Source of the DNA: Bolinopsis microptera
Lineage: Eukaryota; Ctenophora; Tentaculata; Lobata; Bolinopsidae
Direction: 5' to 3'
NCBI RefSeq assembly: GCF_026151205.1
Contig: NC_087082.1
Span: 11,098,707-11,162,706 of the forward strand
Length of the DNA stretch: 64,000 nucleotides
Shown: positions 1 through 64,000 of the stretch, in pieces
Layout: each line of letters starts with the position of its first letter
Position numbering within the stretch: position 1 is the first letter of the stretch
Position numbers and translations under genes: made by a program
The notes under the pieces: generated by a model
What the model saw: only the letters and a program-made list of their open reading frames with translations
Told to the model about the DNA's origin: nothing
Database searches by the model: none

Positions 1-1013
1 CCCCCGTGGCCCGGTCACGTGATATGATAACTCCGTCTCCTATCTCCGGCAACATCTTCTCTGTTTTGGGAAGCCGCTCCTCGTTAACAAGACCAGTTAA
101 CGATATCCTGACGGGTAATCTTAATTGAACAAATTATATATTTTTTAAATTGCTGATTTCCTTAGTCGGTAATATTATAAAAATATGGACTGTTATAAAC
201 ATGGTTCTTTGGACCGAAAAGAATTCGAACCCCACAATTTTAACTGCGACTTTTTTTTTCCCGCAATTATAACCACATTGCCGCTTTCACACCAAATTTA
301 ATATTATTTTCATTAGATATCCGATTGAAATTGTTCCTAGTTAACCACTCAAATTGAAAGGATGGGGGGAATCGTAGACAAATCTGACTTTTTGAACCAG
401 AACTAGCTTCAATCTAGCAAACAATAACGTGAGCATACTTCTGGACGTGAATGAAAGAAACATTAAGCATATTATGATTGATATACCAAAGGGAACATCA
501 AAATTTGACTCGGGGGGTTAAATTATGGGGGGTAAAAATATGGACTGTTATAAATATGGTTCTTTGGCCCGAAAAGGACCAAATTAGGCCCCAAATAATA
601 TTACCGACTAAGGTAGACGATATCAATGGGTTGATGATATCAATACGGCGGAATTCAACATTTTAAATAAAGTTGCTATCCAAGAAAATTGACTTATTCA
701 GTTGACTTATTCTATATAAAAATATTCAAACACAAATCACAACAATAAATTTGTTGACACGAGCCAATAGCTGTCACTACCACTGTAATTACAACTATTT
801 CATTGTGCACAGAATATAAGTACGCACTTCTAGCCTCTCAGAAGTCTTAGTAATTCATCACAAATATGCCCGAGTATTTATCCACAGTTTCGTGTTTAAA
901 CGGGAGTCATTAATCATGATGTTTGTTGTTATCTGTAAAGTCAAACTTTACACATCAGATCACGTACAAAGCAGATAATATCTCTAAAAGAGATACCTAA
1001 TCAAGATACGTAC
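1..1013. other. AT-rich intron of the left-edge gene
   Basis: No coding exon is recognised here. A segment of about 48 bp beginning AATATGGACTGTTATAAA occurs twice in direct orientation, near 183 and 539, with a few differences. The stretch probably belongs to the intron after the exon ending at 1014. Confidence 0.4.
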
Positions 1014-4000
1014 CTGTAAAGTTCAGGGTCGTTGTTCAGTTCCGGATGGAGGAACTTGCCGTCTATCTGAACTTTGTGTTTGTCAATGAGGAAGTTACCG
1101 GTCTGAGCGTCTCGTTCGTAACAACACACCTGAGGCAAGATGATTTTAGGTCACGTGATGATATGTTTTAGTCTGAGACTGTTTGTAGCTCAAGTTCATG
1201 TTATTTGGGTCTTCATATCGTCTCATGACTTTATCTAGATCATCAATGGAATGCAATCGAACACATGAAATCATCGAACATGAATATTGGATATCATGAT
1301 ACATCATAATACAACAACTAAACAAATATCTACTCAGGATTAAACGAAGATACTCAAAAACCAATGAGCCGAACAAGTTACCTGTAACCAGGCCTGTCTA
1401 ATGGGAGTACCAGCAAAGGACTGAGTACGTGGTCTGTCCAGGGTGGTGAGGATGTGGTCGGAGGAGTTGCTGGCCACACTCCTACTGCGTCCTATACTGG
1501 AGGGTAGGTCCGGGAGCGAGGATATTGACGTGCTCTGAAAACACAACTATTAGTAGGAAGTAGGGGTGGGAAGTAGGAAGTAGAAGTAGGAAGTAGAAGT
1601 AGGAAGTAGAAGTAGGAAGTCAGTCAAGATTTAATAAAGCAACTTAGACCGAACTATTATTATATAATGTACTTAGAATTATGATTTGGCGATCAGATAG
1701 GAGTATCTGTTCTGATGCATATTGAATACGAGGGTTCGCTAAAGTAACTTGCTAAAGTTACTGTGTATGAGATACCCAGAAAGGAGACTCACGTGTCTTG
1801 GAGGACTGATTTCAGAAGAGTCGCTCATTACAGGGGAGCTAGGACAACTGACATCCTCCAAGGAGTTCCCACTAACACCACCTGAAACAAACAGTCTATT
1901 AGTAATTAGTAATTAGTAATTAGTAAGAACTAATTAGTAATTAGTAATTAGTAGATCACATGGTGTTTTGAACTGGCAGCTTTATTCACAATAACTCCCG
2001 CTTAAATTATATCTGATATTTTATTGAATAAGTTATAATTCGTGGAAGTATATCACTTTATTAAAATACACAATATTAGGTCTCACTTTATTAAAATACA
2101 CAATATTATTAGGTCTCACTTTATCATAATACACAATATTAGGTCTCAGGGGATAAATGATAAATGATAATACACAATATCGCGAATATTCACAACATGC
2201 GTTTAACATCATTACTTTAACAAATTAAGTCGCAAGGTAGTTTTATTTTCAACGGAACAGCTTATACTCATTAACCAGAAAGGAAGCATTTATCATCGCT
2301 CTGGCCTGGGAAATGTAGGGAGAATATCACTTTGTTGCCAATTTGAAAGATCTATTTACGATTATTGAAACCGAGAAATGCGTGTGGTGACAATGATTGC
2401 CTTTGTACACTTATGGATATTCAACACGCACAGTTTCTAATTAAATGGCCAGTATTTGTCTGCAATGAGCAATGCGCTGCTGTGAGACTTTGAGAGTGAG
2501 AGACTTTCTGAGACTTTCTGAGTGAGAGACTTTCTGAGACTTTGGAAGTGAGAGACATTCTGAGACTTTGGAAGTGAGAGAGTTTCTGAGACTTTGGAAG
2601 TGAGAGACTTTGTGAGACTTTGGAGACTTTGAAAGTGAGAGACTTTGTGCGCATACTTAAATTAATGCAAATCAGATTTCCTTACATCTTTGTGTAAGGA
2701 AAGAAATTTTTGATTTTATTTAAGTGATCACGGTAAACGAGACACAAAGTTAGTGGGTCATCAAATTTTGTGGACAACAGTCAACATTGTCGACTCTTAA
2801 TGTAATTACCTTTATAAATTTGAAATATTGGACATGATCTGTAAATTATAAATCAGTGCAAGTCAACTCTCTTATTAACTATTACCTCTCACAAAATGTA
2901 CATCGAACAGTTGCATTAGTCATCCATCATCGGCAAAGCTAAACGATCATCGCTTTGTATTGAAGTGCCGATATTAATATTAAATGAATCACATAATATA
3001 GTGTAACTTGTGTGAAACTAAGCACAATGATCTTTAAACAAGGTGTTCTCGAACGTGTCCCATCTTTGTTATTAAATTAAATCAAAATATGCGCGCGACA
3101 TCCCACAAAAAGTTCATGATAATATTATGTGAACAGAAACACATGAAACTAGTACACAATCCTCGATCATTTCTATAAATAGCAGCAGGAGGGCACGGTC
3201 TCCAGTGGGAGAGTGAGAGGAGGTTCTCTGCCACAAAACACGGGGACTCGTGAAACAAAATTCGGCCGATAAACATGTATCACATATCAAATTGAGAAAT
3301 TGGATCAACCCGGAGCGGTGAGGGATTGGCAGGGACTGATGTTTGTGTTTATAAATAAGGGATGATATTATCTGGTGTCGTCGGGAAACTGTTTTCATTT
3401 GTTTATATCAATAGAATTAGTATTTGAGAGGGTGACGCAACTCCTGGGCGTCTGGGAAACAGAGGGACGTCTGGGAAACAGAGGGACCAGAGGGACCAGA
3501 GGGACCAGAGGGACGATTACTATTTACAGAGTCTGACAACATCGAGATATTATCCGTTTAAGGCGTGACGTGTATCAAGTGTGGTATCTGGTGGGCCTGT
3601 AGCACGGCTAATTCATTATAATTGGGTGCAACACGTTCAGATTGACGTCAGTAGAAAATTGTAGTATGGTATATAAACAACAGATTGCGATCAGAGGCAA
3701 CATTTATGAGTGGTGGTTGCCGAATCGCTTAATTGTTGTATATTTTATACATTTTGCAATACAAATTATCAGATGTGGGATCACAACATTTGCGAGAATT
3801 GTCCGTACCCAATGTTGCCTCTCAATCTGCGATCACGACGATGGGCCAAGCAAACAGAGCTTTGAATGGCTTGCGATTATAAGAAGACAAACAATTCAAT
3901 CGAAAATGTACCAGAAAAGAGAAAACATCGGTCTATATTTTCGAAAACATGCTTACTTTAAAAACACCACTGAACGAGCAGTTTATATAATACAGTATAT

Positions 4001-7000
4001 CGGAGCGGAGTGTATTCACTGCACAACGCTGAGAAATTCGTGCGTGCCGACACAAGCTACAGTGCACTTGAAACTGTCGTATGTATGTAGTTCATGGATA
4101 TTGAATACATGAAGAGTATCGCAACTATTGATTTGTTACTCAGTGTCAAATTTGGGGACAAGCTACTGTCTTGGTATCAAGATTCTGTCAGCAGAAGAAA
4201 AGCAGAATATTTTAAGCAGAATAAAGAATGTATTCAAAACTTCTATAAGACTGAAGATTGCATCATTTGCTTTATTTTGATGCAATTTTATTGGTTGATT
4301 ATGTATGTGCAACATGTAAATTACGGAAAGCTAGCAACTGAAGGGTACTCACTTTTAACAGCCATGATGGAGAGGTGATATGTTCTATTTAGTGGGCATA
4401 GCAACGACTATTAATCTATAATATATACACACTAACATGAGTACAAAATACAAAGTGTACTAAATCGTAGGCTGTAAAACTAAAACACTAGTAGCACGCT
4501 GTGGAAAAGCATGCGCCAATCAAGCCTTGCGCCGGTTGCCACAACGACAGCCAATGAAATCACGGGGATGCAACTGTGAACCAATCAGGAAGGCGGAAAG
4601 CGGTCAGGTGATGTGTAGTCATGGCAACATGTGCGTTTCACGTGACACCAGGCGCAGTCACTGCTTTAACCTAATTACTGAACATAGTAAATACAGTACT
4701 GTTGTATTATTAGACACGAGCCCCGGCATGTGACTACAAACAAACTGACAGACAAACTCACAAACACTCCATTCAGATGGGGAGTCTTTAACATTAAAAT
4801 TTAATGGGTAGCCTGTCTTTTGATAAAAACTAACGAACAAATTAACCATACATGGTCTTACCTTATTCCTTTACATGGTAATGATCAATGGCTAGATATG
4901 GAAATTCTCAATGCCTATATATGGCAATGCTCCATTTTCTTCTAAAATCGTTATTTGTTTGATAGTGTACGAAATACGAAAACAATGGAGATATAATCTA
5001 ACGTACCTGTGCTGGACATAGTACTGTTTTCTGTTCTTGCTCCCCTCTTTACTCCACGTGACGGCTGAAGTAAATATCTGTAGTAATCAACTAAATAATT
5101 AACCTAATAATTATAGAATTATAAATAATTATGCACATTATTACGTGATATGTAATTTTAGTGTAAAGGTATAATAACGGTCATTAAATAATCATATGGA
5201 CTGTAGTGAACAGTTATTAGCGGTATTTATATGGAAGATGTAGCCGAATCTAGAATGTAAAGTATTTAATTTAATGGGAAATCACAGATTTCAGCAAAAA
5301 GCCATTTGTCATGTTTAAGAATAGTGCAATTAACATCACGATTCGTAAACTGTTCGGCAGAAAAATGACCAGAGACAACTGACGCTCTGTATTAAAATGA
5401 AAATTTCACTAAAGTGACAGTACGGTAAAGAGGTAAAGGGGTAAACTGTAAAGCCAACCCAAACTGCAACTCCTTTTATTACCTAATTGATTCGATCTGG
5501 CGATGTTATAAACTGCACTGTAGCATGTAATATTATGTATTATAGCGTCTTGCGTATCCAGTATCACATCTCGGCACACATTTAATATTATGTGTGTGTG
5601 CGGGATAAGTCTTACACAGCTTTCGTTACAATGATGACCTTCCTTCAAGGATATTTTATAAATATGAAACTCGTTATAATGACTATTTTATAAGATGAAA
5701 CTCGTTATAATGACTATATTATAAGATGAAACTCGTTATAATGACTATTTTATAAGATGAAACTCGTTATAATGACTATTTTTTAAGATGAAACTCGTTA
5801 TAATGACTATATTATAAGATGAAACTCGTTATAATGACTATTTTATAAGATAAAACTCGGTATAATGACTATTTTATAAGATGAAACTCGTTATAATGAC
5901 TATTTTATAAGATGAAACTCGTTATAATGACTATTTTATAAGATAAAACTCGTTATAATGACTATATTATAAGATGAAACTCGTTATAATGACTATTTTA
6001 TAAGATGAAACTCGTTATAATGACTATTTTTTAAGATGAAACTCGTTATAATGACTATATTATAAGATGAAACTCGTTATAATGACTATTTTATAAGATA
6101 AAACTCGGTATAATGACTATTTTATAAGATGAAACTCGTTATAATGACTATTTTATAAGATGAAACTCGTTATAATGACTATTTTATAAGATAAAACTCG
6201 TTATAATGACTATATTATAAGATGAAACTCGTTATAATGACTATTTTATAAGATGAAACTCGTTATAATGACTATTTTATAAGATGAAACTCGTTATAAT
6301 GACTATATTATAAGATGAAACTCGTTATAATGACTATTTTATAAGATGAAACTCGTTATAATGACTATTTTATAAGATGAAACTCGTTATAATGACTATA
6401 TTATAAGATGAAACTCGTTATAATAATAATGACTATTTAAAATATCCCACACAATACACAACGAGGTATGTATTATGAGCTGGTTACTAGTAACTTCCTG
6501 CACAACAACTGGAAAGGCTATACCAGCATGAGATCAAGTTATTTAACAATTATGTAATTCTTTAATTACACATCCCAGCTCTGAAAGGTGGAAACTTCGT
6601 CAAATGTCATTCTCAGTACAAAAATATCGACGAAAATGTATGAAATTACAAAACTGAGCACGGAGAAAGTGAGACTAGAATGTTCAAAGGAATTAAGTTT
6701 TACAGAAAAGGAAGGAACGTACAGCTGATGCCGGTAATAAAGATAAGTAAATTACACTTAAGATAAGTAAATTACATTCAACAAGTGTTGGGAAATAATG
6801 TTCGGCAATGACTAGCGACACGATCCGAGCAGATATTGAGTAAATACATTATCCTCCCTAATAACAACACGATCTTGATATTACACACTGTTAAATATCT
6901 TAATGATGTGAAGTGAAATGCAACACGGATATATTCATATAATTTGATGCAAGAGAGAGAGAGAGAGAGAATGAGAGAGAGAGAGAGAGAGAGAGAGAAA

Positions 7001-10000
7001 ACGGTGCCGGATTTTATAATAATAGGCCGGACTGTACTGAGTGTGTAATGAAGCGTTTTTAAGTCAAATTGAGAATGTCACGTGATAAAAAACAGGGTAA
7101 CACGTGGTAACCACATGGCAACCACATGGCAACCACAAGACTACCAGGTGCTGCCAAGGTTACCGCATTTCTCCCAATTAACACTTGATATATATAAATA
7201 TATGTGTTTAAATTAAATCCTGTTTGTTTGCAGATATATATATTTCTCAGCAGTGTAATTAAGTGAAAGGTTGTAAGCATTGAGATCATTCGTCAAACCT
7301 ACTCACGATAACAAAGTGACACAGCCTTTGTAATTTCAGTGACAATTGCTAATTATTGCTCATTATCGTTTTAATTATCGTGCGAATATGTTTGGATGCC
7401 CTGACAGGACTTTAGGATGCAGTGATCGTACTCCCCCCGCACGGTTCATTGAGTTGAAGGCGTTAAGTCGGCAAGTAGGTACAATGCCAACCGACTGTTA
7501 GATGGCTATCAGCGTAATAGCCGGTTAATAGCCCCCTAACATCCGGTTAATAGCCGACTAATAGCCGGTTAATAGCCCTTTAACAGCAGGTCAATAGCCC
7601 CCTAACAGCCGATTAATAGCCGACTAATAGCTGGTTAATAGCCCTTTAACAGCAGGTTAATAGCCGACTAATAGCCGGTTAATAGCTCCCTAAAAGCCGG
7701 TTAATAGCCCCCTAACAGCCGGTTAATAGCCGACTAATAGCCGGTTAATAGCCCCCTAATAGCCGGTTAATAGCCCCCTAACAGCCGGTTAATAGCCGAC
7801 TAATAGCCGGTTAATAGCCCCCTAATAGCCGGTTAATAACCCCCTAACAGCCGGTTAATAGCCCCCTAACAGCCGGTTAATAACCCCCTAACAGCCGGTT
7901 AATAGCCGACTAATAGCCCTTTAACAGCCGGTCAATAGCCCCCTTATAGCCGGTTAATAGCCCCATAATAGCCGGTTAATAGCCCACTAATAGCCGGTTA
8001 ATAGCTCACTAATAGCCGGTTAATAGCCCCCTAACAGCCGGTTATTAGCCCCCTAACAGCCGGTTAATAGCCGACTAATAGCCGGTTAACCTAATAGCCG
8101 GTTAATAGCCCACTTATAGCCGGTTAATAGCCCCCTAACAGCCGGTTAATAGCCCTTTAACAGCCGGTAAATAGCCCTCTAATAGCCGGTTAATAGCCCC
8201 CTAATAGCCGGTTAATAGCCCCCTAATAGCTGGTTAATAGCCCTTTAACAGCCGGTTAATAGCCCCCTAATAGCCGGTTAATAGCCCCCTAACAGCCGGT
8301 TAATAGCCCTTTAACAGCCGGTAAATAGCCCTCTAATAGCCGGTTAATAGCCCCCTAATAGCCGGTTAATAGCCCCCTAATAGCCGGTTAATAGCCCCCT
8401 AATAGCTGGTTAATAGCCCTTTAACAGCCGGTTAATAGCCCCATAATAGCCGGTTAATAGCCCCCTAACAGCCGGTTAATAGCCCCCTAATAGCCGGTTA
8501 ATAGCCCCCTAACAGCCGGTTAATAGCCCTTTAACAGCCGGTAAATAGCCCTCTAATAGCCGGTTAATAGCCCCCTAATAGCCGGTTAATAGCCCACTTA
8601 TAGCCACCAAATGAAAACCTCGCGAGTCTTAAATCATTGTGATGCAATTTTGTCAATCAAATTTTCTAACCTGTTCTTTGATACAATTAGAACGTTCTGC
8701 TGTAAGATTTGATTCCAACAGCGCATGAAACATAACAATATCAAACAACAGATCCACCGAAACGGGAAGAAACGTTCTTAACAGTACAAAAGTGACAATT
8801 TCAACTGAGTGTAACAGAGGGAAGACATTATAACCCAATTAACTAATTAAAACCCAATTAACGAGCACTTAGTGTAATGTTGTGTTTAGCTAGTTTAAAC
8901 GTGTGACTGGTATCGTGTTTCAAGGGCTCTGCTGCGCAATTGGGTGGTGTCACAAATAATTACACATATGTTCGAATGAAATACAGCGTAGCTTAACGAT
9001 ATCAGGTCTGTAATGATGAACAAGGTCTGACGTGCCCACTATTAAGGTCACGTGTCCACTAATTCAGGTCACGTGGGTAGTATTGAGATCACGGTGAGAA
9101 GCAAGTGCCACCTAAAGGTGAAAATATAACCTGTCAGCGGTGTGGATAATGAATATTACTACAGCTCGAAAAAAGGCTAGAAGAATGGAAGGGATGGTCT
9201 TTATGAAATACTGGGGTTATTAAAATCGAAAGATTTTAACCAGTGTTAAGAAGTGAATAAGTCGCGACTTCCTACGTAGTAGATGCGATAACTTTTATTT
9301 GACCATAAAATTAAATCTCGTGCTAAACTGGATTTACCTTTAAATTGCGTGCTAAACTTACCTTTAAATTGCGTGCTAAACTGAACTTACCTTGGGAGGA
9401 CGAGAACTTGTGACGCTGCTGCTCTCCAGAGAATCAAACCCACTATCTCGGACATCTTGATCACTGGGATGGTTAGAAACTTGCATCTTGAACCCGGACC
9501 GTTCACAGAACATAGAGACAGGTCTCTTCTTGTCAGATGCAGAGCAGGATCTTTTGATGTCACCTGCGTCCGAACCAGCTCTGGGCCGATTAGGCACGGA
9601 ACCGGCTCTACTGCGGACAAGGCCAGATCCTGAAGCGCCTGTACTTCGGCCACTTTTAAGATCTCCCGATTGGGAACTAGATCTTTTAATATTTCCCGAT
9701 TGGGAGCTTAGTTTTTTAACATCCCCTGATTGAGAACTAGATCTTTTGAGATCGCCCAATGCAAAACTAAATCTTTTAAGACCTCCCGAACTAGATTTTT
9801 TAATATTTCCCGATTGAGAACTAGATTTTTTAAGATCGCTCGATTGAGAACTAGATCTTTTGATACTTCCCGACTGAGAACTAGATCTTTTGATGCTTCC
9901 CGACTGAGAACTAGATCCTTTGATATTTCCAGACTGAGAACTAGATCTTTTGAGATCCCCGGATTGAGAACTGGATCTTTTAAGATCGCTAGACTGAGAA

Positions 10001-11611
10001 CTAGATCTTTTAACATTTCCCGTTTGAGAACTAGATCTTTTAACATTTCCCGTTTGAGAACTAGATCTTTTAAGATCTCCTGATTGAGAACTAGCTCTTT
10101 TATGATCGCTTGATTGGGAACTAGTTCTTTTATAGGTCAAATTAGCACAGTACCGTTGAAGGTTGCCTGATTGGGAAACCGATCTTTTGATAAGATTGCC
10201 CACGTACGAACCAACTCTGGGGCGGCTAGGAACAGATACAGCTCTATTACGAGCACCTGACTCATCATCATCATGTCCATTAGGCTGGCCCGATTCGGCG
10301 CTCATTCCATTTCGTTCACCCGAACTGGTATTTGTGCTGTTTTCTTTGATATTATGCTCCTTAGGAAGTGAACTACTCTCAATAGTCTTATCTTTGTTAT
10401 CATTGTCCAGGTTATCAGATATTAGTGGATCTATGTCTGGAGTCAGGGTTCGTACTTGGTCACCTGAGAACGTCTCGATTAGTTTTGATTTTAATCCCTG
10501 ATTATGGTGATGTCATAGTCAAAGTTATAAAATGGGCGAAACTTAGGAGCTAAAAACAGATCGTAAGATTTAGCAAATGCTAGTAAGTCAGACACGATGA
10601 CTGTTTACATGCTATACAAATAGTCACAAACTTAGAACCAGACCCAGCCTACTCAAGGCACATCAATACTTGTCACTTCAAAGTGTGAATTTACAGTTGA
10701 ATTTCTATAAAAATAAAATTCTCACCATGCAGAGTAGGGTAAGTAATAGGTTTGGTCATACTACCATCACCATAAGAACTCTGAGGAGTCTGAATGAGTT
10801 TTAAACTACAGTCATCATAAGATGCAGGAGCGATACTCCTTATGACATCATCCATGACATCCCCTGGCTCCTCCCCTTCCTCCTCGCCCTTCTCCATCGT
10901 GTCCAGACTAAAGCTCGACACGTACGTTATGCTTCTTGTAGTCTGGTTAGGATTTGGAATTGCAGACCTGGTAGTCTGGTTCGGATTTGGAATTGTAGTC
11001 ATACGCTCAAGGGAGTCCTCGTGGTCTGAGTACATCTGATTTGGTATTGCAAACATCATTTGGGAGAGACTGTCTACAGTAGGTATGGGTTGAGACACGA
11101 TTCTCTGGTGGGGACTGGAAGCAGTGTCTAAAGTAGAGTACTGGCTACCACCGGGCACAGACAGCGAGGACCGCGTATCCAGGGTCGAGTAGGGACTATC
11201 AAACTCACCGTCCAGATACTCGTCCAGGTCATCCATGATATCACCGGGCATGTCCATAAAATTGATGACGTCAAATGTATTGTCCCTCAAGTCTACAGGG
11301 CTGTCTGACATGACCAGCTGCACTCCTGAGAGGGAGGCGACTGTTCCCGTGTCAGGGTCTGAAGTTAGGATACTGTCTGTGTTGGAATGTTTGTTATAAT
11401 CCAGCGTGTTCTCGTCGAGGGTGAGGCTATTGAAGGAGTCCGTCCGGAGATCCATTGTGTCAGAGTCAGTGCTGAAGAGGGTGGCAGTCAGTTCGGATAG
11501 GTTGAAGTTTTTCAGGTCGAGTGTGGAAGCTTTGTCATTGCCGTCAAGTGATCTTCTGATGTTTTCCAAGTGAAACTGGAGTTGTTCGTCTGGGTCCAGC
11601 GTACTAGTCAT
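1014..11611 (-). CDS. Unknown Ser-rich repeat protein, 6 exons, 3' end off the window
   Basis: Family not recognised. The exons, in gene order, are 11611-10726, 10463-9391, 5064-5007, 1881-1793, 1534-1382 and 1129-1014. All have GT/AG borders and their phases match at every junction, giving at least 791 residues. The last exon ends mid-codon before GTACGT, so the gene continues past the left edge. The start at 11611 is the first ATG after an acceptor, and an upstream coding exon is possible. In order, the protein has an acidic N-terminal part that includes DDLDEYLDGEFDS, about 18 copies of a ten-residue KRSSSQSGD(L/I) repeat, a Ser/Pro-rich stretch with Akt-type sites (RSRSVAS and RPRTQSF), and a less disordered module containing AWLQVCCYERDAQTGNFLID. 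The acidic start suggests a transcriptional regulator or scaffold, but this is inference. The exon at 10463 needs the inner AG: the AG at 10498 would break the frame. Confidence 0.6.
1561..3520. repeat. Cluster of short tandem repeats (intronic)
   Basis: Four small arrays are visible: GGAAGTAGAAGTA at 1566-1620; TAATTAG at 1899-1950; three copies of a 30-bp unit containing ACACAATATTAGGTCTC at 2055-2140; and a 28-30-bp unit built from GAGACTTTCTGAGACTTT at 2480-2650. A ten-base GGGACCAGAG unit occurs four times near 3484-3514. The arrays lie in introns of the Ser-rich gene. Confidence 0.7.
5660..6435. repeat. 31-bp minisatellite with 8-unit higher-order period
   Basis: About 25 head-to-tail copies of a 31-bp unit with core ATGAAACTCGTTATAATGAC. 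Variant units recur exactly 248 bp apart (8 x 31): CTCGG-type units at 5849 and 6097, GATAAAACTCGTT units at 5942 and 6190, and TTTTTTAAG units at 5783 and 6031. The array therefore grew partly by duplication of an eight-unit block. It lies in the 4.3-kb intron of the Ser-rich gene. Confidence 0.93.
6952..6999. repeat. (GA)n microsatellite
   Basis: Interrupted GA dinucleotide run, broken once by AATG. No gene signal here. Confidence 0.9.
7510..8607. repeat. 11/22-bp minisatellite, about 1.1 kb
   Basis: The array is built from 11-bp half-units of the form GCCnnnTAAYA. GCCGGTTAATA alternates with GCCCCCTAACA, GCCGACTAATA or GCCCTTTAACA, giving a mostly 22-bp alternation. Longer blocks recur, for example segments joining a CCCTTTAACA half-unit to GCCGGTAAATAGCC. 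Every frame contains TAA or TAG, so it is not coding. It shares the intron with the 31-bp array. Confidence 0.92.
9650..10194 (-). repeat. Coding minisatellite, about 18 x 30 bp (KRSSSQSGD-like)
   Basis: Lies inside the second exon of the Ser-rich gene. The 30-bp unit encodes ten residues, most often KRSSSQSGDL or KRSSSQSGNI, with variants in both the basic pair and the last three residues. Because the unit is a multiple of three, the other frames also stay open over much of the array, which creates false ORFs on both strands. Each unit presents a basic-directed phosphosite (K/R-R-x-S). One unit is shortened and one is diverged (KRFSFALGDL), so the array is not a fresh uniform expansion. Confidence 0.85.
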
Positions 11612-12702
11612 AGTATCGCAGTTACCCTGCAGGAATGAATACATCAGGATATTAACACTAGTTATGAATCGTTATCAATTATCAAATCAACAGATAACTG
11701 TTCAGTGTTCATGGCACCCCAAATTCGATAATTTGAGAATCGAATTTGAGAATATAAGTGAAAAATGTAAACAAAACAATTAGGATCAAATAACAAGGTT
11801 TAAAATGTCTACTGAAAAACACACACGTGAGCATAACATCACAGACATCAGTGCTCAATAATTAGAATATCTAACTTAATAACTGAGGGAGACCAACAAC
11901 AACAACAGCAGCAGTTTCAATGTATGATTGTTACACTACAACATATCAAAGTGAACTACACAACACTGAAAAGTAACCACAAATCACACGTGACCCCCGG
12001 TCACATGACGACATGTGACCTCCCGGTTATTACAATTACCTCATGGGGTTTTGTTCCTGTTGAAGGTTTCATTGTCCCTCTTCTTCAACCAGTTCTCTTA
12101 CCATCCCTTGTGAGGAGGTGTGTTTAGTTTTACTGTCAGTGGAGCAAATATGTTCATTTAATTAAATCTGATATTACGTCAAGCAATAATTAGCAACACT
12201 GTAAAATTGCTATAATAAATACGGTATAACTATAAGTTGGGTGTTAGTTCAAAATTTGCAAAATCAGGAATAAATTAGATGATCAGATATCGATAATCAT
12301 GATCTTTAATCAAATATAAAAGTAAAAAGTATGCCACCTGGCACCTAGCTGTGTAAGCATCACGCAAATTTAATCTCAAAGGATCAAAAAGGAGTAACAA
12401 TATTCGCTCCTCTAGTTCATTTGTAGTCACTTGTGAGTCACCATTTCACACGATGGTGTTTTAAAAAGGAAGTAAACCGCAAATGAGGACAACCGACAAC
12501 ATGTACATTATTTGGTTTGTGACAACAAAAATACCTTACAATACTGAAGGAGGCACTGGGAGGCTCCCTGGGAACTGTAGACAGCAAACCAATCAACTAT
12601 ATTGGTGAGTTAAACTAGCAAGCTATGATATCATGTTACCAAATATACACCTCGGTACTGAGGAACGGCTCTTACATTGTACACCTACCTACAAAGAGAA
12701 AG

Positions 12703-12847
<145 letters not shown>

Positions 12848-13079
12848 AATGTGTAAAATAGTTCTGAGAAACGAGGTGTGTTCAAAATGTGTCTGAAACC
12901 TTCAGCAGCAGTAGCGGTAAAACACCTACTTTTATACTTTAGAATACAGACACGTTCTACTACATAACACGGTAAATATTGATACTGAATTGTATCAAAT
13001 CGATTAACATCAACAGCAATGGAGTTGACCGTTTATCAATGTAAACACCTTATAAATCACAACAAAACGTGAATACTGA

Positions 13080-13083
<4 letters not shown>

Positions 13084-13118
<35 letters not shown>
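13084..13118. repeat. (CA)n microsatellite
   Basis: About 17 CA dinucleotides. Confidence 0.95.
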
Positions 13119-13120
<2 letters not shown>

Positions 13121-14649
13121 CCACGACGAGCAATAATCCACTCCCTGTGAGCAAAACAAGCAGCTCACAGAATGTCATCACTTAAAGTCTATAGTACTTC
13201 CAGGGTAGTCCTACCATTTCAATCTGCGGTGACTTAACAGGGCCGGACAACTACTGGCAGCATGACGCGGAGCAGGTCTCACCAGCCTCATTATAAGGAA
13301 GCCTCTCAAAGTGAGCGGTGAACAGCTGAAAGCAGGAATATGTGGCATACCACGCAGTAACACAATTCCACTGTAGCATCTGATCGGTCCGGTGAAGCAA
13401 CCACTATACATATGGTATGTTATTTATATATATAGGTTATTGAGGATAATGAAAATCTGCACATTTCCTTGTTGCGAATTGAACAAAGAGATGATATCAT
13501 GTTGAGCAAATTGAGACGATATTATATCATAAAGTAACGACGCTACAATCGACAAGGTTACTACGATGTCACATGAGGTAGTATTGGTCTGATACCTTAC
13601 AACATTTCCCCGTAATCTAGTTCAAGTTAAACCCAAAATTAATATCTCATGATGATATATGTTATTATGTACGATACACTAATAAAGATCTTACTACTTA
13701 GCTGGATAAGTGTATGAGTGAGAATCAATATTTTCGGGTTCCAACATGTGTATCATGAGAAGTAGGATAAAAACCACAACATGCTAAATTATGATAAGTC
13801 AGACATTGTGTGGTTGAGTGTGTTGTAGACAGTTTGTGCCAAGAAGTGTACACAACATGTTTATATAACATGTTACACTTCATCACTCGAAACATATACA
13901 TGTGTAAGTATAACAAACCATCAAACATTTTGTATGCTAATATTATGTTTTAAATAATGAACGCTCGCTTACTTACCAAAGCGATTTCTGCTGGAAATCG
14001 ATATCACTTACTTTGTTAATAATGACGAGTAGAGTAAATTATGATATTATAATTATTATACAGGGAAGGTAAGTGTACTGTTACGGTAACAGCAATTTAA
14101 GTAAGAAGAAGTGATGCTAAGATTCCGAGGCTGTTAAATACTGAATACTTATATATTAACATCTAAAGTTAATAAAATAGCATCAATTACGTCATTAAAT
14201 TGTTAAAACTGTAAACTGCTTACAATGCACGATGATATGAAAGAATTGTTAAATTCCTTATCCAATACAGATCGGTTATGGTGGGGAAATGCCGTATTGT
14301 AATACTCGGATCAAATTAGTTGAAACTATAATCAGATTAGTCAATTGCTTGAAATAAGTTAAGGATCTAACCAAGTAAAGGAGGTAAATCCAGTCTCTCT
14401 TTTTTTAAAGAAAAAAAAGGAGGAAAATATCATGAGGTTGAACCAATCTATGTCTCAATGTCACTTCAAAAAGCCAATGAAAACAATCAATCCCACAAAA
14501 AAGCTCCTAAAATATGAATGAGAGGCCAACCAATAATCGTCATAACAACATATTTTCAGATTCATGATCTGGCTAATGGGTCAATTTTCAATGAAACAAT
14601 AAGTTTTATTTTACATTCCTTTAATCATGAATAAAACACGAATTAGTTA

Positions 14650-15500
14650 ACTAGAAATAAACTATGTTGGATTGTTAGAAATCTGATTATCAGGGAAAAA
14701 TCTGTGATGATATCCATTTACAAAGCTTTGATAAGACCCCATTTAGAGTATTGTGTTCAATTGTGGAGTCCAGTTGCGGCTCATCGAAGTTGGGGGATCA
14801 TCTTGGAGCTGGAGAGCGTCCAGAGACGGTTTACCCGTCTGATTGACGAGGTGGGTACTCTTCCATACAGTCGTCAACTGGAAATCCTCAATTTAACAAC
14901 GCTGGCAGAGCGGCGAATACGTGGGGACCTCATTGAATCTTTTAAAATGATAAGTGGTTTGGCCAATTACGGAGCTGGTTTGTTCAGTATGAGCAGATCT
15001 GGTCTTAATGTGGTATCAAACAGTAGATGCAGTAAAAGTAGCAGTAAAATGAAGAAAGTCCACAGTTCTTTTCTTCCGGAGAGGGTGAGACCATATTGGA
15101 ACAAACTCCCCTCGGATGTCAAGAATTGTGGGACTGTGTTAAGTTTTAAAATGAGATTAGAGGCTTTCAAAAAAGAGACTATTTTAAACGGATCTGTAAA
15201 TGATAGTCATTTTTGGTATGTTTCGGACGAAGTATTAGGAAAAATTGAGGGATTAAATTATGCTACTAATAAAGAGAAGCACAATGAATATCTTGTGTGT
15301 AATCCTCATGTTGCTAAAAAACGCTTTATCAACTAATATACAATATAGTAGTGGAAAGAATGTAAATTAGATTCATTTTAACTTGGTTGTTTAGGCCAAT
15401 AGATTTAAGATAATTTTTAAACTTTAGTAGATATATTTTTGATGATGTGTGATGATGTTTGTGTCATTATATTTTGATTTGATTTTTGATTTGACGAAAT
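14650..15500 (+). mobile_element. 5'-truncated non-LTR retrotransposon (LINE), RT C-terminal part
   Basis: The ORF at 14704-15336 begins with IYKALIRPHLEYC and continues through LWSPV, ESVQRRFTRL and ERRIRGDLIESFKMI. These are the usual motifs just after the reverse transcriptase core in CR1/Jockey/L2-type LINEs. The catalytic RT region and any endonuclease are absent, as expected for a 5'-truncated copy. The reading frame is intact to its stop, suggesting a fairly recent insertion. AT-rich DNA with GATTTGATTTTTGATTTG near 15475 is probably the 3' tail. I could not fix the exact ends and saw no target-site duplication. Confidence 0.8.
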
Positions 15501-15618
15501 ATTCTTTGGTGATTATATATAATTATTTATCAATCTTTATTTGATTGTTAGTATTTTAAAAACTGGCTATAAGTGGTTGAATTTAGTGGGACAGGGTCAG
15601 TTGCTCTATTTCTACTGA

Positions 15619-15665
15619 GCCATTGTAAGCCTCAAACGACCAAAACGTTTGAGGCTTACAATGGC
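15619..15665. repeat. Perfect 20-bp inverted repeat (hairpin)
   Basis: Arms at 15619-15638 and 15646-15665 are exact reverse complements around the 7-nt loop ACCAAAA. The left arm is GCCATTGTAAGCCTCAAACG. It lies about 120 bp beyond the LINE fragment and may be the core of a small palindromic element. Confidence 0.95.
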
Positions 15666-17220
15666 CCATTTACAAACCCCTTCCGACATGGCAATGATGT
15701 CATAATTTATGCTTAAATTGTCTGAAACTGACTCTAATTTTGGTGCAAGGGCAAACGGAACATGTGTCAGATGGATGGCATAAAGTTTGAAGTATGGGTT
15801 TCAAGGCTATAGTTTCGTGGATATCAGTCAATGTGAATTAGTGAAACACATAAATCAATAATTAATAATAAATATTATTCAGGTTAGAAACAGTCGATAA
15901 AGATGAAATGTAGGAGGTTGAACATTTATGTAAAATAAGGTTTGATATTTTACCATACATGGCCAATCTACCAATCTGGTGGATAATCCAATAAAAGTAA
16001 TTGAATATCGACTTTTTTATCATCCACCAATTTCGGCATTATAAGCCGTCTTGAACTCATGATGTTTTATGCTGGACCAGTGAAGGGTCTTTACTATCCA
16101 GGAACAATTATAATTTCATTGTAGAACACATCTAGGACTCAAAATAGTGTATAGCCAGGCAAATTTGACCCTCATTATGCCTATATCCACCAAATATAGC
16201 CCTAAAGGTTGAAAGGAGAATGTGTGGAATGCATGTATGAAACTATGATTCCATTCGTTATGACCATAGAGCAATAATTTTATGCATTTTCAACTTCTAA
16301 ACAAAAGTGGATAATCTGCATTATGCGAGGAAAAAATGTATGAGAAGATTTTTAGACTGGATTTTTATTTCAGGGATTGCGATCGAAAATCTACCGCACG
16401 ATACAATTACACAAAAGTGTCGACCTTTGACCAGCAATAACTTTGGCTAAAAACAGTGTTTCTCCATGGGGGATCGAATGGGCACGACTCTGTGCTGCTA
16501 GATCTCCTAATATGTATCGATATCATCCCTCTTCAGAACCACCCTATACACTCACTTTCAAGCGCCTTTTCATGAAGGGGGCTCTGGCCCCCTTATTGGT
16601 AAACAAATTTTATGAATATAAACCTAATCTTCAAGTCCCAGTTTATCCACCAAAAATGGCCTGGAAAATAAATCTTCTACCTTATCATGAATTTGAAACG
16701 ATTTCCAACCTGCCACGTTTGGAAATAATTGTTCCCACGAGCCTACCCTTACCACTGCTCGGCCGGAATGACAGGCTGACGCGGCCAAGTAAGAGCAAAG
16801 AATGCTTGCGCGCCGCGATCGCAGCGGCAATAGTCCTCCCACGTATCATTCATGCAACGCCTATGATAAACACCTTTACACATGGTTCTGCTGTTACACG
16901 TCTCCTGGCAGTACAAATCGGGCATACAAAAACTTAGTTGCGATTATGTCCTTTCATCAGTTGATTCACCATGTCACTCTTTGCAGCTCGGCGTGGCCCC
17001 CTTCCCTAGCCATGTGTATACGCGTACTGCGTGACGCACTTGTTTCACAAGACCGCCTTCGGCGGTCGCGCGCTACTGTGAGCTAGAGGGCTTTGGTTAC
17101 AGCAACCAGTAGTGCATTGCGCTACAAAAAATGAGGTGACTTTAACTAAATACAGGTTTTTGTAACCTGTTAAGATGTTGTTATATGTTATAGCGGCCAG
17201 AGAGTTATAGAGGAAAGAAA
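15666..17220. other. No gene recognised; degenerate repeats
   Basis: A 164-codon ORF at 16443-16937 has no family signature. The motif CGGAATGACAGGCTGA followed by a GCGGCC-like core occurs near 16763 and again near 36564, so part of this DNA is a dispersed repeat. An inverted CCGCCTTCGGCGG lies near 17053. Confidence 0.4.
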
Positions 17221-17224
17221 AGAT

Positions 17225-17840
17225 GATCATAACCCGGCTCTGGTTGCTGGGAGTGGGAAGAACATTGAGAAAGTCGATGACTTTGTTTATTTGGGTAGTA
17301 GAATGAAGAGTTCGGAGAAGGACCTTCGAAGTGAGGAAAGCTAAGGCATGGGGAGCATGTCACCAGGATGAAGCTTGTATGGAAGTCGGATATGCGTAGA
17401 GATCTCAAGATACGACTTTCCTGGCTACAGTCGAGTCCATCCTTCTATATGGCTCTGAAACATGGACTGTCAGCCAGACCCTCGCAAAACGTATTGATGG
17501 ATGGTATACGAAAATGCTGAGGATGGCACTTAACATTGACTGGAAAGAGTGAGACTAGCGCCAAGGTGTATGGACCCCTCATCAGGAGCATCTGATAAGA
17601 TAGCTGCACGGAGGATGAGACTCACAGGTCATTTAGCCAGACATGAAGAACCTATTGAGTCATCAACTTCTCTTCTGGGACCCCCTTCAAGGACATCGTC
17701 GAAGGGGAAGACCCACACCTACACTACAAAGACATCCTTCGGAAGGACACGGAGCTTGACGGCAGCAAGGAGATTAACAAACTCATGCTGGATAGACAGA
17801 TTTGGAAAAAAACAATCTCTGTTCGGACGTTGAAGCCGCC
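17225..17840 (+). pseudogene. Degenerate RTE-like LINE remnant
   Basis: Broken reading frames show the post-RT region common to RTE-type and related LINEs: a VDDFVYLGSRMKSSEKD block, then KIRLF-like, ESILLYGSETWT, RIDGWYTKMLRMALNIDW, and RRMRLTGHLARHEE near 17600-17645. Frameshifts occur near 17340, 17420 and 17555, so no protein can be made. Other parts of the element are not visible. No target-site duplication was found. Confidence 0.75.
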
Positions 17841-18481
17841 CTAAGTCGAGAAGTAAGTCGAAATATAGCGGCCAAATGTGGAAACAGGTTTGGCGATTGC
17901 TGGAGTGCATTATTTATTTAACATTTCGAGTTTGAGAAGTGCATGTTTTTAAACATTAAGTTTACGCATCGGTATGGGTCCCAAGGTACGGTAAGTCGTT
18001 ACAGACTATACATAGCTTGCTAGTCTATTGCTTTATATAACTAGGCAGTGCGCCATCGACCGTAAGACGCGTGCGCTGACCATTGAATGGTTTTTAGCTT
18101 TTATTTCGGCCAGCACATTATTTTGAAAACAATCTAAAAGTTATAATACTTAATTCCCATGTAACAATTTTGTTGAAATTTGGTCAGCATACGTAAACAC
18201 TTATGTTTTACTGAACCTAAATTAGTTTGAGCAATTTCGATGGTCAGAATTTGAGTTATAACCGGATTTACTAACTTTTTGTCATTTTTAGACCTCTTCA
18301 TCAAGGCCAATCTCTCCCAACTAAATTAGGTTCGGTAGTTAAGTATGATTGGAAGGTTCTGACAAATTTTTAGCATGATTCATGTTGAGGAACCGAAGAT
18401 ATTATAGAATAATACAACAAAAATCAACGAATTTCGTCAAATTACGCAACTTTTACACTTGTATGTTGTAGCGCGATGCAT

Positions 18482-18655
18482 TTAGTGTATGTACTAAGAG
18501 CATCAACTTGCGGGTGAACATTTTATGTCTCAAAACCCAACATATTCTAATTCCTATGGAAAGGTCTCTTGAGTAGAGTCGTTTGGTACCAAGTTTTTGG
18601 GCAAATGGCTGTTCCTAGCGAAAGTTATAGCCCGTCCAAAGTTCCAAAAATGACC
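18482..18655 (-). repeat. Dispersed repeat, inverted copy of 25890-26062
   Basis: The reverse complement of this stretch matches 25890-26062 closely by eye over about 173 bp, including TGGTACCAAG/CTTGGTACCA and the GCATCAACTTGCGGGTGAAC segment. Both copies abut a GCGCGATGCA-type or CCGCGCCG motif, so the repeat may belong to the same CGCG-rich family. Confidence 0.85.
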
Positions 18656-18659
18656 ATTT

Positions 18660-19960
18660 AAAAAATGGGGGGGGGGAAATCGGGGTTTTTAAAAGTTTTT
18701 GGGGGAATTTTTTTACGCAAGTTTACCATTTTTTACACAAGTTTTGCTTTTCCCGAAATTTTTTTTTTTTGAATTTTAAACCCAAAATAATTTTTTTTGG
18801 ATTTAAAAGTGCGCTACCCGGCATTAAAAAATCGCAATAAGGGATTTAACCAAAATTTTTTTTGCGCTTTTTTTTCAATCAAATTTCATGCTCATGCCCC
18901 TTTTTTTTTGGGTTGCCAAATTTCAGCTGACGCCCACAACATAAGTTTAAATGTCCCCTGGTTGGTTTGAAAGTAAATGCAATATTCTTAGTTTGGTATA
19001 AAAGTAGTTCCAAAAAAAGGAAGAATCCAGGTTTTTCCCAACTTCCTTTTGTCGACTTTTTCCCCAAATTTGAAAATTTGGTTTTTTCGTTGAAATGTTT
19101 TTTGCTAGTCGTGTATTGCAAGGAATCACGAGAGGTATCTATCAAAAGAAATTATAATGTGTGATGCAATTATTATGAATAAATGAAATTAAGTATCAAC
19201 CCCAAGATCTTATCTTACTGAAACAAAACTGAAAGCTAAAATACAAAGAAAAGCAAGCACCACAAAGTGAAACCTCTACCCCCACATAGGTTGGGGTGAT
19301 TTTGCTAAAAAGGAAAGATTGGTTAGAACATTTAAGACCCCTCCGTAGCTTGTGGTTTCCAATTTCCCCCCTTCGATGTCGTTGGATCCCCTTGCAGAGG
19401 GGGTGCTGGATTTTTCGTTTCTCCTGAATGTCCCAATTTGTGTCTCAAAGTTGACTTGTTAAACTGTGGGTTTGGGTCTATCCGCGTGGCCATGTCAGCC
19501 ATCTGAGTGATTCCAAAAAAAAATCCCTGTAAAAGTTTGTGAAGGAAACCCAAAGTGTGATTTTTCCTTTGTCCGAGTTTGGCCTAATTGGGGGAAAGGG
19601 TTCGGGTCCTTGGGGTTTTTGGATTGATCATCCCTTGCTAATTCGTCCGCAGTTTTCCTTACCCCCCTTCATCCCGGGGAAATCCAATTTATCGTCTGAA
19701 TCCCTTTTTTTTTAGTTGGCGAGATTTCAAAACGAACCCAGGCAGAAACGGGGGGGGGGGGGGGGGGCTAGTGCCCCTAACCGTGGAAAAGCAAAAAATT
19801 TTTTTCAAAATTTTCCGGGCCTGCCCCCCTCCCCCCGAAAAGTGGCTCCCCCCCCTGGGGCCCACGCCCCCCGCCACAGTTTGCTGCGCACCCGGAAGGC
19901 GCTTGGCTCCCCGCGGCCCCCCCCCCCCCAAAGAAAATTCCTGGCTAAGGTCCTGCACCG
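18660..19960. other. Homopolymer-rich stretch, probable low-quality sequence
   Basis: Runs of G, C, T and A up to about 20 bases crowd this segment (G-run at 18667, T-runs at 18760, G-run at 19751, C-run at 19918). Base composition also swings abruptly compared with both sides. ORFs rich in Pro or Gly here are artefacts of the runs. I see no gene. Confidence 0.55.
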
Positions 19961-19989
19961 CAACCTGGAGTTAAAACTGGTGCTGTCAG

Positions 19990-22080
19990 GCGCTTAAATG
20001 CAGCCTGGGAATCTGAGAGGAATTAATGATTGATGGGGATCCTAATGGTTATCATTAGTCCAGATACCTTGCCATGTCTAATGCAAATAGTGGGTACCTA
20101 TTTTCTCAATGAAAGTAAAGGGAGGATTGTCTGTCCTGTATTGTTACCATCTAACGTTGGTCGTTGGGCTAACAAATTGAATCCAAGTTTGAGTAATGCA
20201 TTCGTTATAATTTTGATGTCCTAATATTTGCATCCCTGAGGCATTGCCATGTTGTTTGTTCCTGGTCCGATTATGCTTTAGTGAGCTATGCTGTCCACCA
20301 GGGTACTGTAGATCTAGGGTTCCCCGTGTAATGCGACAGGCTCTGATAGAGCATCTCTGGAGGATGTCCAAGATGAACTGTTTTCGAACGTTTAAGACCT
20401 TCTGCTGATAAACCTGATTAGAACCAGTAAGGTGTCAGTCGAACCTCTGCTGCTATTAGATGATTGTAGAGCGTTTTGTCACACTTCAATGAAGAGTGTG
20501 GCAAAGCTAACCCGGTCCCCCTAATCTAGGTTAAATGTGATGGCCTCAAGATGAGCCCTTAGCTGTCTAGCTGAGATGACCTGGAATATGGTCACTGGAG
20601 GAGAAGTGCTAAGATTCTCGCTATCAGTGTGTCCTCACTCTCATAGTCAGAGTGAGAGATTTGAAATCCCTAACTCTGTCTTATCACGAGCCTGTGTTCT
20701 AGTGTGTGTCAGCCCTTATGCATTACTGTCTTAACTGAAAAAGACCTGAATAGTGGTTACTTGAGGGATGCAAATACTACTAATAATCAGTGTGTCTTTG
20801 TAGTCAGAATGAGCGATTGGAATCCGTAGCTCTGTGGTGGGTGACTTCGTTGGGACCTAAAAGCCGAAGGAGAATTTCTTGGTGATTTAATAGCTCTTAG
20901 AGCTAGGTATCTTTGTCTAACGTGTCGTCATTCGAGCGTGTACTATCTGGTATCCTGATATCTAAAAGAGAAATTTCCTGATGCTTGGTAGCTGTTAGTG
21001 TCGACTTCCCTGTTCCTATGGTAACTCTTGAGTTGGCAAGTCCCAACCTTTGTACTCAACAAGAGAGCACCACCACCCCGTTACTGCCAACCAGGCCACA
21101 TCGGAACTTTGAGTTGGCAAGTCTCAACCTTTGTACTCAACAAGAGAGCACACACCCCGTTACCTGCCAACCAGGCCCCCACCACGCTGAGGTTCGGAGA
21201 GGATTTCGTGCCCTTAGGACTAAAGTTATATGTATGACCACACCTTTATCTCACTTGTTTTAAGATATCGCTGCTTCTGATAAGAGCTAAACTTTCGTCT
21301 TGTGTATATAATTTTAAATGATCATGGTTTTAGAGTCTTCAGACTTCGGGTTGTTGTGTTTTCAGTTCAGACCCCATTTTTACACTCTCACGAGCATCGA
21401 CTTGACACATCATACAAGATATCTCAGCTTCGGTCTTTTGATGGGAAATAAGTGGTCATCTTGGTCATTACATGGTTAGAATCATCTCAACGAGATAAAC
21501 AAATTGCTATGAGTTTTCCAACACTAAGTCTAATCTACTCTCTAAACATGCATTCCTAGAATTTTCACGTTCAGCCTGTCTGTAATCTTTAAGTTAAGTA
21601 CCCCTGTTTCTGATCAGTCTAAGCCCCGCACCTAGTGTGATAAAGTAAGCGACCAGTACTTGATAAATTTGATTTTGAACCGTCCTCAGGCTTTAAGAGG
21701 ACCAGCCGTCACAAGCTGGTGCTAAGCGTTAGAAGATTAAGGTTAGTGCAGAATCAAAATCAACTCAGTATCTAGTAACTGGCTCCCCTCAGGCCGACCA
21801 CAGGAAGCACCTAGTAGTGGATCGGAGCAATATGATATTTGTCCAAGTTCCTAGTACATGGTATGATGATAATATAGTTATAGTTATAGCAACATGTTGT
21901 AAAATTCATCGTTCCAACGCATTTGCATTTCAAGACACTTGCTTATCCAGTCCTGTATAGATATAGTAGTTTTAGTCCAGTTGACAGTAAGTTTATCAAG
22001 ATAATTAATCCTAGTAATTTACATTGGTTCTGTATATCTAACGCCCTTACTTCATAAGTGAACCTCATGTTGTAGAAATT
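19990..22080. other. No gene recognised; contains an 81-bp tandem duplication
   Basis: A segment starting TTGAGTTGGCAAGT and including CAACCTTTGTACTCAACAAG occurs at about 21028-21108 and again at 21109-21185. The rest resembles non-coding retroelement sequence, but I cannot assign it. It leads into a Ulp1-like fragment downstream. Confidence 0.45.
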
Positions 22081-22089
22081 TTTGATTCC

Positions 22090-22446
22090 ATGAAAACCTC
22101 AGCTAGTTTAGAGAACAGTACTGTTTTAGATAAGTCCATCACTCACTATATTCTTAAGTTAAGACCTCTCACTACTTTAGTTAGGTATATTGATACGCAG
22201 GTGCAGGGTAATTCTTATGATTGTGGTCCTTTGGCTTTAGGTTTCTTGTGGGCATTATCTAAGGGACATCATCCCCGTCAGTACGAGCACTTAAGAGGCC
22301 CAATGATCTGCTCTAAGGTAAGGCAAAGCTTCATAGAGAATAGGTTTGTCCCTCCTACCACTAAGCCTCCTAGAATGCACAATAAAGTAACATTGAGATC
22401 TTTTAAACTTGATTTCAGGTCTAAGTCTTTCGTTCATCAGTCTTAG
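22090..22446 (+). pseudogene. Ulp1/SENP-like cysteine protease fragment, probably transposon-derived
   Basis: The 118-residue ORF contains QVQGNSYDCGPLALGFLWAL, the Gln-x-n-Cys-Gly signature around the catalytic Cys of C48 (Ulp1/SENP) proteases. The following GHHPRQYEHLR resembles Ulp1-like proteases carried by DNA transposons and some retroelements in invertebrates. The upstream His and Asp of the catalytic triad are not in this ORF, so it is a fragment or the last exon of a larger gene. Being among decayed elements, it is most likely mobile DNA. A host-gene exon cannot be excluded. Confidence 0.55.
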
Positions 22447-22788
22447 GCGTTAGAATTTTCTGAATTGCAGTACATTGTAGTATATATATAATATATAGTA
22501 TTCCAAGTTGCATCCTAGATATCATGAAAATATGCACCTAAAGATGAATCATGTTTTTCATTCGATAAATTTGCAAATGTCAGCTTTTCGAGTTTGATAT
22601 ATTTCGTTTAGCCTGATAAAATAACGTTTCTTGACTTCTCAAGTGTCAGATTTGAAAAATAACTGTACGATCCCCATTTTCACAAATTTTGTTTACACTC
22701 TGAATCTACGATTACGTGCGGTCGACGAATTTTCACCTAACCCACTTCAGGATGCAAAGATAGATAACGTTGAAAGACCATTGCTCTA

Positions 22789-23811
22789 TTGGTTTGTATT
22801 TTGAACTACTATCATAATAATTACTGGATGGAGTTAACTGTGAAACTTAAATTATTTATTACTGGCAATATAACCACAAGAACTGGTTGGGTGAAAGACA
22901 AGAAGACCAAAAGAAGTCGCCCTTATTTTTCTCAGATTGATTATGTTTTATGCCGGTCACGCAGCACTGTTTTTCTCAATGATGCAAGGGCCTATGCAGG
23001 AGCTAAACTACATTCTGATCATAAGATTGTTAAAGCTACCATAGACCTGAGGCAGCAAACTAAGTTATACCGAAACAGAACATCAGCTGCTAAAAGGTAC
23101 AACACGACATCGCTGGTTTGTAACAAGGAACTACAAGATCAGTACCAGCAAACTGTCACTCAGCAAATTGACAGTCTTCCACCTTCCGCTGACACTAAGA
23201 CAGGATTCGAACAGCTGTTTGAAACTATCAAGTCTTCAGCCTCTAACACTGTGGGTGTCAAGAAGAAAACCCAAAGACATCATCATTCATCAGATCAGTG
23301 TGTATGTAATATGTCTGACGAGAGACACAAACTTCTACAAGAACTGAACGACAATTCAGTTAGAGACAGGACAGTATTGAGAAAACGTATCAATAAACTC
23401 AAGAACGATATCAATAAACGTCTTAAAGTGCTAGAGACAGCTCTAGCCAACCAACTAGCTGACACCATCAACGCTGCAGATGACACGAAGAGGATGTTCG
23501 AGGCTACCAGAGCTCTTGCTGCCAACAAAGAGTCAGAGCCAATATCTGTCTTCAACACTGAAAATCAGCTAGTTGCAAGTGACAATGAGAAAGCAAGTAT
23601 CATTAGAGAGTGGTTTAAAAATCACTACACCAGCTCAGACCCTCCTTTGGTACCTTTCACTGGACCCCCACGTCCTCTGAATACTCCTATAACTTCCTTA
23701 GAAGTCCAATATGCTGCTTCAAAGTTGAAAAATGGGAAAGCAGTAGGTCCTGATGAGATTCCTAATTCCGATAATTTCAGTTTTAAGTTCAATTTTTTGC
23801 ATAATTTTTGA
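22789..23811 (+). mobile_element. LINE fragment: end of AP-endonuclease, linker, start of RT
   Basis: The 340-residue ORF opens with the last part of an APE-type endonuclease (RSRPYFSQIDYVLCR, then KLHSDHKIVKATI with the Ser-Asp-His catalytic motif). A charged linker of about 200 residues follows. The ORF reaches the RT N-terminal motif AASKLKNGKAVGPDEIPN, then runs into unrelated AT-rich DNA and stops. It therefore lacks the 5' part of the endonuclease and nearly all of the RT. The LINE piece at 60709-61672 supplies the opposite part of a similar element, so both may come from one family. Tentative clade: CR1/Jockey-like or RTE-like. Confidence 0.8.
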
Positions 23812-25023
23812 TTTTGATAAGTTCAGTTTTAAGTTCCATTTTTGTATTTATAGTAAGTTTTCAGTTCTACAAGTCTTTTAAGTAGAATTATCAGGTCTTT
23901 AGGATGTTCCTAGTAACTACTTTGGATTTGTGTAAAGTTTGATAATAATTACTGGCAATGAGAGATATGATGTAATTTTGAATGTGATCTGATTGTTTGT
24001 GCGGCCAACTGGTCGTGAAGAAAGAAGACTGCGCCTTCTTGTCCTGCTACAGAGTTCCTTCTTCCCCCTTCTCCTGCTGGATCCAGACAAAGCTTACAAC
24101 AGTTCCAGAATTTGATAACAACAGTTCCAGACAATGAGTTTCAGATCAACAAAAGCTTAGATATTTACGAATGGGACAAAATAGCTTGTTATAACTAGCT
24201 AGGGAGCACCTATCAGCACTTACCTAACATCCCCTAATCCCCTATCTTGGTATCACTACCTCTTCAGAAACCAACCCTAATTCTTCCTCCGGGCTCCCAT
24301 ACCTCCTGAACAAAATGATAAGCAGCTTGTCGAGACTTGGAACTGGATTTGCTCTCACTTGGAACTGGATTTACTCTCACTTGGAACTGGATTTGCTCTC
24401 ACTTGGAACTGGATTTGCTCTCGCGGGATCAGAAATGGATCCTTCCCAGCCTACTATCCTTACCCACAGCTTCACCTCTACCTTCCTCCAACCTTGCCTG
24501 GAACTTCATCCTACTACTGTGCTTAGTTCTTTTAGATCTGCGTTTAAATTATTATAACCGAGTTAAATTATTTTGAAGGTATTGAAGTATTGAATGATAT
24601 TATGATTGATGTTGTGCAAAACTATTACTACCGCTTTATTACTGCCAATTGCTGTTACAATTTGTAGAAACTGATTTATACATTTGTACATATGATATCA
24701 AAAAATCAAATCTCAAAAATAACAAAGTAACAATCTGCTCTCTTTAATTATTGAAATCATCCAAGTAAAAAGTTGTATTACCAGAGAGGTTAAATTTAAA
24801 TTTCTAACAACCTTGTCTACAGCTTCTTGGAAGAAAATGGAACCGGATTCTAGTGGACGTTCTGAAACTAGTAGGGCTACAAAACTAAGTTGGAACACAT
24901 CTTGTTTGAATACTGTTGAACCAAATTCAACTCTCTGCAACAACACAAGCAGACAAAATTTCTCAAAATCCGTTTTATCTGCTCAACTGGTTCTAAATTC
25001 TTGAATCCAGCCAAGGGTATAAT

Positions 25024-25620
25024 GGGTGTTCTGGGAGTGCTAGGGCCACCAAAATTTGTAGGAACACTATTAGGGTCAATACCAAACGATTCCTACCTGT
25101 TTTGGGGCAATCCGACGAGTTTTAGAAAAATGTTCATTTTTGTTCATTTCGTTCATTCCATGACTCAGGGAATCTTGGGCGACTATTTTGACGTCAAAAT
25201 AGTTAGTAAACACATCCCCCTACACCGTACAATCATCTCCAGCACTCTGCAGCCCCTTTAACAGACTGAAATGACCGTATCAATATCGGATACTCAGGAA
25301 CCAGCTTTTTGATACGGAAATGGAATCAAGTCTCTAGTGGGCGTTCTGGGAGTGCTAGGGCCACCAAACTTTGTATGAACACTATAAGGGTCAATACCAA
25401 ACGATTCCGACCTGTTTTGGGGCAATCCGATGAGTTTTAGAAAAAATTTCATTTTTGTTCATTCCGTTCATTCCATGACTCAGGGAGCCTCTGGCGATAA
25501 TTTTGACGTCAAAATAGTTAGTAAACACATCCCCCTACACCGTGAAACCATTTCCAGCACTCTGAAATTACTTTAACAGACTAAAATGACCGTATTAAAA
25601 TGCCTCAAAAACCGTATCAT
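25024..25620. repeat. Diverged 313-bp tandem duplication
   Basis: A unit starting GGGTGTTCTGGGAGTGCTAG (copy 1, 25024) recurs as GGGCGTTCTGGGAGTGCTAG (copy 2, 25337), an offset of 313 bp. The copies stay aligned to their ends with scattered differences. Each contains the palindrome ATTTTGACGTCAAAAT; in copy 1 it extends to 20 bp (25183-25202). Confidence 0.9.
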
Positions 25621-25889
25621 CTGGTTCCACAATCTCGGATTCATCTTCTGTATTGTAACACGCGAATTAATAATTTGTAGACAAACTAGCGCGCCGGGAA
25701 CCATGCGGAATACAGATTGTCTCTTTACGTAATTCAAACTCTGATGACAAAATAAATTGATTGTGACTGTAATAATGGATTAAAAATTACGGCATACAGC
25801 AAATCTTGTGTAAAAAATGTGATAAACAATATGCTGTAAAAAAATTCGTCAAAAACTTTAAGAACACGATGCCCCGCCCCGTTGTCTAA

Positions 25890-26062
25890 AGTGACAATTT
25901 TGGGACTTTGACGGGCTATAACTTTCGCTAGGAGCAGCCATTTCCCCAAAACTTGGTACCATATGACTCTACTCAATGAGACCTTTCCAATGATGTATAA
26001 TATGTTGGGTTTTGAGACATAAAATGTTCACCCGCAAGTTGATGCTCTTAGTACATACACTA
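25890..26062 (+). repeat. Dispersed repeat, partner of 18482-18655
   Basis: Inverted copy of the repeat at 18482-18655, near-identical by eye over about 173 bp and 7.2 kb apart. Confidence 0.85.
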
Positions 26063-26219
26063 ATTACTGTGCCGCGCCGAGCTGCCATGAATTGACATCG
26101 TCAATTAACTTTTACACCTAATTTTGCTCCAAAAGCCGCGCACCATCAAATGTGGCACCTAGGCGAAACTCACTGATTATTCCAAAAAGGTATGACAAAT
26201 TTGGTACTGTGAAAATTCT

Positions 26220-26435
26220 TTGTCATACGTTGTATGACCCGCCGCGCATGAGTGCGCGGCTCCCCCTGTATCGTCGAAACTCTACAGCTTCACTATAGTT
26301 AACGGGTGATACTCGTAAAATATCTGTTCCATATATTGGACCGTCGACGAGTCCAACTCGGCGCGCGTCCTGGTAGGTTGTAAACCTATAACACTATAGT
26401 GAAGCGACCGTGGGGGTCACCACGTGATACAAGAA
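26220..26435. repeat. CGCG-rich palindromic element with nested insert
   Basis: Starts with TACGTTGTATGACCCGCCGC and GCGGCTCCCCCTGTATCGTC, and ends with GTGGGGGTCACCACGTGATA. A second copy surrounds 55055-55670. Between the halves here are short inverted repeats GCTTCACTATAGTT (26287-26300) and AACACTATAGTGAAGC (26390-26405). Those flank an 80-bp module (26299-26378) repeated at 26693-26772. Confidence 0.7.
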
Positions 26436-26692
26436 ATGCTCACAGTCTCTTCTAGAAAGCAATTATGGTACCAAAATTTTGAAAATCCGAGCAAGTTTAT
26501 TTTTATCGTGCACCCCCTAATACAATTATAATTATAACGGCGAGCGTCTTGGTAGGTTATAACAAGTACAGTCACAGGCCATTCTGCATAATCATTGTAC
26601 TCTTCATATTATGTTTTATTATATTCGACTTTTTTATTGTCTTTATCACTATCAGTTACTAGTTATTTTTACTGACACTGCTGCTGCTTATA

Positions 26693-26772
26693 TTAACGGG
26701 TGATACTCGTAAAATATCTGTTCCATATATTGGACCGTCGACGAGTCCAACTCGGCGCGCGTCCTGGTAGGT
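26693..26772 (+). repeat. 80-bp direct repeat of 26299-26378
   Basis: Runs from TTAACGGGTGATACTCG to GCGCGCGTCCTGGTAGGT and looks identical by eye to the copy at 26299-26378, 394 bp away. Confidence 0.93.
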
Positions 26773-26831
26773 ACGTTGTAAACCTACAATGATATTGGGA
26801 TACGTTACATGCATATCAATGCTTATAGCAT

Positions 26832-26922
26832 TGTTGCGCGATGCACTACTGGGTCACGCCGCGCATTGTCTCGCAACCGTATGCAGATCGGCGAGATGCG
26901 AAGGATTGACATCGTGAATCAA
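26832..26922. repeat. CGCG-rich dispersed repeat (copy A)
   Basis: Begins with GCGCGATGCACTACTGGGTC and ends with GACATCGTGAATCAA. The same two ends bound 37834-37981, and partial motifs occur near 18466. It has short inner repeats and no ORF. Confidence 0.75.
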
Positions 26923-27196
26923 CTTATAGCATTATAATCATGCATAATTAATTAAATCAACTACCTGCATGGCTCGCTAATCCCTGTGCGCGGCGCTCTT
27001 TTCAAGTTTTCTTAGCGCAATTCTTGGTACAGTGTACAAGTCATACTAATGATGGGTTTAGAGCCAATATAAAACAAAGTTTAACTGCACTTGCAAGTAT
27101 TTCATGTGATGAATATTAAATACAGTGGTCGACCGGGGGCAGGATTCTGACCGGGGCCGGGGACCCCCAATATAGCCGGTGCCTGGGCCGGGGCTG

Positions 27197-29019
27197 TGTA
27201 ATGAACCTCGGAAATTCCAAGAATTTCCAGTCATTCTGTGCTTGAATGATTTTGTGTTTAAGATATATCTCCTTAAGTTTAGCAGATCATTTATATAAGA
27301 AGTGTATCTGAATTATAGAATAGGCTTACGTTTAATTAACAAACGGAGCTTTTTGTGTTTAACCAAGGGACAATTCGACACGGTTGATGACATTCCATGG
27401 AGGTGTCCAATCAGAGCGCCACAGAAGAACACCTGATAGCAGACCGGCCTATCAGTATCACAGTTTCAGACGATGGTCTATGGATCGTAAGGATGGATAA
27501 TGAGCGGCAGAGTTTAACGATAATGAGCGGCGGACTCAGTGGGATCGGAGATGATATATGAGGATGACGATCGGAGAACAAGGGAGTCTTAGACCAGCAC
27601 AGTCGATAGGGTTGTTCGAGTACTCAGGGGCCAATAGGCAGGTTTCGACCGGCTACGCCATGTTTTATAAGCTTGCTAGACGTAGGTAGTAATCCAGTAA
27701 GTTCTCTTCCTTAATTTGATGTGAGCGTTTAATTTAGCTGTCTTGCTTCTAATTTAAGAGTTCAGACGTGAATTGATAATAATGTTGTTTTCAAGTTTCT
27801 ATTCCAGTTTCCTATGTGGCTATAGTAATACGTCATTTCTATCTAGGTTCAACCAGACACGAATACATCTTGCAGTTTTGTTGATAAGATTCCTCCTAAA
27901 CTAGATGACAATTCCAAAGACCATCATGCGTGTTGGGTTCGTTCTAGAGGTAAATTCCTTTTCTATTAGTCTCAGCATGTTAGATCTAAGAATAATAAAA
28001 AAGGTAGTTGAACATCGTAGTTCCTTATCCTCAATTAATATTCATGATTGTACAAAATTACGTTGTCGTTTTCCAGGTCACATATCCACGAGGATTCCTG
28101 CTAATACCGTGTTGTTACTTGCTATTGTCAATACCAGCTTGATCGGGCCAAGAATAATTGATTCTACTTCGTCAGCCAAGGTAATTAGTTCAGTTACGAC
28201 GTCTGCATAAAGTAGTAGATATATTCCATTTTAATTGATTAATTGTTGTATTATAGAGTAAGACTAAGATTTGACATTACCTTTTATATTAATAGTTACA
28301 TGTGCAAGTTTAAAGTAGTTTCCAGTTGGCTATGAATTGTTTTAACACCATAGTTAAAAGATATTGTTTTCAGACCAGACTTCCTCCACCATTCGTGACG
28401 GCCAACCTGTTAAAGATCGAGACACCGTGATACTCCATTCCACCTACACCATTGCTTAGAAATAGACTTTGAAAGGTGATTGCACCATCATAGATTTGGA
28501 CACCAAGATATTTCCCTTAAATAGGTTATGAGAAGATGTTCTCCCGTGTCAATTAATTAGTATAGTACAAAAAGCTTACTTCCATTGTTATATAATCATT
28601 TTTTTATAAGAAGGTTTTTGTTCATTAATTACACTACTATTATTATAGTAGATCTATATTCTTGCTTACATTGTTGTATCAATTTGTGTTAACCCACCAA
28701 AATTGAAAGTCTGAATTATAATCACTAACCGCACTAAATTAAATAAGAAGTAACATGAAACTCTGAATTCTAGCAAAACTATAATTTCCCTAAAACAAAA
28801 GTTTTAAGACGCTCAATCGTGGGTTCAGAACCTTCCGAGACGGACTCTCTTGATATAACCGGGGCCTCCCATGTATAGTTCTAGCCAAGTCAAAAGGAGC
28901 TCTAAATAAATAATTTCTTGGAGGAAATAAAGTACTACATATCATGGACATGGGAGAGGTGATTATTACCCGGTACTAGCAACTAACACCTGTCTAAATT
29001 GGTACCGTGGTTAATAACA
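27197..29019 (+). repeat. 5' LTR, 1823 bp
   Basis: Matches 32017-33844. It lacks a 9-bp TTATTTATT-like insertion near 27878 and has an extra GTAG near 27685 compared with the other copy. Each LTR contains the same 101-codon ORF (27905-28210 here) without a recognised family, probably chance. Confidence 0.93.
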
Positions 29020-30882
29020 TTGGAGCAGCAATGCGTTGGGCTCTTAAAATTTTTACCAAAATTTAAAAAAATCAGCGAGTGGGTTGATACAGATTTATTT
29101 CTAAATAGTTTGTCGGCGAGTAATGGCAAAATAGAAGATTCCAATTAATATTTATTACGTTTGCTAGTTAGCATAAGGTTATAGGTCTTTTTTTTCACGT
29201 TTGTTTCCTCTTAAGTTAAATCTAAGCTTCAATTCCATTTAATTCATTAAGTGTTCATTTAAGACTAAGACTGCCGACAAATCATTATAATTTTTTCATT
29301 TAATTTTGTTTTACGTTTAGAAATACAGACCAAGGACTCAGCCAGAGGAGAAGGAATGATGTACTGGATTAGAGAATCTCAATATCAACTGTTATGTGAG
29401 TTGTAATAATTAAATATTGTTAAATTTGGTATAACTTAGTGGGTTTTGATGTGAGGTTAAGTTAAAGGTTTATGATACACGATGAGAAAGGTGATTATAA
29501 GTTGATATTGTACTAGAAATAGCGTATTGCTGTATTGGGATAAGCGAGAAAGTATGAGCTATCAAGTTATTAAAATGGTACTTTTTAAAGCGTCAAATTT
29601 TGAGCATAAATGTTTAAAGATGATATATGGGAGAGTTCTTGCCGGCCGGCACACAAACAATTAATGATTATGAAGTTAATGTTTTGGTAAGTAAGGGCCA
29701 TGAATTTTGTGGGAAGGAGATGGATGATTGTTGCAGGCATCAGGTGTCATAATAGGCCTATGTGTCGCTCGTTATTTGTTCTGCTCTATCACTTCATGAT
29801 TTTCACTGTATATTCGTGGCAATCTAGGTTATTCTTTGGGTAGGTTCGTTTTGATTATTTTACCAGGAGAAACAGTAGCATGATTGATATTCGTTAACTA
29901 TTAAGTCCCCGGGGAAATTTCGGAAAGTTACAGAAATTTAAGTTGGGTGATATTTATGTGCACAAATATCAGGAGTAAATTTTGAATCAAAGGTTTATAT
30001 TAAGTACGCAGAATAAGAATGTTATGAGATTAATTAGCTTGATTGGGAGATTCAAGTTTGTCCATCATTGTTAGGTTTCTTGGTCTGTAGTTTTGTTAAA
30101 TTGAGCAATAACGTTGTTTTTACAGATAACGTGGACATAATAATACGACGAGAAGACCCTCGAGTTATTTTTTTTATCGCAAAATGTTTTAATAGTTGAT
30201 TAAGATGGAGACTGTGCTGGGCTGGGACTCACATTCACGACGTAAGCCCTTGTATGTTAACAATTGAACTATGTAAAATTCCTATACCTATGATTAAGTC
30301 CGCTAAGCACTGATAAACAACATTTTTCTATTTAACTTCAATTGCTTACAGTTACTAGTTCAATACTTTCCATTCTATTAAGCATCAGTTTGACGCCACC
30401 TTCGTTAACGAATCTATTAAGGGACACTATTTTTCCGAAAAGCAGTTTTCTTTATTATTATGTAATCGGGCCTAGTATTCATAATTTACATACTATGACC
30501 GTTATCTTTGTCACGGAATAGGTATCAGACAGCTGTATCAGGCCAATGTCCGTGTAATACACTGCAAGGATTACGGTTGCAGTTGTGAAACATTTGTTTA
30601 TTCGTACCGAATTATTTCTGGGGTGATCTCATTCAGTTCTTAATAAGAGCGAGCAAGAACTTATCATTTTATTCGGATTGAGCAAGTTTTAAGCATAGTA
30701 TTTACGGTGCTATTGTAATTCAATAATTTTAACAAACAATGCAATGCATTTAATCAGGTACCTAGATGAGTCTTATTCTAATTCCAAACTGTAAATTTAA
30801 CTCCATTATTATCTCGTTGTCACCCTTTTCCATTTGGAGATTTGCAATTAGAATCACTAATTAGAAATCTCTTATTTAGTAA
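29020..30882. other. Leader between LTR 1 and gag, no ORF recognised
   Basis: Begins with the primer-binding-like TGGAGCAGCAATGCG. The 1.86 kb is AT-rich with no long ORF and no pol motif that I could see. It may hold packaging signals or the scar of a deleted coding region. Confidence 0.5.
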
Positions 30883-31737
30883 ATGGCTGATGCCGTTCAA
30901 GACCCACAGTTAGGGGAGCATGATGAACATGTTCCTATCATGGATCCTAGAGGTCCACCACCAGTGCCACCGAGAGCTCTTCTAGCACAGCAAGCACCAG
31001 TACAGTTTTTAAGATCACCTCCACAGTTACGTCATGAAAATGACCTGGACCTTTATTTACTCCGATTTCAAAGTTATGTTAACTCCATAGGAGCAAGACT
31101 CGATGAAATACCCCACATTTTGGTAAATTGTATGAGTGACGAGGTTTTGATGGCTGTAGAGAGATTTCTTGTTCCTAACATAGCATACGGCCAGCTGATA
31201 GCAATCTTGAGAAGAGAGCTTGGAGAAACGAATGAAAATAGAGAGTCATATAAGGCCAAGCTACGAAAAACATTGAGAAACCGGAATGAAAATGTCAGAG
31301 CATACTATGTACGGTTATATAATATTGCCAAGAAAGCATATGCCAACCATGAGGAATTCCGGGACCTGGTTTTGCGAGACGCATTTATCAATAACATCCA
31401 GGACGCAGGAATTGCTGCTAGATTGCGCGAGCAAGCTAACATGAATAATGAGCAGCTATTAGAGCACGCCACCATGCTTGTAACCTGCAAAAATGCCTCG
31501 TCACGCCAGACCGAGCAAATAAATGCAGCACTTAATTCTGAAAAATCTGCCCAAAATGAGCTACAGAAAATATCAGATCAATTAGGACAGCTTGTAGACT
31601 TAATGGCAAATAATTTCCTCACAATCACAGACACATATGCTAAAAATCCAGTCTCTGATCTAGCTGAAATCGATTACCATAGGCAAGGTTGTCAAGGTGA
31701 TGAGTACCAAACCTACCAATTCTTTGATTTCGAATAG
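30883..31737 (+). CDS. Retrotransposon Gag-like protein (no zinc knuckle, no pol)
   Basis: The protein has 284 residues. A Pro-rich N-terminus (GPPPVPPRALL) leads into a helical domain with LYLLRFQSYVNSI, LVNCMSDEVLMAVERFL, and VRAYYVRLYNIAKKAY. This pattern is typical of the capsid region of Ty3/gypsy-type Gag proteins. The C-terminal third is Gln/Asn-rich and coiled-coil-like (ALNSEKSAQNELQKISDQLG). There is no CCHC zinc knuckle, and the stop is followed by AT-rich DNA rather than a protease frame. It would form particles that package the element RNA if enzymes are supplied in trans; this role is inferred. It is unlike the Gag at 49633-50895 by eye. Confidence 0.75.
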   Translation: MADAVQDPQLGEHDEHVPIMDPRGPPPVPPRALLAQQAPVQFLRSPPQLRHENDLDLYLLRFQSYVNSIGARLDEIPHILVNCMSDEVLMAVERFLVPNIAYGQLIAILRRELGETNENRESYKAKLRKTLRNRNENVRAYYVRLYNIAKKAYANHEEFRDLVLRDAFINNIQDAGIAARLREQANMNNEQLLEHATMLVTCKNASSRQTEQINAALNSEKSAQNELQKISDQLGQLVDLMANNFLTITDTYAKNPVSDLAEIDYHRQGCQGDEYQTYQFFDFE

Positions 31738-32016
31738 GCAAACCGGTACACATTATTTTGAGCACGGTAATACATATAATTATATATATATTTTTTAAAA
31801 ATATATAAAATAAAACTAAAAGAAAACTTTATTATAAACTAGTAATCTTATTTTATATAAGTTTTCTTTATTTTCGTTAGTATGGAAAATCTCTTTTTGT
31901 TAATGAGATTTATTTACATGGTTTTTAATATTTTCGTTTGTGATCGTTCAAAAGAATTAAAAAAAGTCATTCAAGCATTATTTTATCGACGGGGACGTCT
32001 CTTTAAAGCAGAGAGA

Positions 32017-33844
32017 TGTAATGAACCTCGGAAATTCCAAGAATTTCCAGTCATTCTGTGCTTGAATGATTTTGTGTTTAAGATATATCTCCTTAAGTTT
32101 AGCAGATCATTTATATAAGAAGTGTATCTGAATTATAGAATAGGCTTACGTTTAATTAACAAACGGAGCTTTTTGTGTTTAACCAAGGGACAATTCGACA
32201 CGGTTGATGACATTCCATGGAGGTGTCCAATCAGAGCGCCACAGAAGAACACCTGATAGCAGACCGGCCTATCAGTATCACAGTTTCAGACGATGGTCTA
32301 TGGATCGTAAGGATGGATAATGAGCGGCAGAGTTTAACGATAATGAGCGGCGGACTCAGTGGGATCGGAGATGATATATGAGGATGACGATCGGAGAACA
32401 AGGGAGTCTTAGACCAGCACAGTCGATAGGGTTGTTCGAGTACTCAGGGGCCAATAGGCAGGTTTCGACCGGCTACGCCATGTTTTATAAGCTTGCTAGA
32501 CGTAGTAATCCAGTAAGTTCTCTTCCTTAATTTGATGTGAGCGTTTAATTTAGCTGTCTTGCTTCTAATTTAAGAGTTCAGACGTGAATTGATAATAATG
32601 TTGTTTTCAAGTTTCTATTCCAGTTTCCTATGTGGCTATAGTAATACGTCATTTCTATCTAGGTTCAACCAGACACGAATACATCTTGCAGTTTTATTTA
32701 TTTTGTTGATAAGATTCCTCCTAAACTAGATGACAATTCCAAAGACCATCATGCGTGTTGGGTTCGTTCTAGAGGTAAATTCCTTTTCTATTAGTCTCAG
32801 CATGTTAGATCTAAGAATAATAAAAAAGGTAGTTGAACATCGTAGTTCCTTATCCTCAATTAATATTCATGATTGTACAAAATTACGTTGTCGTTTTCCA
32901 GGTCACATATCCACGAGGATTCCTGCTAATACCGTGTTGTTACTTGCTATTGTCAATACCAGCTTGATCGGGCCAAGAATAATTGATTCTACTTCGTCAG
33001 CCAAGGTAATTAGTTCAGTTACGACGTCTGCATAAAGTAGTAGATATATTCCATTTTAATTGATTAATTGTTGTATTATAGAGTAAGACTAAGATTTGAC
33101 ATTACCTTTTATATTAATAGTTACATGTGCAAGTTTAAAGTAGTTTCCAGTTGGCTATGAATTGTTTTAACACCATAGTTAAAAGATATTGTTTTCAGAC
33201 CAGACTTCCTCCACCATTCGTGACGGCCAACCTGTTAAAGATCGAGACACCGTGATACTCCATTCCACCTACACCATTGCTTAGAAATAGACTTTGAAAG
33301 GTGATTGCACCATCATAGATTTGGACACCAAGATATTTCCCTTAAATAGGTTATGAGAAGATGTTCTCCCGTGTCAATTAATTAGTATAGTACAAAAAGC
33401 TTACTTCCATTGTTATATAATCATTTTTTTATAAGAAGGTTTTTGTTCATTAATTACACTACTATTATTATAGTAGATCTATATTCTTGCTTACATTGTT
33501 GTATCAATTTGTGTTAACCCACCAAAATTGAAAGTCTGAATTATAATCACTAACCGCACTAAATTAAATAAGAAGTAACATGAAACTCTGAATTCTAGCA
33601 AAACTATAATTTCCCTAAAACAAAAGTTTTAAGACGCTCAATCGTGGGTTCAGAACCTTCCGAGACGGACTCTCTTGATATAACCGGGGCCTCCCATGTA
33701 TAGTTCTAGCCAAGTCAAAAGGAGCTCTAAATAAATAATTTCTTGGAGGAAATAAAGTACTACATATCATGGACATGGGAGAGGTGATTATTACCCGGTA
33801 CTAGCAACTAACACCTGTCTAAATTGGTACCGTGGTTAATAACA
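32017..33844 (+). repeat. 3' LTR, 1828 bp
   Basis: Partner of 27197-29019. The length difference of 5 bp is fully explained by the two indels. A short AT-rich ORF with a hydrophobic stretch starts at 31882 and runs into this LTR; I give it no weight. Confidence 0.93.
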
Positions 33845-34714
33845 GGCTGACCACTGAGAATTGGCCGGCGCGGGACCGGGAAATCTTTCATTTTGCCGGG
33901 GCCGGGGGTAGTTTACCAAACTGAAGTCAGAAATTGAAACATGAATTTGATAATAATTTAGGCTGGTGTGATGCAATCGGGAAGGATTAAACTCAAGGTG
34001 CGGTTTATCCTCACCGACTTGAGGATTAAACCGCAACTTTGTGCTGTGAACCAACTCAGCATAATCCTCATTATCCTGAGATCCATACTTAATTTCTAAT
34101 CCTCAACTCGGAACTGAGGAAAACCCTCAGCTGCTACTTTATCTGCACCTCGGGATTTAAAACATAAAAGTAATCCCACATCCAAATTATGGCTCGGTTC
34201 ACAAAAATTTACCATAAATGTTAGGCTCTGTAGTTTACGTTGAGCCGTATTTTTAGCTGCAGTGCAGTATTTTTACTTTCTAGTTTCTACATATGTTTTA
34301 TCTGTTATTGCAAATTTCTCGGAGACGATTAATTGAAAATTCTGATCATACTGAGGAAGAACCACGGTTTTTATGTTACTAGCCGTAGTCTAATTTAAGC
34401 CGTATGTTGTATTTTCTATATTTAAACGTACTCAACGTAGACAATAAATTGTTTCAACTTTGAAATCTCATAATCAATAATTACCATTAAATTTTAAATT
34501 GTGTTTTGATTTTTTTCAAAAACGTGTCAAAATGATCATTCATGAAATCCCCGGCTGTGCCCCCCGGCAAATGCATGGTTTTTGGCCGGGGCCGGGGCTA
34601 AATTTATTAGCCGGGGCCGGGGCCGGGGTTTGCCAAATATTGGCCGGGGCCGGGAAGGGCCGGGGGTTGTGATTTTGGCCGGGGCCGGGGCCCCGGTCGA
34701 CCATTGATTAAGTA

Positions 34715-35127
34715 TTGACCATTGTTAATGGTCTGGCCCGGCGCGAGCTACTTCGTAGCACTTGCCACCCTGCAGTTTCTTGGCGTTCAAATCGTAAATT
34801 CGCGCGCAAAAATTACACCGGCGCGCCTTCCATTAATGATGCATTAGACGCATACATTATTAGCAGCGAGTGCGTTGAACGAACAGTCACTCGCGCCGCG
34901 CGCAATGCAACAACGACTAATTTCAAAATTATATTTCATTATTAATTTAAACTTCAGTTTTGCAAATTTGGCAATAATTGTCATTCAAATATACAAGTGG
35001 TCATTTCATTGACGGATGTTACTCGTCTAAATTTCTTCGAAGTAGCGCGCGCCGCTTTCTTCTCGAAAGCCCGATGGCAAGTGCTACGAAGTAGCGCGCG
35101 CCGGGCCAGATCATTAACAATGGTCAA
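34715..35127. mobile_element. 413-bp MITE with 53-bp TIRs
   Basis: Left arm 34715-34767 and right arm 35075-35127 are inverted copies starting TTGACCATTGTTAATG, with about two mismatches. They contain the GCTACTTCGTAGC-type core. No transposase ORF and no clear target-site duplication. It begins 11 bp after the end of the GC-rich element. Confidence 0.8.
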
Positions 35128-36363
35128 GTCATTTCATAAACGATTATATTGTTTTATTTAATGGAGCCGACTGTTTGTAATTAATGATTGACGGTAGTTT
35201 ATTCTATTTGCCATTGAAAAATATTACGCGTTCAGTATTGATAATTATGGTATTGGCATGATTAATATATTAATATAATTCTTACGCTACACTAGTATAT
35301 GGTAGGCTTAATAAAGTTTTGGTCATTAACATTGATTGGAAAAATTCCAAAAATTGAAATAAGACATTTTAAATTTTATTTTTAAATGTAATTCTAGTCA
35401 AGTAGTCAAGCCGCGCATCCAAGCTTTATCCAAATTGCAAACTTTGTAAATGTTTGCAGAGTAAATATTTTCGTTTTGAGTATACAAACTGAGTTTAAGG
35501 TAACCAGTTTGTTGAGTCATGCAATGTACGTGAGCTTGTATCTTTCATTAACATTGTTCAATTGCAATTGGATACCGCTGGCACTCGCTGACTTTAAAAT
35601 GTTCAACCAACCCGCAACAAGAAAATAGAGGTAAGACCTTTCGTCTAGACACTTGATGATATTTGTTGTAGCTATCTCCTTTGATAAGTGATAATAACAA
35701 TCTTTCATTCATCGAATAATTTTTGCAGTGAAGACAGGGTAACTACTCGATCATTATTTTTGTCCAGGTTAATTGATCTGAAAAAGAATGCCGTCCAGGA
35801 TGCATCATTCTCAAATATGGTTGCTAAAATATGGACTTATGATCTACGGCAGTGGTAAGGGCTCCTAATTTGCTCATGAAACATGACCCGTTCAAATCAA
35901 AACAGAAGTCTGCTGTGTAATTATACTATATATCAATGAATAATATTTTTCAGAATGTGATGAAGAGTAGTGGAAATGTTTTAATCTCAAGATGAACTAC
36001 ATTCTGACGTCATGGGATAATAATACAACAGTTTTGTTCGCCCTCTCCGATCCCTTTGGCTAGGTGAGTTAATTTAATCTGAGTACAGAGTATTAAATTG
36101 TAGGCTCTATTAATAATAATAATTCTATACAGTTTCATAATTGAAACAATTATGGCCCCTTATTGTGGGCAGAGTATGTGTCTTTGTTGATATGTCCTGG
36201 TATAAACTTATCTGAGTGACTGCATTAAAATAATTTTTTGTAATTGCAATTGTACTAGAAACTAGTCGAAAGCATTCAAAATGTAATATCAGCTATATGC
36301 CTGCATCGAGAAGAAAGCGGCGCGCGCTACTTTGAAGAAATTTAGACGAGTAACATCCGTCAA
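35009..36363. mobile_element. 1.35-kb TIR element nested with the MITE
   Basis: Inverted arms of 57 bp lie at 35009-35065 and 36307-36363, starting TTGACGGATGTTACTCGTCT. The left arm sits inside the 413-bp MITE, so the two share modules or one inserted into the other. The 1.2 kb between the arms has no recognised ORF, so it is non-autonomous. Confidence 0.7.
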
Positions 36364-36736
36364 ATTAAGTATTATATGTAATAAAATAGTTACATTGTGT
36401 AGTAACAATAATATGTCATTGTTTCTTTTATATTGACTCATTTAAACATTTTAATGGTTTACCTCCAGTTTGGGATCAGGGATGTTTAAGTTTTGTTTTG
36501 AAATTCGCTTTCTATTACCTGAGGACCCCAGGCTATTATGTTCATTAACATAAATATAGATTTGGCGGAATGACAGGCTGAGCGCGGCCCAGTAAGCTTT
36601 CTATTTTTATAATAATCTTTTTTGTTCTCGGTATATTTTGATTGTATACTGATAACTCACCCTCATCTAAAACTAAATTTAAGGGGGGGGGGGTTCAACC
36701 TGATTTTTTTGTGAAACTTGGTTTCGAGATAGCAGT

Positions 36737-37524
36737 TGACCAACAAACTAAGACCGGTGACCGAACTTTTGAGGGGGTCCCGGACACCAACCGCCAAACG
36801 GTGCCCGCGGGGCAGCCACGCCCATATTTGGTCCAAATTAAGCCAAATTAAGCCAAATACCCTGAATATGCCCAAAATACAGATTTAAGGTGCTCTACTT
36901 GTAGCTAGTGGTACAAAATTCAGAATTTGGTCGCCAAATTGTTTTAAAGGCCTAACTCAAAATTCTGTCCCAAAACTTAAGGTCGAAATGCAATTCTACG
37001 TTGATTCTGAAAATTTCATGTAACAATATTGAAACCCTATTATATATTGAGTTCTATTGTTTTGAGCGAAGTCAGTTTTGCAAATATCGCGAACTGAGAT
37101 ATGGCCAATTTTGTTCATTTTTTTGCGATTATTTGAACACAGAATCCACAGTTAGGTAGATACTGAGCTGATAATCATAGATAATGTGTAGTATAGGCTT
37201 AACTTCCATATAAAGTTGGTTTCATTAAAAATATTGATATTTGACCAATTTATGGGCCAAAATCGATCAAATTTGGTGCGTATGCCCAAATATGGTCATA
37301 TGGTTTTAGGCCCATAACTCAGTCATTTTTTGTCCAATCTTGATGAAAATTCGTATACGAGTTCAGAGGACCAAAAATCTGGATTTTGGGCATGTTTAGG
37401 GTATTTGGCTAAATTGGGCTTAATTTGGACCAAATATGGGCGTGGCTGCCCCGCGGGCACTGTTTGGCGGTTGGGGTCCGGGACCCCCTCAAAAGTTCGG
37501 TCACCGGTCCTAGTTTGTTGGTCA
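36737..37524. mobile_element. Foldback element with 150-bp inverted arms
   Basis: Arms at 36737-36886 and 37375-37524 are inverted copies beginning TGACCAACAAACTA and carrying CCGCGGGGCAGCC in both. They differ by a few substitutions and small indels. The loop of about 490 bp has repeated AAATTGG/CCAATTT motifs but no ORF. No clear target-site duplication. ORFs crossing the arms are not genes. Confidence 0.85.
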
Positions 37525-37833
37525 GCGAGCTCTGGAGAAAGAGTGGGCTCCTTGAAGATTCTGGGGCGATTGAAGAAACGGGAACAAGTGATCCTTGAGG
37601 TGATAGAAGATATTGAGAGTGGAGAATAAGCGATAAGGAGAATGGATAGACAGACTTAATCTTGACTTTTATTTATTTTGGTACAGGGTTTACTGCATGC
37701 CACAATTGAAATTCATCATATATGTGTCACCATAGGATTGGGATGATCGATTGCGACTGATTGTATTTATTTTACACTTTAGTTCAATCGACATTAGACA
37801 TGACATGTAATTTCCATCTAAATTATAGATCAA

Positions 37834-37981
37834 TGTTGTAGCGCGATGCACTACTGGGTCGCGCGCGCATCAAATAATGCTTCTCGCAACCACACGTATG
37901 CAACCACACGTATGCAACCACACGTATGCAACCACACGTATGCAGATCGGCGAGTTGCGAAGTATTGACATCGTGAATCAA
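37834..37981. repeat. CGCG-rich dispersed repeat (copy B) with 14-bp tandem array
   Basis: Same ends as 26832-26922 (GCGCGATGCACTACTGGGTC to GACATCGTGAATCAA). Four copies of GCAACCACACGTAT have expanded inside it (37886-37941), where copy A has one diverged unit. Confidence 0.85.
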
Positions 37982-38343
37982 AGATCAATGCAAACATAGA
38001 TTAAAAGTTAATGAATAGTGTTATAAAAGATTCACAATATATTTTAATACGCAAAAACATCTGTAAGTAAATATTTTAAAAACAAGCGTGCATTTCTCAA
38101 AAGCGAGTTAGTGATTATTATTATCTTGTATTACTTAAAAACTTTAAAACAATCTTAAACTTGTATAATATCGCAAAAGACTGATAAGTGCTAAGAAAAA
38201 TATAGTGCACCTCTGTCTTAAAAATAAAGGTCTAAACATTCTTATAGTTGAAATGTATACCCGTTATAAAATCTCCTTCTTTCAAAAGAGCAAATAACCT
38301 TAAATCGTGAGTTTATTCTTGGTTGACGATGTCAACCCATCGA

Positions 38344-38374
38344 GATCGTTGCTCTGCGAAGCAGAGCAACGATC
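38344..38374. repeat. Perfect 14-bp hairpin downstream of the TRPA-like gene
   Basis: GATCGTTGCTCTGC and its exact reverse complement flank a 3-nt GAA loop. It lies about 75 bp after the stop codon on the gene strand and is followed on the plus strand by two CGACGATGCGAAGCAAGAAT copies. It could act in RNA 3'-end structure or be part of the CGCG repeat family. Confidence 0.8.
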
Positions 38375-38446
38375 GACGATGCGAAGCAAGAATCGACGAT
38401 GCGAAGCAAGAATGCTAGTTCGTGCGGCGCGTCGAAGCGGCGAAGT

Positions 38447-40754
38447 TTATTCACCTTTATAATGTTTTTTATAAAAATCTGAAAATGGAATGACCACATT
38501 TTCAGATTTATCTGTGCATTTCCCTGTGCATGTCTTTGTACATATCTCTGTTTTCTCTGATTTCGTGTATTTCTCTGTAAATGTTTGGATAGTTTTAAGT
38601 CGATCTTCCTTAAATCTCTTTGCTGGCATGTTTCGGAATCGTTTTTGATGTTCCACGAAGTTTAGAGCACTTCCACAAAAGATGGGTTTGGCGACCCACT
38701 GTACAAGATTCGCTATTCTCTGTGCATTATAGATGTGCTTGATTTTAAGTGCGTTTTTGGCCTTTTCCGCTCCACTTCGGATTGCATCCACATCTCCTAT
38801 TGCCAAAGCAGTTGCAAGATTCAAGAAAAGAACTTGGACAAACAGAGCGAAAGCAATGAGACCCACCAGTGTTGTTGTTGGGTAAATCATTTCTTGATCG
38901 GCGTAATCGTCGTATTCGACTCCAGATACTCCCGCAGATAAGGTCTTGAAGATGGCATCTGCGGATAGTATTTTCCTAAAAACATTTGTGTGGCTCAACA
39001 GCATGTGGAATACCACCATAAAGGCGATCAAGAAGAAAACTAACAAGGATAATATCTTTGAGACGAATGTCCATGCTATTTTGAAGAACATGATGATGTA
39101 TATTCCAATATTCGGGAATACTTGTAGAAGAAGGAGGAGGTTAATAAAGCTGGTTAGAACGGAGAGAGCTCCAATCTTCCAATGAAAAGGGGACATGACA
39201 CTTTGCGGTTCCAGCACATTGAGAGAAAAGAACAGACAGCTGCCGTATAAGATAACCTCTAAATAGTTCTCAGGGTCAATAAGATAGTTCATCAAACCTT
39301 GTAACCACGCTTTGCCAGTTTCAAGAGGGCTGTTACTTCCACTATCAAGATCTGATCCATTGAAAACATTATCTAGGAGATCCAGAAGCTCAAGAAATAG
39401 GCGAATAGCAGACATCATCAAAAGTATGTATCCAAAGATATCACTTTCTACAGATTTCTTCTTTGAGCAGCCATCGGGAAATTCATCACAAGTATGGCTA
39501 GAATTTTCAATCCAGGATCTAATAGCTTTATCATTTTCCAAAAGTTCAAATGGTTTGATTTGAGTGAACTGGTATCCCATCAGCACAGAGAAGAAGATAA
39601 GGTAAAGAAGGAAAGTGAAAATGTAGAAGTAAGTTCTGGCAAACTTTTCCCACTTTGTAACGATCAAAGCTTCTACCACTGGATGTGTGAGAAGATTATG
39701 ATTCATCTTTGCCATGATCTGGAGCGGGTTTGAACCGTGCTTATAATATCCCGAAGTTAGAGGCTTTCCTGTTTCCTCCTCTTCCTTCTTGTCCCTCTCC
39801 TCCTCCTTCTTTGTCTTTTTCTCCTCCTTCCCCTCCTCCTTCTCCACATTGACAGTCACAAAAGGCTCCTTTTCATCTTTTTTCCCCAATTTTTCCTCTT
39901 CGCAGTAGTTTTCCAATGCTCCGAAGTCAACGATGACTCGCTGAATGTCTTCATGCTTATTTTCAGAACATTTGCTACTTTTAGTGAGGACAGTAGTTTT
40001 AGTTGTGATTATCGATTTATCCAGGATTTCGGATACCAAATCTGGCATTTTAGTTATCATGATATTGATAGAAGTTTTGCCTTGACCGTTTCGCTTGTGA
40101 TACCTAATAATGTGTTCATTCATTTTCTCAAAATTGTTCACTGCCTCTTTCGTTCGCAATTTTCCAAATATTCCACTGTCTTTTTCTTTTTCCACATCCT
40201 TTGTGCCAGGATTTCGCCCAGGATGAACGAAATGAAATGTGTTAGTAAGAGGAGGACATAGCACATGATTTTTTATGATAGCGTGTTGCGGCAAAAGTAA
40301 ATGGAGTCTCATCGGCTTTGTTAGACTTATTTATAGCACGTCTCGCCTCATCTGGATCCTTAGCTGTGTTCAAGATAATTTCAATCGTGCTATCATAATC
40401 CCAATAAGCAGCAGCATGGAGCGGCGTATCTTCATCATCATCCTGCTGTACTAGATCAATACGTGTGTACTTACACAGCTCCTTCACAATGTCTACGTCT
40501 CCAAATGCAGCAGCTAGTTGGAGAGGGCCCCACTTTCTTTCACCTTGTTTGTTAACCTCATCGGTAGAGTAAGTGAATTTGTTCTCCAACTTTTCCAGTC
40601 TTTCAAGACCGTCTTTTTTGTGACCCCTTTTAACAGCTGTGAAATATTCGGGTTCGCTATCGGTATCATTATCAGAGAGATCAGAGAGATCAGAGAGTTC
40701 CGCAGGACATACATCATTTTGACGATATTCATCATATTCACGCGACCCCATCAT
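38447..40754 (-). CDS. TRPA-like cation channel, short ankyrin domain
   Basis: The first reading frame starts at 40754, directly after an in-frame TAA. It encodes an acidic N-terminus (LSDLSDLSD) and about three ankyrin repeats (GPLQLAAAFGDVDIV, DTPLHAAAYWDYDS, ETPFTFAATRYH). A second frame, open to the stop at 38447, carries the rest. It includes the TRPA pre-channel signature (ITKMPDLVSEILDKSI and LLTHPVVEALIVTKWEKF), a Lys/Glu-rich insert, six membrane helices, a pore segment (SAGVSGVEYDD) and the S6 end LNLATALAIGDVDAI, matching the TRPA NLLIGLAVGDI motif. The frames overlap at 40242-40312. Either a short intron (TACTAAC branch-point-like motif near 40234) or a one-base error in the A6 run at 40270-40275 joins them. 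TRPA channels usually have 14 or more ankyrin repeats, so this one is very short. AATAAA overlaps the stop codon. Confidence 0.82.
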
Positions 40755-42825
40755 TTACCAGGACTGCTTCTTTTTTCAAGACTAGCGGTTTAAAATAGAA
40801 TTGTAAGTTATATTAAACTGAATATAGATTTCAACTATCGATACAAAAGGTAAAATAAATCTATATAACTCAGCCCATAATTAATTGAGGAATTCGATTT
40901 TAATTAAGGGATAACTTAAATAATTTTCTATGAATATTATAACTAACGATAGTAATTATAGTGAAACATTTAAAAAAATGCGGAAATAAATATAATCAAA
41001 CTTAGAGTTTTATAAGTATAACTAACGTTAGTAATCAATAAATTATAGCGCAACAGTAAAAAGAATTCAGAAATATAAATCATCAAACTCAGAGTTAAAT
41101 GCGAGCTAAATGACAGGGGAATGTTCGGATTACACGGAGCAATTAGCAACACAAACACACAGTCACATAATTACGAGTGAATAACAAGAGAACCTTGAAA
41201 GGAAACAAACATACTGGCACGCAATTGCATGTGAATGATGCGAAACCGACACGGAACATTTCGGTAGTCCGTAATTTGATAAACAGTAACGTGGACAGCG
41301 TGTATAAAGACAAATGAGTTAGTGTAACTTGTTTGGCGGAACTTGATGCGTTGGTCAGGAACTGAAATAAAACTGGATCGGAAATTTAAGCACAAGCGTT
41401 GTGTTTTTCATTTACAATGTAAACAGACTCGTGATGAAACCAAAGGAATTCCGTTACCAGAAATATAAGAATGGAGCGAAAGTTCATCCTATCTGAGCTT
41501 TCGCAATTAACTACATTCTTATATTTCTGGTGACGTAATGAGGGGCCAGTTAGGAAATCCTAACCGTCCAGCCATGCTCGTTATTCCACTGCTGACAGCA
41601 TGTTGTCCTGTCCTTTTTTTCGCAAACTGAGTTGTGGCCTGTGCGACTGTCTACAGTATAAACGCTTACCTCTTATATGATACCTTTATTATGTTATTGT
41701 ACAATGAACGTGGTGTTTTAGACAAAAGAAACATTGATGCTGAAACGGTGCCCAATCCTCAATTGAAATTAAGGCAAGCTTGGCATACAGAAAATAATTT
41801 CAAATTGTTTAATATCTAATTTAAATGTAAGATTGAGTACAGAATGGAACAGTTTCACCCGGTGGCAGTGTGAGAGAGGACACAGTCGTTACAATGACGG
41901 CCAAACCGCTACGTTCTGATTTGCGAAAAGAAAGTCACGTGTCAATTTGTTGAGGGATGGTCAATAAAACCAGAATGTCGAAAATGCGGTAAGAACCTTT
42001 ACAGTTATAAATATAATAGGAAGTCTGGTAATGACAGCTGATAAAATCATGCGACCTAATAGTGCATCACCGTTACATAAACGTCCCCAAGAATTTATGA
42101 CAGCTGACAAATAGTATAAACAGAGTTTAAGGATTGTACGGAAAAGTAGTTAAGGCAAATTGCTTTTCGCTACAAGTCTTTATAATAATATAATTGATTG
42201 ATTAATGTGTATTTCATTCTTTGTAACTCATTTTGCTCGCTTACGCAACCGTCTGGGAACTTTAAATTATATAACTTAAAGTTGCCAGATGATTAATTTA
42301 GTCATTAGTATTCTACAGCTGCACCAAATAGTTAACAAATAACCGTTATTATCAGTTAATAAAAGATACGCTTTCAATACGACGTAATATGACCATCTTG
42401 ATCTTGAAAAAGACATCAATAATTTAAAACGAGTTTTGCAATGATAAGTAATACTAATAGTTCACAGTATCTAAAGATTCTTATTTCGCAATTTTACCTT
42501 CACTTCATTTTGATTGTTATTATTTGGATCAAACGCTTAAAACCATGAGCATTGATAATAAGATTGCATTCAAAAGTTTCAAGTAATGGTTATCAATACA
42601 CATGACGTACTATCACCATTTTGATTATGAAAGAGACATTGATCAGACAAAGTTTAACACCTTTTCTCCTACATATCTTAATATTAACACTGACGAAAAA
42701 CGGAAAATCAGTCTAAATGAAAATCGAGGTCCAGATCAGGAAGACCATGTATCTTGTTAAAAACAGAAAACATTCTTAATATAAAGGAGCATGTAAATAA
42801 CGCGTCATTTTTTTTATAGATAGTT
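40755..42825. other. Upstream of the TRPA-like gene; no gene recognised
   Basis: AT-rich. It includes a palindromic element at 41450-41538. An ORF at 41634-41819 ends with NIDAETVPNPQLKLRQAW; it looks protein-like but I recognise no family. Confidence 0.4.
41450..41538. repeat. Small palindromic element (MITE-like)
   Basis: TTACCAGAAATATAAGAATG near 41453 is inverted as CATTCTTATATTTCTGGTGA near 41514, with an inner GCGAAAG/CTTTCGC pair. The whole stretch folds into one hairpin of about 85 nt. Confidence 0.8.
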
Positions 42826-42946
42826 GTTTAAAAAGTTAGTACAGTTTGCCAAATCACAGCCTCAGGCAGCCTACGCTTGTTTTACGCACGGTGTCCGCCA
42901 CAAATTTACATATTTTATGAGGACACTAGGTATCAGCTCTTATATG
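42826..42946 (+). pseudogene. LINE-type ORF fragment, left half (interrupted by the gypsy element)
   Basis: Reads [17 protein letters not shown] and then [15 protein letters not shown] in one frame. This block follows the RT in a group of invertebrate non-LTR elements (AFTHGL...KWTYL...RTI). It ends exactly at the left LTR, and the region that should follow starts right after the other LTR at 51760. Confidence 0.6.
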
Positions 42947-43443
42947 TGTAGAGCTACTCGGTTTGAATTTAAAAGGGGACTGTATTTAGTTTGATATTGA
43001 AGTGAGTACAAAGGAGACAAGTTATATGAAATCCTAGTAGGATAAAGTAATGTGACTTGATAGTAATTTAGGGTATAATATATAAAGAATAACTAAGTCT
43101 TAAATAAAATAGCAACCCGTTTTAGGTTAGATTACTCAACGGTTGAAAGCCGTGAGATCAAGGTTGTAAAGGTAAAAGTTGAATAACTTGTTAAAGAGGC
43201 ACTCTAGTGCTCTCGTATCCCATATATATATAGCCCTCGATTAATTATCAATAGAGCGATAAGAAGGTATACTGGAGCTGGGTAAATTGCCCCTAATAAG
43301 GTTACTCCATGTTAATATATATATCTATTTCCTGGCTAATTAACTTCTCCATTAATATAATTAATATGATAAAAACTTAATAAGATAAAACTTAACGTAA
43401 TAAAAGTTTATAGGGGGGAGTCTCTGTCTTAGATTGTCCAACT
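42947..43443 (-). repeat. 3' LTR of the gypsy element, 497 bp
   Basis: Same length as 51263-51759 and no difference seen by eye. Bounded on the gene side by AAGGGGGAG (43444-43453), the polypurine tract. Confidence 0.93.
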
Positions 43444-43571
43444 CTCCCCCTTAAACGTTAGATAAGATAAAACCCTCCCTAGGGTATTGAAAAATTAATG
43501 TAAAATAATTTAAACTGTAAAATAATTTAAACTGTTCTGTTAGGTAAATTAAATCTTAGTGGAACCGGTCG

Positions 43572-45047
43572 TCATTGACGATGAGTAGCCTTTGAATTAA
43601 TGATTCTAGGTGAGAATCTGTCTCCGAAGTCTTGTTGACAGAACGTAATGTCGTCTTTCGTGTAGCAATCAGTGGTATCAGCTGCGTAGAATTGTTTATC
43701 CCTGAGTAGAATGGTATGAGGTAGGTCAACAGAGAAGCAGAGTTCGTCAGGTAGGTTTTGAACAGGTACTGTGACAGGTGTATATGTTTGGTAGATGGAT
43801 CCACTTTTAAGTTTTGGTGCTGTAAGCAGGAAGTGGAACAGCAGGTGGTTGCGATGGCTTTGTGCTTTTACCATGTATAGTTCTCCCACCCTGTAGAGGA
43901 CTTCAGGTTGGGCCTTGTACAAGGTGTCCACAAAGTTAGGATTGTTCTGGGTTACAATTCTTAAGTCGTCAAGAGATAACACTTGTGGTATACTCGTCTT
44001 TAGCGTACCGTGTACCGGTGCGGAAAACAGTTGCTTGAGCTTGTACTCAAAATTCTTCAAGGTTTGTTGATAAATCACTACTGAGCTTAGTGACGCAATA
44101 TCACACTTGATTCCATGCATCTGTTCTTCTATCTGTTTAAGTCCAGATTCAAATAATTCCAGTATTTCATTCAGGTATTCTCTGGAATTCGTCATTTCTT
44201 CTTGTGCGACCGAAGCAAGTTGAGAGAACCTCCATTCCAAACTGTGCAGGTGTTCTTTTAGCTTCCGGTTTTCTGAAGGCGATTTTAGGATTCCGTAGAG
44301 GTGCCCCACTATAGGTATGTCTTCTAGGAAGTCCAGGCTACCCCAACTTCTCTTGTTTCGTGGTAGGTATACTGAGGTCAGATTGAGATCGTATGCCTCC
44401 TTGACATCTTCAAACTTCTGTATAAGGTGATCAACTGTTTCTTTGTGGTTGGATAAGGTAGCTTTCACCAGTGAATCAAATAGTGGATTTCCGTTTCCGC
44501 AGAGTTCTTCTTTAGTTACATTTTGAGTTTCCAGGATACAGTCCATCCTAGTAGAGAACGATACGAGTCTTGAATCCACAGCATTAGCACGGTAATACTT
44601 TCCCGTCTGTATGGTGCAGATTTTTGCATCATAGTCATATGCGAAAAGTCCACATCTTTTGTTGAGTAAACATGTGACGAAACAGTCTGCTGAAGTCTTC
44701 TCTTTTAGTATCTCTAGTACTCCGGCTTCAATAACAGCGAGTTGATGAATCCAGCAGCCATCAGTTGGGTTAAGCATGCTCGAGACCAGGGTCATGTTTG
44801 GTGAGCAAGGTAGAGCACACGCTTGTATCGGTACTTTAGGTACAGCCAGTTTTAGGAAAACCGACTGAAAAACAGTTTCAGTGCTTTGAGCAAGGATGTT
44901 CTGAGGAAGGAGCGCTAGACCCAGTTCTTCTAAGATAAATGGTGAAGCAGAGGTCACCATGTAGTCGTGGTTAGTAGACTCTTTTTTAGCAACGGCCAAT
45001 GTGTTGCCTATAATCAGGTAGGGAAGGCAGGTAGTGAGAGTACACAT
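43572..45047 (-). CDS. env: Env-like glycoprotein of the gypsy element
   Basis: The product has 491 residues. A hydrophobic N-terminus (to about residue 20) can serve as a signal peptide. The first 230 residues are Cys-rich with N-glycosylation sequons (for example NMT and NLT). A basic furin-type site, RNKR, ends at residue 233. It is followed by WGSLDFLEDIPIVGHLYGIL, a fusion-peptide-like stretch, and then a long heptad-rich helix (EHLHSLEWRFSQLASVAQEE). This order matches the F-type Env of errantiviruses and baculoviruses. I see no membrane anchor before the stop at 43572, which is unusual. Expression would need a spliced RNA; the splice sites were not located. Function as a fusogen is inference. 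Confidence 0.72.
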   Translation of the reverse strand: MCTLTTCLPYLIIGNTLAVAKKESTNHDYMVTSASPFILEELGLALLPQNILAQSTETVFQSVFLKLAVPKVPIQACALPCSPNMTLVSSMLNPTDGCWIHQLAVIEAGVLEILKEKTSADCFVTCLLNKRCGLFAYDYDAKICTIQTGKYYRANAVDSRLVSFSTRMDCILETQNVTKEELCGNGNPLFDSLVKATLSNHKETVDHLIQKFEDVKEAYDLNLTSVYLPRNKRSWGSLDFLEDIPIVGHLYGILKSPSENRKLKEHLHSLEWRFSQLASVAQEEMTNSREYLNEILELFESGLKQIEEQMHGIKCDIASLSSVVIYQQTLKNFEYKLKQLFSAPVHGTLKTSIPQVLSLDDLRIVTQNNPNFVDTLYKAQPEVLYRVGELYMVKAQSHRNHLLFHFLLTAPKLKSGSIYQTYTPVTVPVQNLPDELCFSVDLPHTILLRDKQFYAADTTDCYTKDDITFCQQDFGDRFSPRIINSKATHRQ

Positions 45048-45325
45048 TATGACACATGTGACCTATAGGGATTAAGGGTTTACAGGAAGTGATTATGGAT
45101 TTTTACAGCAGCAATGAAGCAAATACATGTTGGCCCGATGAGTAAATCACAGTGCTCGAATATGTAGCGCGGGTTGGTTAGCTAAGGGGCGCTACCTCCT
45201 AATGCGGACCAACCACTATAGGAGACCATAATCCACTCAGAGTGCCAACCCGTGCGAGCAATAAACAAAGTGCTGAGGGTATAATCACTAATTTGTGAAC
45301 TGTGGGTCTTTAGCGAGTAGAGCCT
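45048..45325. other. pol-env spacer of the gypsy element
   Basis: A 278-bp non-coding stretch between the pol stop and the env start. It probably holds the splice acceptor for the env message; several AG sites are present and none stands out. Confidence 0.5.
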
Positions 45326-48300
45326 TTATTTTGAGTACTTTATTGGTACCCTAGTTCTGAGGCTGTAAGGTATCTCTTGCGTGCTCGTGCCAGGATCAGG
45401 AGTAATAGACTGTTCGTCTTCTTCTTTATCTTTTACTCGAGTTGAGGTAGTTGTACCCATCATTAGTTTCATCATAGGTAAGTTTTCATCTTCATCAGTA
45501 GTACGTTTTTTCAATAACGGTGCCGGAGCCGGGCCAGGATCGTCCGGCTTGGAACAGTCAAGTTGAGTCTGGTTAGTCCTGAGACCAGCAGGAACAAGTC
45601 GCATTGTATCAAAGTGGACTACTCGTTCTTTGTCCGTCTTACAGTGCTGTACCAGGTAGGTCCATTTAGTGAGGACTTTCTTGATTATCCAAGGTCCACT
45701 ATAGTTGTTCTTGAATTTCCTGAAATCTTTGACGGAAGGGCTTAGTGGGATCCAGACTACTATTGTATCTCCTTCGGAATAGGTAGTGTGAAAACCTTTC
45801 TTTTTATCATAGGATGCTTTCTGCAACTGCTGGCTTGTTCCCAGGTTGGATCTCACCAGATCAAACAGTACACGCAGGTCCTGGTATTGTGCATAAGCGA
45901 GGTGAGTCTCTGATTTATACTCTTCAGTTGTAGTGGTGTCATACACTAGGTCTGCCGGTGTCCGCAACTCTCTGCCAAACTGTAATCGAGACGGAGTGAA
46001 TCCAGTAGAAGCATGAACTGCACTGTTCATGGCAAAAGCGACAGCATTCAGTTTGGTAGGCCAAGATGAGTATTTATGTTTAACCAACTTCTTCAGTATT
46101 ATGGCAATGTCTTTGTTAGCTCGCTCGCAGTCTCCATTCCCTCTGGCGTGATAGGCAGTAGTCTGGACTTTGTTTATGCTGAGAATCGAGTAGATGGACT
46201 TCATCAGCTCACCAGTCAAGTTATTAGCCTTGTCAGATAGTAACTTTTCGGGGATACCGTACACAAAAAACCAGGAGTCCATAAGAGCTTTAGCAATCTT
46301 AGCTGAGGTTCCATCAGTCAAAGGATACAGTTGCACGAACTTGGTAAATCTGTCTTTCATGGTCAGTATATACTTATGACGGCATGGACCATTAATGGGG
46401 CCTATTAAATCGATGCTGAGGAACTGGTTAGGCCTACTTGCAGTGAATAGCTTGAGAGGGGCTCCCGGTTTCTTCAGATAACTGCGATTGTTTAAGAAGC
46501 AGACCTCGCAGGTGTTGCAGTAGAGCTTCACAACTTTGGATAGGTAAGGGAAGTGGTACTTTTCACGTAGTCGGTGTAGAGTTTTGACTGGTCCTAGGTG
46601 ACCACAGGAGTCGGAGTCGTGGTTGTCTTTCATCAATGAGTCTCTCGTGTCTTTAGGTACACAGAGCAATTCCCTGAACTTCTTGGAATTTCTGAAGAAA
46701 TGCTTGTAGCATACTGAACCATCTTTGCTGAGGCAGTAGTGTTCGTACATCTGATAGTAATAGTTGAGGTCGTCACTATATGCAGATCGATCAGAATCTT
46801 TAGGTGGTTTGCCTCCATCTGTCAGCCATTCTTTAACTTTATTGAGATCATCGTCTTTGATCTGTGCTTCGTGAATTATACTGCTCTTGTAAGCAGATAA
46901 GGGGTTCTCAAAGGTTCCTTGATTTTCTTTCCACCTTTCGTTAGTTCCAGGAGTGGCATCAGCAGTGTCGAGGTTAGAAGCAGCAGGAGCGGAGATGTCC
47001 GCTGAATCAGAAGATGAGGGGGAAACAGTTAAATTAGTGTTTTCAGAGGAATTATGAGTGATTGTGGAAATATACGGTGTGTCCTGAGGGTGAGGATCGA
47101 CCAGGATCTCCTGGAACAAATAAGGTAGAGTAAATTCATCGATGTGATAATCGCAATTGGGAAAAGCAGTACGAGTGTCCCGGTTGTTAACAATAGGTAA
47201 ATTAACTGTCCTTATTCTAGGGCTATCTAAGTTTAAATTAAGATCTTTAGGAGAATCAGTAGAGTGAGGTTTGTGACTAGGGTAATGTGAGTGATCGTGT
47301 TGTTGAGGTGTATGCTGTAACCACCATCCATACAGACCGTCCGATTTAGAAGGTAATCTAGACAAAAGATCAGGTAATTCCATGAGTGCTCCTTCTTTGT
47401 ATTTGATATCAAAATCGTAGTCAGCTAACTCTAGGATCCATCTCATAATCACTGCACAGTTAGTCTTCTTCATGAAATTCTCATAGGTTATGGCTTTCAT
47501 GTCAACATAGACAGTGAACTTCTTATTAATAAGATAATAACGCCAGTGACTCACGAAATGTTTTAGTGCAAGGAACTCTCTCTTAAATGAAGGGTAACGC
47601 TGTTCAGTCTCAGACAGTATTTTGGAACCATATGCGATGGGTTTAAATTCCTTGCCAACCATGTGTCCGATCACTCCTCCTATACAGTAAGCACTAGCAT
47701 CGGTCATAAGAACGAACTCTAAATCGGGTGAGGGGAAGGACAGAATAGGAGGTGAGGTTAAGGCACTTTTTAGGACATCAATACTGCTAACTGCTTCATC
47801 AGTCAGAACGAACTTCTCACCCTTGAGTGTATCAGTAAGGCCTTTCACCAGCCCTGCAAAGTTATCAATATGTGGACGAAACCAGGATGCAGCTCCAATG
47901 AATTTTTGAACTTGTTTCTTAGTACGAGGGACGTCCATGTTAATCAGAGCTTCTATTTTTTCTTGGTCGGCTTCAAGGCCCTTCTCAGAAATGTAAGTGC
48001 CCAAGAATTTGATGCGCTTTTTAAATAAAATGCATTTTGAGGGATTGAATCGCAAGCCTGAGGGGCGTATCCGTTCGAATATGGTCCTAAGATTAGAGAT
48101 CATCTCTGGTATAGTTACGCTGGCAGATAAGATATCGTCGATGTATGCTGCCGCCGTCTCTGGAGGAAGCCCCACTAGAAGACGATCCAGTAAGTGCTGG
48201 AAGGAACTAGGCCCTCCACACAAGCCTAATGACATTCTGACAAACTCATAGAATCCGACACCAGGTATAGCAAAAGCAGTGTATTTTCTATGTTCAGGTT

Positions 48301-49636
48301 TAATGGGGATTTGTAGAAAGCCATCCTTCATGTCAAGGTTGGAGAAGAACTTCTTCCCGTGGCACCCAGCTGTTATGGTGTTCACAGCAGGTACACTACA
48401 GTAGCTTCGGCTGGAGATGGAGTTGAGCTGACGGAAGTCGATCACAATTCTAGTCTTACCCTTCCTTTTGAGGATGATGGCCGGTGAGTTATAGTCACTA
48501 GAAGAGTGTTGTATGATACCCGCATCTAATAGCTCCCTAATCTCATTAAGACAATCAGATCTCAGGTGAAATGGCACTCTTCGGTAATTAGCCCTCACAG
48601 GTTTATCACTGCTAAGGGGTATCTCATGATGTATCATATTGGTGGACCCTAGTTCACTTCTATCTAGGGCAAAAACTTCGGGGAAATCAGCTACCATCTT
48701 ATATGCCAACTGTTTCTCTTCTTCGTTAAGGTTCTCATTACTAGGTAGTCCCAACGCATTAACTATCATTTCTATACGACGAGGATTATTATCTTCCCAT
48801 TGGAACTGTTTCTTAACGCCATCAACTATGTTACTAGGTGTGTAAAACCCATCAGGGTCTTCTTCAGTGACTGTATTAATATTAGGGTTCAATGGAACTA
48901 AAGAGCCCATCACAAAGCCTTCAGGTAACCAAATCTCAGCCTCGTCACCACAGGAGACAGCTATTTCTGTGTGTCCATGTTCAACAAACAGAGTAATGCC
49001 GTCCACGTAATTAGGATCTCTTAGGAACGCGGCCTCCGGTGATACTTCGAAAACACAAGGGCCTGAGTAATTAGCAGTTAAACCTCCTGTTTCTAACACA
49101 ACACAATTGACGGTCTTGATTTTAGAGACAAGGGTACTATCAGAGCAACTAAGAATATATCTTTTCGGGGTAGGTTTGTCACTAAGGCTTGCTATGAAGG
49201 CGGAGTTGCTCAGTGTTTTCTGGCCAAAGTCCATAACCATATTATATTTTTCGAGGAAACGCTGCCCGAGGATGCAGTCTTCACTCAATTTCGACGTGAC
49301 TACCAGATCAGCGTGAAATAGAGAGCTGGCTAACCTAAATTCGGCTTCGGATATTATACCTAAGACCTGGAGTGGAGTACCAGTGACTCCGATCAGTTTA
49401 AAAGAAGCTGGTGTAAGTTTAGAAAGAAGGCCCTGTTTTATAACATAATCCTCACTAACTAGGTTCATGCTGGCTCCGGTATCTACTAATACAGTGACAG
49501 GATACCCAAAGATGCAAGTATGTAGATACACGTGTCCTTCACATGCCCGTATACTCACTGGTTGATTGACGTCTACTTGATCTATTTCTATGGAGCCAGG
49601 GGCATCGACCCTCCCGCTAGGGGAGGGACCTTCTAG
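45326..49636 (-). CDS. pol: Pol polyprotein of the gypsy element: protease, RT, RNase H, integrase
   Basis: The frame has no ATG near its start: it is open from the end of gag (49636) and is reached by -1 frameshifting. Numbered from the GTG at 49558, the aspartic protease active site is DTGAS at 26-30. RT catalytic residues are in LDMKDG (Asp409) and YIDD (472-475). RNase H begins with TDAS at 619-622. The integrase has an H2C2-type zinc region (GHLGPVKTLHRL, CNTCEVC near 1014) and a D,D,E triad at Asp1050, Asp1109 and Glu1145. A C-terminal GPWIIKKVL block matches the gypsy integrase tail. The order PR-RT-RH-IN is that of Ty3/gypsy. About 1,410 residues follow the GTG, with no internal stop, and all catalytic residues that I can check are present. 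Confidence 0.93.
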   Translation of the reverse strand, partial: LEGPSPSGRVDAPGSIEIDQVDVNQPVSIRACEGHVYLHTCIFGYPVTVLVDTGASMNLVSEDYVIKQGLLSKLTPASFKLIGVTGTPLQVLGIISEAEFRLASSLFHADLVVTSKLSEDCILGQRFLEKYNMVMDFGQKTLSNSAFIASLSDKPTPKRYILSCSDSTLVSKIKTVNCVVLETGGLTANYSGPCVFEVSPEAAFLRDPNYVDGITLFVEHGHTEIAVSCGDEAEIWLPEGFVMGSLVPLNPNINTVTEEDPDGFYTPSNIVDGVKKQFQWEDNNPRRIEMIVNALGLPSNENLNEEEKQLAYKMVADFPEVFALDRSELGSTNMIHHEIPLSSDKPVRANYRRVPFHLRSDCLNEIRELLDAGIIQHSSSDYNSPAIILKRKGKTRIVIDFRQLNSISSRSYCSVPAVNTITAGCHGKKFFSNLDMKDGFLQIPIKPEHRKYTAFAIPGVGFYEFVRMSLGLCGGPSSFQHLLDRLLVGLPPETAAAYIDDILSASVTIPEMISNLRTIFERIRPSGLRFNPSKCILFKKRIKFLGTYISEKGLEADQEKIEALINMDVPRTKKQVQKFIGAASWFRPHIDNFAGLVKGLTDTLKGEKFVLTDEAVSSIDVLKSALTSPPILSFPSPDLEFVLMTDASAYCIGGVIGHMVGKEFKPIAYGSKILSETEQRYPSFKREFLALKHFVSHWRYYLINKKFTVYVDMKAITYENFMKKTNCAVIMRWILELADYDFDIKYKEGALMELPDLLSRLPSKSDGLYGWWLQHTPQQHDHSHYPSHKPHSTDSPKDLNLNLDSPRIRTVNLPIVNNRDTRTAFPNCDYHIDEFTLPYLFQEILVDPHPQDTPYISTITHNSSENTNLTVSPSSSDSADISAPAASNLDTADATPGTNERWKENQGTFENPLSAYKSSIIHEAQIKDDDLNKVKEWLTDGGKPPKDSDRSAYSDDLNYYYQMYEHYCLSKDGSVCYKHFFRNSKKFRELLCVPKDTRDSLMKDNHDSDSCGHLGPVKTLHRLREKYHFPYLSKVVKLYCNTCEVCFLNNRSYLKKPGAPLKLFTASRPNQFLSIDLIGPINGPCRHKYILTMKDRFTKFVQLYPLTDGTSAKIAKALMDSWFFVYGIPEKLLSDKANNLTGELMKSIYSILSINKVQTTAYHARGNGDCERANKDIAIILKKLVKHKYSSWPTKLNAVAFAMNSAVHASTGFTPSRLQFGRELRTPADLVYDTTTTEEYKSETHLAYAQYQDLRVLFDLVRSNLGTSQQLQKASYDKKKGFHTTYSEGDTIVVWIPLSPSVKDFRKFKNNYSGPWIIKKVLTKWTYLVQHCKTDKERVVHFDTMRLVPAGLRTNQTQLDCSKPDDPGPAPAPLLKKRTTDEDENLPMMKLMMGTTTSTRVKDKEEDEQSITPDPGTSTQEIPYSLRTRVPIKYSK

Positions 49637-49642
49637 TTTTTT
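49609..49642 (-). promoter_or_regulatory. -1 ribosomal frameshift signal between gag and pol
   Basis: The heptamer A AAA AAC (49642-49636) is in the gag frame and directly abuts the gag stop TAG (49635-49633). Eight bases after the heptamer a GC-rich hairpin starts, with CCCTCCC and GGGAGGG arms (49627-49621 and 49615-49609) and a 5-nt loop. Slipping one base back continues in the pol frame without a stop. Heptamer, spacing and stem all fit canonical -1 frameshift sites. Confidence 0.88.
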
Positions 49643-50895
49643 GGAGCGTGTGCAGTAGGAGCATTAAATTGGCCTGACTGATGGTCACTATTGGGTCGAG
49701 AAAAGTTAGATGAGTGGTTCGCGTGATTGTAATTGTCTCGTTGACGACCTTCGTAGGGTAGATTAGCTGAGCCATTGTACGGAACATTCTGATTATTATA
49801 CCTAGGCTGGGCCTGTCCCAAAGTGTTATGCTGATAGGGTCTCTCAGTAGGGTTTTCAGGATGTTGGGTAGGTTCTGAAGCTAATGGTCCGGTATGCTGC
49901 TGATTCCGTAAATACCTGGCTCTCTTCCTACACTCTCTCATTATGTGACCTTGTATGCCACAGAAATTACATGAGATGTTACGAGATCTGGGTGCTGACT
50001 GTCGAGGTTCACGTAAGGGGCAATGAGATGCTATATGGCCAGTCCTTTGGCAGCTATAACATACTATTGGTGAGTTACCAAATTGTAATCCACGATCATT
50101 GGTGTAGTAACTTCCGGTAGCATTGTTAGTTGGTGGAAAACTAACGTTAGCCTGAGCAGGTGCGTGTTGAAATGGTAGAACAGAGTTATCAGGCGGTAGT
50201 TCAGGAGTGACCAGCTCGGATTTCAAGACTGACAGTGTCACCTTATCACCTTCTTTAAGTGTGAACCTAGCTCGATAAGCACTGTCTAACTTTACAGCCT
50301 CTTCGAGACATTCGGCGAAGGTACCCTCCTTACCGATCAGCAGGATTGAAATCTCGTCACGGAGGACTCCTCCTGATAAAGCGTCCTTTAAAATGGATTC
50401 CATGGCGACTTGCTCCTCAACAGTGTAGCCCAGCCTACCGAGGTCCCTTAGTCTCTCTCCAAATTGAGCAACAGTCTCGTCTAAGCCTTGTTTAGCCCGT
50501 TTTATTTCGAATCTGGCTTGAACGGCTTCTCTGGGTGAGCTTAAAGCCTTGATCACCATGGTTTTGAAACTGTCCCAGTTCGAGGTGAGCCCTGGGATGG
50601 ACACGATGGTGTTAAGTGATTTAGAGTCTAGGTACGTGAGAAACGTGTTTATAGCCTGATTTCCCTCTAGGCCGGTAACTGAACGGTAAGGCTCAAATGT
50701 GTCGAAAAAGGTAGTAATGTTCATAGCGGAAGGGTCAAATGGATCCGGTCTCCTGGAGCCTGCCACTCCAGCTCGAAACCCCATTTTAGCCTCGTTCACT
50801 GCAGACTCAGAGGCCTCTCTTTTTACCTTACGCATGAACTCTTCGACCTTTGACTTTTGGTCCTCATTAAGACCAAGCTCTTCTATTCCTGACAT
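49633..50895 (-). CDS. gag: Gag protein of the gypsy element, two zinc knuckles
   Basis: The protein has 420 residues. The helical capsid-type region spans about 55-215 (for example FFDTFEPYRSV, FLTYLDSKSL and VAQFGERLRDLGRLGY), the usual retrotransposon Gag pattern. Two CX2CX4HX4C zinc knuckles lie at 279-292 (CYSCQRTGHIASHC) and 309-322 (CNFCGIQGHIMREC). The tail is Asn/Gln/Pro-rich. The knuckles should bind the element RNA, and the protein should form particles. The gag stop sits in the frameshift signal, so a minority of ribosomes would make Gag-Pol. The start ATG at 50895 is the first in a frame open to the capsid motifs. Confidence 0.93.
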   Translation of the reverse strand: MSGIEELGLNEDQKSKVEEFMRKVKREASESAVNEAKMGFRAGVAGSRRPDPFDPSAMNITTFFDTFEPYRSVTGLEGNQAINTFLTYLDSKSLNTIVSIPGLTSNWDSFKTMVIKALSSPREAVQARFEIKRAKQGLDETVAQFGERLRDLGRLGYTVEEQVAMESILKDALSGGVLRDEISILLIGKEGTFAECLEEAVKLDSAYRARFTLKEGDKVTLSVLKSELVTPELPPDNSVLPFQHAPAQANVSFPPTNNATGSYYTNDRGLQFGNSPIVCYSCQRTGHIASHCPLREPRQSAPRSRNISCNFCGIQGHIMRECRKRARYLRNQQHTGPLASEPTQHPENPTERPYQHNTLGQAQPRYNNQNVPYNGSANLPYEGRQRDNYNHANHSSNFSRPNSDHQSGQFNAPTAHAPKN

Positions 50896-51262
50896 TCTCG
50901 GTAAATATGATCGTACGATTTGTACTTAAAGTAAGTTAAACAGCACGTGAGGTTACGAGAGTATGATAAAATGAGGAGCTGATTTGAGCTAACGTTAAAT
51001 TAACAACGGAGACGTAGATAGTTAGCTTTAAGTAAATGATACGTTCAATCGAGGTCGAACGTCTTGTGTGAGTAATTGAAACGTTTCTTCAAAATACGAC
51101 AATCCTAGCAGTACAAAATGATGACCTTCGTGAAAATGATCCGGTAGATTTATCAATGAAAGGCCTTGACTAATTAACTCTATGCACTGAACTAAGCGTA
51201 GAGCGTATTGGTAAGGGGTAAAAGGAGCAAAAGACTGTGTATTGCCCGGGTTCTCCACCACT
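50896..51262 (-). other. Primer site and gag leader of the gypsy element
   Basis: On the minus strand the 5' LTR end CTCTACA is followed after two bases by TGGTGGAGAACCCGGGCA, the primer-binding site. An additional 102-codon ORF (51336-51028) starts in the LTR and runs through the primer site into the leader. It has no recognised family but could act as an upstream ORF. Confidence 0.7.
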
Positions 51263-51759
51263 TGTAGAGCTACTCGGTTTGAATTTAAAAGGGGACTGTA
51301 TTTAGTTTGATATTGAAGTGAGTACAAAGGAGACAAGTTATATGAAATCCTAGTAGGATAAAGTAATGTGACTTGATAGTAATTTAGGGTATAATATATA
51401 AAGAATAACTAAGTCTTAAATAAAATAGCAACCCGTTTTAGGTTAGATTACTCAACGGTTGAAAGCCGTGAGATCAAGGTTGTAAAGGTAAAAGTTGAAT
51501 AACTTGTTAAAGAGGCACTCTAGTGCTCTCGTATCCCATATATATATAGCCCTCGATTAATTATCAATAGAGCGATAAGAAGGTATACTGGAGCTGGGTA
51601 AATTGCCCCTAATAAGGTTACTCCATGTTAATATATATATCTATTTCCTGGCTAATTAACTTCTCCATTAATATAATTAATATGATAAAAACTTAATAAG
51701 ATAAAACTTAACGTAATAAAAGTTTATAGGGGGGAGTCTCTGTCTTAGATTGTCCAACT
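51263..51759 (-). repeat. 5' LTR of the gypsy element, 497 bp
   Basis: Partner of 42947-43443. On the minus strand a TATA-like CTATAAACT lies about 30 bp from its outer end, a possible promoter motif. Confidence 0.93.
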
Positions 51760-52182
51760 GGGCCCTCTTGACAAAATAATAAGCTTATTCCAACTATATT
51801 TGGTTGTCCAGTATCTCTTATACACCAGTTGGAGTATCTTGCGAAAAAAGAACATGCTGCATCGCTTTTGGTAACCCGGGGACTGGTAAATTCCATGAAA
51901 GGTAAATCTCTTGCTACAACCGACACGGAATCGACAGATGAGCTCCAAGACATGTTAAAACAGCGTGTTTTGGAATATAAAGAACAACAAGAGGAGATAC
52001 TTACAAAGGTTGATAAGGATACTGCAAGGGTTTTGGAGCAGATTAGCGAACCATGGGGCTCAAATTGGCTCTCATGTTTACCACTTAGAAAACATGGTTT
52101 CGTTCTAAATAAATCTGAATTCAGGGATTCTATCAGATTGCGGTACAACTTAGATCTGGATCGTTTACCATCAAAGGCATAG
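51760..52182 (+). pseudogene. LINE-type ORF fragment, right half (interrupted by the gypsy element)
   Basis: The open part at 51829-52182 includes a coiled-coil stretch and then WLSCLPLRKHGFVLNKSEFR and DSIRLRYNLDLDRLPSKA. The WL..LPL..HGF.L....F.D...LRY pattern is typical of the region downstream of RT in an invertebrate non-LTR group. The zinc-finger part that normally follows is missing after a stop at 52180. A one-base frame change is needed near 51785, so the copy was already decayed. It continues the fragment at 42826-42946. Confidence 0.6.
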
Positions 52183-52533
52183 GACCTCAAGCCAGGACAT
52201 TTGAGAATCAGAAACTTCTATGCAATAAAATTGCTTATAAAAAGAAGCAGAATTACAACGATATTATAAATTATTATCGGTGTAAATTATCATGTTTAAT
52301 TAGGAAATTAATTTTATTTTGCATTAGATTTAGAGGATCAAGAAATACCTCAAACAAAACTTATGAATTATCTAACATGGACGATTTAGAATTTAACTCT
52401 TTCGAATCGAAAGCCAACTAATTTTTCAGTCCCATGGACTGGGTTTTATTTTTGCAATGATGATGTTGATAATATATAACCTGTAATACTATTCTGTATA
52501 TATCTAATTTCGTTTTCCAAAAAGAAAAGTCAT
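52183..52533. other. No feature recognised
   Basis: AT-rich DNA between the LINE fragment and the SINE. Confidence 0.4.
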
Positions 52534-52898
52534 TAGACAGTTGTAAATATCGAGAAACAACACAACACAACAACAATGGCGAACCTAGCAAGCTAGGATC
52601 GAGGGGCCGATCTCCTTTTATTTTGCGGTGCGGCCACGGTCCTTTCGGTACAGATTTCCCTGCAGCGCCAGCATAGTCGGGACGCAACCCCAGGCATATA
52701 CACTCATGTTATTTTCGCAGCTCTTATGAGAGCCAATATACCATTCACACCATGGTTTGGTGAATGACGGCTGTCCATCAATTTTGAAATCTTGGCCCAA
52801 CTGGGATTCGAACTCGCAACGTCAGGGCCAGTAGACAAGCAAATTAACCAACTAAGCCACTGAGCCACCATTCATAATAGACAGTTGTAAATATCGAG
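52534..52898 (-). mobile_element. tRNA-derived SINE with 21-bp target-site duplications
   Basis: Element body 52555-52877 on the minus strand, flanked by TAGACAGTTGTAAATATCGAG at 52534-52554 and 52878-52898. The head has RNA polymerase III boxes: A box TGGCTTAGTTGG (52859-52848) and B box GAGTTCGAATCC (52815-52804), 34 bp apart as in a tRNA. The body of about 200 bp follows, and the tail is a GTTGTTGTGTTGTG repeat. The perfect TSD implies a recent insertion. The 3' region may match the tail of a partner LINE, which I could not identify. Confidence 0.92.
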
Positions 52899-55050
52899 GA
52901 CTTGGACTATAAATTGAGCTGAGGACAAGAAATTCAGTAAACTCGAATTATTATTAATTACTGTATTATTATTAATATAACAATGTTTTGTGTTTTGGTT
53001 ATATCGGTGCTGATCAGCAGTTTTTTGATTTATCATAAAGTACATGTATATTGTATAACGTTTCGTAAGAACCAAAAGTAATTTTAATTATCAATAAAAT
53101 GATTACAAGCGGTGACTTTTGAGTTTTTAGCTTTTTGGATTAGGATAACTTGTTCGTTTCATTTGGTATAAAGGTATAAAAAAGTATGGTTGATTTTTCA
53201 ATATAATCCGACGTTTCTGATTAGGAACCGACCGGATATCCGGCTGAATCCAGATCCGGCCGGATATCCGGCTTCAATATTGAATATCCGGTTCCGGCTC
53301 CGGCTTCGGTTTCAAAAATGTTGCCGGGTTTTTGCCAGATATTTCTTTTAAAAATTGATTTCTAAAATCTTGAAATGCATAGTTTTGTTACATTTTAACT
53401 CGAATCCTTAAAAAATTAAAAATAGTTTGACTAGGTGCGGAGTTTGAAAAACAAAAAAATTTTCGGCTAATAATGAACAGGGCCGGGTATAGCATGACAC
53501 GTTAAGAAAAGTGGTTTTAAGAAAAACTTTGAAAAAATTTTGACTTGGAAAATTTTCGGTCCGAGTCAATCTGCAATCTCGATTAGTACCTCCCGTATCG
53601 AGAGCTTCAGCTTCCGAGCTCGTAGTCGTACGTTGCAAAGGGGAGGTCTGCCTTCCGAGATCGCATTACCAATTACCAGGGGGAAGCCTCGAGTCCAAAA
53701 TTGTGTATCCCCCGGGCCCCGGCTATAAACGCAACATATATAGTATATAGAGGAAAACCGAACCCTATTAGTATTACGAACAGTCACTATAAAGTGCTTG
53801 TTACTATTGTGTTGTCACTATATAGTGCGATTACCACCCTGCCCTTTTGACCCCCTATAGATGTGAAATCCGCAAGGCACAGTAATGGCTGGCCTCCCGT
53901 AAAAGCAAAATTTGACGGACATGAATATCAACAAAAGAAGTGGAAGAATTATGATATATTAGTTGAACTCTATTATAGTTGCATAACTAAAACAAACTGG
54001 GATACTTCTAGTGTGTCAGTGTGGACCACAGTGTGGCACTTACAGTTACAGTCACGGTTGTTAGGTGAAATTTCATATTATTGTCAATATAATTGTGACA
54101 GCTTATTTTTTAACAATCTTATAAATGACTCCTAATTGTTCAATAAACAAGTTCGACAGATCTAGATATTGAAAATGAAAGCAGACCGAATCAGTGAACG
54201 AACCAAATGTCCAATCAGCTCCCAGTTGGCTCCTAGTTTGTAAACAACAGAATGAATAACATTAACAGGAAAATAAATATTAATTAAATATGAAATCTTA
54301 CAAGGAAAATATAATTAAATATGAACGTAAAATTCATAAGCGTGGTCGCAAACTATTGTATTCTGAACAAATGCGTCTGGAAATGAGTAAAGCAACATTT
54401 AAGACACAACATTTCTCCTGATAAGAAATTTTAAAAAACTACCTTATCACTTATACGTGTAGAAATGTTGTGACAAATAAAACAGTGTGATGCTGCTTAA
54501 ATATCAGTCACTGCTGTCTACTAGTTAGTGACTGTTCATATGTAAGCTCTCCTCCAAATATGTACTTGGGTTTATATACGCGCAACAATTTCGTCATCAG
54601 ACGAAAGTTAAGAACTTTTGAGTTGCAGAGTTATTTGAAAAATGCCGGTCCTCGATAATGGATAAATTGCGGTGACCTTGATCTGCTTTATATTATAATT
54701 GAATTCATTCTGCTCGAGATCAACGATCTGAAGAACTGACAAAGCTTTCCGATCTTCTTTTGCGGTAACCTTATAATTACGGTGCAAATTACATTTAGCC
54801 ACCAAGACGCTACCACGATCTTATTAGTCAAAATAACATAGTTAACAAAATGCAGAAAGAAAGAGTAAACTTGTGACGGCTCCACAACTTGTTTATTTGC
54901 ATATCTTTTATTGCCTCGAAAATTATCTTAAATGATTCCCAGTTTGATTTTGCTCGGCGTACATATGACATCAATTGCATGCAGAATCAAGCTAGTACTA
55001 TACATTATACAACCATGATTGCATACGTATTATTTCATACGTATATCTTG
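52899..55050. other. No gene recognised; CCGGATATCCGG-rich repeats
   Basis: 53225-53300 carries repeated CCGGATATCCGG and CCGGCTTCGG motifs, and a GGCCGGATATC piece recurs near 55398. Short ORFs here (for example 53863-54135) have no family signature. The rest is AT-rich. Confidence 0.45.
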
Positions 55051-55134
55051 TCATACGTTATGACCCGCCGCGCGGCTCCCCCTGTATCGTAGAAACGCTA
55101 AAAGGAGTTTTTTAGTGTCTTAGTTTGGGGTCTT

Positions 55135-55639
55135 AGGGGTCGTTCACATATAATATTACGTAATCAGCCGAGGGGGGAGGGGGGTTTCCAAATGCATACG
55201 GTTGACTACGGGGGGGGGGGGGGGGGGGGGTTTCGGTCGTTGATTACGTAATCAAAATTTTCTTTTTTACCCTCTAGAATGATAACAATTTGACAATATT
55301 TTAATCCAAATTACATTCAATTTTACTCTGATAGTGATAAAATTTAGAAATTGATCGAATATCCGGCTATATTATAGTAAGTAGTTTAGAAGGTGCTTGG
55401 CCGGATATCATAACAATGATTTCGGCTCATCACGATAGCATGATCAGGGTAGCATGAAACGTAGAGAAAAGTGTTTTCTAGGAAAAAAGTCAAGGGGGGG
55501 GGGGGGGGTCAGGCCATGATTACGTAATAATAATATTGCTGTCAGGAGGGGGGGGGGGGGGGGTTGGGTCTTGATTACGGTTGGGGGGTAAAATTAAAAA
55601 TTGCTCAAATATTGATTACGTAATATGTGAACGACCCCT
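55135..55639. mobile_element. MITE with GGGGTCGTTCACATA termini (copy 1)
   Basis: Ends AGGGGTCGTTCACATA (55135-55150) and its reverse complement (55624-55639), followed inward by ATTACGTAATCA on both sides. It contains G-runs of up to about 20. No ORF. Outside it, both flanks match the CGCG-rich element seen at 26220-26435, so it inserted into a copy of that element. Confidence 0.85.
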
Positions 55640-55844
55640 TTGTGAAACGACAATGGGGGTCACGAGTACGACGTGATACATAACAACGTATATCAAGTTG
55701 GACATGCTAGTTCTGTGGAGATATGGTGTGCGGCGTGCGCCCACTCATAGTTTGGGTAGTTTGTAGTAATATATTATATAATACATGATATGCTTTTGCA
55801 TTTTAATTTAATAACATATTAACTTAAATCACTTACTAACACCC

Positions 55845-56070
55845 TCCTCCCTCCGTGATTAGTTTTACACATAGCTTTTGTGTTAAAATTACACTAGTGT
55901 AATCATTTTGAAACCCCTCCCTCACCCTCATCGCAATGTAGTTTCCATCGGAAGGGGTCGTTCACATACTACGTAATCAGCTGAGGGGGGGGGGGCGTTT
56001 CCGAATGATTACACTACCGTAATTTTGACACAATAGCTATGTGTAAAACTGATTACGGAGGGGGGGCCGG
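55845..56070. repeat. Imperfect inverted repeat with a TTTTACACATAGC core
   Basis: Left arm 55845-55930 (CCCTCCGTGATTAGTTTTAC and so on) and right arm 55980-56070 (ending TGTAAAACTGATTACGGAGG) are inverted relatives. The second MITE copy is interleaved with the right arm. Confidence 0.75.
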
Positions 56071-56139
56071 GGGGACTGGGGAGGGGGGGGGGGGTAAAAA
56101 TGTTCCAAAAAATTATTACGCAATATGTGAACGACCACT
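55953..56139. mobile_element. MITE with GGGGTCGTTCACATA termini (copy 2)
   Basis: Ends AGGGGTCGTTCACATA (55953-55968) and TATGTGAACGACCACT (56124-56139). It is 187 bp long, with G-runs and no ORF. Same family as copy 1, 313 bp away. Confidence 0.85.
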
Positions 56140-56317
56140 AAAATTAATTCCCTTTCGTATTTCCAATTTCATTTCAAAATCGTTGCACCGCCATAATCTT
56201 TGAGAATTGAGTAAAGCGAGATTACCAAAAGCGAAGTCGAAGTATTAGTACATCATCATACAATAATCTCAAACGAATAATTTATGAAAAGAACTATTTT
56301 ATTATCAGTTTATCTGC

Positions 56318-58061
56318 TCAATGAAGCTCGTGGGCGTCGTTCAGGTACATGGTGGTCAACATACAGAACACATAGGCCTGTACTACAGCGACGGCAATCT
56401 CCAGAATACACACAGGGACTAGAGCTGCGGTGCAGAGGACCCCACCGATAGCGCCACCTGCAGTTCCGCTAGCCAGCATCTGGGCACCGAAATCAGAGAT
56501 GATATGCAGGATCATGTGGCCAGCAGTCAGGTTAGCTCCAAGACGAACTCCAAGGGAGACAGCCCGAGAGAAGAATGAGATCTGAAAAAAATGTATTTTG
56601 TAAGTCATTATTAGATTAAGGTAAACAAGATGTATAAGCAAAATATGATAAGGATACTTTAACTACGTTAAACAAAAGTGATATCAAATGAAGTTGGCTC
56701 GTAAGATGTGTCAACAAAAATATCAAAATTCTTCATTAAAAATTATATTCAGTCGTATTTCAAAATTCTTGTATCGTTTTTTAATCGAAAACAACAAGAA
56801 GATAAATTTAAAAACTCACCGTCTCAACAGGAACAAGCAACAGTGCCAACCCAACAGGTGCTCCAGGAGGGAAGAAGAACGAGGCGAAATCCAGCTTGTG
56901 TTTTGCGATGCATTTTATTGTGAGCCCAGCGATCAGAGTGGTACTCATAGCCACTGTGCACCCGATAATCTAAAAGTTATGACGATGTTTTTTTGCAGTT
57001 GCAAAGTTTATATCAGACAGAATATCTGAGATGACATTCTCAATTCTCAAATCTATGATTTCAATCAGCCCAGTCAGAAAAGTATTCGAATGGAGGCAAG
57101 TGAAATTGATATGAAATTGATATCTGAAATGTACCTGAGTAGGCATCTCGATGTAAGGCAGAAGGTTTGTGACATTGCAGAAACCGATGGTGGTGAAGAG
57201 ACCAAGGGCGAAGGGGAAGTAACGGGCACCTTCCTCTCCCAAGTTCTGTTTACACAAATCCTGAAAAGCAATCGTTATAAGTTATAATTGTACAAATTGT
57301 CGCCTGTCCGACGTCATTTGATGCCTCGCTTTTAAGCTCGTAATTCTTCTTACATCTTGTAAAATTTTGAACTTCTTCGCAAGTAGATTATTAAATCGTT
57401 CTTGGCTCAACTAGCTTTTAACTTATTCCCACGAATGCAAACGTTAGTTTGGAGAAATTATGTATCGGACCGCGCGTAAAGTAGGTGCGTGTCCGGCGCG
57501 CGTTCCTAAATGCTGACAGAGAACATTACCAGTCGGATGCTTAGATAATAAATACACCTTTCAAACTAGCAATAGGTTGTCTCTATGGGAGCCAGGAGAG
57601 TTCTCGGAGGAAGAAAACTATTCATCCAGACAACTAGCAAGGAAATTATGACGGGCCAAAAAATCCCTTTATAGAATTAGTTGGTGAAAGGAAATTGTTA
57701 TTGTTGTAGGCAGTTTACAGGGGGGAAATATACCACATTGCAATGGCCATTGACAATGTCCGAGTAAGCTAAATTAGAATCGTGACTCATTTTCATCCAT
57801 GATAGTAATAGCAAGGAATAGGATAAATACTCAATGATTACTTACTTGGACGAAACCGTAGAGCTTTTCTTTGGCAGCCTGGCCTCTTGTGGGGATAACC
57901 CTCATTCCCTTGGCGGCTTCAATCAGCGCCCCAGAAGCAGAAGTCTCGTCTTTTTGGACATGGGTAGTATGGATGTAGTTGGTGAACTGGATAGGAGCTG
58001 CTAGTGCGCGGGCACCAGTGCACAGACCCTGCCGCAGCATAATTCTGGAGCAGCTCAACAT
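56318..58061 (-). CDS. ATP6: Nuclear-encoded mitochondrial ATP synthase F0 subunit a
   Basis: The four exons are 58061-57846, 57260-57135, 56969-56820 and 56581-56318. All introns are phase 0, and the product is 251 residues. Subunit a forms the proton half-channels against the c-ring in the inner mitochondrial membrane. The first 37 residues carry Arg/His/Lys but no Asp or Glu, as in a matrix-targeting presequence. Then come LYGFVQDLCKQNLGEEGARY, FPFALGLF and NLLPYIEMPTQ; the middle block with FASFFFPPGAPVGLALLLVP and VET; and SLGVRLGANLTAGH with the essential Arg (177). The C-terminal helix is EIAVAVVQAYVFCMLTTMYL. The usual first membrane helix, before the VIPTRGQ segment, is not present. 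It is not a NUMT: there are introns, a presequence and an intact frame. AATAAA lies about 15 bp after the stop. Confidence 0.93.
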
Positions 58062-58761
58062 CTTGCTTGGGATAAATAATATGGTTACAACATTTTACTA
58101 GAGATCTTTAATATGGAGTTATTTATTATTTTCATATTAAAGTAGTAAGGATATTTATTAAGGGACATTGACTGATAAAGATGTAATAATATACAAATCA
58201 GTAATAGTAATAGTGTTCAAACAAATTAGTTTGATTAAATATGACTGTCAATCAAATTGTAAAACTGTATTATACCACACACTCTGCATCATGCTATAAT
58301 AACACTGGACGTTATTTAAATGCCTCACGTGTGCAAAAATGCACACAATTTATTATATCTGAGTGAGTTTATGTTCTTTATTATGCTGCGATTTATTTAT
58401 TATTACTAATTATTACTAATTATTATTATTACTATTTACCGTATTCACATTTATATTCTATAAATAGAGTAGAAACAGCGCTTTCAGCTTGCAATAATTT
58501 AATTGGATGAGGCTTAACTGCAACAGTTTTAAATGAGGATTTCAGCGAGATTAAATTGATCTTAAATTGTGTAAAATACAGTTTAAATACAGTCAAGATA
58601 AAACTTAAAAGAATATGTAATACGCTAAATGGCATCGAATCCTCGATAAAAACAATATAACGTCTTTGACTTGGTCTGCAGTTTGTGCAGGTATCTGATT
58701 GCCGATAGCGTGAAACATAGCTGATAGTAGTTTGTGACTATTTCGTCGGTTTTGGAGGACT
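58062..58761. other. ATP6-TFIIS intergenic region
   Basis: About 700 bp of AT-rich DNA between the ATP6 start and the TFIIS stop, both on the minus strand. It must contain the TFIIS 3' end and the ATP6 promoter or 5' UTR. No clear TATA box was identified. Confidence 0.5.
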
Positions 58762-61700
58762 TCAACAGAACTGAAATAATAATGGTTACTATTTTGGGGC
58801 ACATCACAACAACAAAAAATGAGACGAAATTTCTGTCCAAAGAAATAATAATCTTACTCTAATCAACTCTAATCAACTTTATAACTAACTTTAAACTTAC
58901 TAATCAATAAAATTTCTAAAACGTACCTTCCATCTATGACCACAGTGCTCACAAACACAGAAAGTAGTCATGGGTTCATCCGCACTTCTCGTCTGCAGCT
59001 GATTATAAAGCACATCACTCTTCTTGCACTTCCCGCAAGTCAAGAGATTGGTTTTAGTTCCGCTTGTTACTGCTATCTGCGCCTCTCTTATCGCTTCCTT
59101 CTGGTACTCGTTCCTTTTTTCTCGCATCCTCTGGCTTGCCATTTCCTGATAGGATAAAGTTAGTATATGATAAAATGCGATCTCTGTCGTGGAGAGATTC
59201 GAAGTTGGTGGTTGAGATCGAGAGGGTATATATAACTTTAGGAGACCTCAACCACTAACCACATACAATCCTGTACGTGCTAAAATCAAGTATAGTTTGA
59301 GCTTCGAGAAGAGTAAATTTTCGAGTGAAAAATAATGCTCCTGCTTGATTGCAGTAGTTGAGCACTTTTTGGGAAACCAAGCAACAACTAATTATCAATA
59401 ATTAATATATATTGTTTATACTGAGCAAAGATCTCACCTCAGGGGCCATCTTAGCAACCATCTCGGCCGACACGCCGCCAGTTAAAACCAGGGTTATGAA
59501 ATCTGGATTCTTTTCGTCTCCCAAGTTAGACACTCTGCTTCGGATCCTGGGAGGTACATTTTTTCAAACTTCAGCTTTTCAATTTTAAAAGTCTATCGAC
59601 ATGAAGTGTTAAAGAAACCGAGTCAAGGCATCACCAAACATTACCAAGAAAGTATAACCAAATGTTTACCGATAAAGTGCTGTATGAAATTTGACTTTAT
59701 TTATTATTATTTATTTATCTATTTGCGAAAAATATTGAAGACAAACAATGTCGACTATGGATGATTAATATTTCTTATCTGACCTGTTTTTATACTTCAT
59801 ATTAGTCCCCCTCATCTCCTGAAATATACATTTCTCAATATCAGACGCTACTTGATACACGCTGACTTTAGCTTCGCCACCATCCTCAACCCTTCTCTTC
59901 TTCATTGCGTTGTATAGCAGGTCTCTACATTTGTTCCTGAACGGTGCTTATTAAACAATGTTATCAATTTAAATTGAAGCACATCGTTTAAATACCATTC
60001 TATGTTTCATTTCGAAACACTTACAAACTGCATTAAATTAAAATCTAATTCGTGTTTAACTTTCTGACAATGAACTAAACAAACGAAGCGCCAATCTATC
60101 CAACATATTTTTAATGTATATTTAACATGTTTAACATATTTAACATATTTAACATACTAACATATTTAACACTTTAAAAGGTCTGACTGCCTACCTGACT
60201 GGGTCCTGCAAATCTTCTGCACCCTCTGGGAGATCCTCCTCTTCCTTTGGAGAAGGGGAGAGAGCAAGAGCTGGCTCCATTTCTTTCACCTGAAAACACC
60301 TTTTATAAACCTTTTATAAACATCTTCTACTTTGAAAATAACTGCAGTTGTTATAGTATAAACAATAACCAGTGACCAGTGACCAGCCACTATCCTTATC
60401 TATATTCTATTTTATTAAATATTTAAATCTTTATCTACAGAACAGTTCGCCTCATTTCTTTTTGGAAAAGAAATTGCCATTGGATACCAAGAGCTATTTA
60501 AAAAATTTTATAATCAGTAAGATTGTGAATAATTTGAAACTTACCGGCGCTACTTTTTCTTCTGATTTCAAGTTTTCTTTAGGTTTGGTGTTAGGAACTG
60601 AAAGATAAAAACCGACGTAGAGTAAAAGAAATGGATAATTGGTTTCAAACCGATGAATAAACTTGTGGAAAAACACTCATTTAAAAGTCATATACATTAA
60701 AAAACCTCCCTTGTATTCATCAGCACCAATGGAGGACCCCAAGGTGATAGTGTTTCAGGCCTCTGTTTCACAGTCACTCTAGCTGGTGCCTGCTACCACC
60801 TGCGTGCCGTGACGCTGCGACCAACCCCCCCTATAAGCCCTAGCGGCATGCCTGAAGAAGATGCCTACTCTGATGACATCGACTATCTTGGTGAAGACAA
60901 AGATGCTCTAGAAGCCCTCCTCCCTATCGCTACTAAGGTGTTCAAAGAGTGGAATCTGAATATTAATGAATCAAAGACAGAGTTTGTACACGTCTACATA
61001 GCTGGGAAAGATGAGGTCATGGATGATGGTAAACCCCTTAGAATGAATGAAGAATGGTGCAGTAGCAAGTTGTTGGGTTCTCTGCTAGAAAGTAGGAAAG
61101 ATGTCACCAGAAGAATCATGCTAGCCAATGTAGCATTCCAGAACTTCAAGAAGGTCTGGTGCCAGAGTAAGATCCCCCTACAGAAGAAGCTGAAGGTCTA
61201 TGAGGCTCAAGTAGTATCTATCCTCATGTATAACTCTAGTTGCTGGGGAATGCCTAAATCGTACTGGGACAAACTAGATGCATGTCACCGTAACCACCTC
61301 AGAAAGATCATGAATGTCAGCTGGCCACGCAGTATGATGTCCAAAGATACCCTCTACAAACAGAGTAACTCTACCCCTATGTCTGAGCGTGCTGAGTTAT
61401 CTAGGTGGAAGATGCTAGGACACATACTGAGGAGCGATGAAAGATCACCAGCTCAAGCTGCGCTGTGTTTTGCTGTCGAGATGTGTAGTGAAGTTGGTAG
61501 ACTCGGGGCTCACAGACGTAACCTCCTACACCACCTGAAGGTTGACCTCTGGAAGCGTTTCATCTTGCTGGAGTCGTATGATGATATTCTCAATTTGAGA
61601 GAACTTGCTAGTGACCGTGGTTATTGGAGTAAATTGTTTAACTTTATACTTGAGTACAAGTCAATTTGACTATTGGGACATATAATTTTACAAAGGATCA

Positions 61701-62221
61701 CGTTTCGGTTCTAAATTATTTTAGGATTGTTGACATTTGAAAGATTGACAGTACATGTTTGATAATAATACATTAAAAATACCCTACCTGGTACAAGTTT
61801 TTTCCAACTCTTGATGAGAGATTTGGTGAGGGAAGCTAATTCGGGGTTCTCGGTTCTCTTTCGGATCGTGTTCACTGATAATCCAACACGTGTTTTCTGT
61901 AAGGGTTAGTTTCGTTATGCAATGTTTATTTTGGTAATTATCAGGCAGCACATGACCATAACAATAATGATTTCAAACTGATCACTTGGTCGTATTTTTT
62001 GGGATACCAATTTAATACATTATTTATCGGTATAAATAATACAATTTATTAATATTAGCACAATGAAATACCTTATACAAATCAAATACCTGCAGCATCT
62101 CGAGGGACATGGGGAGGGACTGTAGGGCTTTGAGTAAATCTGTAACATTGTCCTCGTTGAAATCTTTTGCCTTGATAATAGAATCTAATTTTCTACCAAT
62201 ACTGAAAACATCATCTGCCAT
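58762..62221 (-). CDS. TCEA: Transcription elongation factor TFIIS
   Basis: The eight exons are 62221-62090, 61896-61788, 60597-60545, 60289-60195, 59936-59784, 59546-59438, 59145-58927 and 58770-58762. Phases agree throughout and the product is 292 residues, close to the usual 280-310. TFIIS rescues backtracked RNA polymerase II by stimulating transcript cleavage. Domain I (LW fold) shows [20 protein letters not shown] and [11 protein letters not shown] Lys/Glu-rich linker follows. Domain II has [12 protein letters not shown] and [20 protein letters not shown]. The zinc ribbon has CGKCKK, the catalytic hairpin [13 protein letters not shown] and CEHCGHRWK, ending in FC. The last exon codes only Phe-Cys-stop. 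A LINE fragment lies antisense in intron 2. Confidence 0.95.
60709..61672 (+). mobile_element. 5'-truncated LINE fragment in TFIIS intron 2 (antisense)
   Basis: Open from about 60709 to a stop at 61667. The RT motif [19 protein letters not shown] is followed by the catalytic motif as YSDDIDYL (usually YADD), then [20 protein letters not shown] and [15 protein letters not shown]. These are typical of the RT end and post-RT region of APE-type LINEs. The 5' two-thirds are missing. It lies between TFIIS exons 2 and 3, on the opposite strand, leaving the splice sites intact. It may be the same family as 22789-23811. Confidence 0.85.
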
Positions 62222-64000
62222 CCTGATAAATGTAGCAAATTGAGAATTTAAACTTATATTAAATGGGAAGCTTCTACTAAATGGGAACAGATTGGATAGC
62301 GAAGATTATTAAGGAAAGATAAAGGTCTTCCAAACTCGTGCTGTCTAGCTTCTCGATTAAAGGTATGTGGCAAGATAAGACTTATTTGATTGAAACCAAT
62401 ATTATTGTGAGGCACGGCACAATCATAAAAACAAAAGTTTCATTTTAACAAATGATTTTTCTTTTCTTTTAAAAATAAATAACAATATCGACATAGCAAC
62501 ACGAACGTGATCGTATTGTTTCAGACAATGATAAAAACGCATCAAAAACTCATAACCGTGATTTTAGACAAAATTATATAATTTGGCTGTGTTGTATAAA
62601 TTAGGAATATTTTGGTTTCGCCCACTTTTCGACAGGATGTAACTACTCACTATTTAGTATTTATTGTCATAAGGACCATGACCACGTCGTGGTGTGATGG
62701 TTGCTTCTGAGACAGACTGAAAAAAGGCTCAAGTTCAAGTTTGAGGAACAGTACTGTTCAGAGAAACAAAATTGTGAAAGTGGTTGCTTGCAATGTATGG
62801 CTTAATCTGTGTTAACAGCTGATGCCTGGCATCAGTAGATTTATCAAGAACTTTGATTGACAGGCAGATTTGGACTCTCCAATAATTTTGATAGGACTAT
62901 TGAATTTGTAAGATTTGCTAGTTAGACGGTGGAAATATGTTTAAACGTTTTCTAGAGACGAAGTTCAAAGTTTTATTCAACATATATTTATTTATAACAG
63001 ATTCATTAACTGACATTGTTATTTTTATGACATTATTGTTATTAAATCTAAAATAGCTACTAATTTTATGACAAAGGAGCTCATAACCTTATTTCTAAGG
63101 ATTCTATTCTGTGTTAGTTGTCGACACCTGCACCCTATGAAGGCCTTTCATGAAGATTATGAGTCACTGATGCAAAAGGTCATTTCGCATTTAAATTCAA
63201 TTTTAGCCAAAGTGCGAACATGATAACTGCATGAATTCACCTCACAAATAAAGAATTCAGCTGTTGTCCAGTTACCCCTATTTTCACATTAATCTGAGGT
63301 GATCAGCTGATGAACTGAACCTATATACAATTGCTGTACGTAAAGGGTCAGTTGAAAGCACGTGGAGCGGAGCCTTTAGTCAGCACTTTAGAAGAAACGT
63401 CAAATTTACCAGTATGACTTGAATCTCATAGGCTATGAAATATAAACATGACAATCTTGAGGATGTACTGATCAATTTTTACTGGTTGGATATAAAGAAA
63501 AGGATTGCATTCAAAATCTTACAACTATCTCACAAGTCCTTGCTAAGATTATACTATCTTATAAATTAAGATTAAAAAGTTTGTCACACATAGTCGACTT
63601 TTGACGATAAAGCACATGATATAAACAATGGGAATTATTATGAATGAGTACTCCACATCACTGAGAATACATTAAAACATAGATAAAAATCAAATAACAC
63701 ATCGAAATGATTATCAAATAAGGTGAAATGATTTCTGAAATGTAATGACAACACTAACATATTCTAGTAAAATTATGACAGTATTTCCGTTAGCGCTCGA
63801 TTTTCATACTACGATGTAAATTGAAGAAAATAAGCGCGGCGCGCCTAAAATTTTGATTTCTGGTTTCATTTTAAATCATTTTTGGCCACAATTAATATAA
63901 TTCCATTACAAGATATATGAAAGCATTTTCCACTATAAAGCACCAAAGTAAAAAAATTAAGTGCGCGCAATAGCCTAAATTTTTACCACTTTTAAAAAAA
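62222..64000. other. Upstream of TFIIS; no gene recognised
   Basis: AT-rich DNA with no ORF of note. It should contain the TFIIS promoter. A short CGCGGCGCGCC motif lies near 63835. I see no other feature. Confidence 0.4.

Follow-up and report, generated by a model that had tools for sequence, protein, structure and literature searches.

The window, as the whole 64-kb stretch of DNA analysed here is called, carries on its minus strand a predicted gene for subunit a of the F-type ATP synthase (ATP6). The frame runs from the A of its ATG at 58061 to the final base of its TGA at 56318, and the four exons joined give 756 nt, or 251 codons followed by TGA. Exon 1 (57846..58061, 216 nt, residues 1-72) comprises the start codon, a presequence-like N-terminus and the start of the amphipathic helix aH2, the Arg-bearing and acid-free segment recognized by its residue composition being residues 1-37 (57951..58061). 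Exon 2 (57135..57260, 126 nt, residues 73-114) encodes the end of aH2 and aH3, exon 3 (56820..56969, 150 nt, residues 115-164) encodes aH4 and the start of aH5, and exon 4 (56318..56581, 264 nt, residues 165-251 and the TGA) encodes aH5 with the essential Arg177 (codon 56543-56545) and aH6. Introns 1 (57261..57845, 585 nt), 2 (56970..57134, 165 nt) and 3 (56582..56819, 238 nt) are all GT-AG and all phase 0, with the 5' ends GTAAGT, GTACAT and GTGAGT and the 3' ends TTTCAG, TTTTAG and TTTCAG, respectively. GC content is 0.50-0.54 in the exons vs 0.24-0.39 in the introns, and reaches 57.5% at codon third positions. A first-pass annotation of this DNA had described four phase-0 exons reading into one subunit a; its coordinates proved exact, with GT-AG introns and an intact frame. 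Intron 3 is probably old, since in the fragmentary proteins P0005, P0020 and P0082 a non-homologous stretch ending in Gln stands directly before the exon-4 sequence ISFFSRA, as fits an intron at the same place whose phase-0 3' splice site, with its CAG, had been read through.

The gene for this core proton-channel subunit, atp6, is kept in the mtDNA by almost all animals. Here it is adjoined upstream by the exons of a TFIIS-type transcription elongation factor (58903..59947, minus strand), a same-strand neighbour that is not part of ATP6, and a gag-pol retroelement lies further off, so the locus is nuclear DNA. Both spliceosomal-type introns and nuclear neighbours thus accompany ATP6 in the window, and the earlier description of a nuclear gene with introns is borne out by the three introns and the TFIIS-type neighbour.

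Mobile-element sequences are found at several places in the window. The retroelement (45329-50925, minus strand) consists of a zinc-knuckle gag-like frame and a 1445-residue pol frame with protease, reverse transcriptase, RNase H and integrase; as to LTRs, no direct repeat of at least 80 nt was found in 43500-53500. Two MITE-like elements (55135-55639 and 55953-56139) lie just downstream of ATP6 and have in common the terminal inverted repeats AGGGGTCGTTCACATA, which are 100% complementary over 17 nt and 88% over 25 nt. The second of these elements is overlapped by an 81-nt imperfect palindrome (84%), and long poly-G runs occur in the same region. A partial reverse-transcriptase frame on the plus strand (60701-61666) scores 27.0 bits with RVT_1, below the curated cut-off of 29.6, and Rfam gave no match at gathering scores within the 64-kb window.

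The spliced protein matches PF00119 (ATP-synt_A) with an E of 4.3e-47 and 161.2 bits vs a cut-off of 33.9, residues 51-245 aligning to positions 22-217 of the 217-position profile, and solved subunits a match it from E 1e-30 in sequence comparison. At the level of sequence, a chance origin of the match is excluded. The core helices are present, including aH3/aH4 and the long aH5/aH6 hairpin. Arg177 lies within the motif GVRLGANLTAGH, noted earlier as the essential Arg motif, and is identical in 148 of 148 aligned rows. The closest protein is ACHWQZ_G018137 of Mnemiopsis leidyi (P0001, annotated as a hypothetical protein), of equal length and 95% identical, in keeping with the ctenophore origin proposed in the first-pass annotation; the two differ at 13 of 251 residues, which marks the window as coming from another species or strain. 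Two further full-length relatives, P0002 (82% identity) and P0003 (63%), are taken as ctenophore by similarity, and their complete frames sit on contigs of 914 and 938 nt, which therefore look like spliced transcripts, as the size fits. Thirty-one of the 39 proteins from the homology search were aligned. Judged by these comparisons, the window comes from a lobate-type ctenophore, either Mnemiopsis or a near relative, and the gene is its nuclear ATP6.

Five sequences, ctenophore or ctenophore-like, made up the profile used to seek relatives outside the ctenophores; 8000 candidates were scored, and the nearest named ones among the best 120 of 1996 matches are hexacoral mitochondrial ATP6 proteins at 44-49% identity. 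The tree of subunit a that the first-pass annotation had proposed was built by maximum likelihood from 27 hand-chosen rows (26 of the 152 fetched proteins and the window protein). It places the ctenophores (100/100), on a long stem of 1.35, inside a 14-row clade of animal mitochondrial ATP6 with support of 99/97. Seven bacterial-type rows stand apart (100/99); one of them (P0027) bears the name Hyalangium in the source and the other six are labelled by annotation or resemblance. Tree position and hexacoral identity together point to transfer from the animal's own mitochondrion, that is, to an ATP6 derived from its mitochondrial atp6. The relocation of ctenophore ATP6, to which the first-pass annotation had pointed, is already in print: the gene is stated to be missing from the mtDNA and nuclear in Mnemiopsis and Pleurobrachia (PMC6991124, PMC5924465, citing Pett 2011 and Kohn 2012), and an ATP6 transcript is described from Beroe forskalii (PMC6991124). 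The ATP6 genes of Mnemiopsis leidyi, Pleurobrachia bachei and Beroe forskalii are regarded as the same gene as the window copy, relocated in the same event.

Conservation was assessed over 148 aligned rows, made up of the window protein and 147 of the 152 fetched proteins (the fragments P0004, P0005, P0020, P0040 and P0082 were dropped). Besides R177, all 148 rows share N101, E163, L178, N181, G185, E225, Q232 and F236, among them the Asn, Glu and Gln partners of the essential Arg (N181, E225 and Q232), and H186 is shared by 147. The 13 differences from the Mnemiopsis protein are unevenly spread, with 7 in the first 41 residues vs 6 in the 210 that follow (a cut chosen afterwards; Fisher p 0.0015), or 5 vs 8 when the cut is placed at residue 35 (p 0.022). 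A faster-changing N-terminus of this kind is what one would see where a presumed targeting sequence under loose constraint precedes a conserved enzyme. Two positions in the window copy stand out. Residue 157 (codon 56841-56843, minus strand) is Leu in the window and Pro in 143 of the 148 aligned subunits a, the window copy being the only full-length ctenophore row with Leu, and residue 84 (codon 57225-57227, minus strand) is Ala vs Tyr in P0001-P0003. The two substitutions could be variants, errors in the sequence or the onset of relaxation, and because both depart from the relatives the gene could be a relaxed or second copy of ATP6.

Two other accounts of the gene were weighed against this evidence. 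Horizontal acquisition from a bacterium, in place of transfer from the animal's own mitochondrion, would agree with a nuclear location and with the wide distribution of subunit a among bacteria, but it is disfavoured both by identity, the nearest named outsiders among the matches listed being cnidarian mitochondrial ATP6 (44-49%), and by the position of the ctenophores within the animal mitochondrial clade (99/97), and it is considered exceedingly improbable. The departures from the near-invariant Pro157 and from the Tyr84 of the relatives would fit a nuclear copy with little function or none, whether numt-derived or a decaying paralogue, with a working atp6 elsewhere. This is judged very unlikely, as the frame is complete, the three introns are proper, length and catalytic residues are conserved, only 6 differences from Mnemiopsis fall in the 210 residues after position 41, and ctenophore mtDNAs are without atp6 so far as they are described in the available text of two reports (PMC6991124, PMC5924465). 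The window gene is very likely the working copy of ATP6; the functional status claimed in the first-pass annotation is well supported by conservation among the full-length relatives, by intact channel residues and by the faster divergence of the N-terminus.

The N-terminus itself has a presequence-like composition, much as the first-pass annotation had it: the first 35 residues contain 3 Arg, no Lys and no Asp or Glu, the first acidic residue is Asp38, and the best 18-residue moment is 0.45. Canonical animal subunits a are not known to carry a cleaved presequence of the kind presumed in the ctenophore.

A structural point that had gone unnoticed when the four-exon subunit a was first described is that the first transmembrane helix, aH1, appears to be gone. 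By hydropathy and by structural model it appears to have been lost from the window ATP6 and from three other full-length ctenophore or ctenophore-like sequences, two of these four (P0002 and P0003) being assigned to ctenophores by similarity. The maximum 19-residue Kyte-Doolittle hydropathy before P57 reaches 0.68 for the window protein, 0.58 for P0001, 0.73 for P0003 and 1.15 for P0002, compared with a mean of 2.12 in 141 other sequences, whose minimum is 1.14 (P0075, a truncated record with 22 residues before the P57 column) and whose next value is 1.47. Three of the 144 other rows (P0117, P0130 and P0139) have fewer than 19 residues before that column and give no value. The best stretch in the window protein covers residues 7-25, inside the presequence-like part, and a canonical membrane-crossing aH1 was not recognized ahead of the conserved Pro57 segment. 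The value for P0002 is close to that of the truncated outside record P0075, which counts against the loss.

Structural comparisons bear on the same point. The sequence alignment of yeast subunit a with the window protein starts at chain residue 51 of 6b2z_a. An AF2 model of P0001 (31-row alignment, mean pLDDT 72.6, pTM 0.62) has helices at residues 59-103, 112-138, 153-201 and 205-248, short helices at 3-12 and 39-51, which lie within or beside a low-confidence stretch, and a four-residue helix at 141-144. No helix of membrane length is modelled before residue 59, and pLDDT is below 50 at residues 1-6 and 8-44. When the untrimmed model was compared with solved structures (VIA-align, 50 rows), 20 of the 50 alignments started at model residue 1 or 3, the low-confidence N-terminus being laid over the first-helix region of the target; with yeast 6b2z_M, for instance, model residues 3..251 aligned on 28..249, which also counts against aH1 loss.

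An exon for aH1 might in principle have been missed. Phase-0 internal exons of at least 19 aa number 3, 0 and 1 candidates in introns 1-3, with a best hydropathy of 0.15 and none of them hydrophobic. Intron 1 contains a hydrophobic stretch (from 57667), which is not among the phase-0 exon candidates, and a hidden aH1 exon was rejected. Alternatively, subunit a could be split, with aH1 supplied by a separate gene elsewhere in the nucleus or by an as yet unassigned frame of the ctenophore mtDNA. Membrane-protein frames without assignment do occur in ctenophore mtDNAs (PMC5924465, PMC6991124), and cox2 is known as a mitochondrial gene split into separate pieces (PMC5664110). Those mtDNA frames, however, are described in the available text as unlike each other and unlike known atp8, the ATP6 introns offer no phase-0 exon for such a helix, and Polytomella manages without a membrane-crossing first helix (PMC5747523); a split subunit is thus held to be unlikely, and outright loss of aH1 is preferred. 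No report of aH1 loss in ctenophores was found in the accessible portions of the literature, and the original papers (Pett 2011; Kohn 2012) might state it. The absence of aH1 is possibly an unremarked structural feature of ctenophore ATP6.

The helices that remain are less hydrophobic than those of other subunits a, an effect that fades along the chain. Hydropathy of aH3 is 1.32-1.39 in the ctenophore rows vs a minimum of 1.84 in 144 others, that of aH4 is 1.57-1.83 vs a mean of 2.20, and that of aH5 is 1.42-1.54 vs 1.85, with no deficit at aH6 (2.31-2.52 vs 2.45). Overall GRAVY is 0.59-0.65 in the ctenophore rows vs a mean of 1.11 in the others, and does not fall below their minimum of 0.54. 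Ctenophore mitochondrial COX3 is described as unusually hydrophobic, with a T-rich bias in the mtDNA (PMC10118304), and mutation bias may contribute to the lower hydropathy of the nuclear copy; because aH6 is spared, a general mutation bias is not expected to be the full cause.

Subunit a is nuclear-encoded in some other eukaryotes as well, and the two examples considered here, Polytomella and Toxoplasma, likewise have a reduced N-terminal end. The protein of Polytomella has a 94-residue targeting sequence, and its first mature helix rests on the membrane and does not cross it (PMC5747523). The alignment with the P0001 model begins at Polytomella residue 95 or 96 in all three Polytomella rows, residue 95 of 9evd_M aligning to model residue 47 and residue 95 or 96 of 6rd4_M and 6f36_M to model residue 51. 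A nuclear gene is shared with Polytomella and Chlamydomonas, as would be the targeting sequence presumed in the ctenophore, whereas the green algae underwent a separate transfer and have a much longer targeting sequence; the Polytomella structure contains an N-terminal amphipathic helix, whereas the ctenophore model has a low-confidence helix at 39-51. Toxoplasma gondii encodes in its nucleus a minimal subunit a without aH1-aH4, a truncation that its authors tie to gene transfer (PMC7785744). The ctenophore protein resembles it in having a nuclear gene, an apparent loss at the N-terminal membrane helices and reduced overall hydrophobicity, and differs in that only aH1 appears to be missing. 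The canonical six-helix subunit a of yeast, bovine and human, unlike ctenophore ATP6, combines a membrane-crossing aH1 with a mitochondrial gene. For Trypanosoma brucei 8ap7_A, the product of a mitochondrial gene, the structural alignment starts at residue 17 and the first helix may also be short; brevity at the N-terminus is thus no sure sign of nuclear transfer.

The reading favoured here, held with considerable confidence, is that the window carries the nuclear ATP6 of a lobate-type ctenophore, derived from animal mitochondrial atp6, with a presequence-like N-terminus, a complete aH2-aH6 core and a loss of aH1 that is proposed to have made import possible. Translation of the mRNA would take place in the cytosol, with the Arg-bearing, acid-free N-terminus directing the product to the matrix. 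The absence of aH1 and the weakly hydrophobic aH3 would keep the chain from being targeted to the ER and from stalling in the import channel. Insertion of the aH2-aH6 core into the inner membrane would follow, and there Arg177 of aH5 would, as in other F-type enzymes, gate the passage of protons against the c-ring. Loss of aH1 would be the change that let ATP6 move to the nucleus, and the contacts made by aH1 in other enzymes would be lost or assumed by other subunits. COX2 is known to become importable when its first helix is removed or weakened (PMC5664110).

A broader proposal, to which we give slightly less than an even chance, is that ATP6 can become nuclear only once its membrane-crossing first helix has gone, a requirement that would have recurred. 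The loss would have arisen independently in green algae (Polytomella), in apicomplexans (Toxoplasma) and in ctenophores as an early animal branch, with a cut at nearly the same structural position in ctenophores and Polytomella. In ctenophores it would accompany the disappearance of ATP8, and their ATP synthase should then differ from that of other animals in a remodelled aH1/ATP8 corner and dimer interface. The major dimer contacts of the yeast enzyme run through subunits a and i/j (PMC9553925), and subunit 8 contacts a helix of subunit a (PMC6131620). As far as the available text of two reports goes, no atp8 has turned up in ctenophore mtDNA or in the nuclear genomes of Mnemiopsis and Pleurobrachia (PMC6991124, PMC5924465). 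There may be a link between the loss of aH1 and the disappearance of ATP8, and the dimer interface may have been rebuilt.

Hydrophobicity is a frequent explanation for the retention of atp6 in the mtDNA of nearly all animals, and the shedding of aH1 could ease the import of ATP6. If the first helix is the price of the move, this would bear on the nuclear expression of ATP6 more generally; one study saw no integration of a redesigned human ATP6, and in another atp6 and atp8 sometimes rescued mutants (both in PMC10809612). Ctenophores offer a natural experiment on the relocation of ATP6 in an animal, and on the account given here, if true, the membrane sector of their ATP synthase should be altered.
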